Part shown: piece after piece, positions 1 through 64,000 of the stretch
How the letters are laid out: the number at the start of each line of letters is the position of its first letter
How positions within the stretch are numbered: the stretch's first letter is position 1
From: an uncultured Sulfurovum sp.
GTDB lineage: Bacteria > Campylobacterota > Campylobacteria > Campylobacterales > Sulfurovaceae
Direction: 5' to 3'
DNA: 64,000 nucleotides
Assembly: GCA_913055205.1 (NCBI GenBank)
Contig: CAJXJN010000005.1
Location: 1-64,000, forward strand
Translations under genes and position numbers: made by a program
Notes under the pieces: model-generated
The model's database searches: none
The model's input: the letters and a program-made list of their open reading frames with translations, nothing else
What the model was told of the DNA's origin: nothing

Positions 1-41
1 TTCTAGATAAATACAAATTTTATAAAGCAAATGAGCTTTTT

Positions 42-64
42 GTGGGACTGAAGTCTCCACTTCC
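42..64. repeat. copy of the gtgggactgaagtctccacttc REP-like palindrome
   Basis: 22-nt exact match to the reverse complement of 10179-10200; similarity to the 10287-10309 copy extends upstream. Confidence 0.7.
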
Positions 65-176
65 TTTGGTTCTTTCACAATCTCTGGAGTTTGGGGATGA
101 GAAATTGATTTTACAGTATGTAATGACTTTCTTTTTTCTTTTGATTATAATCTGAGAAAGAAGGGGAGGGATTGCA

Positions 177-1547
177 ATGCTATTAAAGTTATTGGGAAGT
201 TTGATATATCTTTTTTTGCTCTCCGGCTGTGGCGGAAGCAGCTCAACAAATGAAGAGAACCCCTCCGTCAATATTAAATTCTCAGAAGACAGCAGTGTCA
301 ATATCTTAAATCCGGACAGAGGATTCTATGATGCTGACTATGAGTTAAATGCAGATACGAACTATAATATGTTCGAAGGTGTCATAGAGAGCGGATATAC
401 TTTAGTTTATGCACCACTTAATCTGGAAGAGTATAATACTACAGCCATACTGCCCAGTGCACTGATCAATACGATCAATAAAAATTTAAATGATGCCAAT
501 ACCAGCGGTGTCAAGCTGATCTTCCGGATCAAATATCGTTCTGACCTAAATGGGTATGACCCTTCAAAAAGTATCATATTGGGCCATTTGGATCAATTAA
601 AACCACTGCTTCAAACCTATAAAAACATCATTTCTGTTATCCAGGCCGGGACTATAGGTGCATGGGGTGAATGGCATAGTTTTACAGGTGATTATGCTGA
701 TAATGATGCAGAGTATAAGATCAATAGAAAAGATATTATTGCAAAACTGGCTGATATATTTCCCAATAAATATATTCAGATAAGAACGCCTATGCATAAA
801 GAGTTGCTGTATGGTGCTTCAAATGATTATGCAGATGAAAGTGATGAGGGGAAAATTACACCGGATATTGCATACAGTGATAATATAAGAGCAAAAATAG
901 GACATCATAATGACTGTGTGCTTGCCAGTGAAAACGATATGGGAACCTATCCGTCCGATAACATAGAATTTTGGAAAAGTTATGTAGTCAATGATTCCAG
1001 GTATGCTCCTGTCGGCGGAGAGACATGTGGCATAGGAGAGGGGAGCGAAGCTTCTCTATCCAGTTGTACCAATGCATTATCGGAATTAAAAAGATTACAA
1101 TACTCTTATCTCAATGATGCATATCATCCGGATGTCTTACAGAAATGGAAAGATGAAGGGTGTTATCAGGAAATTAAAGAAAACCTGGGATACAGACTGG
1201 TTGCCGATGAACTGGATATACAAAAGAGTTCTGATATGCTCACACTCTCTTTATCTATTCAAAACAAAGGGTATGCCGCACCTTATATAAGATCGGATGT
1301 GAATTTCATCCTTAAGAACGATACCCAAGAATATAGTTTCAGACAAGATATTGATATGCGAACATTTTATCCGCAGGAAACAAAGCAAATAGAAAGCAGT
1401 CTCTCTCTGGACGGTATACCAAGCGGTGAGTATTGTTTATATATGCAAATAGGGGAAAATTATTCAGCCATCAGGCTGTCAAACAGCCAATTATGGGATG
1501 AAAGCAGTAAAACAAATAAGCTGGCCTGTAATATCTCTTTGGAATGA
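177..1547 (+). CDS. DUF4832/DUF4874-type secreted lipoprotein
   Basis: 456 aa ORF; lipobox LLSGCGG; NPDRGFY and GTIGAWGEWH motifs typical of DUF4874/DUF4832 proteins. Confidence 0.75.
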   Translation: MLLKLLGSLIYLFLLSGCGGSSSTNEENPSVNIKFSEDSSVNILNPDRGFYDADYELNADTNYNMFEGVIESGYTLVYAPLNLEEYNTTAILPSALINTINKNLNDANTSGVKLIFRIKYRSDLNGYDPSKSIILGHLDQLKPLLQTYKNIISVIQAGTIGAWGEWHSFTGDYADNDAEYKINRKDIIAKLADIFPNKYIQIRTPMHKELLYGASNDYADESDEGKITPDIAYSDNIRAKIGHHNDCVLASENDMGTYPSDNIEFWKSYVVNDSRYAPVGGETCGIGEGSEASLSSCTNALSELKRLQYSYLNDAYHPDVLQKWKDEGCYQEIKENLGYRLVADELDIQKSSDMLTLSLSIQNKGYAAPYIRSDVNFILKNDTQEYSFRQDIDMRTFYPQETKQIESSLSLDGIPSGEYCLYMQIGENYSAIRLSNSQLWDESSKTNKLACNISLE

Positions 1548-1580
1548 TCTTACGGGTGGTTATAATTCCCACCCTGTATA

Positions 1581-2264
1581 TTATTTAAAGAGAGCTGACC
1601 CTATACGGACAAGATTGGATCCACACTTTATAGCCAACCGGTAATCTCCGCTCATCCCCATAGAACAAACAGTAGCTCCCTCTTTCCCCAGCTTTTCATA
1701 GATGCTGTGTGTGGTCTCGAAACTCTGTTGTATGAGCTTTGTATCCTCACTGTGGGCTCCTATGGTCATGACACCCTTGAGGTTGATGTTTGGACAGTTC
1801 TCTCTGATCTCCTGGTAGATATCTATAGCCTCTTCGGCAGATACCCCCGACTTACTCTCTTCCTTGGCAGCGTTTATTTGCAGTAGGCAATTCATTTTTG
1901 CTTCTTTTGCTTCAAGTTTTTTGTTAAGTTCCTGTGCCAGTTCAATGCTATCCAGTGACTGCATGAGAGCAGGGCGAAGGTCTATGAGATTGTTGATCTT
2001 GTTTTTTTGCAGGGTGCCTATCATATGCCATTCAAGTGGCAACTCTTCAAGTTCTGTCATACGTTCTTTAAGCTGTTGTACCTGATTTTCGCCAAAGGCT
2101 CTTTGTCCCAATTCGTAGAGTGTTTGGATGTTCTCTAATTCAGTATATTTTGTAACAGTCACAAGTTTCACGATGTGGTGTTCACTGACAGTGATACGTG
2201 CTTCTTCTATGTTCCAGATGACTTCATCCAAGTTTGCTCTTAGTTGTTCTTTGTCTAGTATCAT
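1581..2264 (-). CDS. yggS: YggS/PROSC family PLP homeostasis protein
   Basis: VKLVTVTKYT, FGENQVQQ, WHMIGTLQKNK and MGMSGD motifs; start placed at MILDKEQ because the longer ORF N-terminus translates a REP-like repeat. Confidence 0.88.
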   Translation of the reverse strand: MILDKEQLRANLDEVIWNIEEARITVSEHHIVKLVTVTKYTELENIQTLYELGQRAFGENQVQQLKERMTELEELPLEWHMIGTLQKNKINNLIDLRPALMQSLDSIELAQELNKKLEAKEAKMNCLLQINAAKEESKSGVSAEEAIDIYQEIRENCPNINLKGVMTIGAHSEDTKLIQQSFETTHSIYEKLGKEGATVCSMGMSGDYRLAIKCGSNLVRIGSALFK

Positions 2265-2288
2265 TTTTTCCTCTCCTGTAAAAAATAT

Positions 2289-2363
2289 GTCATCCTGATC
2301 TTGTTTCAGGATCTCTTTATGCATTTGAAATTATAGGGGATTCTGAAACAAGTTCAGAATGAT
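2289..2363. repeat. REP-type inverted repeat pair (REPIN-like)
   Basis: gtcatcctgatcttgtttcaggatc (2289-2313) and gattctgaaacaagttcagaatgat (2339-2363) are imperfect inverted copies; each contains an internal palindrome. Confidence 0.7.
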
Positions 2364-2365
2364 GT

Positions 2366-3418
2366 TTAGCCCCAAAGTCTATTAATATCATTATACAGTC
2401 CTAATAGCATAAGACTGATGAGCATTGCCCAACCTACCAGTGTGATGTAGTACATGGCATTGTCACTAGGTGCTTTGCCGCGTATCATTTCATAGAGGTT
2501 AAACATAATATGTCCTCCATCCAGTGCCGGAATAGGGAGAAGGTTCAGTACCCCTAAATTAACTGAAATGAGCGCAGTAAAGAAAAAGAGGGCTAAGATA
2601 CCAGCAGAACTGGCTTGTGCAGTAACATCAACAATGGTAATGATACCACCCAGTTTATCTGTACTGACGACACCAGTAATAAGTTTTTGTACACTTTTAA
2701 AAATAAGAAGACTTGCTTTTTTTGTCTCTTCCCAAGCATAGATAAAACCATCAATGAAGCCATAGTGTACGGTTGTCTGTTTTCCCAAAGGGCTAATACC
2801 GATAATACGTCGTGTGATCTTCTCTCCAAATATATTTTGATCATCTATGACCTTGGGTGTAAGTTGGATTGTCATAAGTTTATGATTACGATCTATGACA
2901 ACAAAAATGTCTTTCTTGTTTTCATTGATATGTTTACCAATATTTTCCCAGTAAAGAATGTTGTCACCATTGATTTGGACTATCTTGTCTCCTTTTTGTA
3001 GTCCTGCTTTATATGCGGGTGTGTCTTTAGCTACTTCACCTACGAACGCTAAGAGTTTGGGGACACCCATATAGGAGATCGCCAAGTAAAGTAAAAATGC
3101 CATTAAAAAGTTTGCAAATGGGCCGGCAAGCAGAATGATGATGCGCTGCCAAGGTTTTTTAGTATTATAACTGTCATCATCATAACTTACTTTTGTAGGA
3201 TCGGTGTCATCCTGTCCCTTCATCTTAACATATCCGCCAAGAGGGATAGCGGAGATACTCCACTCTGTTTTCCCTATCATTTTAGAGTAGAGTTTTTTAC
3301 CAAATCCGATACTGAATACATCTACCTGTACACCAAAAAAGCGTGCTGCGGTAAAGTGTCCTAATTCATGAAAAAATATCAGTACCGATAAAACTAAAAG
3401 TGCAACTAAAATGCCCAT
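2366..3418 (-). CDS. rseP: RIP metalloprotease RseP (site-2 protease, PDZ domain)
   Basis: HELGH near N-terminus, PDZ-like GLQKGDKIVQING, NLLPIPALDGGH motif. Confidence 0.95.
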   Translation of the reverse strand: MGILVALLVLSVLIFFHELGHFTAARFFGVQVDVFSIGFGKKLYSKMIGKTEWSISAIPLGGYVKMKGQDDTDPTKVSYDDDSYNTKKPWQRIIILLAGPFANFLMAFLLYLAISYMGVPKLLAFVGEVAKDTPAYKAGLQKGDKIVQINGDNILYWENIGKHINENKKDIFVVIDRNHKLMTIQLTPKVIDDQNIFGEKITRRIIGISPLGKQTTVHYGFIDGFIYAWEETKKASLLIFKSVQKLITGVVSTDKLGGIITIVDVTAQASSAGILALFFFTALISVNLGVLNLLPIPALDGGHIMFNLYEMIRGKAPSDNAMYYITLVGWAMLISLMLLGLYNDINRLWG

Positions 3419-3540
3419 AATATTCCTGTTTGTTAATTTACTGAATTATATCCAAGTGTATTAAAAAATTGATATATATTAAACATTTATGAAAAAATTT
3501 TGCTAAAATAAATAATAAGCATTATTTTAAAGGATAAAAA

Positions 3541-4674
3541 ATGAAAGAAGAGAGTGAAACTGTCGAAAATCTTAAAAATGAAGTCCGAGAAGATATTTCA
3601 GAAAATATAGAAGAGAACAGTTCTGAAATAGATGAAATAAAAGAAATGGAAGAAGAGACAACTTCTGAAGTTGAAGAAGCGGAAGAAGATACAGAAGCAG
3701 AAGAGAATGCAGAAGTTGAAAATGAAGTGATCTCTCAAGTTAAGAACATGAAAAAACATGATGCATCTAAATTATTGGTTGAAAAAGCAAAAATAATTGT
3801 TCAAGAGGCAGAAGAGCAGATGGAAGCATGTAAGCTTTTGCTCTCTGATGATCTTAAAGGTTATGAGGAGGCTAAGAAAGCGTTAAAAGAGGGTGGTCTT
3901 GACGAAAGTGAAGCATTGCTTTTAGAATTGGGATATACCAATAATGATGAAGAGAGTGCAGAAGAAGAGAGTGTGGTTTTTGAGACTAAAGAAGATATTG
4001 AACCTATTATTCTTCATGATGTTTCCAGCGGTAAGTTTACAGGTTTCCTTTTAGCTCTGCTGGGAGGTGTTGTGACGTTGGCAGGTTTGGTTTTATTTGC
4101 CACAGAAAAGTTGGACATTCCACTTGATGTAACAAAGGTTCCATCATCAGATACAATAACAACGATTGCAGGTTGGTTCACTACGCTCTTTGGTGCAAAA
4201 CCGGATGCCTTTCTTGGTGGAGCATTTGTGCTTTTTGTAGTACTCGCTGTTATGGGAATAATCTATGGTATTCGTGTGAGTATCAAGGGGAGTAAAAACC
4301 TTGATTTTGCGATCATGCAGCTTGAAGAGGCAGAAGCATATGCAGCACATAAGGGTAATTGTAAAGAGGAGATGGATAAAGTCGATGCACACATCCATGA
4401 TGCAATTGAAATACTTAATACATATCAAGTACTCTTCAATGAGCAAAAAGGAAAACTTCAGAGAATCTTATATATTGAAGGAAAGAAAGAAGTACCTTCA
4501 GAGTATCATGAAAAATCTATTTTAGAGATGAGAGATACACAAGCGTTGATCAATGCTATTCGGAATTTTATGGCTACAGCCATGTCGGAAGAGGGAAAGC
4601 TGTCAGGAAAAAGTAAACTCTTTTTACATAGTGCAAAAAATAAAATGCAAAAGATGATTGAAAGACTTTATTAG
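3541..4674 (+). CDS. uncharacterised membrane protein with long acidic N-terminus and two predicted TM segments
   Basis: 377 aa ORF; Glu-rich first ~75 aa; hydrophobic stretches FTGFLLALLGGVVTLAGLVLF and AFLGGAFVLFVVLAVMGIIYGI; function not recognised. Confidence 0.75.
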   Translation: MKEESETVENLKNEVREDISENIEENSSEIDEIKEMEEETTSEVEEAEEDTEAEENAEVENEVISQVKNMKKHDASKLLVEKAKIIVQEAEEQMEACKLLLSDDLKGYEEAKKALKEGGLDESEALLLELGYTNNDEESAEEESVVFETKEDIEPIILHDVSSGKFTGFLLALLGGVVTLAGLVLFATEKLDIPLDVTKVPSSDTITTIAGWFTTLFGAKPDAFLGGAFVLFVVLAVMGIIYGIRVSIKGSKNLDFAIMQLEEAEAYAAHKGNCKEEMDKVDAHIHDAIEILNTYQVLFNEQKGKLQRILYIEGKKEVPSEYHEKSILEMRDTQALINAIRNFMATAMSEEGKLSGKSKLFLHSAKNKMQKMIERLY

Positions 4675-4684
4675 TCTTTCAATC
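4656..4684 (+). terminator. hairpin overlapping the stop of the 3541 ORF
   Basis: gattgaaagac ... gtctttcaatc followed by tttta. Confidence 0.6.
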
Positions 4685-4703
4685 TTTTAGGAAATAATTA
4701 TAT

Positions 4704-7700
4704 CTATTTTCTAAAAAACAGTACATAGAGACCAGGTAAAACCAAGAGTGTTAAAATGGTCGAAGAGATGATACCTCCTGTGACTACTACAGAAAGTGGG
4801 TATTGTATCTCACTTCCTACCCCTGTAGCATAAAGTAGAGGTAAAATACCAAAGAGTGTAGTAAAGGCTGTCATAAGTACCGGTCTCAGACGTAATAGAG
4901 TTGCATTTTTGACCATATCTATCATTTTTACATCCGGGAATTTTTTGCGTAGTTCATCAATGAAAGAGATGAGTACAATACCGTTAAGTATGGCTATGGC
5001 AAAGATAGCGATAAACCCTACGATGGCAGAAACACTTAAGTATTCACCGCTGATAAGCAATCCTGCGATACCCCCTATGAGCCCTAACGGTACCCCAAGC
5101 AAAATCAAAAATGCTTTTTTAAATGAGTTAAATGCAGTATAGAGTAAGAGTAAAATAATCAGCAGTGTGATAGGGATGATCATTATGAGTGTAGCTGTAG
5201 CTTCCTGCATATTTTTAAAGTCACCTGCCCATTTAATATAGTACCCATCAGGGATGTCCACATTTTGTTTTATCTTTTTATTTGCTTCTTCTACAAAAGA
5301 TGCGATATCTCGATCTTCTACTTCCAGTGAAAGTACCATGTAGCGACTTAGATCTTCACGTTTAATGAATGCTGGTCCCTGTACTACAGTGATGTTACAC
5401 ACTTCTTTCAGAGAAACAATTTTACCACTTTTTGAGCGAAGGAGCAATGATTTAAGTGACTCAATATCTTTTTTGGCATTTTTCAATTTAGCAACAATAC
5501 CAAAACGTTTCACACCTTCTATTTTTTGTGTGACTGCTTCTTCACCGATACCATAACGAATCACTTGCATGATATCGGCTACACTTAAGCCATAGCGTGA
5601 AAGTGCCAAGTAGTCGGGTTTAATGTTGATCTGTGCCTGTCCTAGCTGTGTTTCAACCTCTGCATGATCAAGTCCTTCTATACCTGAAAGTGTTTGAGAA
5701 ATCTGTGCAGCAATGCTACTCATTACTTTCTGGTCTTCACCATAGATCTTAACGGCAAGTTCTGCGCTTACGCCTTCAAGTAACTCTTCTATACGCATGG
5801 CTATAGGTTGTGTAGAGATAAACTGTAAATAGCTAAATTTCTCTTTAAGCTTTTTGGTCATCTCCTTATCTAAGGCTGCTATCTCCTTGAAGTCCGGGTT
5901 TAGCGTTAAAAGTACTTCCATATAGTTTGCTTGTGCTGTCTCCCCCTTTTCACTTCTTCCTATCATACTTAGTACGGAAAGTACTTCATTTGGATAGGTC
6001 TCAAGTATAAATTTCTCGATGGCTTGTGCATTGTCAACACTTTGTGTGAGAGCGGTCCCTGGGATGGCAATCACTCTGTACATGATCGTCTCTTCATTGA
6101 GCTCTGGCATAAATTCCCGTCCTTGTTGGGAGAGTAATCCTGCCAATACAAAAAAGAGTAAAAAAGTAATAGTCACTATTTTTTTTGCATGATGCAAGCA
6201 GAAGACTAGCATAGGTGTATAAAATGATTTAATGGCTGTCATCAAGGGACTATTTGCATGTTTTCCCTGTTTTAGCATCATATAGGAGAGTACAGGTACC
6301 AACAACAGTGCTACTGCAAGTGAACCCAACATAACAAAAACAATGTCAAGTGCCATAGGAGTATAGAGTTTTCCTGCAAGTCCTTCTAAACTTAATAATG
6401 GGATGAATACGGTTGTGATGATAAGTAGGGCAAAAAGTACTGGTTTTGCTACTTCAGCCGTTGCTTTGGCAATCACTTCAGCTCTAGACATATTAGGATT
6501 ATCATGTAAAAGCCTGAAACTATTTTCCACTACTACGATAGTACCATCGACTATCATCCCTATGGCGATGGCAAGACCACTTAAACTCATAAGGTTTGCA
6601 GATATACCATACTCTTGCATCATTAAAAATGCGATGAGTAGTGAGATAGGCAGTGAAATGATCACAATAAATGCTGAGCGTAACTCAAACAAAAAGAGAA
6701 ACAAAATAATCGCAACAAGTACAGAACCTGTCAAAAGTGCATTTGTCATCGTACTTACTGCTTTATGTGTAATTTCTGTTCTATCGTAAATCACCTCTAA
6801 ACTTACACCTCCGGGAAGTGCTGCATTCACCAAAGGCATCTTAGCCTTTATGAGTTCTACCACTTTGGCTGCATTGGTACCAGAACGTTGGAGTACCATA
6901 CCGAAGACTCTCTCTTTACCATCTACACTTACTGCGCCAAAACGAGGTGCTTTGCCCTCTTGTACTGTAGCAACATCATTGATTGTGACTGCTTTTGCTT
7001 CTTTGGTTCGTATAATTGTATTACGTATGTCATCCATTGTTCCATAAAGGCCTGCACCCCGTATAAGGTATTGTTCTTTGTTGAATTCCAGGTATTGGCC
7101 ACCTACGGACTGGTTACTTTTTTCCAGCGCTTCTATGACTTCATTGTACGTGACATCTACAGACTGTAAACGTTTGGGATCTATAAGTACTTCATATTGC
7201 TTTTCAAAGCCACCCCAGGAAATAACTTCTTCTACACCATCTACAGATTTAAGCAGGGGTGCTACAACATACTCTTGTATTTGACGCAGTTGGCTTACTG
7301 TGTGCTTTTTATTACTATCTTTAAGTGCATACCAAAGCACTTGGCCTAGACCTGTCGTATTTGGACCCATGACCGGTGTTCCCCAGCCTTGAGGGATGTC
7401 TACCGTATTGAGCCGTTCTGTTACTAACTGACGTAACAAATAGGTATCGTACTCATCTTCAAAAAAGATAGAAACGTAAGAGAGCCCGAAGATAGAGTTT
7501 GAGAGTATCATCTTCACACCCGGCAAGCCGGACATGGCTGCCTCTATAGGATAAGTGATGAGTTTCTCAATGTCTTCAGCTGAGTTTCCGGGACTTTCAG
7601 TATAGATCACTACCTGTTTAGGTGTAATATCCGGAAAAGCATCTACAGGTATATCTTGATACGCTTTATATCCAAATCCGGAAATAGCGATAAAGAGTGC

Positions 7701-7748
7701 GAGCATGAGAAATTTATACTGTATAAGTATTTCAAAAAATCGTTTCAT
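4704..7748 (-). CDS. HME-RND efflux pump inner-membrane protein (CusA/CzcA family)
   Basis: 1014 aa; DVDAFPDITPKQV-like start, RND TM pattern, GLAIAIGMIVDGTIVVVEN motif. Confidence 0.95.
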   Translation of the reverse strand: MKRFFEILIQYKFLMLALFIAISGFGYKAYQDIPVDAFPDITPKQVVIYTESPGNSAEDIEKLITYPIEAAMSGLPGVKMILSNSIFGLSYVSIFFEDEYDTYLLRQLVTERLNTVDIPQGWGTPVMGPNTTGLGQVLWYALKDSNKKHTVSQLRQIQEYVVAPLLKSVDGVEEVISWGGFEKQYEVLIDPKRLQSVDVTYNEVIEALEKSNQSVGGQYLEFNKEQYLIRGAGLYGTMDDIRNTIIRTKEAKAVTINDVATVQEGKAPRFGAVSVDGKERVFGMVLQRSGTNAAKVVELIKAKMPLVNAALPGGVSLEVIYDRTEITHKAVSTMTNALLTGSVLVAIILFLFLFELRSAFIVIISLPISLLIAFLMMQEYGISANLMSLSGLAIAIGMIVDGTIVVVENSFRLLHDNPNMSRAEVIAKATAEVAKPVLFALLIITTVFIPLLSLEGLAGKLYTPMALDIVFVMLGSLAVALLLVPVLSYMMLKQGKHANSPLMTAIKSFYTPMLVFCLHHAKKIVTITFLLFFVLAGLLSQQGREFMPELNEETIMYRVIAIPGTALTQSVDNAQAIEKFILETYPNEVLSVLSMIGRSEKGETAQANYMEVLLTLNPDFKEIAALDKEMTKKLKEKFSYLQFISTQPIAMRIEELLEGVSAELAVKIYGEDQKVMSSIAAQISQTLSGIEGLDHAEVETQLGQAQINIKPDYLALSRYGLSVADIMQVIRYGIGEEAVTQKIEGVKRFGIVAKLKNAKKDIESLKSLLLRSKSGKIVSLKEVCNITVVQGPAFIKREDLSRYMVLSLEVEDRDIASFVEEANKKIKQNVDIPDGYYIKWAGDFKNMQEATATLIMIIPITLLIILLLLYTAFNSFKKAFLILLGVPLGLIGGIAGLLISGEYLSVSAIVGFIAIFAIAILNGIVLISFIDELRKKFPDVKMIDMVKNATLLRLRPVLMTAFTTLFGILPLLYATGVGSEIQYPLSVVVTGGIISSTILTLLVLPGLYVLFFRK

Positions 7749-7757
7749 AGTATGCTC

Positions 7758-8855
7758 CTAGTGACCATGTTCGCCAAGTGAAGATTTCAGCATCATAGAC
7801 TTGACAAAATATACACCTTCACTGACGTACTCTTCATCTGCATTAATCCCCTCTACAGCTACATAGTCACCGGTATATGCGATGATTTTGACGACTTTTG
7901 GGGTATATGGAAGCTCTTCATGTTCATCATGACCTTCTTCATCATGTCTTTCTTCATCATGTCTTTCTTCATCATGATGCTCTTCAACAAATACTACCCA
8001 TTCACCTTGAAAAAGTGTCAAAGCACTCTTTTTAACCATCATGACATTACGATAAGGCGCTAGTGAAATTTCTATTTGTGTATAGGCACCAAGTAGGAGA
8101 TTTTCAGGACTTTTTTCTATCTGAAACAGTACTTTTGCACGTTGTGTCTCTTTGTCTATGTGTGGCAGTAGTTGTACAAAATGGCATGGATACTGTTTTT
8201 TTGCAACACTTAACCATCCTTTGGTCTGAGCTGATACTTTCATGGCATCATCTACCCCAAGATAAGCGATAGCATAGTATCCACTTTGACTGACCAATGT
8301 CATTAAAGATGTTTTCGCATCTACATTACTGTGAAGTGGAACCAATATTCTACCCACTACACCATCGGCATGTGCATAGAGTATAAACTGATCTGTTGCT
8401 TTAGTGAGTTTTGATGGTGTAATACCCAATGATTCCAATTGTGAAGCTAAAGCATTTTGTTTAGAACGTATCTCTTCCAGCGCTATAATAGAGTTACTCA
8501 GATCATTTTTCGAAGTTAGTCTCTTTTTATAGAGCTTTCTAGTTGTGCTCAACTGTTCTTTTGCTGCTTTTACTTGCTGCAAAAGTGCTATATATGTGGC
8601 ACTCATCTTAGAGAGTTTTATAGACTCAATAAGTACGACTTTATCACCCGATTTTACTTTTTCTCCAGCTTTCACAAAATAGGCTTCCACATGTCCGGAA
8701 AGTCTGGAGACGATTTCTTGTTTCTGATCAGAGAGTTGGGTAATTTCAGCATTGGTTTGTATGATTTTCCCTAAAGGTCTCATCTGTGCATGTTCCACTG
8801 TGATTTGATTTGCCAAACCCAATAGTGGTAATAGCAATAGTAAGTATTTAGTCAT
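7758..8855 (-). CDS. efflux RND periplasmic adaptor (CusB/CzcB-like) with His/Asp/Glu-rich repeat
   Basis: signal peptide MTKYLLLLLPLLG; barrel-sandwich/MFP features; HDEERHDEERHDEEGHDEHEE insertion. Confidence 0.9.
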   Translation of the reverse strand: MTKYLLLLLPLLGLANQITVEHAQMRPLGKIIQTNAEITQLSDQKQEIVSRLSGHVEAYFVKAGEKVKSGDKVVLIESIKLSKMSATYIALLQQVKAAKEQLSTTRKLYKKRLTSKNDLSNSIIALEEIRSKQNALASQLESLGITPSKLTKATDQFILYAHADGVVGRILVPLHSNVDAKTSLMTLVSQSGYYAIAYLGVDDAMKVSAQTKGWLSVAKKQYPCHFVQLLPHIDKETQRAKVLFQIEKSPENLLLGAYTQIEISLAPYRNVMMVKKSALTLFQGEWVVFVEEHHDEERHDEERHDEEGHDEHEELPYTPKVVKIIAYTGDYVAVEGINADEEYVSEGVYFVKSMMLKSSLGEHGH

Positions 8856-10032
8856 TGTATTGTCCTTGTAAAAAACGTAATTGTATTTTTTGATTGTTAA
8901 TCTTTTTTTGTGTCTGAAGCAGTGATTTCCGTGTTTGTATGAGTCTGCTTTTTGCATTCATCAGTTCAAAAAGTGAGCCTTGAGCTATTTGATACCCTTC
9001 TTTGAGCAGTGCGCTCAGTGTTTGTTGTTCTTTTTGAAGTACTTTTAGCGAGTGGTATTGTGCAGAGAGTTCTTTTATAGAAGCTTTCAGCATTTGTTTT
9101 TGTGATTTCAGATCAAGAGAGAGCTGTGCGTTATCTAGCTTTAACTGTTGCATTTTTAACTTAGCTAAGGTCTTCTCTTCTTCTTTGTTGTGTCGTACAG
9201 GCAAGGGGAGAGAAACACCTAATCTCAAGATAGACTGGTCAGGTTCTTTTTCTATACCGGCAGAAATCTCATAGCTGTTAAAGCGACTTTCACTCATACG
9301 TATTCCGCTTGTATAGAGTTTCTCTTTGGCCAATAATATTTTCTGTTTTGGACTTAACTTAGATGACTTTTTTGTCTTATGAGAAACAGAGTAGATAAAC
9401 TTTTTTTCTAAAGAGACCTTTTTGTTAAATCCTGCTATCGCTAAGAGTTGATAGTAAAGTGTTCCTGCTTGCTGTCTGGTAGTGTGCATCTGTGTTTTAA
9501 GTGTCAGTGTTTCCGTTTTGGCTTGCAAGTATGCTACTTTGTTCTCTGACCCATTTTCATAGCGTTCTTTTACCATAAGAGTAACTCTGTTTGAGAGTTT
9601 GTACTCTTGTTGGAGCAATGAGAGAAGCTTACTTTGATAGACATACTCCGTATAGAGTTCTTCAAGTGTTTTAATGTATCCCGCTTTTCCCTGGGCTACG
9701 TAAGCTTTACGAAGCAGGGTAGAAGCATAGGCTTTATCTCTAAGCCCATCTAAATAATTTTCAGTACGGACAGTTTGTGATACACTGACACTGTATCCAT
9801 ATCTGGAAGAGGAGAAATCGGGATCATATTTCCCTACTTCAAGGTTAAGTGCAGGGTTTTCGGTTCTTAAAAGTATATTATTCTCTTGTTCAGTGGTTTG
9901 AAGTGAGAGGGCTTGACTTTGTAGTATCTTTGAGTGTTTAAGTGTATGTTTCTTAAACTTTGTATAACTCATTCCAAAAAGAGTGAGAGAAAAAGTAAAA
10001 AAAAGCATGATAGTTTTTTTAAGATTCGGCAT
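8848..10032 (-). CDS. TolC-family outer membrane efflux protein
   Basis: signal peptide and long coiled-coil helices; overlaps the adaptor gene start. Confidence 0.85.
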   Translation of the reverse strand: MPNLKKTIMLFFTFSLTLFGMSYTKFKKHTLKHSKILQSQALSLQTTEQENNILLRTENPALNLEVGKYDPDFSSSRYGYSVSVSQTVRTENYLDGLRDKAYASTLLRKAYVAQGKAGYIKTLEELYTEYVYQSKLLSLLQQEYKLSNRVTLMVKERYENGSENKVAYLQAKTETLTLKTQMHTTRQQAGTLYYQLLAIAGFNKKVSLEKKFIYSVSHKTKKSSKLSPKQKILLAKEKLYTSGIRMSESRFNSYEISAGIEKEPDQSILRLGVSLPLPVRHNKEEEKTLAKLKMQQLKLDNAQLSLDLKSQKQMLKASIKELSAQYHSLKVLQKEQQTLSALLKEGYQIAQGSLFELMNAKSRLIQTRKSLLQTQKKINNQKIQLRFLQGQYND

Positions 10033-10178
10033 TTAGTGCCTCACTGTACTGAATTTCACACAAATCATTTAGTGATTCGCTGCATTGTATTTTAATATTT
10101 ATAATTCTTGTCATGGTCTATTTCCTATATGTATATTGTTGTTTTCATTCGAGAGTGTACAAAAATCTATTGCTTCTT

Positions 10179-10309
10179 GAAGTGGAGACTTCAGTCCCAC
10201 TTAGAATCTATATGCAGTGTATATATTTACGCCAAAAGAAGCATAATTAACAAAGGAATAAATTTTTTTGAGCAAATAAACTTTTGGTGGGACTAAAGTC
10301 TCCACTTCC
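10179..10309. repeat. 131-bp element with inverted REP-like hairpin termini
   Basis: gaagtggagacttcagtcccac (10179-10200) and gtgggactaaagtctccacttcc (10287-10309), inverted; third copy at 42-64. Confidence 0.7.
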
Positions 10310-10357
10310 AAATATTTTTATATAGTTCCTTTAGAGAACTATGGTGTATTGAAAATG

Positions 10358-10690
10358 TTAAACAATAGGAGGTTTTATAGTAGTCTCTTTAAAAGGAGGG
10401 TGGTAGAGAAGCATCTCTTGTGTTGGTTGTTCGTTATGTGTTAAAGTATCAAAGTCTATGTTTGGTGTATTAAGGATAGCCATAAAATGAAAGAGGTGAT
10501 GCATGTCGCATAAGTCACCACACTCATCAGCAATATTTTTCTCCATCACATACTCTGTAAGTGTATCATGATGACACTCATTTTCCATAGCAATGATAGA
10601 GGCATGTGTAATATTAAAAAACAGTGACAGTAATAATAAAAGCTTTATTATTTTTAATTTCAATACTCTACCTTTTTTCATTTGTTTCAT
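10358..10690 (-). CDS. small secreted Cys/His protein near metal-efflux operon
   Basis: signal-peptide-like N-terminus, CGDLCDMHHLFH motif, C-terminal PP; related in layout to 13985 and 34651 ORFs. Confidence 0.55.
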   Translation of the reverse strand: MKQMKKGRVLKLKIIKLLLLLSLFFNITHASIIAMENECHHDTLTEYVMEKNIADECGDLCDMHHLFHFMAILNTPNIDFDTLTHNEQPTQEMLLYHPPFKETTIKPPIV

Positions 10691-10694
10691 TATA

Positions 10695-10812
10695 GCTTAA
10701 AATGTATAATTTGGAAAGACTCTTAGATTTTGAACTGATTCATCTCTATTATCAATATCGCTATAGATAGCAGAGCATTTAAATGACCCTGGTATATAGA
10801 TATGTTGCAACC
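10695..10812 (-). pseudogene. C-terminal relic of a porin related to the 14345-15511 gene
   Basis: FKCSAIYSDIDNRDESVQNLRVFPNYTF versus LNFSAIYSDIDDREDSFKNLRVFANYIF; DNA similarity continues across the stop codon. Confidence 0.8.
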
Positions 10813-10889
10813 GAGAAACTGAAGAAAGGAAGTTTTCAGGGGAAAAAGTATACTTTTTTGCACTATGTAAAAAGTACAATATAAAAGAT

Positions 10890-10918
10890 GCCTGAAAGAC
10901 GTTAATAGTCTTTTAGGC
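10890..10918 (-). terminator. hairpin overlapping the stop of the metal ABC permease
   Basis: gcctgaaagac/gtcttttaggc stem, T-rich on minus-strand downstream side. Confidence 0.6.
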
Positions 10919-11653
10919 ACTAAACACTAAAGCACTCAAAACACCTATGAGAGAAGCAATGAACACGATAGTATATCCTGTAGGCAAGTCAAAAAAATAA
11001 GAGAGTATCATCGATATGATAATGATCAATGAACCAACTATCCATGCGAAAGGTAATTTTATAAATTTTGTCTGAATCAAAGATAAAAATGAGGGGACAA
11101 TTAAAAGTACAAAAACCACCAATACCCCTGCAAGTTGTACAGATGATGTCACTGTCAAAGCTAAAAGTCCAAAGAAAAACATCTCCTTGGCTATCCCTGA
11201 TAGCTTATGGTGAAAAAGAAAGAAGAGCATAGCAATACCACTATAAAGAATCAATGGTTCCCATAGGTCGGTTGCTATCGTAAAAAGTATATCTGTTGCT
11301 TGAAGCTTATTAAAGAGTTCTGTTCCTTGTGTGGTATTGGAAAGTAGCACAATAATGCTACTCGCCCCCAATGCATACAGCATACCAATAAATGCTTCAA
11401 TATGTTTTACACGATATGTAGCTGCAGAGATAAGCAAAGCCCCAATAAGTGCAAAGAGCAATGTTAAAAGGAAGGTATACCCTCCCTCAAAAAACAACAG
11501 ACTCACTGCTACACCAATAGCAGCGAATTGACCAATGGCAAGATCGGTGAATATCACCCCTCGTTTGATGATCTCCAGCCCAAAAATCGTATGAATGAAT
11601 ACCAGCAGTATCGCCAAGGTGAATGCCGGCCATAAAAGAGTAATTAGTGACAT
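10913..11653 (-). CDS. metal ABC transporter permease (ZnuB/MntB family)
   Basis: FGLEIIKRGVIFTDLAIGQFAAIGVAVSLL and multi-TM pattern of ABC-3 permeases. Confidence 0.88.
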   Translation of the reverse strand: MSLITLLWPAFTLAILLVFIHTIFGLEIIKRGVIFTDLAIGQFAAIGVAVSLLFFEGGYTFLLTLLFALIGALLISAATYRVKHIEAFIGMLYALGASSIIVLLSNTTQGTELFNKLQATDILFTIATDLWEPLILYSGIAMLFFLFHHKLSGIAKEMFFFGLLALTVTSSVQLAGVLVVFVLLIVPSFLSLIQTKFIKLPFAWIVGSLIIIISMILSYFFDLPTGYTIVFIASLIGVLSALVFSA

Positions 11654-12525
11654 AGTCGTTTGGCTATGGTTTCATAAAGTGCTTCCAAAGTCTCTGTGTC
11701 GTTGATACTGCCTACATCATGAGGAATGACAACAACCTTCGCACCTGTTTTAGAGGCAATGAACCGTGCCGTTTTTTTCTCATGATACGGATCTTGCAAA
11801 ATAGTTTTGATCTTTTCTTTTTGCATTTTCTGTATCAATGCGAGGGTATGTTTTGAACTGGGTGCGATCCCCGGAAGCGGTTCGATGGTGGCTACAGCAT
11901 GTATATCATAGCGTTTTAGCAGATAGTTGTAAAGTTCATGGTATTGTATGACTTGTTTGCCTTTGCATGCTTTCATCTGTCTGTCAAATGTGTTGAGAAA
12001 TGCATGCCATCTGCTGATGAATTGGCTAAGGTTATGCTGATATGCTGCCTTGTGAGCCGCATCTAAACGTGAGAGTTTCTGTGTCAGATATTTTGCAATA
12101 GGAATGATGTTGTGTGGATCGGTGTCGAAGTGAGGATTGCCCTCTGGATGGACATCCCCATAGGCACGGGAAACAGCAGTTGGTTTATCTATCAGTGCGA
12201 TGGCATGGCTGGCATCTACAAATCCTTCTGTGCCTATGCGTACTTTAGGGTTATTCGCACTTTTAAGTAAGGGGGGTAACCAGCCTATTTCCAGTCCTGC
12301 CCCATTGGCTACGAGCATATCAGCCCGTGCAATGGCAGGAATGAGTGAAGGTTTGGGGATGATGAAATGTGGATCAAATTTAGGCGAAGCCAACACTTTG
12401 ACTTTGACATTGTCTCCCCCGACAGCTTGCACGATCTTTCCCAGGTAAGGATAACTTGCGACAACATTGAACTGCGCAAATGCCATAGCCGATAATAATA
12501 TAAAGATAGAGAATGTTTTTTTCAT
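11644..12525 (-). CDS. metal ABC transporter substrate-binding protein (ZnuA/TroA family)
   Basis: signal peptide; FDPHFIIPKPS, GNPHFDTDPHN, YHELYNYL and TIEPLPGIAPS motifs. Confidence 0.92.
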   Translation of the reverse strand: MKKTFSIFILLSAMAFAQFNVVASYPYLGKIVQAVGGDNVKVKVLASPKFDPHFIIPKPSLIPAIARADMLVANGAGLEIGWLPPLLKSANNPKVRIGTEGFVDASHAIALIDKPTAVSRAYGDVHPEGNPHFDTDPHNIIPIAKYLTQKLSRLDAAHKAAYQHNLSQFISRWHAFLNTFDRQMKACKGKQVIQYHELYNYLLKRYDIHAVATIEPLPGIAPSSKHTLALIQKMQKEKIKTILQDPYHEKKTARFIASKTGAKVVVIPHDVGSINDTETLEALYETIAKRLCH

Positions 12526-12534
12526 GTTGTACTC

Positions 12535-13776
12535 CTAAAATGCATGTGCGCCGTGTGCGCCTGTTTCAACAGTAAATCCCAAGAGGATCTCAGAAAGATT
12601 TTTGCGCTCATCATTGCTACCGAAGGCTTTCGATCTATCGTATGTGTACTGTAGTCTGAATTTTGTAAATTCAAAGGGTTTATACTCTACCATAGCCGTA
12701 TATCGGTCAAGGTCGTCAGGTTGATCGGAGATATTTTTAAATAGACTGTCATACCGAATACCTGTCTTCCAGTTTTGATCATATTGATAGACCAGTTGCG
12801 TGTAGTATCCTGCCTGTTTTTCTGTACCGTTCTCTGTTTTTTTATCACGATAGAGTAGTTCAGATTGCCATAAAAGATTGCTGTAGCTGTCCAGAGCAGT
12901 TTTTATGGTCAGGTCAGTGCCATATAGGTTCGTGTCGTGCCCATCTTCGTTTTTACCGTGTGCGATGGAAGTACCTGCTAATAGGATTGTAGTATCGGTG
13001 ATGTCCATACTTCCTTTGAGGTAGCCTATATAGAGGTTGTTTTTTTCTGTATCTCCAAAACTGACATCGTTGCTGCCTTGTAAAGCTTCAAGTCCAGCCA
13101 TCATATAGGTATCGGTAGGGAGTACCCATTGGAGCTGTACACCTGCATCGTTGATCCCCTCTCCGCCGAGGAGTGCTTCGTAAACAAGCGGTTTTGATGT
13201 AAACTTCCATGCATGTTGATGGATCGCATTGATACGGCCAAATTCACTTCTGAATTTTCCGATTTTGGCACGAAGACCGTAAGGGAATGTTCGGGAAGTT
13301 ATGTATGCCTCTTCTATCTCGAATTCATCTGGACTCAGATGGAAAATGGCATCTGCATCAAAATAAGGACCTACGGTCGAATGCAGGGCAAGTTCCGCAT
13401 AGTTAAAGTTAAATCCACGGTTTCTGTTAAAAGGGATCTCGCTCTCTTCGTTGGGATCGTATTCGCTAAATCCCGGTATATGATAGGTTTCATATGTGCT
13501 ATTGTCTATATTTCTTCCGACAGCTGAACCGTCCAGGATCAATGCAATGTCAGGCAGAAATGATTTTTGATCAAATGTTGCAGAAGGTGCTTGTGTGGTT
13601 TTATTAGTGTTTGCAACTGTCTCTATCTGTTTTTTTTCAAGTTCTTCCACGCGTTTTTGCAAGGCTTGTGTTGCGTGTATCTGTTTGGCTAATTGTGCTT
13701 TGAGTTGTGCCAGGTCGCTTTGTGCAAAAAGTGTTGCAGAAGCAGCCAGCGACAAGAAGATCATTTTTTTTGTCAT
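12535..13776 (-). CDS. outer membrane beta-barrel protein with N-terminal coiled coil, probably metal-associated
   Basis: signal peptide, AQLKAQLAKQIHATQALQKRVEELEKKQ, beta-barrel repeats; directly upstream of znuA-like gene. Confidence 0.75.
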   Translation of the reverse strand: MTKKMIFLSLAASATLFAQSDLAQLKAQLAKQIHATQALQKRVEELEKKQIETVANTNKTTQAPSATFDQKSFLPDIALILDGSAVGRNIDNSTYETYHIPGFSEYDPNEESEIPFNRNRGFNFNYAELALHSTVGPYFDADAIFHLSPDEFEIEEAYITSRTFPYGLRAKIGKFRSEFGRINAIHQHAWKFTSKPLVYEALLGGEGINDAGVQLQWVLPTDTYMMAGLEALQGSNDVSFGDTEKNNLYIGYLKGSMDITDTTILLAGTSIAHGKNEDGHDTNLYGTDLTIKTALDSYSNLLWQSELLYRDKKTENGTEKQAGYYTQLVYQYDQNWKTGIRYDSLFKNISDQPDDLDRYTAMVEYKPFEFTKFRLQYTYDRSKAFGSNDERKNLSEILLGFTVETGAHGAHAF

Positions 13777-13984
13777 GGGTCTTTTCTCCTAAAATAATTA
13801 AAATAATGGAACCCTCTGATTATTTTACAAATTTATCATCTGTCTTATTCTAAATTTATACCCCAAGGGCATTTCCTTCGGGCATTCAGAAATCCCTATA
13901 GTGGATACTGTAAATATCCTTGGGATGTAAGTTCAAGATGATGTGAAGCTCATCAGAGAGTTTAATGAAGTTGATGTTTTTGTT

Positions 13985-14275
13985 TTATCTGTTCCAGAAG
14001 AAAAAAGGAGGTGCTTGTGCGTTAAAACCTTTTGCAATGGTAAAGTAGAGAATAGTTTCATAAAATATGATCTGTTCAAAAACAGTATTCCAAACTGCAG
14101 GTAGAATGCCAGGCTCAGGCATATCTCCACTATGAAGATTTTTAACGACCACACATACTTTACAATTAGCATGAGACTCAAGTGCATCATGATGGATATG
14201 CGTTGCTCCCAGATAGGAAGAGAACAGGTAGAAAAAGAGGAGAAAACGTATGATGTGTTGTTTTAGCTGTCTCAC
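13985..14275 (-). CDS. small secreted protein, DUF2946-like, His/Cys motif
   Basis: GTG start with aggaga RBS; LGATHIHHDALESHANCKVCVVVKNLHSGD...AQAPPFF. Confidence 0.65.
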   Translation of the reverse strand: MRQLKQHIIRFLLFFYLFSSYLGATHIHHDALESHANCKVCVVVKNLHSGDMPEPGILPAVWNTVFEQIIFYETILYFTIAKGFNAQAPPFFFWNR

Positions 14276-14344
14276 AAATTTCTCCTGTTTTTTTGAAAGT
14301 ATATTCTATTTTTTATTTATTATGGATTGAAGTGTTGTTATAGC

Positions 14345-15511
14345 TTAAAATATATAATTTGCAAAGACCCTTAAGTTTTTAAATGAATCTTCTCTATCGT
14401 CTATGTCGCTATAGATCGCAGAAAAATTTAAACTGTCGTTATATTTATATGTTGCGATGAGGTCATATTCATTTGCATCATCCTTTGTACCATTGCTATG
14501 TACATCTGCATTTGCAGTTAAAACAAGCCCCTCTAATCCAATTACAGAAGCATCCCACTCCAGTGTATAAAGTATGTCGTCTCCATCATGTCCTGCTTCT
14601 GACAGGGTATGGTGTTCTGCATTGCTTACAAAAGGTCCACCACCGAAAAAGTTTTCTGCTGCTCTGCCATCTGTTTTATTGTAGGCAATAGATGCTGTTA
14701 ATCCTGTACTTTTCAAACCGAGAGAGCCGCTGACCCCATAGATAGTTGATCTTGTAGCATCATCATAGTCTTGTAAAGCATATTGAGCAGTAAGACCATA
14801 GGTAAGGCTATCTGTTTCTGCCTCATAATTTACTTCCATGTAGGTTAATTTTGCAACATTATTGATATTGTAAAACCACCCTGAAAATGTAGTGTTTTTA
14901 ACTCCTTCATAGGTAAGTCCCAAAATCTGTACGCCATCATTTCCATTGAGTTTGATAAAACTGCTTGGTGCGTCACTATCTACGCCAGACCATTTTTGGA
15001 CTTGAGAGAAAAACAGGGTTGTATCGGGTATATCTTTGTTGATGAGAGTGAAAGCTTCAAAGGTATTGGGTACCATACCTACATCATCACTGTCAGCAAA
15101 TGGTGTTTCCAATGGTTGTCGTCCTATAATGAACGTTGTATTGCTATAGGTTCCTTTGAGGTAGGCTTCTGCCAGAGTAGTGTAGTTCTCATTATTCTCA
15201 TCAAAAAAAGGAATACCTTCAAAACCTTTTTTACCATTACCTTGAGAGGTAAAAAGTGTTGCCCCAAACTGAAAACCGTGATAAGATGCTGTTTCCATAT
15301 GAAGTTTTAATCCTACAGCAAGTTCATCATCAGTATTTTCACCTATCCGGTTATTTTGATATCCGATTTTTACGGCACCCTCATAATTTGCATTTTCAAA
15401 GGCATTACTTAAATTGTTTGCATAGATACCAATAGTCATTATCATTAAAAGAATGATACTTCTCTGCAATGTGCTCATTTTTATTTCCTTGATTAATGAT
15501 TTAAAAGACAA
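14345..15511 (-). CDS. OprD/Campylobacter-type outer membrane porin
   Basis: IIGRQPLETPFADSDDVGMVPNTFEAFTLIN motif, C-terminal ...NYIF. Confidence 0.85.
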   Translation of the reverse strand: MSFKSLIKEIKMSTLQRSIILLMIMTIGIYANNLSNAFENANYEGAVKIGYQNNRIGENTDDELAVGLKLHMETASYHGFQFGATLFTSQGNGKKGFEGIPFFDENNENYTTLAEAYLKGTYSNTTFIIGRQPLETPFADSDDVGMVPNTFEAFTLINKDIPDTTLFFSQVQKWSGVDSDAPSSFIKLNGNDGVQILGLTYEGVKNTTFSGWFYNINNVAKLTYMEVNYEAETDSLTYGLTAQYALQDYDDATRSTIYGVSGSLGLKSTGLTASIAYNKTDGRAAENFFGGGPFVSNAEHHTLSEAGHDGDDILYTLEWDASVIGLEGLVLTANADVHSNGTKDDANEYDLIATYKYNDSLNFSAIYSDIDDREDSFKNLRVFANYIF

Positions 15512-15528
15512 GGCAATGCCTTGTCTTT
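15504..15528. terminator. strong hairpin downstream of feoA
   Basis: aaagacaaggca/tgccttgtcttt perfect stem. Confidence 0.65.
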
Positions 15529-15757
15529 ACGACTCTATTTTCTTTACTTCTATCTTGTCTGCTTCATTTGCTCTAACTGCAATGAGGGTGGAACCAACTT
15601 CTATCTCCATTGTTTGTTTAGCAAGAGAACAGCCTTTAACAAGAAGCTCTTCTCCTCGCATTACACCAAAAGAGCTGAAACGGTCTCTTAGTGCTTTATC
15701 TGCATTGATCTTAATGATCACTGCTTTATCGCCTTTTGTTAATTCACTTAGTTTCAT
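15527..15757 (-). CDS. feoA: FeoA family protein
   Basis: KLSELTKGDKAVIIKINADKALRDRFSSFGVMRGEELLVKG; precedes FeoB. Confidence 0.92.
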   Translation of the reverse strand: MKLSELTKGDKAVIIKINADKALRDRFSSFGVMRGEELLVKGCSLAKQTMEIEVGSTLIAVRANEADKIEVKKIES

Positions 15758-15761
15758 ATGG

Positions 15762-17885
15762 TTATCCTCCTGTTATCATTAATGTTACTCTGTATGCTAT
15801 AAAGCTTAATGTCCATGCCGTAGCAGAGGTCATAACAAATAGATAGACCAGGTATTTCCAGCCTCCGGCCTCTCTGGTAAAGACCATAGAAGCTGCCAGA
15901 CAAGGAAGATAGATCATCACAAATACGATAAATGCAATAGCAGAAGCAAATGGAATGTTCTCTTTGATCTGTGCTATTAGACCTTCATTCCCTTCATCCA
16001 CTTCATCCCCTAAGGCGTACAGTACTCCCAGAGTTGAAACTACTACTTCTTTTGCTGCCAGTCCGGTTTCAAGTGCTACAGACATACGCCAGTCAAATCC
16101 CAGTGGAGCGAAGAATGGCTCTGATGCATGTCCTATTTTTCCCAAGTAACTCTGTTCAAGTAAGGCAAGAGAGAGTTCGTTGTTCAACTGGCTTTTTGCA
16201 TTGTCATTTAAAGCTTGTTCTATCTTTGTTTCATACTGAGCTTCAAGATCATGGTTCTTTGGATAGTTGCTTGCAAACCAGACAAGTACAGAAGCTGCCA
16301 AGATAAAGGTACCTGCTTTTTTGAGGTAAGATTTAGCCTGACCATATACAGTATGCCAAATGAGTTTTAGTGAAGGCAGACGGTATTTCGGCATCTCCAT
16401 GACAAATGGCTCATCCTCCCCTTTAAAGACAAACATTTTCAGTGCCTTTGCCATCAAAAGACCTAATATAGCTCCAGAGATGTAAATGATGAACAGAATG
16501 TTCCCTGCTTGCTCCTGACCAAAGAAAGCCCCTGCAAAAAGTACATAAATAGGCAATCTTGCACCGCAACTCATAAATCCTATGATAAAGAGGGTGATGA
16601 GTCTGTCTTTCTCATTTTTAAGGGTTCTTGCTGCCATGTAGGCTGGTACTGAACACCCGAATCCTGTGACAAGCGGGATAAAACTTTTCCCGTGAAGCCC
16701 AAATTTATGGAAGAACCCATCAAGTAAAAATGCCACACGACTCATGTATCCTGTAGTCTCCAGCAAAGCGATACCAATAAAAAGGATAACAATATTGGGT
16801 AAGAACATGATGACAGCACCTACACCGCCTATCATTCCATCTGCTACTAAAGAGCCTAATTCGCCATCACCAAGGATAGTTTTAGCCTGATCACCAAGCC
16901 ATCCAAAGGCTGCATCAATGTAGTCCACAGGGATGGACCCTACTTCAAAAGTAAGCTGGAAAAGTCCCCACATAAAGAAAAGGAAAAGGGGAATACCAAG
17001 TATTTTATTGATGAGTAGGTTATCTATCTTTTGTGTAAGGTTTTTAGCTCTCATTGATTTTACAGATATGACTTCCATTTTTGCACCTTTAGCAAACGCA
17101 AAGTGTTCATCTGCAAAAATCTGTTCCAGATCTTTTGTGCCATTGTGTACATAAATGTGATTGAGAGCTTCTCTTACGATAGGAAGTAACTCTATCCAGA
17201 TCGGTTCATCATGCATCTTTTTATATACATCTTCATCTTCTTGTAAAAGTTTTACTGCAAGATGACGGTAAGGAAGTGTACTTTTGTAGTTTTTTTCTTT
17301 CATGAAGCTGACAATATGGGCTATCTCTTCTTCAATAGGATCAGAATAAACTACTTTAGAAGAAGTTTCTTCTTTTTCAAACACTTCAATAATAGCTTCT
17401 TTAAGTGCATCTATTCCCTCTTTAGTGGCAGCTGAGGTTTTGATACATGGTACACCCAAGATAGCAGAAAGTTGTTTCTCATCTATCTCAATACCCTCTT
17501 TTTTTGCCTCATCACTCATATTGAGTGCAACAACGACTTTTTTACCTGTTTCCAGAAGTTGTGTAGTAAAGAGTAGATTTCTTTGCAAATTGGTGGAGTC
17601 CACAACATTCACGATGATATCATACTCATCACTCTGTAAAAAACTTTTGGTAACCTTTTCTTCAATGGTATATTCTGTAAGTGAGTAAGCACCAGGCAGG
17701 TCTATGATATGTACTTCATAATCCTTACAAGCTACTTCATCACAGATGTTAAAGACTACTTCTGTTTTATCAACCGTTACACCAGAGAAGTTTCCTACTT
17801 TAAGCTTGGCATTGGAGATAGCATTAATCAGTGAAGATTTCCCTACATTAGGTTGACCTGCAAGTGCAACTATAATCGGTTTCAT
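15762..17885 (-). CDS. feoB: ferrous iron transporter FeoB
   Basis: GQPNVGKSSLINAI, DLPGAYSLTEYTIEE, NMSD, Gate-domain TM region. Confidence 0.97.
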   Translation of the reverse strand: MKPIIVALAGQPNVGKSSLINAISNAKLKVGNFSGVTVDKTEVVFNICDEVACKDYEVHIIDLPGAYSLTEYTIEEKVTKSFLQSDEYDIIVNVVDSTNLQRNLLFTTQLLETGKKVVVALNMSDEAKKEGIEIDEKQLSAILGVPCIKTSAATKEGIDALKEAIIEVFEKEETSSKVVYSDPIEEEIAHIVSFMKEKNYKSTLPYRHLAVKLLQEDEDVYKKMHDEPIWIELLPIVREALNHIYVHNGTKDLEQIFADEHFAFAKGAKMEVISVKSMRAKNLTQKIDNLLINKILGIPLFLFFMWGLFQLTFEVGSIPVDYIDAAFGWLGDQAKTILGDGELGSLVADGMIGGVGAVIMFLPNIVILFIGIALLETTGYMSRVAFLLDGFFHKFGLHGKSFIPLVTGFGCSVPAYMAARTLKNEKDRLITLFIIGFMSCGARLPIYVLFAGAFFGQEQAGNILFIIYISGAILGLLMAKALKMFVFKGEDEPFVMEMPKYRLPSLKLIWHTVYGQAKSYLKKAGTFILAASVLVWFASNYPKNHDLEAQYETKIEQALNDNAKSQLNNELSLALLEQSYLGKIGHASEPFFAPLGFDWRMSVALETGLAAKEVVVSTLGVLYALGDEVDEGNEGLIAQIKENIPFASAIAFIVFVMIYLPCLAASMVFTREAGGWKYLVYLFVMTSATAWTLSFIAYRVTLMITGG

Positions 17886-17918
17886 AGATTATGTATCCTT
17901 ATATTTATTTAGAAGTAA

Positions 17919-17940
17919 AATGAAAATAATTATCATTTGG
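17919..17940. promoter_or_regulatory. candidate Fur box upstream of feoB
   Basis: aatgaaaataattatcattt resembles the Fur consensus inverted repeat and lies about 35 bp upstream of the feoB start. Confidence 0.4.
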
Positions 17941-18149
17941 TTTTCTTTAGGAGTAATTTACTCTTTTTATTCTTAAACCATGTTAAATTGACATTCATTA
18001 TCAATAAATACTTCTATTTTATATTGAAATGTCTTTTGACACTGTTTTTATGGAAATATATGGAATAAAATTAAGAAGAAAATAATTCCCAAACACTCCC
18101 CTAAGAGGAGAGTGATGTATTCAAAAGTTCGGGAGATTATACGTTTAGA

Positions 18150-19277
18150 TTAAAATTTGTATGTAGCAATCAATTCAAGGGCATTAGTGTCATCACCTAT
18201 ACCGTAGTCAGTGTTAGAATAGATAGCATCTACAGAAATACAATTTGTAATTCCATATGCCAAGATAACATCGATCTCATGACCTTCGTCATTCACTTGA
18301 TCATATTCATAGTAAGCATAACTAGCTGTTGCAGAAACACCACCAAACTCTTTTGCTGCTTCAAATTTAAATGCGTTACCCACTGAATTTGAAGTAAACG
18401 TGTTCCAAGAACTTGCATAGAGTGTATCTCTTCCGACATATCCAGCTACATTGTCTGCAATATTGTTATATGCTGCTAGTAGATCGAAGCCCGCAACTGA
18501 TCCAGAAGCTTTAAGACCAAATACTGTAGAGTCAGCAGCTGTGTCATAATCTGTATTGACAAATTGAGCAGCAAGTTTTACACCAGAGAGCTCTGTACCG
18601 GCATCAGCATATACTTGAGTATAGTTTCCGGCATCTACATTATAGTACCAAACACTTGCATCAAAGGCATCACTGTAGGCTGCACCAAGTGTCCAGTTGT
18701 TTCCATCACCGATATCAGTTAAATCTATAAATTGGTAACCACTGTTGTTAGGTCTCCATTTAGCAACATAAGAAGCCACTACAGTAAGATTTGAGATAGA
18801 TTTGTTTACTAATGTATAGGCTTCAAAACTTCCCGGAGCCAATAACCAGTCAAAACCACCCAACATTGGTGTATCAAGTAATTGACGTCCAGTTACCAAT
18901 GTAGTGTCAGCAAAAGTTGCTGTAATGTTGGCAACATTGAAGAAACCATCAGTTTCTATTGTACCTTCCATGTAGTTGTCATCGATAAGGTTTGTAAACC
19001 CAACTGCAGTGAAGTTTGCTGTGATACCATCCATGATCTTATGTGATACATCCAAAGTTACAGCTGCACCAAGAGCGCTACTTGCATTATCAAAAAGACC
19101 TACTGTATCATCTGTGTAGTAATAAAGCTGTGCTTTTCCATTGATCGTTGTATTACTGTTACATGCTGCTTCAACAACTGGTGTTTCTACTACTGGCTCT
19201 ACCGGAGCGATGTCCCCGCCTGCAAATGCAGAACTTACAGCCAATGCTGCTACTAAACTTAATTTTGTGAATTTCAT
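18150..19277 (-). CDS. outer membrane porin
   Basis: signal peptide, TLVTGRQLLDTPMLGGFDWLLAPGSFEAYTLVNKS; C-terminal aromatic residue. Confidence 0.85.
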   Translation of the reverse strand: MKFTKLSLVAALAVSSAFAGGDIAPVEPVVETPVVEAACNSNTTINGKAQLYYYTDDTVGLFDNASSALGAAVTLDVSHKIMDGITANFTAVGFTNLIDDNYMEGTIETDGFFNVANITATFADTTLVTGRQLLDTPMLGGFDWLLAPGSFEAYTLVNKSISNLTVVASYVAKWRPNNSGYQFIDLTDIGDGNNWTLGAAYSDAFDASVWYYNVDAGNYTQVYADAGTELSGVKLAAQFVNTDYDTAADSTVFGLKASGSVAGFDLLAAYNNIADNVAGYVGRDTLYASSWNTFTSNSVGNAFKFEAAKEFGGVSATASYAYYEYDQVNDEGHEIDVILAYGITNCISVDAIYSNTDYGIGDDTNALELIATYKF

Positions 19278-19374
19278 GTTTATCCCTTGTTTTAAATTGA
19301 ATAGGGAAATATTATCATAATAGTTAACAAAAAATAAATGAATAAATGGTTAATTTTTAAGCAATTGAACTTTT

Positions 19375-19935
19375 TTACTGTATGGGAGTATTTTTGAAGA
19401 AGTCTCTTACATATTCATAACCGGAATAAAGGGTAAGAACAACAGCTGTCCATAAAAGTATCTCTCCGGCAGGCCACTCCATAAGTAGAAAACCTATGGC
19501 TACCATCTGTACAACTGTTTTGACTTTTCCCATCCAGGATGCTGCGATATCCAAGCCTTGGCTTACCGCTGAAACACGCAGTCCTGTAATGAAAAGTTCA
19601 CGGGTAATAATAAGGAAGATTGCCCAGGGAGAAGCACTACCCAGCATCATGAGACCTAGAAAACCTGCAAGTGTCAGCATTTTATCTGCTAGAGGGTCAA
19701 GTATTGAACCCAGTACGGTTACTTGATTGAAGGTTCTTGCGATATACCCGTCAAAAAAATCTGTAGCAGAGGCAAGTACAAAAATAAAGGCTGCAAAGTA
19801 GTTGAGCCATGACTTATGTATACCTTCAAATATAGATGCATCTTGATTTACCAAGAACAGGAACATCACAGGAGCGAGAAGAAGGCGGATAAATGCTAAA
19901 ATATTCGGAATGTTAAATATTTGTGATTTTTGCAT
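19375..19935 (-). CDS. pgsA: CDP-diacylglycerol--glycerol-3-phosphate 3-phosphatidyltransferase
   Basis: CDP-alcohol phosphatidyltransferase motif SATDFFDGYIARTFNQVTVLGSILDPLADK. Confidence 0.95.
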   Translation of the reverse strand: MQKSQIFNIPNILAFIRLLLAPVMFLFLVNQDASIFEGIHKSWLNYFAAFIFVLASATDFFDGYIARTFNQVTVLGSILDPLADKMLTLAGFLGLMMLGSASPWAIFLIITRELFITGLRVSAVSQGLDIAASWMGKVKTVVQMVAIGFLLMEWPAGEILLWTAVVLTLYSGYEYVRDFFKNTPIQ

Positions 19936-19959
19936 CTTTTATCCTCTTGATTGTGCATG

Positions 19960-20027
19960 GTAGGGTTGGCTTTAGCCGACCACCTAATATCGCATAATGT
20001 CGTTTGGTCGGCTAAAGCCAACCCTAC
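19960..20027. repeat. REPIN-like inverted repeat with 23-nt perfect arms
   Basis: gtagggttggctttagccgacca (19960-19982) and tggtcggctaaagccaaccctac (20005-20027); each arm is itself near-palindromic. Confidence 0.85.
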
Positions 20028-20032
20028 AGTTT

Positions 20033-20812
20033 CTATCTAAAAGTGGTTCCGCCGTCCACTACTAAAGTCTGACCAGTGATCCAGCTTGCTTCATCGGTAC
20101 ATAAGAAGTAGACTGAACCTGCAAGATCGTCAGGGCTGCCCATTCTGTTCAGTGCTGAACGTTTAATTGTTTCAGCTTTTACCTCTTCATAGTTTGTAAA
20201 GGCCTTCAGTGCATCTGTATCGATAGGCCCACCGGAGACTGCATTGACACGTATGCCCATCTCACCCAGCTCTACGGCTGCATAGCGGCTCATAGCTTCT
20301 ACTGCCGCTTTGTTCGTACCATGACCGGCATAGTTTTCGATGTAAATGAGGTTACCTGTTGAACTTAGTGTAACAATGGCTCCTCCACCTACTTTTTCCA
20401 TACGTTTTGCTGCTTCCTGTGAACCACATACAAAAGCACCAACGGTTGCAGTGTAGATATTTGTTAAACCTTTTTTAGGTTTAAGACGCATGAATTTACC
20501 GTAACCGCCTACTACAGGACGACCATATATCATGGCATTGGAAACAAAGAAATCCACTCGGTCAAAATCCTGATCAATGGCTTCAAAAAGAGGTTTGAAC
20601 TCATCAAGTTCCAAAATGTTAAGAGGATATGCTTTAGCTTTTATACCATATTTTTCGGTTAGATCTGCAGCAATTTCATCTGCAGCTTCTTTATTGGAAT
20701 TGTATGTAAAAGCAACATTGACACCATTTTTAGCAAACTTTTCAGCAACAGCTTTACCGATTCCTTTGGTCGCACCTGTTATAACAAGTGTTTTGCCTTT
20801 CATGTTTGACAT
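20033..20812 (-). CDS. SDR oxidoreductase (FabL/FabI-like)
   Basis: TGATKGIGKAVAEKF, SRYAAVELGEMGIRVNAVSGGPIDTDA. Confidence 0.88.
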   Translation of the reverse strand: MSNMKGKTLVITGATKGIGKAVAEKFAKNGVNVAFTYNSNKEAADEIAADLTEKYGIKAKAYPLNILELDEFKPLFEAIDQDFDRVDFFVSNAMIYGRPVVGGYGKFMRLKPKKGLTNIYTATVGAFVCGSQEAAKRMEKVGGGAIVTLSSTGNLIYIENYAGHGTNKAAVEAMSRYAAVELGEMGIRVNAVSGGPIDTDALKAFTNYEEVKAETIKRSALNRMGSPDDLAGSVYFLCTDEASWITGQTLVVDGGTTFR

Positions 20813-20813
20813 C

Positions 20814-21707
20814 TTATACTCCTACTATTTTGTATTTTTTCATCACTTCTTCGATCTTTTTCATATTCTCACTGCTTGGCGGTACAAGAGGCAATCTATA
20901 TTCCAATGTATCAATAAGTCCTGCTATATACATGGCAGCTTTGATAGGGATAGGGTTACTTTCACAGAAAAGTACTTTGTTAATGGCAAAAAGTTCATCG
21001 TTAATGGCTTTTGAAGTTTTAAAGTCACCTTTGAGTGCAGCATGTGCTAATTCACTTTTCATATCTGGCAGTAGGTTGGAAGTGACAGAAGTGATTCCTT
21101 TTCCTCCGCTTGCCAAGATAGGGAAGTCAATAACATCATCACCTGAAAATACATACAAGTCAGGTATTTTAGCCAAAAGTTCAACAGTCCTTTCTATAGA
21201 ACCGGTTGCCTCTTTAATACCCATAATATTTTCTACATCATCAAAAAGTCTTTTGACCGTATCCGCTAAAATGTCTACACCTGTCCTTCCGGGAACATTG
21301 TAAAGCATAAAAGGGACTTTTACTGCAGAAGCGATAGCTTTATAGTGTTGGTACAGTCCTTCCTGGCTTGGTTTGTTGTAGTAAGGACTTACAGAGAAGA
21401 GGGCATCGACACCACAAGATTCAGCATGTTTTGCGATATCTATAGCTTCATGTGTAGCATTGCTTCCTGCACCTGCAAGTACTTTGGTTTGTGTACCTTT
21501 ACAAACTTCTACAGCGATCTCAATGCATCTTTTATGTTCATCATGGCTTAACGTTGCACTTTCTCCTGTTGTCCCTACGGGACAGACTGCATCGATACCG
21601 TTATCGATTTGTCTTTGTATGAGTTTTGCAAAAGTCGGTTCATCTAATGTACCATTTTTAAATGGTGTGATAAGTGCAGTGGTTGCACCTGTAATGTAGT
21701 TACTCAT
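20814..21707 (-). CDS. dapA: 4-hydroxy-tetrahydrodipicolinate synthase
   Basis: TALITPFKNG, PVGTTGESATLSHDEH, YNVPGRTGVDI, GIKEATGS. Confidence 0.97.
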   Translation of the reverse strand: MSNYITGATTALITPFKNGTLDEPTFAKLIQRQIDNGIDAVCPVGTTGESATLSHDEHKRCIEIAVEVCKGTQTKVLAGAGSNATHEAIDIAKHAESCGVDALFSVSPYYNKPSQEGLYQHYKAIASAVKVPFMLYNVPGRTGVDILADTVKRLFDDVENIMGIKEATGSIERTVELLAKIPDLYVFSGDDVIDFPILASGGKGITSVTSNLLPDMKSELAHAALKGDFKTSKAINDELFAINKVLFCESNPIPIKAAMYIAGLIDTLEYRLPLVPPSSENMKKIEEVMKKYKIVGV

Positions 21708-21720
21708 TTACATCTTCCTA

Positions 21721-23133
21721 TTACTTGGTCTTTTTCAGTATCACAGTGGTTGAATAGTTGTGATCAAAATATTTTTTAGCTACATCGCTAATATCTTTGA
21801 GCGTAATTTTATCTAATTTCTCTTCATATTCAAGTAAAGGTTGGATATTTCCTTTTACATAGTAGTCTCCGTAGAGTTCTGCAAGAGAACTTGAACTCTC
21901 CAAAGAGTAGATAAACTCTGCTTTTGTATTGATCTTGACTTTGTCAAGTTCAGCTTGTGTAACATCACCACTTTTAAGTTTTTCCAGTTCAGAGAGTACC
22001 TCTTTTTCTACAGTTTCAGGTTCTACTCCCGGAGAGCAAAGTGCCATGATAAGGAAAACCCCGGGGTCTTTCATTTCCATGTTATAACCATAGATTTGAT
22101 TAACGAGTTGTTTTTCGTGTACCAGTTTTTTTTCAAGTCGGCTGCTTTTACCTGAACTTAAAATATGACTGATAGCAGAGAGTACTATTTGATCCTCGTG
22201 TTCATAGTTAGGGATAGAGTATGTGATGGCTATCGTATCGACCTGATTACTCTCTTTATGCAAAATGGCCCTTTTTGTTCCATCCACTTTAGGCTCTACA
22301 GCTGTCACCTTTGGAATTTTATGCTCATTTTTAATGTTTCCGAAATACTTTTGTGCTTCTGTAAATACTTCTTCAGGCTTAATGTCTCCCGCAACAACAA
22401 GGATAGCATTGTTCGGTTGGTAGTAACGATGATAAAAATCTCTGATATCTTCTATCTTCCATGAGAGGATATCTTGCATGAAACCTATAGGAAGCCAGTG
22501 GTAAGGGTGGTATGTAAAATGTGTGTTGAAGATACGAAAGTAAAGGTAACCCATAGGGTTATTGTCTGTACGTAAGCGTCTCTCTTCAGCAACAACATCA
22601 CGCTCTTTTTGGAACTCTTCATCTGTGAGTTTTAGATTATGCATCAGTTCAGAAAAAAGGTCAAGACTCAGTCCAAGGTTTTTACTTGCTGTTTTAATGT
22701 AGTAGTGTGTTTTGTCAAATCCTGTTGAAGCATTATTTACACCGCCTTGCGCTTTTACAATAGTATCAAATTCACCTTCTTTGAGTTTCTTGGTAGACTT
22801 GAAACTTAAGTGTTCAAGCATATGTGCCATACCACTTTTCCCCATTACTTCATTTCTGCTGCCTACTTTATAGTAAATATCTGTAGTGATGACACCTGAA
22901 TTGTTATCCATAGGGATAACAACGATCTGCATACCATTGTCTAATGTTTTTGTAAAATGTTTTGGCAATGAATTAGCCATTAATACTCCTGATGATAAAA
23001 ATAGTACAAGTGCTATTTTAGTGATGAGTGATGAGTGATGAGTGATGAGTGCCGGTTTGCATTGCTCTGCAATGCTTCTTTTTTTTAGATTAAACAAAAG
23101 CTTTTCAAAGAAAAGCATACCATAATTCCTCAT
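21721..23133 (-). CDS. M16 family zinc peptidase
   Basis: HMLEH zinc motif; insulinase-family architecture; true start uncertain because the N-terminus runs through a microsatellite. Confidence 0.9.
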   Translation of the reverse strand: MRNYGMLFFEKLLFNLKKRSIAEQCKPALITHHSSLITKIALVLFLSSGVLMANSLPKHFTKTLDNGMQIVVIPMDNNSGVITTDIYYKVGSRNEVMGKSGMAHMLEHLSFKSTKKLKEGEFDTIVKAQGGVNNASTGFDKTHYYIKTASKNLGLSLDLFSELMHNLKLTDEEFQKERDVVAEERRLRTDNNPMGYLYFRIFNTHFTYHPYHWLPIGFMQDILSWKIEDIRDFYHRYYQPNNAILVVAGDIKPEEVFTEAQKYFGNIKNEHKIPKVTAVEPKVDGTKRAILHKESNQVDTIAITYSIPNYEHEDQIVLSAISHILSSGKSSRLEKKLVHEKQLVNQIYGYNMEMKDPGVFLIMALCSPGVEPETVEKEVLSELEKLKSGDVTQAELDKVKINTKAEFIYSLESSSSLAELYGDYYVKGNIQPLLEYEEKLDKITLKDISDVAKKYFDHNYSTTVILKKTK

Positions 23134-23167
23134 TCTTCATTCCTTACTCGTCATTCCTTACTCGTCA

Positions 23168-24238
23168 TTATTTATAGTCTGCCCCGATGGCTTCTGAAAT
23201 ATGATTATATCCATCCTTCTTTAACAGGGTGATAAGTCCTTCGTTGATCTCTTTGATCAGTGCAGGTCCTTTATAGATAAGCATACTGTAGACTTGTACC
23301 AACGAAGCACCGGCTTTGATGCGTTTGTATGCCTCTTCTGCAGAGTCTATACCACCTACTGAGATAAGCAGTGTTTTACCATAAAGCTCTTGACCGATAG
23401 CTTTAAAGAGTTGATAGGATTTTTCTGTAAGCAATGCACCGCTTATACCGCCAAAATCTTTTTTGGATGGACTGTCTGTGAGTGAGTAATCTATAGTGGT
23501 ATTGGTTGCGATGATACCGGCTGCTCCTGCTTCTACAGCTGTTTTGCAGAGCATTACAGCATCTTCAGGCTCCATGTCGGGAGCAATTTTAAGTAGAACA
23601 GGCTGAGAAGTGATCTCTTTTGCCAATGCAAAGACAGCGTTGATGAAATTCTCATTTTGCAAGTCTCTTAATCCCGGTGTATTGGGAGAAGAGATATTGA
23701 TAACAATGTAATCACCGTATGCTTTAAATGCTTTGAAAAGTGTTTCATAGTCACTGAGTGCTTCACTTTCCGGTGTGATCTTGTTCTTACCGATATTAAT
23801 ACCGATAGGGTAGTCAAAAAAGTAAAGTTTTTTAAGTTGTTGCAGCATGTAATGGCTGCCTTTATTGTTAAACCCCATTGCATTTTGTATAGAATTATCT
23901 TCGATAAGTCTAAAAAGTCTTGGTTTAGGATTACCATCCTGTGGACGAGGTGTGACTGTTCCTATCTCGGTAAAGCCAAAGCCCATAGTCGGCATTGCTG
24001 TAATGTATTGACCATCTTTATCAAAGCCTGCACCAAGACCTACAGGGTTTTGAAAGGTGCGTCCAAAGATCTCTTGCTTGAGCATAGGATGTGTAACAAA
24101 ATTTTGTTTTGCAAGATAGCGTAAAAGGGCAGGACAGTGTGAAGCAGTTCGCAAGCCAAATCCAGCAATTGTGTGAGCAGTTTCCGGATCCAGTTTAAAA
24201 AGTATTTTTTTGAGGTTCTGATAAGAAAAAAGTGACAA
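23168..24238 (-). CDS. pyrD: dihydroorotate dehydrogenase (quinone)
   Basis: NPVGLGAGFDKDGQYI, NISSPNTPGLRDLQ, LISVGGIDSAEEAY. Confidence 0.96.
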   Translation of the reverse strand: MSLFSYQNLKKILFKLDPETAHTIAGFGLRTASHCPALLRYLAKQNFVTHPMLKQEIFGRTFQNPVGLGAGFDKDGQYITAMPTMGFGFTEIGTVTPRPQDGNPKPRLFRLIEDNSIQNAMGFNNKGSHYMLQQLKKLYFFDYPIGINIGKNKITPESEALSDYETLFKAFKAYGDYIVINISSPNTPGLRDLQNENFINAVFALAKEITSQPVLLKIAPDMEPEDAVMLCKTAVEAGAAGIIATNTTIDYSLTDSPSKKDFGGISGALLTEKSYQLFKAIGQELYGKTLLISVGGIDSAEEAYKRIKAGASLVQVYSMLIYKGPALIKEINEGLITLLKKDGYNHISEAIGADYK

Positions 24239-24280
24239 AGTGTAACTCCATAATATAATAGGCTGATTATATCACAATAA

Positions 24281-24781
24281 TCAATAAAAATAGTGGATAC
24301 CGAGGGTTATCCCCTGTATTTTATCTACGGATTCTATCTTCTGTACCGAGTAATAATGATAAGCCAGATCTACATCAACAGTGTCAGTGGCATAGAAGAT
24401 AAATCCGGTATTTATACCATAATAATATCCATGTGTATCCAAGAGACTATCATAATCCAATTTGAGTGTTCCGACGGAGATTCCAAGATAAGGTCTGACT
24501 TTAGGTGTACCAAAAAGTTCATCCAGCACTATTTTGTCTATCTCGGCAGAAAAAGATTGGTATTCCTTACTATAGTCATAGGTAAACATTGTTCGCCAAT
24601 CCAAAGTTTGTTTTCCGTAGCGTAAACCTATGGATTTTATTTGTTCGTTATTTGAATCAAGGTCAATGGCATTACCTGATATACTCAGACCCAAAAAAGT
24701 GAACTCTTCTTTTTGGTTAGCAGAAAGTGAACTGAAAAGTAGTGCAGTAAACAGGATTATTTTAAACATTCTTTGCTCCAA
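24281..24781 (-). CDS. small outer membrane beta-barrel protein
   Basis: signal peptide, alternating amphipathic strands, C-terminal FY. Confidence 0.6.
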   Translation of the reverse strand: MEQRMFKIILFTALLFSSLSANQKEEFTFLGLSISGNAIDLDSNNEQIKSIGLRYGKQTLDWRTMFTYDYSKEYQSFSAEIDKIVLDELFGTPKVRPYLGISVGTLKLDYDSLLDTHGYYYGINTGFIFYATDTVDVDLAYHYYSVQKIESVDKIQGITLGIHYFY

Positions 24782-24867
24782 AAAATTAAAATATTAGTAT
24801 AGTATTTCTTCTGTTGCAGACTTCTTATTCTGTAACATACCATTGTACAGTGGTCTCTCTATGGATG

Positions 24868-26571
24868 TTAAATATTTTTTGATAGCTTCTGATAGGTTGG
24901 ACAATGTTGAAGCAATTCATCATGTGATCCGCGACAAATGATCTCCCCATCCTGAAAGACCAAAATAGTATCAGCATCTTCTATAGTACTGAGTCTATGA
25001 GCCACTGTAAAGGTAATCATTTCAGATTTAAGTTCCTGCAGGGCTTGTTGTATAAGCGCTTCACTTTTATTGTCAAGTGCAGAGGTTGCTTCATCCAAAA
25101 TGAGAATATCCGGGTTCTTATAGAGTGCACGTGCCAATGCGATACGTTGTCTTTGGCCTCCTGAAAGGTTGTCTCCGCTTTCAGACAATATAGTATGAAT
25201 ACCATCTTCCAGTTTTTCTATAAACTCCATAGCGTAAGCTTTATGCAATGCCTCTATAACTCTTTTCTCATCTATTTCTTCCCCATAGGCAACATTGGCT
25301 GCAATGCTGTCATTGAAAATATAAATACGTTGTGTGACATATGAAATTCTTTGGTGTAAAGAGGCGAGTGTAAAGTCTTTAGTGTCACTGTTGTTGATAA
25401 GGATTTTCCCGGAACTCGGGTCATAAAAACGTACCAGTAAATTGACCAGGGAACTTTTGCCGGCACCGCTGTCACCTACCAGTGCAATGGATTCTCCCTT
25501 TTTGGCTTCCAGTGAGATGTTTTTTAATGCAGGTGTATTCGTATAGCTCAGTGAAACATTTTCTAAAGAAATAGTTTCAATCTCCTCTGTAAGTTCTTTT
25601 GTACCGGATGTAATACTAGGCTGAATAGCCAGAAGTTCATGCATACGGGTATTTGCTGTAATGGCATCCTGTGCTTGGTTGTATAATCCTGATAGCCGTT
25701 TTATAGGAGTATAGAGCATAAAAAGAGCAGTAGCAAAAGCAAAGAATTCACCTACAGACATATGTCCGTCTATGACTTCTTTGCCTCCAATATAAATTAC
25801 TGTACCTATGGCTATAGAGCCCAGTATCTCCATGATCGGAGAGGTGAGGGCATTGGTTCTTATCTGTTTCATAATGAACCTGAAGACATTTTGGTTTTCT
25901 ATAGAGAAACGCTGCTGTTCATAGTTTTGTGACGAGTTGGATTTTATCACTTCAATATTCGATAGGATCTCACCGAGCCGGGAAGTCATATCGGCTGTAC
26001 TTTCCTGAGAAAGTTTGGAATATTTACGCATTTTTTTAGCAAGTCTTGAGAGAGGGAAAATAGCTAATGGCATAATGATGAGAAAATATAAAGCAAGTTT
26101 GGGATTCTCGTAAATGACATACCCTGTCAGGGCCAGTATGGTCAAACTTTCTCTGATAAGATTAGGTATGATGTTCGATACCACATTTTGTATACGGTTG
26201 ATGTCGTTAGTGACTCTGGAAAGTATCTCTCCGGTATGTGTCTTTTTAAAAAATTCCATATCAAGGTAAGTAATATGCGATACGAGTTTATTCCGCAGCT
26301 TTCTGATTACATCCTGACCAATGTATGAGGTGTAGTACGTTTGTATATAGGCTCCTGTGCCTTTAAGGGTAAAAACGCCGACTAAAAGGAAAGGCATGAG
26401 TGTAAGCATCTCTCTATCTTTGTTGATAAAAACATCATCGAGTACAGGTTTAATGAGTTGTGCTGTTCCCGTAGTCCCTATGGCAACAGCTATCATTCCA
26501 AGAATAGCAAAGAAAAACTGTTTTTTATAGCCAATAAGATAAGGAAGATACTGTTTTAAAAGGTTTTTCAT
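24868..26571 (-). CDS. ABC exporter, MsbA-like permease/ATPase
   Basis: Walker A GDSGAGKSSL, LSGGQRQRIALARAL, N-terminal 6-TM domain. Confidence 0.93.
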   Translation of the reverse strand: MKNLLKQYLPYLIGYKKQFFFAILGMIAVAIGTTGTAQLIKPVLDDVFINKDREMLTLMPFLLVGVFTLKGTGAYIQTYYTSYIGQDVIRKLRNKLVSHITYLDMEFFKKTHTGEILSRVTNDINRIQNVVSNIIPNLIRESLTILALTGYVIYENPKLALYFLIIMPLAIFPLSRLAKKMRKYSKLSQESTADMTSRLGEILSNIEVIKSNSSQNYEQQRFSIENQNVFRFIMKQIRTNALTSPIMEILGSIAIGTVIYIGGKEVIDGHMSVGEFFAFATALFMLYTPIKRLSGLYNQAQDAITANTRMHELLAIQPSITSGTKELTEEIETISLENVSLSYTNTPALKNISLEAKKGESIALVGDSGAGKSSLVNLLVRFYDPSSGKILINNSDTKDFTLASLHQRISYVTQRIYIFNDSIAANVAYGEEIDEKRVIEALHKAYAMEFIEKLEDGIHTILSESGDNLSGGQRQRIALARALYKNPDILILDEATSALDNKSEALIQQALQELKSEMITFTVAHRLSTIEDADTILVFQDGEIICRGSHDELLQHCPTYQKLSKNI

Positions 26572-26573
26572 GA

Positions 26574-27974
26574 TTAGGCTTTTTCCCAGACAGTACCATC
26601 AGCTGTATCCATGATGGCTATACCCATAGAAATGAGTTCATCGCGAATAGTATCAGAACGTGTAAAGTCTTTGGCTTTTTTTGCCTGGGTACGTTCTTCC
26701 AGTAGTGTTTCTATTTTCTCTTTGAGTGCTTCATCTACACCGATCTGAAAGTAGGAAAATGGTTCTTTTCCTCCAAATCCGAGAAGAGTCTCTATAAACT
26801 CTATGTTGGCAATAGTCTCTTTTTTGAGTGCTTTGTCTTTAGGATTGGCATCAAATTTTTCATTGGTTGTAGCTATCATTTCATCTATGACTGAGAGTGC
26901 TATTGAAATATTAAGGTCATCAGACATAGCATTCAAGAGAGATTGTTTAAATGCTTTATTTGTACTTGAACCTTTTCCTGGAGTTACACGTTTTTTAAGT
27001 CTATAGAGTTTATCAAGTCTCTTTTTGGCTGTAAGCAGATCCTCTTCATTGAAGTTGAAATCATTACGATAATGTACAGAGTTAAGGTAGTAACGCAACA
27101 CTTCACCATCGTAGACTTTGAGTGCATCTTTAAGAAAAAAACTGTTACCCAGAGATTTACTCATCTTCTCCCCGTTGATCTGTACAAAACCGTTGTGCAT
27201 CCAGTATTTGGCAAGTTCATGTCCTGTAGCACAGCGACTTTGGGCAGCTTCATTTTCATGGTGAGGGAAAAGCAGGTCTGCCCCGCCACCATGGATGTCT
27301 ATGCTGTACTTTTCTGTACCTTCAAAGTATTTTTCTATCATGGCTGAACACTCTATGTGCCATCCCGGACGACCTGAAGAAAAAGCCGTATCAAAGCAGA
27401 TGTCTTCCTCTCCTTTACATGCTTTCCAAAGTGCAAAGTCTTTAGGGTTTCTTTTTTCTGAAGTGTGTTCTACACGGCTTTGGTTGTCTTCATCATCACC
27501 TACCTGGTGTGAGATCTCTCCATAGTGTGCATCTTTGCCGGTATCAAAATAGACATCGCCGTTTGAGATGATATAGGCTACATCTTTGTCGATGAGTTTT
27601 TGTATCATTGCTTCGATAGCCTGAAGCGACTCAGTGGCTTTAGGTTCAATATCTGCTCTTTGTACTCCCAAGGCTTCCATCTCTTCAAAGTATCTATTGA
27701 TGTAGTAAGAGGTGATCTCCTCCATAGATTTACCGCTTTCTTCCACTTTTTTGATGATCTTGTCATCAATATCGGTAAAGTTCTTTGCCAGTGTAACTTT
27801 GTAGCCTAGAGCCTTGAGTGTACGAGAGAGCAGGTCAAAGGCCAGAGAACTTCTTGCATGCCCCAGATGGGCATCATCATAGACAGTAGGACCACAGACG
27901 TAGATACTCGCTTCACCTTTACGTATGGGTTCAAAAGGGACTTTGATTTTTTGTACGCTGTCGTAGATCTGCAT
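26574..27974 (-). CDS. cysS: cysteinyl-tRNA synthetase
   Basis: YVCGPTVYDDAHLGHARS, KMSKSLGNS. Confidence 0.97.
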   Translation of the reverse strand: MQIYDSVQKIKVPFEPIRKGEASIYVCGPTVYDDAHLGHARSSLAFDLLSRTLKALGYKVTLAKNFTDIDDKIIKKVEESGKSMEEITSYYINRYFEEMEALGVQRADIEPKATESLQAIEAMIQKLIDKDVAYIISNGDVYFDTGKDAHYGEISHQVGDDEDNQSRVEHTSEKRNPKDFALWKACKGEEDICFDTAFSSGRPGWHIECSAMIEKYFEGTEKYSIDIHGGGADLLFPHHENEAAQSRCATGHELAKYWMHNGFVQINGEKMSKSLGNSFFLKDALKVYDGEVLRYYLNSVHYRNDFNFNEEDLLTAKKRLDKLYRLKKRVTPGKGSSTNKAFKQSLLNAMSDDLNISIALSVIDEMIATTNEKFDANPKDKALKKETIANIEFIETLLGFGGKEPFSYFQIGVDEALKEKIETLLEERTQAKKAKDFTRSDTIRDELISMGIAIMDTADGTVWEKA

Positions 27975-28183
27975 GCTGTTTTGACCTTTATTGTTTAGAA
28001 TGCTGAAATTATAGCTAAAATCATCCTAAATAAATCCTTTTGTATAGTTTTAGGAATTTATTTTTTAATTTTTTAAAAATCATTAGAGATGTACCCTAAA
28101 GTCGAACTGACAGTGATTTGAGAACGGAGAGCTGCGGTTTTTTTCCAAGATAACCAGGGTTAAAATTCATAGCAGGAATCAAC

Positions 28184-28726
28184 GTGGAGAATATAGATAA
28201 AGTACTTGAGAATAGATATACAAAAGAAAAAGTTGTATTGGCAAAACCAATAGACAACGAGATAGAGATATATGAGAACAGTATACTGATCACCGAAATT
28301 GACAAGGATGGTTATATTACCTATGCGAATCGTCGGTATATTGAGTTATCAGGTTTTTCCAAAAAGACATTGATCGGCTTACCTTATATTGTCGATCGCC
28401 ATCCTGATATGCCGGAGGGACTTTTTCATGCACGCGATCAGATCGTTGCACAAAAAAAGATTTGGCGCGGTTATGTAAAAAGCCTTTGCAGAGATGGATC
28501 TTTTTATTGGACATTGACCTATATGCAGCCAAAATTGAATGATGAAGGTAAGATCATCGGTTATACACTTACGAGGAGACAGGCATATCCTGAATCGATC
28601 AAAGAAATGGAAAAAGTATATAACACATTACAAGGGGAAGAACATATAGGAGATCCGTTTTTTATGCGTGGAGAGCTGTTTCATGGTGAAGATTTGGCAA
28701 CTCATGCTAATATAGTCGGATCTTAA
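28184..28726 (+). CDS. PAS-domain protein (Aer-like sensor, soluble)
   Basis: GTG start; TEIDKDGYITYANRRYIELSGFSKKTLIG...HPDMP; no transmembrane or output domain. Confidence 0.8.
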   Translation: MENIDKVLENRYTKEKVVLAKPIDNEIEIYENSILITEIDKDGYITYANRRYIELSGFSKKTLIGLPYIVDRHPDMPEGLFHARDQIVAQKKIWRGYVKSLCRDGSFYWTLTYMQPKLNDEGKIIGYTLTRRQAYPESIKEMEKVYNTLQGEEHIGDPFFMRGELFHGEDLATHANIVGS

Positions 28727-28730
28727 GTCA

Positions 28731-30137
28731 TTATCTGATAAATTCAACTATCCAGATATTGAGAAAATAGATGATCACTGAAAAAACGATCATCATTACA
28801 ATAAAATAGAATGATTTTTTGGAGTTGATGATCTCCATAAACTTCTCTGTTCCTACCTCTTTCACTGTAAAGATAAAGAGCACCCATCCACCGATACTCC
28901 CGGCTAAAGCAAGTCCGGAAGGACCTAAAGGATGCATGAGTATAAGTGAAGAACTTACGCTTGCTATGAGAGAGTAGACGGCGATTTTTGCTGCTTTGAG
29001 GTGTCTGTGTGAAGCATAAAGAAAGAGTGAAAAGAGTTTCGCCAGTCCAAAAGGTAAAAGTCCTACCATATACATGCGCAGTACATTTACGGTCTCCAGT
29101 GTCTGAACCTGTGTAAATTTTCCTCTCTCAAAGAGCAGCCAGACAATGGGTTCTGCCAGTAAGATACCTCCGACCATAGCAGCACCCAGCAAGAATGCAA
29201 GTAACCAAAAGGCTTGGTTCAGGTTTTGATAAGCTGCATCTTCCTGACCGTTCTTAAGTGCTTTGGAGACAGAGGGGAAAAGTACTGTAGCTGTAGCAAT
29301 GGCAATGATGGCAAGAGGGAGTTGAAAGACACGATTTGCATAAAAAAGATAGGAGACTGAACCTGTCATCAAAAATGTAGCCAAGAGGGTGTCAATAAAA
29401 GCAGAGATCTGAGGGGTGGAATTTCCCAATATACCCGGGAAAAAAAGAGATTGGAAATGTTTTTTCTCATCTTGTACATCTTTGTGTTTTCTATACTTCC
29501 ATCCGCCTAAAAGAAGTTTATGCAGCTTAAATCTGTTTATGGTAACAAGGTGTGCAATGACTTGCAGTGTACCTCCTGTGAGTACAGCAAAACTGAGTGC
29601 ATACGCTACAGTTTCAGGGTCCTCTTTCATATAAATATAAAGTGCCCCTATCATAGAGATGTTGAGCAGGGCTGTAGACATGGCAGTGGTTGCAAAATGT
29701 TCTTTATACTGCAGCAGTGTAGCCAAAAAAGTCACGATAAAGATAAGGTCAAGGTACCAAAAGTTTATGGCAGTGAGTGGTGCAGTATTTGCTATGAGCT
29801 CCTCTCCCCACCCCCATGCCAACAGTTTGGTAATGGGTTCGGGAAAGAACATGATGAGTAAAGAAAATGCCATCAAAAAAAGTAAGAACCGTAAAAATAC
29901 AGCCGTAGCAAAAACCCCTTTATGTTTAGATGCGATGAAAGAGGGCATAAAAGCCTGTGTGAATGCACCTTCTGCAAAGATACGACGAAAGAGATTGGGT
30001 AACTTAAAAGCAACAAAGAACATATCACTCCATACCGAAGCTCCCAGTGCGGAAGCCATAAGTACATCACGTCCTAAACCTGTTACACGTGAAAAGAGGA
30101 TACCAAAACTGTTGGTAAAGATGGATTTAAGTCGCAT
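28731..30137 (-). CDS. murJ: lipid II flippase MurJ
   Basis: GLGRDVLMASALGAS...FFVAFKLPNLFRRIFAEGAFTQAFMP. Confidence 0.96.
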   Translation of the reverse strand: MRLKSIFTNSFGILFSRVTGLGRDVLMASALGASVWSDMFFVAFKLPNLFRRIFAEGAFTQAFMPSFIASKHKGVFATAVFLRFLLFLMAFSLLIMFFPEPITKLLAWGWGEELIANTAPLTAINFWYLDLIFIVTFLATLLQYKEHFATTAMSTALLNISMIGALYIYMKEDPETVAYALSFAVLTGGTLQVIAHLVTINRFKLHKLLLGGWKYRKHKDVQDEKKHFQSLFFPGILGNSTPQISAFIDTLLATFLMTGSVSYLFYANRVFQLPLAIIAIATATVLFPSVSKALKNGQEDAAYQNLNQAFWLLAFLLGAAMVGGILLAEPIVWLLFERGKFTQVQTLETVNVLRMYMVGLLPFGLAKLFSLFLYASHRHLKAAKIAVYSLIASVSSSLILMHPLGPSGLALAGSIGGWVLFIFTVKEVGTEKFMEIINSKKSFYFIVMMIVFSVIIYFLNIWIVEFIR

Positions 30138-30395
30138 AATTCTCTTTAGTTGTTATTTTAAAGGTATTTTAACATAGATAAACCAAGCATTGCGACTTAT
30201 CAGCAATATTGCAAAAAATGATAGATATTCCTGATCTGTTTTCAGGGATTGAACAGAATTTGCCATAAATCTAAATATAATGAATGAATATATTTACTAT
30301 TTAACTGATTTATATATTGAAATACCTATAATAAAGTCCTTTGAATATCAGGTATGGTCTACATGGTACGATAATAAAATATACAAGGAAACAGA

Positions 30396-30860
30396 ATGAG
30401 AAAAATTTTATGGATTGTTACTTTTGCTATGGTCATAGTGAATGCAAAAGATACAGTAGATGCAAAAACTTATATTAGTTCGATACACTCAAAACAGATA
30501 GAGGCAAAAGAACTTTATAAACTGATCAAAAAAGATGAAGACAATCTTTATATCGTTGATATTCGGGAGCCTGACCAGGTAGGACATGGAGAAATATTTC
30601 ATTTAAATCTGGTAACGATCACCAGAGGGTATTTGGAGTTTAAGATCGAAAAAGAGATCCCCAATAAAGATGCACAGGTTGTGATCTACTGCTGTACAGG
30701 CAAGAGAGGGAATTTGGCTGCCAAAACACTGACAGATATGGGATATACCAATGTCGCTTCGCTCAAATGGGGTATCAGAGAGTGGGTAACAGAAGGCTAT
30801 CCTCTTGATACAGTATATGGAGAGGTATTTTTAAAAGATATTAAACCGGCAGTTAAATAA
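30396..30860 (+). CDS. secreted rhodanese-domain protein
   Basis: signal peptide; VDIREPDQVGHGEI; CCTGKRGNLAA active-site loop. Confidence 0.88.
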   Translation: MRKILWIVTFAMVIVNAKDTVDAKTYISSIHSKQIEAKELYKLIKKDEDNLYIVDIREPDQVGHGEIFHLNLVTITRGYLEFKIEKEIPNKDAQVVIYCCTGKRGNLAAKTLTDMGYTNVASLKWGIREWVTEGYPLDTVYGEVFLKDIKPAVK

Positions 30861-31012
30861 TATATGACAAGTTTGTCAATGTGGACAATATCTGGTTTGT
30901 TCAGTGTATAAGTATGATCGTAAATTTTAAAAAGTATTACAATATGACATATTTTTCAGGTTTTCAAAAAAAGTGTTGATATACTTTGATAATTAATTGA
31001 TAAGGGTATGTC

Positions 31013-31570
31013 ATGATAGTAGGTATAGAAGGGACAGTCGAACGAAAAGATCCCACTTTTGTGCATCTGAATGTAAATGGTATCATCTATGAAGTACAAG
31101 TATCGATCAATACTTCAAATGCTATCAAGGAAAAGAAAGTAAAGCTTTTTGTAACACAGGTCATCCGTGAAGATGCAAATCTTCTTTTTGGATTTATGGA
31201 TACCAATGAAAAGAAGATGTTCGATACGGTACTTAAGATCAATGGTGTAGGTCCTAAAGTAGGGCTTGCTATCTGTTCAACTTTTACGCCAAGTACTTTT
31301 GCAAAAGTGGTAGCTTCCAAAGATGTAAGTATGCTTAAACGTGTACCGGGTATCGGTCCAAAAGCTGCGAGCCGTATTTTGGTCGAATTGGCTGATTTTA
31401 TTGTTGATGGTAATGGAGAGAGTGGAAACTCTGGAGCATTGGGCGAAGCTGTAATGGCCTTAGAGAGTTTAGGCTTTAAAAAAGATGCCATCCAAAAAGC
31501 ACTTTCCGGATGTTCGGGAGATACGAGTACCCTGGTCAAAGAAGGGTTGAAAAAATTACAAAGATTATAA
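31013..31570 (+). CDS. ruvA: Holliday junction helicase subunit RuvA
   Basis: [38 protein letters not shown]. Confidence 0.96.
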
Positions 31571-31576
31571 TCGTAC

Positions 31577-31801
31577 TTAGATTTTATCTTTTTCTTGCCT
31601 TATAGTTATCGTCGGATAAGCAAATCCAAGATGATTATCTTTAAGAATTTTCATAATCTGATATATGATATATTCTTTTGTTGCTAGCCAGTTGTTCCAA
31701 TCTACAGAACGACCGAAACAATACACTAAGATGTGAATATAAATTATACTCATCTGCTTCAGGTGGATATACCATCTTGAGGTAATCTGCCAATTTTCCA
31801 T
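31577..31801 (-). pseudogene. C-terminal fragment of an MscS-family mechanosensitive channel
   Basis: LVYCFGRSVDWNNWLATKEYIIYQIMKILKDNHLGFAYPTITI; no pore/TM region upstream. Confidence 0.65.
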
Positions 31802-31920
31802 TAGGACCTTTTTTTAATTTTTATCACATTTTCTCACATTTTCTCACAATAACCCTTTTGGCACATCTTTGGCACATCTTAATGTTACAATGAAAATGCG
31901 TAAACAAAAGGAGAATTAAT

Positions 31921-32607
31921 ATGAAAAAGTTTACACTTTCTGTAGTAACGGTTTTGGCAATGAGTACATTTGCAGTAGCAGGTGGAGATATAGTACCAGT
32001 AGTTGAACCGGTAGTGGAGGCGCCGCCACCGGCAGCAAAGACAGGATTCTATGTAGGTGGGGCTATCAGCTTGATTCAGAATGATTTTAGATCTTGGTAT
32101 TATTCTGAGTATTACAATGAAAATCGTACAATGGCGATAGGCAATACGGATCATATAGGAGGGATGCTGCAGGTCGGATATAAATTCAACCCTTATCTCG
32201 CAGTGGAGACACGCTACTGGATCGCAGGGGATGAAGATTGGCAAGATACAGAGAACTGGGGTGATAATGACACGTTTACAACAGAATTTGATGCAATGGG
32301 ACTCTATCTTAAACCTATGTACCCTGTAATGGATGGACTGGATGTCTATGCTTTGCTTGGGTTCGATATTATGAATTATGATTTAACTGCAAAAGATGGG
32401 GATGGTAGTCCATATGCACATCGTAATTTTTCAGACACCGCTTTCTCGTGGGGCCTGGGCGCTTCCTATGCCGTCAATGACTCGCTTGCTGTCTTTGTGG
32501 ACTATGTAAGACTCTATGATGATACGATCCAGGTATTCTATAATAGTGACGTCTTTGCAGATATCACTTCAGATACCTGTAACTTCGGTATTACATACAG
32601 TTTCTAA
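31921..32607 (+). CDS. outer membrane beta-barrel protein, copy 1
   Basis: signal peptide MKKFTLSVVTVLAMSTFAVAGG, C-terminal FGITYSF. Confidence 0.88.
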   Translation: MKKFTLSVVTVLAMSTFAVAGGDIVPVVEPVVEAPPPAAKTGFYVGGAISLIQNDFRSWYYSEYYNENRTMAIGNTDHIGGMLQVGYKFNPYLAVETRYWIAGDEDWQDTENWGDNDTFTTEFDAMGLYLKPMYPVMDGLDVYALLGFDIMNYDLTAKDGDGSPYAHRNFSDTAFSWGLGASYAVNDSLAVFVDYVRLYDDTIQVFYNSDVFADITSDTCNFGITYSF

Positions 32608-32851
32608 AACATTTCTGCCGCATTACGGTGCGGTAGAATTTAAATCGTCTTTTTTGATTATTATGAATTCAGTAAGGTGAATCCTTCTTTCTGCTTGTAC
32701 TCTCTTTAATAAAAATCTTCTTTTGTATTGTCCTTTATATGTTTGTTTGAGATCAAACTTTTTATCACATTTTCTCACAATAACCCTTTTGGCACATCTT
32801 TGGCACATTTCAATGTTACAATGAAATTGCGTAAACAAAAGGAGAATTAAT

Positions 32852-33538
32852 ATGAAAAAGTTTACACTTTCTGTAGTAACGGTTTTGGCAATGAGTACAT
32901 TTGCAGTAGCAGGTGGAGATATAGCACCGGTAGTAGAGCCGGTAGTAGAGGCAACAGCACCGGCAGCAAAAACAGGGTTCTATGTAGGTGGAGCTATCAG
33001 TTCGTTTAAAAATGACTTTAGAGCTCATAGTGGAGGGGATGGTTATGATGACACAATGGCACAAGGAGATACAGACCCTATTGGCGGGATGCTGCAGGTT
33101 GGGTATAAGTTCAATCAATACCTGGCAGTGGAGACGCGTTACTGGCTCGCAGGGGATGAGGAGTGGACAGATCTGGAGAATTGGGGAGATTATCCTTTCA
33201 CAACGGAATTTGATGCAATGGGACTCTACCTTAAACCTATGTATCCGGTAGCGGATGGGCTGGATGTCTATGCTTTGCTTGGGTTTGCCCTTATGAATTA
33301 TGATCTGACTGGAAAATATCCGGATGGTACTCCATATGCACACCGCAATTTCTCGGATACGGCGTTCTCTTACGGAGTGGGAGCTTCATATGCCATCAAT
33401 GATTCATTTTCAGTATTTGCAGACTATGTGAGACTCTATGATGATGATATTAAAGTATTCTTCTACGGTGATGGAGAGTTTGATGCTGGAGAGATTACTT
33501 CTGATACCTTTAACTTCGGTATTACATACAGTTTCTAA
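32852..33538 (+). CDS. outer membrane beta-barrel protein, copy 2
   Basis: signal peptide near-identical to copy 1; diverged loop segments. Confidence 0.88.
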   Translation: MKKFTLSVVTVLAMSTFAVAGGDIAPVVEPVVEATAPAAKTGFYVGGAISSFKNDFRAHSGGDGYDDTMAQGDTDPIGGMLQVGYKFNQYLAVETRYWLAGDEEWTDLENWGDYPFTTEFDAMGLYLKPMYPVADGLDVYALLGFALMNYDLTGKYPDGTPYAHRNFSDTAFSYGVGASYAINDSFSVFADYVRLYDDDIKVFFYGDGEFDAGEITSDTFNFGITYSF

Positions 33539-33713
33539 AACCCTTCTGCCGCATTACGGTGCGGTAGAATTTAAATCGTCTTTTTTAATTATTATGAATG
33601 TAGTAAGGTAAATCCATTTTTACATATAGGTAGATTTTGATACGTAGTCAAATGTATGGCATAGTTATGATTTTTTTAGTAATATGACTGATATCTATAG
33701 TTATTATAATCCT

Positions 33714-34541
33714 CTAACCTCTTTTAAAGATCAATTCCTGAACTTCTTTTCCTATGGCTTGGGCAACTACGTTGCATTTTACGATAAAAAGAAAATAAAC
33801 AGGACGATCAGCTTCCAGATAAAGACTTTCAAAATTTCCCATACCTTTGGCCAATACGATATCGGCACGATCAAAAATGGCTTTTGACTCTGCATTGGCC
33901 TCTTTAAGATCATATCCGGGAGTTGCAACGCCTGTATCAATAATATGAGCACAGTTTTTGAGTATCTGTGCTTCCTTCACTGTGACATCATTGATAATAG
34001 GTTTTCCCCTTACAAAATAATATACGTCTACATTGTAGCTCTTTTTGATCATTTCGATCAGTAGTTTGTCAAAGATATGTTCACCGACATTATCACCAAT
34101 GAATACCAGCTCTTTCGCCTCTTTCAGTTCTTGTTCAAAATCAGCAAGATCATCTATGCCAAAAGAGCGATGAAAATGACTTTGGATCGTCGCATTAAGA
34201 TCAAGCTGATTTTGTGCACCAAAGTCGATCACATTACCGATAGTAGCCAGTTTGATCGCCTCTTGGATTGTATGTACGAAATCTGTATTGACCTCAAGGG
34301 CAAGTTTGGTTGCATGTTCTTTTGCAAGTGCTACAGGATCAGCTTCACCGGTGATCTCTGAAATCATACTATAAATACTTTTAGCTATCTGTGGAGGTGT
34401 ATGGTTTAGATCATGATCTATCAATAGTTGTGCAGTATGATCAAGAAGCGTTTTGCTTTTGTTATCATCTAGTCCAAGTAATTTAGATACTTTGAGTGTC
34501 TGATTCATGAGGCAGGTGATGCAGTCAGGTTTAATATTCAC
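33714..34541 (-). CDS. DUF89/ARMT1-like family protein
   Basis: N-terminal CITCLMNQT; FIGDNVGEHIFDKLLIE; DRADIVLAKGMGNFE motifs. Confidence 0.8.
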   Translation of the reverse strand: MNIKPDCITCLMNQTLKVSKLLGLDDNKSKTLLDHTAQLLIDHDLNHTPPQIAKSIYSMISEITGEADPVALAKEHATKLALEVNTDFVHTIQEAIKLATIGNVIDFGAQNQLDLNATIQSHFHRSFGIDDLADFEQELKEAKELVFIGDNVGEHIFDKLLIEMIKKSYNVDVYYFVRGKPIINDVTVKEAQILKNCAHIIDTGVATPGYDLKEANAESKAIFDRADIVLAKGMGNFESLYLEADRPVYFLFIVKCNVVAQAIGKEVQELIFKRG

Positions 34542-34646
34542 TTTGCACGTCCTTTTATTTTTTGTTATTGTATCACTTCTTGTTTATAAAAACAGTATCA
34601 GTAAAAAAGAAGATTTATAATGATATGCTTCGAAAATAAACAAGTT

Positions 34647-34929
34647 ATGGAGTCATAGTATCAAACAGTTTTTACTTAAAATTTTATTTCTTTTTTATCT
34701 AACCTCCTCCTTTCTAAGTGCAACACATATACATACCGATGATGAGGCACATGCCGATACGTGTCAAGTCTGTGTCCTCGTGAAGGTTTTCCATAGTGCT
34801 GATGTACCAAACCTTGGAGTTGATATCCCTCTCTTTAATGCTGTTTATGATACGATAGAACTCACTTACAGTTACACTGCTACTTCTGTCTATAAAGGAT
34901 ATCGAAGCACTGCACCCCCTTCATATTGA
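34647..34929 (+). pseudogene. small secreted His/Cys protein related to the 13985 ORF, lacking an in-frame start codon
   Basis: frame from 34651 reads SHSIKQFLLKILFLFYLTSSFLSATHIHTDDEAHADTCQVCVLVKVFHSADVPNLGVDI...STAPPSY*; the ATG at 34647 is out of frame by one nucleotide. Confidence 0.65.
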
Positions 34930-34972
34930 ACTTCTTATACACATTAACAACGATCAGTAATTATTAATATCA

Positions 34973-35824
34973 ATGAAGGATAACTCTATGAAAAAAATAC
35001 AAACTATACTTATGGCATCACTGCTTTTGATGAGTACATATGCTGATGATACAGTACTTAAATTGACGTATGAAACATTAGACTTTGATAACTCAAAGAA
35101 AAAAGACAAAGGAAAAAGAGTAGGTATTGCTTTAGACTATAAACAAGAAAACAGTCTCTATCAACTGCTCTATGAAAAAACAGATACGGATACATTTCAA
35201 CCACCACTTACAAAAGATCTGAAAGTAGATAAATATTACTTTAAGTATACACGAAAACTAGATGCTGTACAGGCATTTAGTCTAAGTTATGCAACCATTG
35301 ATGATAATCTTATGAAAGAGACAGATGGTGGGCATATCTATGGGCTTGGTTACTGTTATGATGATTTTGGTTTGACACAGTATTTGAGTGATTATAAACA
35401 TTTTAATGTGTATCAAACTGAAGCTAAATACACGTTTAAAAAGCAGTTTGGTGAAGTAAAAACCAGTGCAACCATTTTAGGAAAATATATTCATCTACAA
35501 GACAAAGGGAGCAATGATTTCAGTAAAAATGCCAAAGAGAACTACTTTACTCCAGGTGTGAAACTTCATACAGACTATAAGGGATATCATTTTGGGATGG
35601 GAGCATTTTTCGGAAAGAGAATTTTTGCTGTAATGAATAATGGATTTAAGGTACAACACCATGCGATGGAGTTTAAAGAGACCTATATGTGTGGTATAGG
35701 TAAACATTTTGAGCGGGGTGACGTACATTTAAAATATGTATACCAAAAAGCATCTGAAATACCTATACACAATGACAATGTCAAAGTACAAAACATCATT
35801 TTACAAATAGGGTATCATTTTTAG
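34973..35824 (+). CDS. outer membrane beta-barrel protein
   Basis: signal peptide MKKIQTILMASLLLMSTYA; amphipathic strands; C-terminal IGYHF. Confidence 0.7.
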   Translation: MKDNSMKKIQTILMASLLLMSTYADDTVLKLTYETLDFDNSKKKDKGKRVGIALDYKQENSLYQLLYEKTDTDTFQPPLTKDLKVDKYYFKYTRKLDAVQAFSLSYATIDDNLMKETDGGHIYGLGYCYDDFGLTQYLSDYKHFNVYQTEAKYTFKKQFGEVKTSATILGKYIHLQDKGSNDFSKNAKENYFTPGVKLHTDYKGYHFGMGAFFGKRIFAVMNNGFKVQHHAMEFKETYMCGIGKHFERGDVHLKYVYQKASEIPIHNDNVKVQNIILQIGYHF

Positions 35825-35837
35825 AGGTACCCTATAT

Positions 35838-36662
35838 TTACCAAATACTATATCCAAATTTTATATTTAATGAATTGTGCAGATCTTCATCATCGATCTC
35901 ATGACTATAGGAGAGTGTGGTAAACCATTTTTTATTTATTTTATAAAATAGTGTACTCATGATAGAGTTTGCAGCATGTTCAGTGGTAAACTTACTTTGG
36001 GCATAGCTGTATGCAATATTGGCATAAAAATGGGATGTAAAATAGTAACCGGTCCCTATGTAGAATGTATTCGTATTCCGGAGGGGGGTGATAGTTTGTT
36101 CATCATTGATAAATGTATGACTTACACCAGTAAAAATTGAAAGTGATGATTGTGGATAGTAGGTCAATGAACTATAAAATGTATAGTCTGTTTTGTTGCC
36201 GATAAAATCATAAGTTGGTAATTTTACCCCTAGTCCAAGACCAAGTTTTAGAGATTTTGTAAGCTTGAATTTTCGTTTGATCTTGAGGGTAGTGTCCTGC
36301 ATACCATTGTCACTGTCAGTTTTAAAATAACCAGTTCTTAGAGAGTAGCTCCATGTATTATGATAATAGGTTATTTGTACTTTTGTAGTATATTGTGTAT
36401 CTCTTCCAATAAGATCTTCATTGTTACTAAATCCATAACCAAAGCTGATATCTAAACCATCATTATCTTTCTCTTCCGGAAGTTTTAATGTATTGGTTGA
36501 ACATCCTTGAGAGTCAACTTCATCTAAAAAAGGAGTGTCTATACATTGATCTATAGTGTCAGGCACACCATCCATATCTTGATCTATTGTTGATTGGGCA
36601 CTGCTTAGTGAGTGTAGTGTTAGCCAAAGTAAAAGTATTCTAGTCATCTTCATCATGTTCAT
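35838..36662 (-). CDS. outer membrane protein with thrombospondin type 3-like calcium motif
   Basis: DQDMDGVPDTIDQCIDTP followed by beta-barrel; start chosen at MNMMKMTRILLLWL because the longer ORF N-terminus is the alternate frame of the upstream repeat. Confidence 0.7.
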   Translation of the reverse strand: MNMMKMTRILLLWLTLHSLSSAQSTIDQDMDGVPDTIDQCIDTPFLDEVDSQGCSTNTLKLPEEKDNDGLDISFGYGFSNNEDLIGRDTQYTTKVQITYYHNTWSYSLRTGYFKTDSDNGMQDTTLKIKRKFKLTKSLKLGLGLGVKLPTYDFIGNKTDYTFYSSLTYYPQSSLSIFTGVSHTFINDEQTITPLRNTNTFYIGTGYYFTSHFYANIAYSYAQSKFTTEHAANSIMSTLFYKINKKWFTTLSYSHEIDDEDLHNSLNIKFGYSIW

Positions 36663-37104
36663 CCTCAATATTGTCTTCTGTTTCATTTTCAATATTTTCT
36701 TCTGTTTCATTTTCAATATTGTCTTCAGCTTCATTTTCAACACTCTCTTCAGTTTGATTTTCAACGCTCTCTTCTGTTTCAGTTTCATTATTAGTATGTA
36801 GAAGAGAGTTGCTATGTTCTTTTCTCTGAGTTTGTTGTTTCAAAGGATGTCGTTTTGTTCTTTGGGTTAACTCTTTTAATGCTTTGTCCGCATGTTTACT
36901 TTTTGTGATAGACTTAAGTTTCTGTAAAGCTTTTATCCGTTCTTCTTCCTGCATCTGTATAATTTCATTTTTAAAGGCATTCATCAGTTTAAATCGTTCT
37001 TGCAGAGGAGCTTTTTGTATCGCTTCGATCTGTGCATCAATATTCGCAAAAAGAGATAAGCTGAACAATATGAGGAGTAAAGGTTTTAAAATTATATACT
37101 TCAT
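36640..37104 (-). CDS. secreted protein with repetitive acidic C-terminal tail
   Basis: signal peptide; tail of ENETEENIENETEDNIEDEHDEDD repeats; overlaps the histidine kinase by 4 nt. Confidence 0.7.
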   Translation of the reverse strand: MKYIILKPLLLILFSLSLFANIDAQIEAIQKAPLQERFKLMNAFKNEIIQMQEEERIKALQKLKSITKSKHADKALKELTQRTKRHPLKQQTQRKEHSNSLLHTNNETETEESVENQTEESVENEAEDNIENETEENIENETEDNIEDEHDEDD

Positions 37105-38156
37105 ATTAATTTCTCTGTAAGATGTTTAAAATCTAATTTGATAGTTGTTCCTCTACCTTCTTGCGTCTCAATATCTATGTCAATGTTCAATTCGGTGACG
37201 AGTTTTTGTACGATATGCAGTCCGAGTCCCAAACCTCTCTCCTGCTCCTTGTAATAGCGCTGAAGGACTTTATCGATATTTTTAATGCCTTTGCCTGTAT
37301 CTTTAATGATGATCGTGTTTTCCTGGATTGTAAGCTTGACTTCACCATGGGGTTTGTTGTATTTTGCAGCATTGCTCAAAAGGTTATCCAAAATCCGTGT
37401 AAGTAGGTCTTTATTGGTTATTTTAATTAAATCATGATGTTTTTCATAATTGAAAGTCAGTTTTGGATAGATATTATGTATAAAGTTCAGACGTTCTTTG
37501 GATAATTCTGCTATATCTATTTTTTCATTTTGTGAAGGTGAATGATGTAAAAAACTTTTAAGATTATTTTGTAACAGCAAGATAGTATCGAGACTGTGTG
37601 AAACTCTATTGATAAAAGGGTCATCTCCATTTTCTTCCTGAAACATTTTCATGTTCAGGACTATAGAAGTAATAGGTGTATTAAAATCATGTAAAATATC
37701 TTTGATGAATTCATCATTCAATTTCAATGCCTGCCGGATGGGTTTGAGACTGTAAAAAGTAAAAAAGAGGGCTATACCGAACAGTAACAGTGTTGCAAGA
37801 ATGAATTTGATCCAAAGAACACGTTTTATCTGTTGCATATCAGAAAGAAAGTTTTCAAAAGGATAAGAGATCTTGATATAGAATTTTTTGGATTTTGGAA
37901 TGGAGAAATAGGCATAAAGTCCGTTATCATCATGGAGTTCATTATGTTTTGTTCCTTTTTTGGGGGCAAAATCAAAAATGAACTGTTCACAGTTCATGGT
38001 ATAACTGCAGACTTGCATCGTTTTAAAAAGGTCTTGTCTGTATTCTCTTTTTTGTGTATGGTAAAGCTCCGTGAAAAGCAGGACCAGCAGTATTTCAAGC
38101 AGAGAGAAAAATACCAAAAAGTTTTTAAAAAGTGACTCTTTTTCATATCTTTTCAA
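37101..38156 (-). CDS. sensor histidine kinase
   Basis: HisKA-like DILHDFNTPITSIVLNMKMF; N box NLLSNAAKYNKPHG; GKGIKN; GLGLGLHIVQKL. Confidence 0.92.
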   Translation of the reverse strand: MKRYEKESLFKNFLVFFSLLEILLVLLFTELYHTQKREYRQDLFKTMQVCSYTMNCEQFIFDFAPKKGTKHNELHDDNGLYAYFSIPKSKKFYIKISYPFENFLSDMQQIKRVLWIKFILATLLLFGIALFFTFYSLKPIRQALKLNDEFIKDILHDFNTPITSIVLNMKMFQEENGDDPFINRVSHSLDTILLLQNNLKSFLHHSPSQNEKIDIAELSKERLNFIHNIYPKLTFNYEKHHDLIKITNKDLLTRILDNLLSNAAKYNKPHGEVKLTIQENTIIIKDTGKGIKNIDKVLQRYYKEQERGLGLGLHIVQKLVTELNIDIDIETQEGRGTTIKLDFKHLTEKLI

Positions 38157-38769
38157 TAATATACCCTTTGCCTCTGATATTTTTTATTTCAATATTCAAC
38201 CTCTGTTTTATTTTGGTGATCGCTACACGCAAAGCAGTATCAGAAGCATTTTCAAAACATTCATAGAGTTCATCTTTTAAAACAACAGAACCGCATTGAG
38301 ATAAAAGTTTGGTAAAAATTTCATACTGTACATTTCCAATATCTATGATAACCCCGTCTTTTCGCAGGACCTGTGCTTCCTGATCATATTCAATACTACC
38401 GTAGGAGAGGCTGTTGTTTCTGAATTTCGCTTTCAGTCGTATGAGCAACTCCTGCGGATCAAATGGTTTCTTGATGTAATCTATAGCTCTCAGATTGAAA
38501 CCTTGTGACATGGAGTGCATATCGGTAAGGGCAGTAATAAAAATAGTAGGAGTATTGTCTTCGGCATGACGCAGTGCTTTTAAAAGTTCCAAACCGCTTC
38601 CATGGGGTAAATTAATATCGAAGAGATAGAGATCATATGTATTTTTAAAGCTTAACTCCTCAGCCTCTGCCATGCTCAGTGCAGCATCTACACTATACCC
38701 CTCTCTGCTAAGAAAAAGCTGTAAAGTTTCACTAAGTATATGGTCATCTTCAAGTAATAGCAGTTTCAT
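38143..38769 (-). CDS. OmpR/PhoB-family response regulator
   Basis: LLLEDDHILSETL, LFDINLPHGSG, KKPFDPQELLIRL receiver plus winged helix. Confidence 0.93.
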   Translation of the reverse strand: MKLLLLEDDHILSETLQLFLSREGYSVDAALSMAEAEELSFKNTYDLYLFDINLPHGSGLELLKALRHAEDNTPTIFITALTDMHSMSQGFNLRAIDYIKKPFDPQELLIRLKAKFRNNSLSYGSIEYDQEAQVLRKDGVIIDIGNVQYEIFTKLLSQCGSVVLKDELYECFENASDTALRVAITKIKQRLNIEIKNIRGKGYIIEKI

Positions 38770-38949
38770 TCTTTAATACCTTTATATATTCATATTTTAT
38801 CATAAGATTGAAATTTTTTTAATAATTTTACAGAAAGAAGTCTTATGGATGATATTTCCACAGTAAGGTCCTGAGTTTGTATTGGAAAATAAGTGATACA
38901 AGCAGGGGATAAACCCCCATTTGCTGAAGAATCACTTTTATTTGAAGGG

Positions 38950-41178
38950 TCAATCTCCATTAGGTCCGTTATGACAGTCATAACAGCTTACTTGATGTCC
39001 TTTAGGGAAGTTTTTCTGGTTACCTTCAACTGAGAATGATCTGCTTGTCCATGTTTTGGAAAGAGCTGAACCTCTATAGTCCTGTCCGTGACATGCTTTA
39101 CACTGTGCAGGATCATTTTCTGCTACATCTTCATGATCTCCTATCCATGACTGTCCCACCGAGTGCATACCGTGAGGTCCTTTATTGGTTGTTTTCGGTG
39201 TGGTCGTATGACAGGCTGTACATTCACCGATCGTTCCGGAGTGACCTTGGACACCTTCACTTAAGAGGTTGTCTGCATTATGTGCAGGGTAGATAGCATG
39301 TGTTGCGCCATGGCAGGCTTCACATTGAAGATCACCGTGTCCTGTACTGAATCTGTATAGGCTTACACCTGCAACCGGTGTATCAATGTTTGTAGCGAAT
39401 CGTGTGTCGATCACATGTCTTAAGGTATTGGTTGCCGGATCTATGGCAGATGTTTCCTGCTTTCCGTCATGGTGACAGGCTTGACAGTTTGGTTCATCAA
39501 ACCATCCTTCTCTGTTCTTGTCACCTACTGCATGCATCGTACCATGGCAGCTTTGACACTGCATTTGTGAACTGCCATCCGGATTTTTTGCATCGCCCAT
39601 CGCACCTCTTAGACATTCTGTTTGTGCACCGGGATGACAAGCATAACATGAACTTCTGTTGTTACTGTCTCCCAGTTTCATACCGCTGATCGGATCAGTT
39701 ACATCAGCATGTTTGGAGTGAATCGCTTCTGTAAATGCTTTAAGTTCCAATCCTACACCAGGCAGTGCATTTGATTTGTGACATGCCACACAGAGTACAG
39801 GTGTTCCTCCCAGCGCAGTAGCTTCCAATCCTTTGGAATCGTAATTGTATCCTTTGGCTTCCAAATCAGTTAAATTTTTACTTACTGCATCCGGTTCACT
39901 CTCATCATGGAGACGTAAAATGTTGTATTTGTAGTCTTTTTCCAGATCAGCATTGTTTACCCAACCAGCATTTGGTTTAGCATCATTTGTTGCACTTGTA
40001 CTTGCGTGACATCTTTTACAGTCCATCTCATCACTGACCGGAAGTACTGTTTTTACTTCAGCAAGTATTTTGCCTGTACTGTCTTTTGCCACTACTTTTA
40101 CAAGCGGATAGTAGTTTTTAGTTCCATCATCATTATACGGAGAGATAGGTATACCTTCTGCTTCCCACCACTGGTGAACAGTATTAAATGTCATAGGTGC
40201 CGGTGTTGTACTTGACATTGGGTTACCTGTAAGTCCTACATCTGGTTGGAGTGTTGCACCAAAGAGATCTGTTGCATAGTCCCAGAAATTGGTTTTTTCT
40301 GTACCATCTGTAGTTTTAAGGCTGGTGGTATTTATTTTTCCATCTGTGCCTTGTGTAGATTCATAGGTAATGGTGATACCGGTAGTGATAAGGTCCCCAT
40401 TTTTATCCTTGATCTGTGCATGTAGGTTATTGTATGGAGGAAGTACTGAAAAGACAGAGAAATCATTTCCATCCATGCAGTGCATCCCAAGGTCATTCCA
40501 TGCCGTAAGCATATAATCACCTGTGGTATTTGTATCTACAGGAGGTGTTGTATCATTGTCATCATCATTATTGTCATCGTCATCGTCATTATCATCGTCA
40601 TTATCCTGTCCATAGTCATCATCATCAATGTTGGGGATATGGTCATGATCATCATCTTCATACATATCTATGATGCCGTCACCATCTGTATCCAAAGGAT
40701 CATTCTCATCAAGGACAATTTGAGCATCTGAAGAGGAAAGAGGGGTGACAAGAGGTGTATCTTTGACATGATCCCCGTCTATATCATCGATTTCATTTAT
40801 GGACATGGGAAGATCAATATATCCTAAGTCAACTTCATCTCCTTCAACTTTGATGATAATACTTTGATTGCCTTTCTGGTCATCAAATTTAAGGGCTGTT
40901 ATAACTTTATTAAGCGGATCATCTTCATTGGTCGTCATGATCAGTCTACAGTTGGTATTTTTGGGTATTTCCAGTGTAAATGGGTGTTTGTCTGTTTCAT
41001 TTTGAACAGACTGTGTTACCTTGTAAATGTCATTGTCGCAAAAGGCTTCAATTTTTGTTCCGGGTACAGTACCAACTATCTGGGAAGTTTGCACAGTGCT
41101 GCTGCCTGAACCTCCACCGCCGCAAGCCGCGAGAAAAGGTATGGCAGTTAAACTTAAAAGTATGGATTTTTTTTGCAT
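38950..41178 (-). CDS. multiheme c-type cytochrome lipoprotein (nine CXXCH)
   Basis: lipobox FLAACGGG; CKRCH, CVACH, CYACH, CQSCH, CQACH, CEACH, CTACH, CKACH, CYDCH; Asp-rich segment. Confidence 0.9.
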   Translation of the reverse strand: MQKKSILLSLTAIPFLAACGGGGSGSSTVQTSQIVGTVPGTKIEAFCDNDIYKVTQSVQNETDKHPFTLEIPKNTNCRLIMTTNEDDPLNKVITALKFDDQKGNQSIIIKVEGDEVDLGYIDLPMSINEIDDIDGDHVKDTPLVTPLSSSDAQIVLDENDPLDTDGDGIIDMYEDDDHDHIPNIDDDDYGQDNDDDNDDDDDNNDDDNDTTPPVDTNTTGDYMLTAWNDLGMHCMDGNDFSVFSVLPPYNNLHAQIKDKNGDLITTGITITYESTQGTDGKINTTSLKTTDGTEKTNFWDYATDLFGATLQPDVGLTGNPMSSTTPAPMTFNTVHQWWEAEGIPISPYNDDGTKNYYPLVKVVAKDSTGKILAEVKTVLPVSDEMDCKRCHASTSATNDAKPNAGWVNNADLEKDYKYNILRLHDESEPDAVSKNLTDLEAKGYNYDSKGLEATALGGTPVLCVACHKSNALPGVGLELKAFTEAIHSKHADVTDPISGMKLGDSNNRSSCYACHPGAQTECLRGAMGDAKNPDGSSQMQCQSCHGTMHAVGDKNREGWFDEPNCQACHHDGKQETSAIDPATNTLRHVIDTRFATNIDTPVAGVSLYRFSTGHGDLQCEACHGATHAIYPAHNADNLLSEGVQGHSGTIGECTACHTTTPKTTNKGPHGMHSVGQSWIGDHEDVAENDPAQCKACHGQDYRGSALSKTWTSRSFSVEGNQKNFPKGHQVSCYDCHNGPNGD

Positions 41179-41281
41179 TTTGTTCTCCTTTTAATAGATA
41201 AAAGTATATTGGAAACAGCGTTACTTGTCTGTTATAGAAGTGTTAGCGGAGTGCTAATTGTGTGATCGTTTTTTGGGAGAT

Positions 41282-41962
41282 TTATGATCTTTTGTTTAAT
41301 ACTCTTTTGGCAGAGATGAATTTCTCGGCATAGTATCCATGATACAGAGGAGAGATAATGATCCCCTTCTTTTTTGATGCAGCATGAATGAATTTTCCAT
41401 TACCGAGATAAATACCGACATGGGTAACGGGGATACCGCGTTTTTTGTCAGTAAGAAAGAAGAGCAGATCACCTTTTTGAAGACTGTTCCTGTTTACAGG
41501 AGCCCCTTTTTTAGATTGGGCATAGGCGGTTCTCGGTAAGTTGATGTTGTGTTTTTTGTAAAGGTACTGTACGTAGCCTGAGCAGTCAAACCCTTCGGGT
41601 GAAGTACCGCCCCAGACATATTTCCCGCCTTTGAAGAATTTGGCATCTTTGAGAAGCTGCTGTCGGTCTCCTTCCGACATATGATAGACCTTTCCTGCTT
41701 TTTTTGCTGCCTTTTGGGCATTGGCTATACGTTCGGCTCTTTTTCTTGCCGCCTCTGCCATGCGGGCAAGGTTCTCTGCTTTGTGAAGTTCATTGTAGAT
41801 AGCCTGAAGGGAGTACTCGGTAGCTTTTTGGTTGATACAGGCATTTTCGGTATGTTCGATATTTTTACTGTGTATGACTTTGCCTGCTTTATCGGTTACT
41901 ATAAATATGTTCCCGTATGTAAATGATATGGCTACTGTCCACATAAAAAGTTTTTTGAACAC
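41282..41962 (-). CDS. NlpC/P60 family peptidoglycan hydrolase
   Basis: YVWGGTSPEGFDCSGYVQYLY, THVGIYLGNGKFIHAAS. Confidence 0.92.
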   Translation of the reverse strand: MFKKLFMWTVAISFTYGNIFIVTDKAGKVIHSKNIEHTENACINQKATEYSLQAIYNELHKAENLARMAEAARKRAERIANAQKAAKKAGKVYHMSEGDRQQLLKDAKFFKGGKYVWGGTSPEGFDCSGYVQYLYKKHNINLPRTAYAQSKKGAPVNRNSLQKGDLLFFLTDKKRGIPVTHVGIYLGNGKFIHAASKKKGIIISPLYHGYYAEKFISAKRVLNKRS

Positions 41963-42028
41963 AATACACTTCTTTTTTTGAATTAATACTCTCTATAAGT
42001 ATAGCATAACTCATTCCAATAGTGTACC

Positions 42029-42382
42029 TTAATGCCGTGTCCCACAGAAGTTTGCATCACAGCCATGTACTTTTCCAGAAAACTTTGAATTGTTGATCAA
42101 GAATTTCAGTAGACGTTTTTTTCGTTTTTTAAAGAGAGGACTTTTTAAGTTTTTAATCGCTTTTGGTTTGTTTTTGTGAATAGATAAAAGTTTCCCATCC
42201 TCCTCAAAATAGAATTCCCAGTCATCATCATCTATCTGTTTAGCAGCATAAAATGGAGTCCCATGACAGGGTGTACAGAGTTTCGTAAAGGTACGAAAGG
42301 CTGTTGTATCATACTTTTCAGCAGCGCTTAGGAGGGTAGATAGACTTGAAGTAAGAAGTAGTAGAGCTATTGTTTTTTTCAT
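42029..42382 (-). CDS. small secreted cytochrome c-like protein
   Basis: signal peptide MKKTIALLLLTSSLSTLLSA; single CTPCH motif. Confidence 0.7.
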   Translation of the reverse strand: MKKTIALLLLTSSLSTLLSAAEKYDTTAFRTFTKLCTPCHGTPFYAAKQIDDDDWEFYFEEDGKLLSIHKNKPKAIKNLKSPLFKKRKKRLLKFLINNSKFSGKVHGCDANFCGTRH

Positions 42383-42619
42383 AATACAACCTTTAGTTAT
42401 GATAAATATTTTATGAATTATGTCATAGCAGTGTGTAGTGTTTGTGTAGTAGCAAAAACCTCTGAATAAGTCTGGGCCAGGCACGCACATTCAGGGCTGG
42501 CCATACTGATTTGAACGGGTGTGACGACATAGAAATGGAAAGCTGGTTTTGTCCGGAAGATATGCTTTAAAAAGGTGATTTTTCATAAAATATCTGTTCG
42601 ACTTAGCTATAATATCGTT

Positions 42620-43762
42620 ATGAATAAAAACATCGTCATTATAGGAGGAGGAGCAAGTGCATTGATGCTGGCTTCTTTGCTTCCCAAAAATACTGTTACT
42701 ATGATAGAAACCAATGCCAAACCAGGAGCTAAAATTTTGGTTTCGGGTGGAGGAAAATGCAATATTACCAATGCACTGATGGGAACGCAATATTATCTCG
42801 GGGATAAAGCATTTGTACAGCACGCATTGAGATCTTTTAATGAAAAAGCACTTATCAAATGGCTTGAGAGGCAGAATCTTATGCCCGTTCTTCGTAAGAA
42901 GACGCAATATTTTTGTCAAAATTCAGCCAGGGAACTTTTGGATATTTTGCTCAAAGAGAGTAAAAAACAGAAAATACTGACAAATGAAAAAGTGTTAAAT
43001 GTTTCAAAAAGAGATGATGTTTTTTATGTGAAAACAGATAAACGGACAGTGACAGCAGATATTGTTGTTATAGCTTCCGGAGGCTTGAGTTTCCCTAAGC
43101 TTGGGGCAAGTGCAATAGGGTATGAGATCGCAGAATGTTTTGGACACAGTATTGTCAAAACGGCTCCTGCTTTAGTAGGCTTTACAGTACAGAAAGAGCA
43201 GTTCTTTTTTAAGGAACTAAGCGGTGTTTCTACAGAAGTGGAGATAAAAGTAGGGGATAAAATGTGTAAGGGATCACTGTTGTTTGCCCATAAGGGAATC
43301 AGCGGACCGGCCGTATTGGATGCTTCACTGTATTGGGAAAAAGGAAGAATAGAGATCGATTTTTTACCAGGGTTTTCATGGAACGGCTTAAAAGGCAGTA
43401 AAAAACAGATAAGTTCACTTTTACCGATGCCAAAACGCGTTACTAAGGCATTTTTGCTACAATTTGGTATCGAAGATAAAATGGGATCTAAATTAACATC
43501 AAATGAATGGGCACTGCTCCAATCGCTTCATCACTATATTTTTGCACCTGCAGGAACTTTTGGTTATTCAAAAGCAGAAGTGACAAAGGGTGGTGTCTGT
43601 ACAGATGAGGTGGATGCCTGTACGATGATGAGCCGTAAGGCAGACGGACTTTATTTTATCGGGGAAGTACTGGATGTGACGGGGAGACTTGGGGGTTATA
43701 ATTTTCAATGGGCATTTTCAAGTGCCTATATATGTTCGAAAAAAATAAGGGGAGAAATATGA
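42620..43762 (+). CDS. NAD(P)/FAD-dependent oxidoreductase, HI0933/YhiN family
   Basis: VIIGGGASALMLAS, VSGGGKCNITN, GGVCTDEVDACTM, GRLGGYNFQWAFSSA. Confidence 0.92.
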   Translation: MNKNIVIIGGGASALMLASLLPKNTVTMIETNAKPGAKILVSGGGKCNITNALMGTQYYLGDKAFVQHALRSFNEKALIKWLERQNLMPVLRKKTQYFCQNSARELLDILLKESKKQKILTNEKVLNVSKRDDVFYVKTDKRTVTADIVVIASGGLSFPKLGASAIGYEIAECFGHSIVKTAPALVGFTVQKEQFFFKELSGVSTEVEIKVGDKMCKGSLLFAHKGISGPAVLDASLYWEKGRIEIDFLPGFSWNGLKGSKKQISSLLPMPKRVTKAFLLQFGIEDKMGSKLTSNEWALLQSLHHYIFAPAGTFGYSKAEVTKGGVCTDEVDACTMMSRKADGLYFIGEVLDVTGRLGGYNFQWAFSSAYICSKKIRGEI

Positions 43763-45024
43763 GGATAAAAATTTTACTTGCGGCAGTGTTTGCTGTTTTA
43801 TTAAGCGGATGTGTCGATACGCCGGATGCAGAGGGGTGGAGATCATCGCAGAAAAATGAGTTTCTGAAGATACTGAAAACAGATAAATATGCTTCGATCT
43901 GTGATCAGCAGGCACTGTATGCAAAAGTAAAAGAGAGTAGAAATTCCAGGCTTATGACCCAGATGCTTGTAGCCTATACCAACAACCTTGCGAATGGCTG
44001 TATCGATCTTCAAAGTTTCCAGGCATCCCAGCATGCAAAAAAAGAGAGAAAGATAGAGACACATTATGAAACCTATATACAGAAAGTAAGCAGAGCCGAT
44101 CTTATGATGAAGCTGAGAGCAGGGCAGAGTATTGAACAGATTTTAAAACCTTATGTTCCTCAGTATGAGCAGTTCAATGCACTGATAAAAAGATATGCCC
44201 TGTTAAGAACAGATACCCGGATTTCAGCCGATATACTTCGCAAGATCCGACTCAATATAGAAAGAGTAAAGCTTATGAAATCAGGTCTCGGAGAGAATTA
44301 TGCTCTGATCAATATTCCTGAATTTGTTGTCCGTATTATCGAAAAGAAAAAAACAGCAGTAGCTATGGCGGTCGTAGTGGGTAAAACACGTCTGCAGACA
44401 CCAATATTCAGTGCAGACCTTCAATATGTAACGTTAAATCCCCAATGGAGTGTTCCTGACAGTATCGCCAGAAATGAGATTATCCCGAAATTGATAAAAG
44501 ATCCGAATTATTTGACAAAAAAACGTATGGTGATACGTTCATCATATGATCTCAATTCGAAAAAGTTAACTCCAGGTTCTGTAGATCTGGAATCCTATGT
44601 AGGAGGAAAAGGTGATGTACCGTTTAAATTTATAGAAGTACCTTCTGTACGAAATGGTTTGGGACGTGTAAAGTTCATCTTTCCGAACAGACACTCTGTC
44701 TATATGCATGATACACAGTCAAAATACCTCTTTAAACGTAAAGTACGGACTTACAGCCATGGATGTGTAAGACTTGAAAAGCCGATTGTGATGCTGAAAT
44801 ACATCACAAAGCACTATACATCCCAAAATCCTGAACAGGTGAAAGAGTGGTATGACAGTCTCAAAACACATCATCTGGCATTAAGCAGGAGATTACCTGT
44901 GCATACTGCATATTTAACTGCATATGTAGATGAATGTAATGATCTATTGATCTTTAATGATATTTATGGCTTTGACAAGTCACAAAAACTTAATTTTAAA
45001 ATAACGGTGGAACATGGCATCTAA
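43759..45024 (+). CDS. L,D-transpeptidase lipoprotein (YkuD domain)
   Basis: lipobox LLSGC; YSHGCVRLEKP catalytic motif; YVTLNPQWSVPDSIARNEI. Confidence 0.9.
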   Translation: MRIKILLAAVFAVLLSGCVDTPDAEGWRSSQKNEFLKILKTDKYASICDQQALYAKVKESRNSRLMTQMLVAYTNNLANGCIDLQSFQASQHAKKERKIETHYETYIQKVSRADLMMKLRAGQSIEQILKPYVPQYEQFNALIKRYALLRTDTRISADILRKIRLNIERVKLMKSGLGENYALINIPEFVVRIIEKKKTAVAMAVVVGKTRLQTPIFSADLQYVTLNPQWSVPDSIARNEIIPKLIKDPNYLTKKRMVIRSSYDLNSKKLTPGSVDLESYVGGKGDVPFKFIEVPSVRNGLGRVKFIFPNRHSVYMHDTQSKYLFKRKVRTYSHGCVRLEKPIVMLKYITKHYTSQNPEQVKEWYDSLKTHHLALSRRLPVHTAYLTAYVDECNDLLIFNDIYGFDKSQKLNFKITVEHGI

Positions 45025-45742
45025 AGAGATACAGTATAAAGAACATATGTTTCAACTCTCCTATGAGTTGGTGAACCCTTCACAGGATGATGCACTCCTC
45101 GTACTGCATGGATGGGGAAGTAACAAAGAGATCATGAAACAAGCCTTCGGTAAGTTTTTGCCGGAGTATAAACACATCTACCTTGACATGCCGGGTTTTG
45201 GTAAAAGTACCAATGATATGATCCTGACCACTGAGGATTATGCCAAGATAGTACAACGTTTTTTAGATGAACTTGGTATTGCACCTGCCATAGCCATGGG
45301 ACACTCTTTTGGGGGAAAAGTCTCAACACTGCTTAATACACCTTGTTTGGTGCTTCTTTCTTCGGCAGGTGTGGTCACAGAGAAACCCTGGTCAGTGAAG
45401 ATCAAGATCGCTACCTTTAAACTCCTCAAACCTCTTGGTATGAAAAAGATACGTGAACTTTTTGTAGCACCGGATGCACAGGGTATGAGCCATGAGATGT
45501 ATGAGACGTTTAAAAATGTAGTGGATGAAGACTTTGAGGCCAGTTTTGCCAAAAGCAAAAGCAAGGCACTGTGTTTCTGGGGCAAAGAGGATACTGCAAC
45601 ACCGCTTTATACGGGAGAGAAGATCGCCGGGCTCATAGAGAACAGTAAGTTCTATCCGCTGGACGGTGACCACTTCTTTTTCTTAAAACACACTGCTTTC
45701 ATCGCAGAGACTATTACTGAACAATGTAAGGATAATCACTAA
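45014..45742 (+). CDS. alpha/beta hydrolase
   Basis: LHGWGSNKE, MGHSFGG, GDHFFFLKH. Confidence 0.88.
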   Translation: MASKEIQYKEHMFQLSYELVNPSQDDALLVLHGWGSNKEIMKQAFGKFLPEYKHIYLDMPGFGKSTNDMILTTEDYAKIVQRFLDELGIAPAIAMGHSFGGKVSTLLNTPCLVLLSSAGVVTEKPWSVKIKIATFKLLKPLGMKKIRELFVAPDAQGMSHEMYETFKNVVDEDFEASFAKSKSKALCFWGKEDTATPLYTGEKIAGLIENSKFYPLDGDHFFFLKHTAFIAETITEQCKDNH

Positions 45743-47197
45743 ATGTTACTGCTCAATATACTTTTTTATACACTTTTTATTTTGGCTATGGGTTACTATG
45801 CGATCACCAATCTTCAATGGTACAGCTATAAACTTGAACGTGTCATATTCCACCATACCAAGACATGGTGGCACTTTGCTTACTTCTTGGTACCGTTTGC
45901 ACTTTATGAACTGGTAAGCAGTACTTCCGATTATGGTTTTGTAGTGGTCCTTGTCTATTTGGCAGTACTGTTCCGGTGGTACAGAGGACTTGACAAGCCA
46001 TTGGTGTGGACGGGAAGGGTCAAACGCTTCTTTGCTGCGATGCTTCTTTTCTCTGTCTTTATAGTGGTAGTGTTTCATCACTTTGCCGTGATCCTTCCTA
46101 TCTTCCTGGCATATTTCATTTCACTTTTCATTGAAAAGATGCTTTTTAACGGTTTTAAGGTCAAAGCACAAAAGAAGATAGAAGGAATGGAAGATCTGAC
46201 AGTAGTGGGTATTACTGCGAGTTATGGGAAAACAAGCATCAAAAATTATGTGGAGCATCTTCTTAAAGCGAAGTACAGAACCTATGCAACACCGCGTTCT
46301 GTAAATACACTGGGCGGTGTTATGAAAGATGTCAATGATGATCTGCCTGAAGATACAGAGGTCTATGTTGTTGAGATGGGTGCCAGAGGTGAGGGTGACA
46401 TTGCTGAGATCACTACTTTTGTAAACCCTCAGTATGTAGTCGTGGGCAAGATAGGACCGGCACATATTGAGTACTTTAAGACTATGGAGAATATCCGTAA
46501 TACCAAAATGGAGATACTTCAAACTGAAAGACTCAAAGAGGCATGGATACACGAGAGTGCTATGGTGAAACCAGAGTCAAATGTACATACCTTTGGAAGC
46601 AAAGAGAACCTGGATGTAAGATCAGGTGTACCTGCACCGGAATTTGTCATAGAAGATGTAGAAGCTACACTTGATGCAACAAGCTTTACGCTGAACGGTG
46701 TACGTTACTCTGCAAGTATTCTGGGTGCATTCAATGCCATGAACCTGGCTGCTGCAGTACTGGTAGCAAAAGCATTGGGACTGACCGATGAAGAGATACA
46801 AAAACAACTCTCCACACTCAAACCTGTAGATCACAGACTCCAGCGTATCGATGCAGGTGGTAAAGTCATTCTTGATGACAGTTTCAATGGAAACATAGAC
46901 GGAATGATGGCTTCATTTGACCTGGTATCTACCTATGAGGGCAGAAAAGTGGTGATCACTCCGGGGCTTGTTGAGGTAGATGATGAACTGAATATTCAGG
47001 TAGCCAAACGTGCCAATGAAGTGTTTGATCTGGTAGTCGTTACAGGTGATCTGAACTATGCCATCTTCAAAGAGCATGTCGATGCAGACAAGTTGGTCAA
47101 ACTTGCGAGTAAAGCTGAGATGGAGACGATGTTGGTTGAGCAGACAATGCCGGGAGATCTCATCTTGTTTGCAAATGATGCACCGTCTTTTGTTTAA
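45743..47197 (+). CDS. murF: Mur ligase (MurF-like) with N-terminal membrane segments
   Basis: VVGITASYGKTSIKNYV, VVEMGARGEGDIAEI, LGAFNAMNLAAAVLVA, ILDDSFNGN. Confidence 0.85.
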   Translation: MLLLNILFYTLFILAMGYYAITNLQWYSYKLERVIFHHTKTWWHFAYFLVPFALYELVSSTSDYGFVVVLVYLAVLFRWYRGLDKPLVWTGRVKRFFAAMLLFSVFIVVVFHHFAVILPIFLAYFISLFIEKMLFNGFKVKAQKKIEGMEDLTVVGITASYGKTSIKNYVEHLLKAKYRTYATPRSVNTLGGVMKDVNDDLPEDTEVYVVEMGARGEGDIAEITTFVNPQYVVVGKIGPAHIEYFKTMENIRNTKMEILQTERLKEAWIHESAMVKPESNVHTFGSKENLDVRSGVPAPEFVIEDVEATLDATSFTLNGVRYSASILGAFNAMNLAAAVLVAKALGLTDEEIQKQLSTLKPVDHRLQRIDAGGKVILDDSFNGNIDGMMASFDLVSTYEGRKVVITPGLVEVDDELNIQVAKRANEVFDLVVVTGDLNYAIFKEHVDADKLVKLASKAEMETMLVEQTMPGDLILFANDAPSFV

Positions 47198-47217
47198 CTT
47201 TCTTTTGTCTCTCCTTG

Positions 47218-47260
47218 TTACTTTTTCTTTTTTGTACTACGACAAAAGAGAAAGAAGTAA
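47218..47260. terminator. long imperfect hairpin downstream of murF
   Basis: ttactttttcttttttgt / acaaaagagaaagaagtaa. Confidence 0.5.
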
Positions 47261-47345
47261 GCAAAAAGAAAAAAACGTAAAGAACTGACGTATTTTAAAA
47301 ATTGCCTTGATTATTTAAGCTTAGATGTATTAACGTTGCTACCTG

Positions 47346-47780
47346 CTATTTCCCCATCTTCTTAAAAAAGAGTTCATGATTTGGACTTTTGATGGTAATA
47401 CCGTCTATCCCGTATTTTCTATCTTCTCTTACAGAAAACCCCTCTTTGAGTGTTTCATGCAGTCGTTTGCTTACCCAGTTGTGGATTGGCTCCCTGCATG
47501 CCATTTTGGTTGAGATGAGTACCGGGGTTCTCATATTGCTATTGGAATTTTTTTTCAGTGCTCCGCCTATACGGTTGCATCCGTCAAATCCGCTGAGTTT
47601 CATTTTGTTCATATCAAAATCTAAAATGGCTCTTGCCTTACGTACTTCTTTGCCATCCATCACGCGCAGATGCCAGTTCCCGTTGAGTTCGTCAGGGTCA
47701 ATATGCTTTGTCTCAGCCGATACCTGACAGGTCAATAAAGAAACCAAAGCGGTGATAATAACTATTTTTCTATAAAGCAT
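47346..47780 (-). CDS. META/HslJ-like domain secreted protein
   Basis: GNWHLRVMDGKEV, FDGCNRIGGAL, STKMACREP. Confidence 0.8.
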   Translation of the reverse strand: MLYRKIVIITALVSLLTCQVSAETKHIDPDELNGNWHLRVMDGKEVRKARAILDFDMNKMKLSGFDGCNRIGGALKKNSNSNMRTPVLISTKMACREPIHNWVSKRLHETLKEGFSVREDRKYGIDGITIKSPNHELFFKKMGK

Positions 47781-47841
47781 TCAAAAACTTCCTTAGGGGA
47801 TATTTTTGATATTATATTGCAGATTAACCAACGGAGCATAA

Positions 47842-48636
47842 ATGAGATCGGTTTTTTTATTTTTTTTATTTTTGACTGCACTTTTCAGTCAGGATATCCA
47901 ACTTACGCAAAAACAGGCAAACTATATCGCCAAAAAAGTATGGCAGAATGAAGGTGCGGGAAAAGACAAATATTTGATATGGTGGAACAAAGGTGAAGAT
48001 TTTGCTTCACTTGGCATAGGGCATTTCATCTGGTTCCCAAAAGACCATACGGAGCGTTTCAGAGAGGTTTTCCCTATGGTGGTGGAATTTATGCAGAAAA
48101 AAGGTGTAGAGATGCCAAAATGGCTTACTCCTGAAACAGATCTTCCCTGGCAGACGAAAGAAGCGTTCTTCAGAGCAAAAAAAGCCAAAACCAAACAGTA
48201 TATGGAACTTTTTCATTTCCTTAAAAGAACCATGCCTTACCAGGCAGAATTCATGGCAGACAGGCTCAGTAAAGCACTCCCCCAAATGCTGGAGAGCATA
48301 GAAGATGAGAAAAAAGCAGATGTCATTCAAAGACGTTTTTATGAAGTGATGCATAACAAAGACGGAAGCATTAATGAAAGAGGTCTTTATGTGCTTCTGG
48401 ACTATACCAACTTCAAAGGAGAAGGTACACTTAAAAGTGAACGCTACAAAGGGCAGGGGTGGGGATTGCTGCAAGTACTTTGGAACATGGATGATAAGGA
48501 GCTCAACAAGCAAAAAGCTTTTGCTGAGTCTGCTAAAAGCATGCTCTCAAGACGTATTAAAAATTCCCCTCCTGCCCGTGGTGAAGAGCGTTGGAGAAAA
48601 GGGTGGAATGTGAGGCTTGATACATATTGGAAGTAA
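47842..48636 (+). CDS. secreted uncharacterised protein, possibly lysozyme-like
   Basis: signal peptide; FASLGIGHFIWFPKD; YKGQGWGLLQVLWNM. Confidence 0.7.
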   Translation: MRSVFLFFLFLTALFSQDIQLTQKQANYIAKKVWQNEGAGKDKYLIWWNKGEDFASLGIGHFIWFPKDHTERFREVFPMVVEFMQKKGVEMPKWLTPETDLPWQTKEAFFRAKKAKTKQYMELFHFLKRTMPYQAEFMADRLSKALPQMLESIEDEKKADVIQRRFYEVMHNKDGSINERGLYVLLDYTNFKGEGTLKSERYKGQGWGLLQVLWNMDDKELNKQKAFAESAKSMLSRRIKNSPPARGEERWRKGWNVRLDTYWK

Positions 48637-48701
48637 TCTTGACAATTTCTCTGCAAGTAGCTAAAATAGTACTAAAAAAGATACTAAAAAGGATATAAAA
48701 A

Positions 48702-48953
48702 ATGACACAAATTTTAGCAAACTATACAGCAAGTATCTCTGAACTGAAAAAAAGTCCCTCTTCTGTCATAGAAGAGGCACATGGTGAGACAGTGGCTATT
48801 TTGAACCATAATAAGCCCAGTGCCTATTTGGTTCCCAGTGATGTATATGAGAATATGATGGATATTCTGGATGATTACTATCTAATGAAAGAGGTAGAAG
48901 AGAGATTAAATGATGGACAAAAGCCTGTCAAGGTCAATATAGATGAGCTATGA
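48702..48953 (+). CDS. type II antitoxin, Phd/YefM family
   Basis: YTASISELKKSPSSVIEEAHGETVAILNHNKPSAYLVP. Confidence 0.9.
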   Translation: MTQILANYTASISELKKSPSSVIEEAHGETVAILNHNKPSAYLVPSDVYENMMDILDDYYLMKEVEERLNDGQKPVKVNIDEL

Positions 48954-49230
48954 GCTTCATTTTAAACCTAAAGCACTTAAAGAGTGGAAAAAACTTAATC
49001 ATAGTGTAAAAGAGCAATTTAAAAAAAAGCTAAAAGAACGATTGGAACAACCAAAAGTTGTAAAAGACAGGCTTAAAGGGTATGAAAGTATCTACAAAAT
49101 AAAATTACGAAGTGTTGGCTATAGATTAGCCTATGAAGTAAAAGATGAAGAGGTAATTGTGTTGGTTCTGGTTGTAGGCAAAAGAGAGAACAATAGTATA
49201 TATGATAATCTAAAAGCAAGAAGTGAGTAG
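48943..49230 (+). CDS. type II toxin, RelE/ParE family
   Basis: LHFKPKALKEWKKLNHSVKEQFKKKLKERLEQP...YKIKLRSVGYRLAYEV; overlaps antitoxin by 11 nt. Confidence 0.92.
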   Translation: MSYELHFKPKALKEWKKLNHSVKEQFKKKLKERLEQPKVVKDRLKGYESIYKIKLRSVGYRLAYEVKDEEVIVLVLVVGKRENNSIYDNLKARSE

Positions 49231-51108
49231 ATGGAATTGCAATTTTCTTATTATTTGGACCGGATCTCAAAATACAGCGGATATCTAGCAGCCATCCTGG
49301 TAGTTATCCTCTCACTTTTAGTAGCCTATGATGCAGGGATGCGTTACCTGTTCTCTGCCGGCTCCATTGCTTTGCAGGAAGTAGAGTGGCATCTTTTTGA
49401 TGTGATTTTTTTACTTGGTCTTACCTATGCGCTTAAACATGACAAACATGTAAGAGTAGATATTTTCTTTGAGCGTTACAGTCCCGATACAAAATCCATA
49501 GTACAGATACTCTCTATGCTTCTACTTGTTGTGCCTTTTTCACTTTTGTTCTTGAATGATGCGTTTGATATGACGTATCAGAGTTATGTGCAGCATGAAG
49601 TCTCTTCTGATCCCGGGGGATTGACGCATCGTTGGCTCATTAAGGCTATGTTGGTGGTGGCTTTTGTGTTGTTGCTTCTTCAGGCTGTGAGTGAAGTGCT
49701 TAAAGCGTATCATCGGTTAGAGAATAAGATGGCACTCATCAAAACCCTCGTAGGTATAGCCCTTGTGGCTATACTCATTTATATGGCGTGGTTTAACCGT
49801 ATGGCATTTTGGTTTGATCCGGTATTCCTCATGTTCGGTTTGGCTTTGGTTTTACTTATGGCAGGCTTTCAGGTAGCCTTTGTCTTTGCAGGAGTGGCAC
49901 TCTTTTTTGCTCTCATAAGTGATGAAGTAGGCTTGGGAGTACTTGAGATGCTTCCTTACAGGACCTACGGCATTATGGGTAATGTTACGCTGATGGCTGT
50001 ACCGCTTTTTATCTTCATGGGGCTCATTCTTGAAAAGTCCAAGATGGCAGAGAATCTGCTTAGTTCTATGGGGAAACTTTTTGGGCAGGTAAGGGGCGGT
50101 TTAGCTATTTCTGTGGTGCTTGTGGGGGCTATTTTGGCAGCGAGTACAGGTATAGTAGGAGCTTCAGTGGTGATGATGAGCCTTATTGCTCTGCCTTTGA
50201 TGCTGAAACACCATTACTCACCTGCATTGGCTTCAGGGAGTATTGCAGCGAGTGGAACACTGGGACAGCTTATCCCGCCGTCCATCGTCCTCATTGTTCT
50301 GGGTGATCAGATGCACCTTTCTGTGGGTGACCTGTTTAAGGCGGCAGTCGTACCGGGACTGCTGCTTATTATCCTCTACATTATTTATATTTTACTCATT
50401 GCATATTTCAATAAAGAAGTTGCACCTGCTATTGTTTCAGACGAGCCATACGCTAAAGTGGTCAAAGAAGCGGTTAAAGCCATCATCCCGCCGCTTTTAC
50501 TCATAGGGGCAGTGTTGGGGTCGATCTTTGCGGGGATCGCATCTCCTACAGAATCGGCGGCTATTGGGGTGCTTGGAGCTATGGGATTGGCTGTATTTAA
50601 CAGAGCTTTCTCCTTTGATCTTGTGCGTTACGCAAGCATAGAAACCGTTAAGCTCACCGCGATGATCTTCATGATACTCATAGGAGCAACAGCATTCTCA
50701 CTGGTATTTAACGAACTGGGTGGAGGAGACATGGCACTGGAGTTCTTTACAGGAGATATAGGAGACAAATGGACATTCATCCTCATAGCAATGCTTGTCA
50801 TCTTCTTACTGGGATTCTTCATAGACTTTATCGAGATAGCCTTCGTAGTTGTACCTATCTTGGTACCTATCGTGGCATCGTTTGGTATAGACCCGGTATG
50901 GTTTGCCATTCTCATCGCGATGAACCTGCAAGCCTCCTTCCTCACCCCACCTTTTGGATTTGCGTTGTTCTATCTCAAAGGAGCAGCAGGGAACAAGGTG
51001 AGTACGGGAGCTATCTATAGGGGTGTGGTTCCGTTTATCTTGTTGCAAGTGTTGGCGTTGGGGATCATTGTGTTATTCCCGGAACTGATCTATCTGTTTG
51101 GGAAGTAG
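49231..51108 (+). CDS. fused TRAP transporter permease (DctQ-DctM)
   Basis: N-terminal small-permease segment ALQEVEWHLFDVIFLLGLTYALKHDKHVRVD; DctM-like GNVTLMAVPLFIFMGLILEKS. Confidence 0.9.
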   Translation: MELQFSYYLDRISKYSGYLAAILVVILSLLVAYDAGMRYLFSAGSIALQEVEWHLFDVIFLLGLTYALKHDKHVRVDIFFERYSPDTKSIVQILSMLLLVVPFSLLFLNDAFDMTYQSYVQHEVSSDPGGLTHRWLIKAMLVVAFVLLLLQAVSEVLKAYHRLENKMALIKTLVGIALVAILIYMAWFNRMAFWFDPVFLMFGLALVLLMAGFQVAFVFAGVALFFALISDEVGLGVLEMLPYRTYGIMGNVTLMAVPLFIFMGLILEKSKMAENLLSSMGKLFGQVRGGLAISVVLVGAILAASTGIVGASVVMMSLIALPLMLKHHYSPALASGSIAASGTLGQLIPPSIVLIVLGDQMHLSVGDLFKAAVVPGLLLIILYIIYILLIAYFNKEVAPAIVSDEPYAKVVKEAVKAIIPPLLLIGAVLGSIFAGIASPTESAAIGVLGAMGLAVFNRAFSFDLVRYASIETVKLTAMIFMILIGATAFSLVFNELGGGDMALEFFTGDIGDKWTFILIAMLVIFLLGFFIDFIEIAFVVVPILVPIVASFGIDPVWFAILIAMNLQASFLTPPFGFALFYLKGAAGNKVSTGAIYRGVVPFILLQVLALGIIVLFPELIYLFGK

Positions 51109-51150
51109 GTGGGTGCGAGTAGCGTCCAAGACAACGTTTGATTTGAGAAA
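51007..51150 (+). repeat. left copy of direct repeat bracketing AT-rich island (functional TRAP gene 3' end)
   Basis: matches 56505-56631: ccgtttatcttgttgcaagt.ttggc.ttggggatcattgtg...ccggaactgatct.tctgttt.ggaagtag.t. Confidence 0.9.
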
Positions 51151-51268
51151 CAAGGTAAATTAATGGCTTTAATATTTGAATTTTTATGTATCTCTATGCG
51201 ACACTTAAAAGCTCGATATTTTCCGTTTATTACCTTGTTTCTCCTCCTAGGTTTTATTATAAGCTATA

Positions 51269-52477
51269 TTATTTAAAGTATAATTTTTCAGTACTACCTT
51301 TACCAAAATATTTTTCATATTCTTGGGCAGCAAATGAGTCCATCATTCCTGATATATAGTCAGTTATAATACGGTCTTTACAATCATGAATTGTTCTTAG
51401 TTCGGCTGGTAATAAAATATTATTTTTATTATATGTTTCATCACTATATACTTCAAATAAACCTCGTATAATTTTTTCTCCTCTTTTTTCATAGAGTTGA
51501 ATATCTTTTTTACGTAATATTGCCTTAAATAATAATTTTTTTAATCCTTCGGCTAATAAAGCATGATTTTTATATCCTAATTCACCACTTACTAAGCCTA
51601 TATCTGAACATAATATATGTACAATTGTAGATGTTAATTCTTTTTTTAATACTATTGAATACTCTTCTGAAGAATTTAAACTATTTGATTTTGATGCTTC
51701 CATTTGAATATTTTTTGTAATATCTATCATTGATTGTAATGCAGAAGTATATTTTTTATTGATTCTAAATTCATGAACAATTTCACCTAGACTTATCATT
51801 CCAAAACTTATTGCATCTTCTAAGTCATGAGCAGCATATGCTATTTCATCTGCTAAATCCATAATTTGAGCATCTATACTTTTTTTTATTGATAGATTAT
51901 TTTTTTGTAATTCATTTGATAGAAACTTATAGTCATCATCATATAAAAACTTTTCAGAATTTTCTTCTTTAGTAAAAAAATATTTTGTTACTGACATTAA
52001 TGTTCTAATATTTAAATTAAGACCTGAATATTTATGGTGTTTTTTTTCTAATGTATTGAGTATTCTAAATGCTTGAGCATTTCCTTCATAACCTCCACAA
52101 TCAGAACTTAATTCATTTAAAACTACTTCTCCATGATGACCAAATGGTGGATTTCCAATATCATGTGCAAGTGCAGCTGTTTCAGTAACAACAGTATCTT
52201 CTAATTCAAGTCCAAAAGCTATTGTTCGTGCAATTTGTGCTACTTCTAAACTATGAGTAAGTCTATTTCGATTAAACTTATTAGCATCAACTCCTAATAA
52301 TTGCATTTTACCTTGCAATCGTCTAAATGATGATGAATATAAAACTCTTGCATAATCCCTCATTAGTATTTGTCTATTATTTGAACGAGTATCATTAGTT
52401 TCATGAATACGATATTCTAAACATTTAATTAACTTTTCTTGTTCTTGTGCATATTCTTTTGTTTCGGTATCATACAT
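51269..52477 (-). CDS. dGTP triphosphohydrolase-like HD-domain protein
   Basis: RNRLTHSLEVAQIARTIA, AHDIGNPPFGHHGE, MDLADEIAYAAHDLEDA. Confidence 0.88.
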   Translation of the reverse strand: MYDTETKEYAQEQEKLIKCLEYRIHETNDTRSNNRQILMRDYARVLYSSSFRRLQGKMQLLGVDANKFNRNRLTHSLEVAQIARTIAFGLELEDTVVTETAALAHDIGNPPFGHHGEVVLNELSSDCGGYEGNAQAFRILNTLEKKHHKYSGLNLNIRTLMSVTKYFFTKEENSEKFLYDDDYKFLSNELQKNNLSIKKSIDAQIMDLADEIAYAAHDLEDAISFGMISLGEIVHEFRINKKYTSALQSMIDITKNIQMEASKSNSLNSSEEYSIVLKKELTSTIVHILCSDIGLVSGELGYKNHALLAEGLKKLLFKAILRKKDIQLYEKRGEKIIRGLFEVYSDETYNKNNILLPAELRTIHDCKDRIITDYISGMMDSFAAQEYEKYFGKGSTEKLYFK

Positions 52478-52606
52478 ATTTATTCCTCATCTATTTGTAG
52501 TTCGTTTTACTTATAACGTTTGAGTTTACCAATAAATGCCTACGAGGCATTTTCCTCGTCCCAAGCTTGGGGACAAGTACTTGATCCTTTTATCTGCGGA
52601 ACCTCT

Positions 52607-52745
52607 CTATTTCAAGTAATCCTTAACACCTTCATAGTCCCTGGAAGAACTATATCTCCAATGTCTAGCTTCATCTACATACCCTCTTTTTACAGGGGTC
52701 TCATGTATATATTGTATCTTATTTATACCCTTAAGGGGCAACCCC
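52607..52745 (-). pseudogene. C-terminal relic of Y1/REP-associated transposase
   Basis: minus-strand frame LKGINKIQYIHETPVKRGYVDEARHWRYSSSRDYEGVKDYLK* parallels KIEYIHQNPVKHGYVDEAIHWRYSSARDYHGEEG of the intact gene. Confidence 0.85.
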
Positions 52746-53113
52746 TGTCATCATGACATCTGTTTGCATCAGCTGAGGATGAAATACGTATATCTATTTC
52801 TTCCCATAGGAGAAGTGTATCATTTTTTTATTTCATTATGAGCTTTTTGGGATGCATATATAACTGATGCATTCCTAAGCTGAAGCTTTGGGGCAAGAAA
52901 AACTGCATACTCAAGCAGACAAAATGTAGCTTTATGTAGAATCAAGGTCTAACTTTGAATTTGGTTTGAAGACTTGGGCAGGTCTCGGTTAGCTATAGCT
53001 ATTTAAGTTATATTTGAATATTAAGTAGATATTCTATAGTAAGTACCTTGTTTATTTCTTGTTATATGATTTAAATTGACACCTAATAAAGATACACTAT
53101 TCTAAAAGGAGAA

Positions 53114-53545
53114 TTGATGGGAATTTTTAGTAGTTTATTTAGTAACAAACCAAAAGTGAGTTATGATCAAAAAGTTATTGAATATATAACAATATTCAAA
53201 GATGCATCTTTAGCAATGGTTACTAAAAACTTAATGAAGTCAGATGATAACAAGATGAAAATGTATATGTATTTTTTTGGTGTTATAGATTATGTTGCTC
53301 AAAATAACAACATCAGTGATTCAGAAACAATAGCAATACTAAAAGCATTTTTAATGAACGAATTAAACGTTCCATCTGATAAAGTTCGTTACATAGTTAA
53401 TGAACTCATGGATAATACAACTAATGAGTATTATATGGAATACATGGTTATAGGAGGGAATGCAATTAGTGCATGGGCTAATGGAGATAGTTTTGCTCCA
53501 ATGAAATTATTGGATATTCTTAATCCAATTAGTAAGGATATCTAA
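53114..53545 (+). CDS. uncharacterised protein in AT-rich island
   Basis: 143 aa ORF with aaaaggagaattg RBS; no family recognised. Confidence 0.7.
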   Translation: MMGIFSSLFSNKPKVSYDQKVIEYITIFKDASLAMVTKNLMKSDDNKMKMYMYFFGVIDYVAQNNNISDSETIAILKAFLMNELNVPSDKVRYIVNELMDNTTNEYYMEYMVIGGNAISAWANGDSFAPMKLLDILNPISKDI

Positions 53546-54064
53546 ATGGGATTCTTTGGAGATTTAGCTAATGCATTTAATGGTAATGCTAGAAATAGAT
53601 ATGATTTTATACATAATAAAGTATCTAATATACTACAATATAGAGACATTAAAAAGTTTTTTTATTCCGGTACACAGTTAGATAGAGAACAAAAAATCAT
53701 AACTTTTGTATTTTTGAATGGGTTATTTTATATTCTAACTTATCAATATGAACTTGGACATCATTATAATAAAGATTTAAATGATATTGAAAATAAAGCA
53801 TTAGGTCTACAAAAACTATATATGAAAGATAAATTAAGTTGGTCTAATGTATATATTGATATGGTTATTAAAGATGTTCAAAACTATACATATAATAATC
53901 CACAACATATTCAAGGCATATATAATATTGGAATTGTAGTTGCAGTTAATCTTACTATTGACTCAAATATTGCCTCAATGATAAACACTGGTGGTGAAAT
54001 ATCAGAGGCTAATGGATATAGAGTTTTAGATGATTTCATTGATTTACTTTATATGAAAAATTAA
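53546..54064 (+). CDS. uncharacterised protein, directly abutting 53114 ORF
   Basis: 172 aa ORF starting at the next base after the previous stop; no family recognised. Confidence 0.7.
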   Translation: MGFFGDLANAFNGNARNRYDFIHNKVSNILQYRDIKKFFYSGTQLDREQKIITFVFLNGLFYILTYQYELGHHYNKDLNDIENKALGLQKLYMKDKLSWSNVYIDMVIKDVQNYTYNNPQHIQGIYNIGIVVAVNLTIDSNIASMINTGGEISEANGYRVLDDFIDLLYMKN

Positions 54065-54102
54065 ATACATATAATTAATGATAATTTATTTCGGAACTTT
54101 AG

Positions 54103-54245
54103 AGGGTCAGGTAACAAACCACAAACAAAATAAAAAATGCTATACTTACACAATTATAGAGGAGTGACAGATGGCAAGAAGAGCAAGAGTTGATCTTGAT
54201 GGATTTCATCATATTGTTAACAGTGGGGTGGCATGAATAATAGGT
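54103..54245 (+). repeat. 143-bp near-identical repeat, copy 1, carrying a truncated transposase start
   Basis: agggtcaggtaacaaaccac...atggcaagaagagcaagagttgatcttgatggatttcatcatattgttaacagtggggtggcatga; second copy 56124-56266. Confidence 0.95.
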
Positions 54246-54250
54246 GTTTT

Positions 54251-54992
54251 CTCGTTCCACCTCTCCGCAGGTGGAATGCATAGGCAATTCCAACATAGTC
54301 CTCATCATAAAAAGTCTACCAAAATCTATCAATCCCTATTAACCCTTCTTCTCCATGATAGTCTCTGGCACTGGAATACCTCCAGTGTATAGCTTCATCT
54401 ACATAGCCATGTTTTACAGGGTTTTGATGTATATACTCTATCTTACTTTTTAACATGAGATCATTCTGCATTAGTTTTGGCTGATATCCTTCTTCCCATA
54501 CTTGGAATGTCTTCTCTTTCCTGTGAGCCTTTTTATAAAAAGATAACTGATCCAATAAGGTAGTGACATTTTCTTTATGCAATAGTTTTAAAATCTCAAC
54601 CGCAGTAAATTTTTTAAAAGATTCCATACTCTTTTGTAAATCATCACTGCGTAATACCATATGCAAGTGGTTTTCAAGTATGACATAAGCGTGTAGTTTT
54701 AAGTTGTCCTGCTTCTGTAAGAATTTGAGACAATTCAATACAATATCTACACTCTCTTTTCTTGTAAATATGGGTAACCAGTGTAAGATAGTACAGGTTA
54801 CAAAATGTGGATGTGTCGGTTCAATTATTTTGTATCTACTTCTGCCCATGATTACTCTTTTTTGTTTATTGTAGTAGAATTTAGAGGTGTAGAGTGATTA
54901 TATGTCAGATTGTAATATTTTTAGCCATATCATATTGAGGATAACGTTATGACTGGCCTATACATTCCACCTACGGAGAGGTGGAACGAGAG
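54251..54992 (-). mobile_element. Y1 transposase (RAYT-like) unit with inverted hairpin ends
   Basis: ctcgttccacctctccgcaggtggaatgcatagg at left, inverted cctatacattccacctacggagaggtggaacgagag at right, each forming TTCCACCT-loop-AGGTGGAA. Confidence 0.85.
54316..54849 (-). CDS. REP-associated/IS200-like Y1 transposase
   Basis: HUH-type NHLHMVL, catalytic-helix KIEYIHQNPVKHGYV. Confidence 0.92.
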   Translation of the reverse strand: MGRSRYKIIEPTHPHFVTCTILHWLPIFTRKESVDIVLNCLKFLQKQDNLKLHAYVILENHLHMVLRSDDLQKSMESFKKFTAVEILKLLHKENVTTLLDQLSFYKKAHRKEKTFQVWEEGYQPKLMQNDLMLKSKIEYIHQNPVKHGYVDEAIHWRYSSARDYHGEEGLIGIDRFW

Positions 54993-55019
54993 AGGTTTTG
55001 TTAGACATAATATATCTTT

Positions 55020-55604
55020 TTAGTATTCTATTATTTTACAAAATTTTTGTACCTTACCTAGTTTTATAAATTCGTAATCATCTTTACATGATTCTCTTAT
55101 GAAAACAAACCTAAATTCATTCTCATCACTAAAAAAACTTGGTTTTTGAGAATATGTTAATTTCGCCAATTCAATTGCTGTTGGTTTACTATCTACTTCT
55201 TTTCCATGAGAATATTTGACATTAACACCCTCGATTCCACCAAAATGTTTATAAGAACGCGTTTCTAACCATTTTGTTATTTCAGTAGCTAATTGTTGAG
55301 GGTTCGTTATTTCAACTATGAACTCTCCAAATTTACTTTGTTTTGCAGCCTCTAGAGTTCTATGAAAACATAGTATATAAAATGAATTGCTAGCAAATGA
55401 ACAATGGTAATTTAATCCATTATGCACAACATGTGCTTCACCTTCAGTAATATCTCTTCTTAGTTTATCTTCAATACATTTATACTTTTGAAGTAGGCTA
55501 AATCTAATAGTCCCATTTATGAAAGCTTTCGCGTATTTAATGTCATCAAACACGCGATAAACTGTTTGAGGATAGTCACCATGAGCTTCCAAAGATTTCA
55601 CCAT
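55020..55604 (-). CDS. uncharacterised protein, DUF2971-like
   Basis: GTIRFSLLQKYKCIED...FYILCFHRT...YSQKPSFFSDENEFRFVF. Confidence 0.55.
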   Translation of the reverse strand: MVKSLEAHGDYPQTVYRVFDDIKYAKAFINGTIRFSLLQKYKCIEDKLRRDITEGEAHVVHNGLNYHCSFASNSFYILCFHRTLEAAKQSKFGEFIVEITNPQQLATEITKWLETRSYKHFGGIEGVNVKYSHGKEVDSKPTAIELAKLTYSQKPSFFSDENEFRFVFIRESCKDDYEFIKLGKVQKFCKIIEY

Positions 55605-55640
55605 TTCTCTCCAAGATTTTGTTAGTTGTTTTAAAAACTT

Positions 55641-56009
55641 TTATTGACAATTTCTTAAAACATGTTTTAATTGATATTGTAAATCTGAAAGTGCATTATT
55701 ATAATCACTTACAGCACTATTATAAGTACTTAGGGCATTTTCATAACTTGTTCTATACATCCCGTAACTTCCACACATGCTTTCATCATTTACAAATGTA
55801 CCATACATTCCACAATTTAATTCGTAATTTGATTTTGCATTTTCTAAATTACTTTCTGCACTTTCAACATTACTCTCTTGTGTTTCTAAATCATCTGCAT
55901 AGTTTTTCAGTTTTTGTGCATCACTTGAACAATATGAAGCATCAATTGGAAAACTAGCTCCAAAAACTAATGTCACTGACATTAAAATTGTAATCATAAT
56001 TTTATACAT
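55641..56009 (-). CDS. small secreted coiled-coil protein
   Basis: signal peptide MYKIMITILMSVTLVFGA; Asn/Ser-rich helical repeats; four Cys. Confidence 0.55.
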   Translation of the reverse strand: MYKIMITILMSVTLVFGASFPIDASYCSSDAQKLKNYADDLETQESNVESAESNLENAKSNYELNCGMYGTFVNDESMCGSYGMYRTSYENALSTYNSAVSDYNNALSDLQYQLKHVLRNCQ

Positions 56010-56123
56010 GTAATTCCTTCAACTAACGGGTGCGCTGAACACCATTCAGTATGATATCAGAAAATCACGTAGTGTTTTCTGGGAGCATACTTAATGTGTA
56101 AACTTTTGAACTTTAGAAACTTT

Positions 56124-56290
56124 AGGGTCAGGTAACAAACCACAAACAAAATAAAAAATGCTATACTTACACAATTATAGAGGAGTGACAGATGGCAAGA
56201 AGAGCAAGAGTTGATCTTGATGGATTTCATCATATTGTTAACAGTGGGGTGGCATAAATAATAGGTATTAGTGATTTGTTACCTGACCCT
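56124..56290 (+). mobile_element. 167-bp MITE-like element: 143-bp repeat copy 2 bounded by 16-nt inverted repeats
   Basis: agggtcaggtaacaaa (56124-56139) and tttgttacctgaccct (56275-56290); internal MARRARVDLDGFHHIVNSGVA* fragment. Confidence 0.85.
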
Positions 56291-56316
56291 AATTTTTGCT
56301 AATTTTCTACCCTCTT

Positions 56317-56465
56317 TTTACAGAGTTCTCATGTATATATTGTATCTTATTTGTCATCATAGCATCTGTTTGCATCAGCTGAGGATGAAATACTTATAGC
56401 TATTTCTTCCCATAGATGAAGTGTATCATTTTTTTATTTCATTATGAGCTTTTTGGGGACGAGGA
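56317..56465 (-). pseudogene. further-degraded relic of Y1 transposase 3' region and flank
   Basis: matches 52680-52860 (ctctttttacag...catgtatatattgtatctta...gcatcagctgaggatgaaatac...ttcattatgagctttttggg). Confidence 0.8.
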
Positions 56466-56504
56466 ATAACTTTGAATTTGGTTTGAAAATTTGGTGCAGG
56501 TCAG

Positions 56505-56631
56505 GGGGCTATCTACAGGGGGGTGTTGTACCGTTTATCTTGTTGCAAGTATTGGCTTTGGGGATCATTGTGATGTTTCCGGAACTGATCTGTCTGTTTT
56601 GGAAGTAGATGTGTGCGAGAAACGTTTGATA
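56505..56631 (+). pseudogene. right copy of TRAP permease 3' end, decayed
   Basis: about 125 bp similar to 51007-51150 with a 2-nt insertion and several substitutions. Confidence 0.9.
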
Positions 56632-56657
56632 TCTTCTCCCGGATAAGTAAGAGCTTA

Positions 56658-57851
56658 TTAGACCATTAACCCAAAGAGCCACATAGGTATCTTGTTTGTC
56701 TCCATCGTGTAATCTGTATCTACTACAACATAACTATGTGGTAAATCTTTTATTTGTTTAAAAGATTTATTTTTTCCACCTATCTCAAAAATGTGTTCGC
56801 CAACTCTGAAATCACCAATATCACTGTAGTAAATGTTCTCAAAGCAAGATGCAAAAAAAGTTTCACGTACTGTACCTATATCTACTTCTATGCTAAATTC
56901 ATCGGCATAGGTATAGAGTATATTAGTATTTGAAAAGAGAAGTTTTTCGGGTTTTTTGGAGATATTTGTTGAGAATTTTCGTATAGGACGGATGATTTTT
57001 GTCTCCTCTAAAATATTTATGTAGGTAGCCAAAGTAGGATGTGAAACTCCAAACTCTTTGCATAAAGCAGTAATATTGACTTTATAAGGTACGCGGGAGT
57101 AGATAAGTTTTGCTATGAACTTTTTGAAAATACTTAAGTGTGTATAGTCTATTTTATTGAGAGAAGGAATATCTTCTGCAATAATTTTGTCAAGGGCATT
57201 AAAAAGTTTGTTTTTGTATTCCACTTCATCTTCTATGAAAAACGGATAAAAACCAATTTGTAAATATTTTAAAAAGTTTTTGTAAAGTTCAGGGTTTTCC
57301 AGGGCTAAGGTAGAAGAGAGTTCAGACGCATTGCTGAGTATTTCATCCAGCGTTAAAGTGGGCAGTATGATATCTGCTGAGAGCTTAAGGTACTCTCTAA
57401 AGCTCAGAGGTGTTACATAGGAGATAACAGCACGTCTGCTTAAATCATACTTTTCATTAAGTATATTGAGCATCGAACTTCCTGAAAATCGTACCAAAAG
57501 GTCAGGAAAAGAGTCGTAGATGCTTTTAAGTTCTAAAGCCCAGTTCTTATACTTATGTATCTCATCTATGACTATAACCTTCCCACCCAAGCGTACAAAC
57601 TCTGTTGCAATGTCATAGATGGAGCTGTTTATGATGTAAATATCATCTGCAGAAAAGTAGAGATACTCTGTGGCTTTAAAGTTTTGTTTTAGGTATTGCA
57701 GGAGTAGGGTAGTTTTACCTACACCCCGTTGTCCTATCAGACCAACCAAGCGATTTTTAGAGATGAGCTTTCCTAAATATTTGTCACGTGTAAAGTTTAA
57801 AGAGATGGAAGATATAAGTCTTATTTGTTTATTTTGTATATACTTTATCAT
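56658..57851 (-). CDS. AAA+ ATPase with DUF4143-type C-terminal domain
   Basis: LIGQRGVGKTTLLLQYL Walker A, VIVIDEIHKYKNW, C-terminal winged-helix/nuclease-like region. Confidence 0.88.
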   Translation of the reverse strand: MIKYIQNKQIRLISSISLNFTRDKYLGKLISKNRLVGLIGQRGVGKTTLLLQYLKQNFKATEYLYFSADDIYIINSSIYDIATEFVRLGGKVIVIDEIHKYKNWALELKSIYDSFPDLLVRFSGSSMLNILNEKYDLSRRAVISYVTPLSFREYLKLSADIILPTLTLDEILSNASELSSTLALENPELYKNFLKYLQIGFYPFFIEDEVEYKNKLFNALDKIIAEDIPSLNKIDYTHLSIFKKFIAKLIYSRVPYKVNITALCKEFGVSHPTLATYINILEETKIIRPIRKFSTNISKKPEKLLFSNTNILYTYADEFSIEVDIGTVRETFFASCFENIYYSDIGDFRVGEHIFEIGGKNKSFKQIKDLPHSYVVVDTDYTMETNKIPMWLFGLMV

Positions 57852-58023
57852 ATTTAAAGTCCATTTTAAATTTTATAAAATTATACATCAATTACTTAAA
57901 ATGAACTTTAAATGAATTAATAAAGAATTTAAAGTCCATATTCAGTATATGGATTTAAATCCAAAGTGTAATTATTTTCTGCTCTCATGTTTTACGCGAG
58001 AACGAAAGGGAGAGTATAGGTGA

Positions 58024-58377
58024 TTACGAAAACAACCTCGAAAAAAACGATCCTTTCCCCGCCAGTTTATCGATCAAATTGAAATAGTATGCTTCATCTT
58101 TCAACCCAAGCTCCGGATATTTGAGTTTTTCGTTTGGCATGACAACAATGGTGAATGGTACGGACTGTATGTTGAAAGCCTGAGCCAGTTTCGGGTTTCT
58201 GCTTACGTTACACTTTACAACAGGTATGCCGTTTTCCTCTCCATACTTTTCAAGCCTTTCATCTATGAGCTGTGTCAACATTTGGCAAGGAGCGCAGGTA
58301 GGGGAGTAGAAGTCTATAAAGACAGGCTGTTCATTGTTCTTGATGATCTTTTCATAATTTTTATCTGTAAGTTCCAT
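58024..58377 (-). CDS. thioredoxin
   Basis: FIDFYSPTCAPCQML; IQSVPFTIVV. Confidence 0.9.
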   Translation of the reverse strand: MELTDKNYEKIIKNNEQPVFIDFYSPTCAPCQMLTQLIDERLEKYGEENGIPVVKCNVSRNPKLAQAFNIQSVPFTIVVMPNEKLKYPELGLKDEAYYFNLIDKLAGKGSFFSRLFS

Positions 58378-58487
58378 GAAGCATTGTATCTATATTTAGC
58401 TTGGAGATATTATGTGATAATAAGCAAAAATACGACAATAAACAAGTAGAATAAAGAACTTTGTTTAACATAATGAAAAGGTGAAAC

Positions 58488-59453
58488 ATGACACCCAGAG
58501 AGTCCATTAAAATATTATTAGAGAGAATGAATGAAGAGATCATAGGACAGGAACACATTGTCGAGAGATTCGTTATGGGCCTGCTTGCTGATGGCAACCT
58601 GATAGTGGAGGGACTGCCGGGACTGGCAAAGACCAGAGCCGTACGTGCAATGGCAGATGTGATCGATGCCAAATTTTCCCGTATACAATTTACCCCGGAT
58701 CTGCTTCCTTTGGATGTTACAGGGCAGGAACTGATATATGAAGAGAACGGAAAGCATATCTTCCGTTTTCACGAAGGTCCTATATTTGGAAATATCATAT
58801 TGGCAGATGAGATCAACCGTGCTCCGGCAAAAGTGCAGTCTGCTATGCTTGAAGCTATGGAAGAACGACAGGTGACAGTGGCAGGAGAAACACATAAACT
58901 TCCCAAACTGTTTATTGTGATGGCAACACAGAACCCCATAGAACAAGAGGGGACCTATCCTTTGTCAGAAGCACAGAAAGACCGGTTTCTGATGCATGTA
59001 GAGATTACCTATGTCAATATGGAATCAGAATTCAAAATGATCAAGATGGTGCAGGAAGAGAAACATAAAGAGAAACAACAGAAAGCAAAGATCTCCCAGG
59101 AGATGATCTTTGCGGCACGTGATGAAGTTGCACAGGTAGAACTCAGTGATGAGATCGGACATTATATTGTTGAGCTGGTATTCTCAACACGCTATCCGCT
59201 TCGCTACAGCAAACAGCTTGAAGTCATGATCGATGTCGGGGTCAGCCCAAGAGGCTCTTTGGCACTGACCCAGTGTGCACAGGTACATGCATGGATGAGG
59301 GGAAGAACAGAGGTAACAGTTGAAGATGTACAGGCTGTTATTCATGATGTTTTCCGCCACCGTTTGATCATAAGCAAGCATTCACGTTTTAACAATATAA
59401 AGATCGACGAAGTTGTAGATATTATTTTAAAACAGGTTCCGTTGCCAAAATAG
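58488..59453 (+). CDS. MoxR-family AAA+ ATPase
   Basis: EGLPGLAKTRAVRAMA, ADEINRAPAKVQSAMLEAMEERQVTVAGET, ATQNPIEQEGTYPLSEAQKDRF. Confidence 0.94.
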   Translation: MTPRESIKILLERMNEEIIGQEHIVERFVMGLLADGNLIVEGLPGLAKTRAVRAMADVIDAKFSRIQFTPDLLPLDVTGQELIYEENGKHIFRFHEGPIFGNIILADEINRAPAKVQSAMLEAMEERQVTVAGETHKLPKLFIVMATQNPIEQEGTYPLSEAQKDRFLMHVEITYVNMESEFKMIKMVQEEKHKEKQQKAKISQEMIFAARDEVAQVELSDEIGHYIVELVFSTRYPLRYSKQLEVMIDVGVSPRGSLALTQCAQVHAWMRGRTEVTVEDVQAVIHDVFRHRLIISKHSRFNNIKIDEVVDIILKQVPLPK

Positions 59454-59527
59454 TGATTTGTATGGTGCAGTATAAATGATGTATCTGTATGTATATGAAG
59501 AAAAAAGTGGCTGAAAAATGACCTTGG

Positions 59528-59914
59528 CTAAATACTGGGTTCCCAGCGGTTAGGCAAGAGTTCATCCAGTGTCATGTATTTCTCTTCGGATACATAGACC
59601 TTTGTATCTATATTTTTGCAGTCGATCTGAAACATCAGTTCCCTGCAGCGTCCGCATGGTGCGATAATAGAATCCAAATGTATGGCAACGATCATTTCGA
59701 TCCGTGTTTCCCGATGTTTTAACATTTCAGCAATGGCTGAATGCTCTGCACAAAATCCGATACCGCAGGCTATTTCTATGTTGATACCGGTGTACACATT
59801 TCCTTGTACCGTTAAAAGGGCAGAACCAACGGCTCCTGCAGAAAAATCAGGACGGCTAAGCGTATATTCACCAACAACTTTACGTGCTTCTTCTATTAAC
59901 TCTTCTGCGCTCAT
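59528..59914 (-). CDS. cdd: cytidine deaminase-family protein
   Basis: CAEHSAIAEML and PCGRCREL zinc motifs. Confidence 0.85.
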   Translation of the reverse strand: MSAEELIEEARKVVGEYTLSRPDFSAGAVGSALLTVQGNVYTGINIEIACGIGFCAEHSAIAEMLKHRETRIEMIVAIHLDSIIAPCGRCRELMFQIDCKNIDTKVYVSEEKYMTLDELLPNRWEPSI

Positions 59915-60016
59915 AATACCCCTCTTGATACAGTAATAACGACAGTATATCAAAATCCAAAAAAGAAGGAAACAGGCTGATGAGGTTATTCAGAGGTTCT
60001 ATAGTAAAATACCAAT

Positions 60017-60238
60017 ATGGAACAGAATATTAAAATAGAATTGAAACAGACTACAGTAGAAAACCTTCAGGCTTTTTCAGAGATCCTGAAAAAGGATATC
60101 AACACGATACTGGAAGAAGCACTGGAACAGTACTTTGAAAGTGAACAGCAGAAGCTCCTGGAGAAGAACAGGGATGATGAAAATGCCATGACGAACCTGG
60201 ATTATGATGAGTTCTGGGACGGGTTGGACCTGGGTTAG
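60017..60238 (+). CDS. small acidic protein, possibly antitoxin/CopG-like
   Basis: 73 aa ORF abutting the next gene; IKIELKQTTVENLQAFSEILKKDINTILEEALEQYF. Confidence 0.6.
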   Translation: MEQNIKIELKQTTVENLQAFSEILKKDINTILEEALEQYFESEQQKLLEKNRDDENAMTNLDYDEFWDGLDLG

Positions 60239-61093
60239 ATGCAGCAACTCAAAGAGCATCTTTCCCGTAAGCTGGACAAAGAAGTCAATACTATACACTT
60301 CTTTGCAAAAGGGCAGATAGGGGATATTTATAAAATAGATACGTCAGAGTCAAGCTATATACTTAAAACTTCAGAACCCTCGGACAGACTTATTACAGAA
60401 GCAAAGATGCTCCAGGATATTAATAAATATGATATCCCTGTCCCCAAGGTGTATGCTGCTGCTGAAACCTATCTGCTTTTAGAATATATAGAAGAGAAGA
60501 GACTGGAAAAAGAGATACAGGAGAGAACTGCCGCCCGGGTATTGGCAGACCTGCACAGTGTGACAAATGAGAGTCGTATGTACGGCTACTATTATGATAC
60601 GACCATTGGACCTTTCAGACAAAATAATGAACAGACCCAATACAATTGGGGACTTTTCCTGGGGCAGATGCGTATCATGCCTATGGCAGCTGTCTGTTAT
60701 GACCGGGGACAATTGGACAGACAGACAATGGAAAGACTCGAAAGGTTAAGCAGAGACATCTACAAGCGTATCGATATGAGCACCATCATGCCTTCTCTCC
60801 TGCACGGAGACCTGTGGAGCGGTAATATATTGTTTAATATTAAAGGTGCAGTATTGATCGATCCTGCACTATACTTTGGAGACAGAGAGATGGAACTGGC
60901 TTTTATCCTGATGTTCAATACCTTTGGTGAGACATTTTTTAATGCCTATACAGATGTACATCCTTTAAGTGATGATTTTTATGATACAAAGGTACCACTC
61001 TATCAAATATATCCGACTTTGGTACATATAGCACTTTACGGTGGTGCGTATACCGGACAACTGGAGAATCTGCTTCAAAGGTTGAAGGTATGA
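60239..61093 (+). CDS. fructosamine kinase / APH-fold kinase
   Basis: LLEYIEEKR, LLHGDLWSGNILFN, LIDPALYFGDREMELA. Confidence 0.9.
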   Translation: MQQLKEHLSRKLDKEVNTIHFFAKGQIGDIYKIDTSESSYILKTSEPSDRLITEAKMLQDINKYDIPVPKVYAAAETYLLLEYIEEKRLEKEIQERTAARVLADLHSVTNESRMYGYYYDTTIGPFRQNNEQTQYNWGLFLGQMRIMPMAAVCYDRGQLDRQTMERLERLSRDIYKRIDMSTIMPSLLHGDLWSGNILFNIKGAVLIDPALYFGDREMELAFILMFNTFGETFFNAYTDVHPLSDDFYDTKVPLYQIYPTLVHIALYGGAYTGQLENLLQRLKV

Positions 61094-61584
61094 AGAAGTG
61101 GAATATAAGATCAATATTCAAAGAGATGGTCACAATAACAGCAGCAGTATTTATATTAACTAATATAATAAGTTATGTGCGTAAACCCGAGCTTGTGCAA
61201 ACCAAGCTGCCGAATATAGAAGCAGCGCTTCTGGACGGCAGTCAATTTAAAGTGGAAAAGGGTAAACCGCTGGTCATACACTTCTGGGCTACATGGTGTC
61301 CCACCTGTAAACTTGAAGCACCAAATATAGAGAGAGTATCAAAAAAATATGAAGTCCTGACCATTGCAGTCAATTCCGGAGATGACAAGAAGATAAAAAC
61401 CTATCTGAAAGAGAGAGGGTTGACATTTAAAGTGTTGAATGACAGTGACGGAAAGTGGGCAAGACAGTTTAAAGTAGAAGCTTTCCCTACAACATTCATC
61501 TATGATGGTCAAGGTGAACTGAGGTTTACAGAAGTAGGTTATACGACAACGGCAGGATTGTTGGCGAGATTGGGATTTCTGTAG
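61090..61584 (+). CDS. TlpA/ResA-like thioredoxin
   Basis: IHFWATWCPTCKLEAP; start overlaps previous stop (atga). Confidence 0.92.
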   Translation: MKKWNIRSIFKEMVTITAAVFILTNIISYVRKPELVQTKLPNIEAALLDGSQFKVEKGKPLVIHFWATWCPTCKLEAPNIERVSKKYEVLTIAVNSGDDKKIKTYLKERGLTFKVLNDSDGKWARQFKVEAFPTTFIYDGQGELRFTEVGYTTTAGLLARLGFL

Positions 61585-61662
61585 AGTAGCAGGAAGGAAC
61601 CAGCCTACGGATATTTAATGAAAAAAGAGTAAAATACGACCAATAATACAGAAGGAAACAAA

Positions 61663-62202
61663 ATGAGTATAGATAAAGCATTGATGGAGAGATCCGGTGG
61701 CAAGTGTGAACTTTGCGGTTCAGAAGAAGGTTTGACAGCGTATACCGTAGCACCCAAAGATGAAGCTATCGTTATCTGCAGTACCTGTGCCGCTTCCATA
61801 GAAGATCCTACGCAGAATGAAAAACACTGGAACTGTCTGCATGACAGCATGTGGAGTACAGAACCGGCAGTGCAGGTCATGGCATTCAGACTGTTGACCA
61901 AACTGGGTGCGCAGGACCAACTGGATATGATGTACCTTGAAGATGACGTTAGAGCATGGGCAGAAGAAGGGCTGGCAGATGAGAGTGTAGAGCCCACAAG
62001 AGACAGTAACGGGAACATACTCAATGAAGGTGACTCCGTAACGATCATCAAAGACCTGCCGGTCAAGGGTGCAGGCTTTACGGCTAAACAGGGAACAACA
62101 GTGAAGAACATCCGTATGGCACCGGGTGACCCGACACATATTCAGGGTCGTGTGAACGGAACGATGATCTTTTTGAAAACAGAGTTTTTGAAGAAGCTGT
62201 AA
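61663..62202 (+). CDS. PhnA-like zinc-ribbon protein
   Basis: CELCGSEEGL...CSTCAA; DSNGNILNEGDSVTIIKDLPVKGAG. Confidence 0.9.
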   Translation: MSIDKALMERSGGKCELCGSEEGLTAYTVAPKDEAIVICSTCAASIEDPTQNEKHWNCLHDSMWSTEPAVQVMAFRLLTKLGAQDQLDMMYLEDDVRAWAEEGLADESVEPTRDSNGNILNEGDSVTIIKDLPVKGAGFTAKQGTTVKNIRMAPGDPTHIQGRVNGTMIFLKTEFLKKL

Positions 62203-62546
62203 ACCTTCCTCGCCTTTTTACTGCTTTCTCCTGCCAGGTAGTACGGTAGGAGTATTCAGGATATTTTTCATTACAGGGAAATATCCATTTTATATCTTTC
62301 CTCCATTTATCTTAAACCCGGAATATGCATTAGAGATCACCAATCTCTCACAGATCGTTGTCTCATGGGCATTCACAAAGAACCATCGATTAACCTACGG
62401 GTTAAACTCAAATTCTTTCTAAACACCCATGAGGTAAGTATCAGTGAGATATTTGGCAATTCTAATACATATTCAGGGTTAAATAAGTTCCATTTCTGCC
62501 AATTTGTGTGTATAATAAAAAAGACGTAACTAAAGTGAGGTTTACA

Positions 62547-63500
62547 ATGGATAAATTATTGCTTGAAGAGCTCTATTACCTTATGGTATTGGGCCGGCAG
62601 TTTGAGTATGCGGCAAAAGAGCACTATATGCAGGGCAATATTTCAGGTTTTCTGCATCTGGATATCGGGCAGGAAGCATTGAGTGTAGCTTCTATGAAAG
62701 CGTTTGAAAAAGGAGATGTCTTTACCACCTACCGTGAACATGTGCTGGCGCTTGCCAGAGGGATCGACCCCGGATCTGTCATGGCGGAACTCTTCGGCAA
62801 AGTGACCGGTATCAGTAAAGGAAGAGGCGGGTCAATGCATTTGTTCGATCCTTCACACTTCTTTTACGGAGGAGATGCAATTGTCGGTGGGCAGTTACCC
62901 AATGCAGTGGGATGTGCCTATGCACGTAAACTGCAGGGAAGTGAATACGGTGTGCTGGTTCTGTTCGGTGACGGAGCGAGTAACGGTGGAGCGTTCTTTG
63001 AATCGCTTAATATTGCTTCAGCACAAAAACTTCCTCTGGTCTTCCTGTGTGAGAACAACCAGTATGCTATCGGGACACGCATCGACCGGGTGAGTCCATT
63101 TGAAAAACAGGCGAACAAAGCCAAACCTTATATGCCGACCATGGAAGTGAACGGGATGGATCTCATAGCGGTCTATGAAGCAGTTTCCAAAGCACAGCAG
63201 TATGTCAGTGAGGGGCATGGCCCTATTTTTGTTGAAGCGATGACCTGCCGTTTTGAAGGGCACTCTATGAGTGACTCCAACAGTTACAGAAGCGCACTGG
63301 AGATGAATATCTGCAAATCCAAAGATCCTATAGAATCACTTAAAAAGAGACTTGATCCGGGAATGGCAGAAACACTTGAAAGCAAAGCGGAAAAAGAGAT
63401 CGAAGAAGCGGTAGCATTTGCTCTCAACTCTCCTGAACCGGATATTTCCGATCTGAAAAAATATACATTTACCCGGGAGTTACAGCATGTTGTATCGTGA
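62547..63500 (+). CDS. pdhA: pyruvate/2-oxo acid dehydrogenase E1 alpha
   Basis: TYREHVLALARGIDPGSVMAELFGKVTGISKGRGGSMHLFD; GDGASNGGAFFESLNIA ThDP motif. Confidence 0.93.
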   Translation: MDKLLLEELYYLMVLGRQFEYAAKEHYMQGNISGFLHLDIGQEALSVASMKAFEKGDVFTTYREHVLALARGIDPGSVMAELFGKVTGISKGRGGSMHLFDPSHFFYGGDAIVGGQLPNAVGCAYARKLQGSEYGVLVLFGDGASNGGAFFESLNIASAQKLPLVFLCENNQYAIGTRIDRVSPFEKQANKAKPYMPTMEVNGMDLIAVYEAVSKAQQYVSEGHGPIFVEAMTCRFEGHSMSDSNSYRSALEMNICKSKDPIESLKKRLDPGMAETLESKAEKEIEEAVAFALNSPEPDISDLKKYTFTRELQHVVS

Positions 63501-64000
63501 AGCACTCAATAAAGCACTTGATGAGATGATGGAAGAGGACAGAAATGTTGTTGTTCTGGGAGAAGATGTAGGGCTGGTGGGAGGAGCTTTCCGTGTCACG
63601 GAAGGTCTTTTTGCCAAATACGGTGAAGAGCGTGTCATTGATACACCTATAGCAGAGTTGAGTATCGTAGGAAATGCTGTAGGGATGGCTATAGGAGGTT
63701 TACGTCCTGTGGCAGAGCTCATGACAGCCAATTTCTCCCTGCTTGCTTTTGATCAGATCATGAATCATATGGCAAAACTGCATTATATGAGTGCGGGGAA
63801 GATCATTCTTCCCATGATCGTAAGATTTCCCCAGGGGGTCAGTAAGCAGCTTGCAGCACAGCATTCTGAAAGTTATGAACAGATGCTGAGTGCAGTACCC
63901 GGACTGATCGTATGGGCTGTTTCTGATCCGAATTATGCTTATCATGCAATGAAGAAAGCGATCATGATGGATGATCCTGTGATCTTTATAGAGCATGAGT
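63487..64000 (+). CDS. pdhB: pyruvate/2-oxo acid dehydrogenase E1 beta (truncated by window end)
   Basis: translated directly: MLYREALNKALDEMMEEDRNVVVLGEDVGLVGGAFRVTEGL...; no stop before 64000. Confidence 0.93.
   Translation, partial: MLYREALNKALDEMMEEDRNVVVLGEDVGLVGGAFRVTEGLFAKYGEERVIDTPIAELSIVGNAVGMAIGGLRPVAELMTANFSLLAFDQIMNHMAKLHYMSAGKIILPMIVRFPQGVSKQLAAQHSESYEQMLSAVPGLIVWAVSDPNYAYHAMKKAIMMDDPVIFIEHE

Follow-up and report, generated by a model that had tools for sequence, protein, structure and literature searches.

The element described here is very probably a self-contained RAYT-type single-strand transposon, in which an HUH-Y1 gene of subclass 2.6 (group 5) lies between two outward-facing REPs of its own. 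It was found in a window of 64,000 nucleotides, the whole stretch of DNA analysed, from a Sulfurovum-type MAG (1.66 Mb, 86% complete, 47 contigs). The gene and its two REPs form a compact unit (Table 1), its stems co-vary, its boundaries fall at the REP heads and copies of it occupy different sites.

Table 1. Coordinates of the REP-RAYT-REP element and of neighbouring features in the window
Feature	Position	Strand	Remarks
Whole REP-RAYT-REP element	54251..54990	-	740 bp, REP head to REP head; from homology with L039
REP downstream of RAYT gene, CTCGTTCCACCTCTCCGCAGGTGGAATGCATA	54251..54282	+	
RAYT (TnpA-REP) gene	54316..54849	-	177 aa, intact ORF
REP upstream of RAYT gene, CTCGTTCCACCTCTCCGTAGGTGGAATGTATA	54959..54990	-	
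Direct repeat copy 1, MITE-like, ends GGGTCAGGTAACAAA	54089..54248	+	160 bp; cut 2 nt before REP head
Direct repeat copy 2	56112..56269	+	96% identical to copy 1; runs on to inverted end 56268-56297
TRAP transporter gene (DctM-like, named from sequence)	49231..51108	+	Left border of variable cargo region
dGTPase-like gene, cargo	51269..52477	-	PADLOC dGTPase, 3e-109
RAYT remnant, residues about 134-172	52600..52726	-	
Two adjacent ORFs, 143 and 172 aa	53114..54064	+	Conserved in G063
RAYT remnant, residues about 122-149	56307..56390	-	Near duplicated dctM-like tail
Displaced 122-bp copy of dctM-like 3' end	56504..56625	+	86% identical to 51006-51125

The two ends of the element are inverted copies of one another. 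The arms (54250-54290 and 54951-54991) are 41 nt long and 90% complementary, confirming the inverted hairpin copies that had been predicted around the Y1 gene, and each contains the hairpin TTCCACCT-N6-AGGTGGAA (54255-54276 and 54965-54986). With up to three mismatches allowed, this pattern occurs at just these two sites in the window, where shuffling gives an expectation of 0.21, and single-stranded DNA folding of the two hairpins yields z scores of -3.1 and -5.8. Each REP is built from a near-invariant head, CTCGTTCC, and foot, GGAATGCA, around an element-specific stem of 4-5 bp. The GT[AG]G foot that is a trait of GTAG REPtrons is absent; the head is CTCG. Homology to a relative, L039 (86.5% over 741 nt), begins and ends at the window heads (-1/0 nt). 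Rfam at gathering threshold returned no match between 50 and 58 kb, nor did a literature search on the REP sequence itself.

The original prediction of an intact Y1 gene holds, except that its product has 177 residues and not 178. The protein matches the NCBIfam model NF047646 (REP_Tyr_transpos, the REP-associated tyrosine transposase or RAYT family) with 97 bits against a cut-off of 80, and scores 18.8 bits with Pfam Y1_Tnp, under the 23-bit cut-off. The crystal structure of an E. coli RAYT-REP complex (4er8) was matched by sequence (E 1e-4) and ranked first (E 7e-7) in a fold search with the AlphaFold2 model of the protein (pLDDT 79), followed by the ISDra2 and IS608 transposases. The NF047646 match and the top-ranked fold support the predicted RAYT with cognate REPs. 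The HUH motif is H61-L-H63, and Y139, which aligns to Y115 of 4er8, is assigned as the catalytic tyrosine from that alignment. H61, H63 and Y139 are invariant across an alignment of 47 proteins, as is N143, the single Tyr standing in a Y---NP context. Its length of 177 aa, its NHLH and YIHQNP motifs and the non-GTAG ends with a CTCGTTCC head are all traits of subclass 2.6. Judged by published motifs and length, the RAYT fits this subclass (Bertels group 5) and is provisionally assigned to it, with one departure: WE replaces the WQ of the published subclass 2.6 table, WQ also being the family consensus here.

A classical IS200/IS605 insertion sequence would share the fold class, ISDra2 and IS608 standing at ranks 2 and below, as well as the mobile behaviour described below. 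We nevertheless regard this identification as very improbable. The tyrosine motif is Y-I-H-Q-N-P (class 2), not Y---Q; the NCBIfam match is to the RAYT model, whereas the IS200 model NF033573 is unmatched by the window protein and gives its paralogue on contig C33 no more than 13 of 55 bits; and the element is bounded by inverted copies of a REP that is dispersed.

In the host family, 54 of 175 genomes contain relatives of this RAYT (E <= 1e-20); the closest named ones are those of Sulfurovum sp. AR (93%) and of further Sulfurovum genomes. Scanning GTDB genome contigs added Sulfurimonas, Sulfuricurvum, Arcobacter and Nitratifractor, together with the gammaproteobacteria Thiomicrospira and Methylobacter. 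Six plasmid records carry relatives, the best (56%) on a Salinivibrio replicon, and the viral contigs and phage records searched contained none.

The REP is dispersed through the host genome, as counted by genome searches and fetched stretches of this incomplete MAG. The exact stem occurs at four sites, namely the two RAYT flanks, C8:73872 and C11:640, so that confinement of the hairpin to the two flanks, named beforehand as grounds for rejecting a RAYT, does not hold. A longer pattern with up to three mismatches gives nine matches genome-wide and none when reversed, and exposes hairpins whose stem changes are compensated, for example CCATCT...AGATGG. At the same tolerance, the head/foot pattern CTCGTTCC-N14-GGAATGCATA gives 18 matches against one for its reversed control. 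Besides the RAYT itself, five loci among the 18 are head-out pairs (REPINs), and overlap with ORFs of at least 110 aa is limited to one site on C15 and a doubtful one on C32. A genome-wide count had been proposed as the check on a RAYT/REP reading; its outcome, further hairpins and head-out pairs lying almost entirely outside long ORFs, bears that reading out. These short head-out pairs are gene-less versions of the RAYT unit, and the stems of their two members frequently differ. At about 20 copies the family is small, far under classical REP families.

Because exact, compensated and head/foot matches all occur elsewhere, the hairpin represents one of the stem types of a head/foot family and is not an isolated structure. 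The suggestion that it defines a family of its own is therefore only partly right: the ACCT stem is particular to elements of this type, but the head and foot occur with many other stem types in the host and in other genomes. The hairpin was also found in genomes that lack the transposase, a finding named in advance as contrary to a RAYT, in 7 of 17 hairpin-bearing genomes. It is enriched with the RAYT (10 of 54 RAYT genomes versus 7 of 121 without; Fisher p = 0.011), and REPs are already known to persist after RAYT loss (PMC6006769).

Within an element, the two stems match each other. We compared 86 full-length elements from Campylobacterota and a few gammaproteobacteria, several of them from MAGs, with the hairpin on each side called by motif and chosen independently. 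A head/foot hairpin is present at both ends in 77 of them; the 4-5 inner stem bases vary between elements, and head and foot are near-invariant. Among 57 non-redundant elements the left and right inner sequences are identical in 23 and within one edit in 41, whereas random pairing of ends gives on average 1.0 identical and at most 6 (permutation, 57 elements). The mean edit distance between the stems of one element is 1.58, against 5.89 at random. The ends are thus not drifting independently, since they lie 1.6 edits apart when those of different elements lie 5.9 apart. Some elements do have unlike ends (for example L060, L061, L246 and L265). Stem distance also tracks that between the proteins (Mantel r 0.70, against a permutation maximum of 0.14). 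REP-RAYT coevolution was reported earlier for GTAG REPs (PMC2817692), and these sequences extend it to a non-GTAG REP.

Within hairpins, 99% of stem cells are paired across 24 distinct hairpins, and 48 stem cells are doubly changed compared with 16.9 after shuffling; none of 500 shuffles reached 48. This covariation is supportive only, because the hairpins were partly selected for pairing, and the matching between ends is the stronger result. The matched stems moreover provide ready pairs for specificity assays. Ordinary transcription terminators around an unrelated gene would likewise be stable hairpins near gene ends, as both of these are. Such terminators, however, would account neither for a head and foot conserved outside the stem across genera, nor for a stem type common to both ends of an element, nor for the same head and foot in dispersed head-out pairs, and of the explanations weighed here we give this one the least credence.

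RAYTs are the textbook bacterial domesticated transposase. In the published view (PMC2817692, PMC8266576, PMC6006769) the gene is inherited vertically, is itself immobile and moves only REPs and REPINs. None of these three papers, among them Nunvar et al., reports evidence for RAYT mobility, and both Quentin et al. 2018 and Corneloup et al. 2021 say explicitly that there is none. Differences in position would then arise by recombination and by horizontal transfer of larger pieces. The few copies per genome agree with this, as do two same-genus pairs (L066/L128 and L054/L067) in which one flank is orthologous and continues for about 390-400 nt. Since the flank continues in these pairs, the homology method does detect orthologous sites.

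Several observations nonetheless make an immobile RAYT improbable. In 43 pairs of elements at least 80% identical, the ends of homology cluster about 8 nt or less from the heads, and in many pairs the homology blocks stop there; in several, homology breaks off inside the upstream region and not at the head. Two genomes each hold two near-identical copies with unrelated flanks (92.5% identity in G123, 98.5% in G171). In G171 each copy is interrupted by an in-frame stop; at least one of them, once inactivated, was therefore not moved by the protein it encodes. In the host genome itself, C11:636-785 matches the window element over its initial 151 nt at 95% identity and starts exactly at the head, this truncated copy interrupting a TIR-like gene fragment (C11:540-785; L006). 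No empty site is available for this copy because the 5' fragment of the TIR-like gene, searched with a few guessed residues added, has no relative in the family. Close relatives also carry different elements beside the same ORFs: in G063, whose dctM product is 96% identical, the two ORFs to the left of the window element are conserved (95-98% aa) and are adjoined by a different RAYT element with ATATC stems in the opposite orientation. Finally, G137 carries a 5.3-kb insertion whose end lies no more than 4 nt from the RAYT head; G138, with flanks 92-98% identical, has the empty site.

As expected of a mobile element, copies thus lie at several sites and share a sharp boundary. The joined flanks of 11 elements, sought in 175 genomes, gave one-sided matches and no clean both-sided empty site for a bare element of 740 bp; flanks are usually rearranged further. 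From these comparisons the gene and hairpins appear to have moved together as one unit, and the subclass 2.6 type would in this respect differ from the published no-mobility view.

We also scanned 41 elements with larger flanks (862 kb) for direct repeats. Only 35 repeats between 45 and 400 nt in length were present, yet at four loci one copy terminates no more than 2 nt from a REP head, where roughly 0.07 would be expected (Poisson): the window (160 bp), G108 (127 bp), G163 (77 bp) and G010 (229 bp). Another locus, G006 (L279), is a variant of this pattern. In three of the four the repeated sequence corresponds to the 3' end of a housekeeping gene, which remains intact on the far side, the RAYT adjoining the displaced tail. 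The duplicated tails, named from protein sequences, belong to PBP2/mrdA-like (G108), gatB (G163) and prfA genes, the prfA repeat starting at the stop codon; in G100 the PBP2 locus is uninterrupted. Behind PBP2, the G108 cargo (L277 5197-11636) consists of a DUF4279 gene and genes for RHS repeat proteins, one of which has an Ntox33 domain. The G163 cargo (L290 7641-9866), between gatB and its displaced tail with the RAYT at the edge, comprises a retron-type reverse transcriptase near PADLOC RT_III-A (7e-68) and a 330-aa partner ORF. The G010 cargo is a small ORF. The repeat in the window can also be read as simply two copies of a MITE.

It is conceivable, if rather doubtful, that Sulfurovaceae RAYT units, besides moving themselves, mark one border of larger, one-ended insertions of 1.2-7.4 kb that carry defence or antagonism genes. 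Such insertions would leave a 77-229 bp direct target duplication, often of a housekeeping 3' end, with the host gene intact; the REP head would fix one end precisely, and a second cut or repair would set the other. No tail duplication was found at 14 further RAYTs, most on short contigs and few with 9 kb on both sides. Three unproven routes to the edge duplications are one-ended RAYT insertion in which repair captures a second end, integration of circles by the Campbell route through a shared gene tail, and RAYT nicking leading to a break that captures DNA. Truncated copies that end precisely at a REP on one side and break off internally on the other (L313 11000-11231, L300 10787-10918 and L304 7507-7584) are reminiscent of one-ended events. 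Literature searches gave no match for RAYT with retron and nothing specific among the top results for RAYT with defence or island. Were the edge-of-island pattern causal, RAYTs would be a route for installing defence cargo behind housekeeping genes.

The surroundings of the window element are themselves variable. The dctM-like gene, matched (E <= 1e-200) in 20 of 41 genomes searched, its own included, and the displaced copy of its tail flank about 5.4 kb of cargo that includes the dGTPase gene and the RAYT remnants. In G074 a moxR-like gene follows dctM almost directly, and because the two are nearly adjacent there, the window region is an insertion hotspot. The MITE-like element (54103-54248 and 56124-56297) has GGGTCAGGTAACAAA inverted ends and encodes only the N terminus of another Y1 transposase (MARRARVDLDGFHHIVN). 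The idea that this MITE has its missing end in the right flank of the window element is not convincing (alignment p = 0.02 versus window positions, 0.13 versus shuffles). An AAA_14/DUF4143 ATPase with a PADLOC PDC-S01 match lies in the same variable region (56658-57851).

Other repeats were noted elsewhere in the window. A repeat/hairpin family, GTGGGACTNAAGTCTCCACTTC, is present at 15-64, 10179-10215 and 10260-10309, with related sequence at the end of contig C8. A perfect 23-nt inverted repeat with a 22-nt spacer, GTAGGGTTGGCTTTAGCCGACCA (19960-20027), is possibly a GTAG-type REP pair. At 31826-33621 an outer-membrane-protein-like gene is tandemly duplicated (31921-32607 and 32852-33538), upstream region included.

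By analogy with the IS200/IS605 and TnpA-REP literatures, the RAYT protein would bind each REP as folded single-stranded DNA, and Y139 with the H61/H63 metal site would cut beside the REP head. The unit could then be excised and pasted at a replication fork or other single-stranded DNA. If true, such a RAYT lineage, still mobile together with the REPs that bound it, would represent a stage between IS200/IS605 transposons and REPtrons that are immobile.

Among known systems, TnpA-REP/RAYT subclass 2.6 (group 5) is alike in length (177 aa against a median of 179), in its NHLH and YIHQNP motifs and in being flanked by non-GTAG 'atypical' secondary structures that recur in other parts of the genome (PMC6006769). 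That survey placed the subclass mainly in Bacteroidetes and described no mobility, whereas the elements here come from Campylobacterota and some gammaproteobacteria and change position, and their REP is now defined as CTCGTTCC-stem-GGAATGCA. The GTAG REPtrons of E. coli, Pseudomonas and Stenotrophomonas (groups 2 and 3) share a RAYT between inverted REPs, REP-RAYT coevolution and REP pairs elsewhere (PMC2817692, PMC3733652); the window type differs in its CTCG(TT) head in place of GT[AG]G, in having tens rather than hundreds of REPs and in that the unit itself appears to move. IS200/IS605 elements (IS608, ISDra2) have the HUH-Y1 fold, hairpin ends and a mobile unit in common with it, but the window ends are true inverted copies, the active-site motif is class 2 and the unit is without tnpB. 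REPINs (PMC3116915) likewise consist of two REPs with heads outward that move as a unit, and differ from the window unit in that the latter has a transposase gene inside. If the unit does move, autonomous and gene-less forms exist side by side, and the way in which REPINs spread would become testable.
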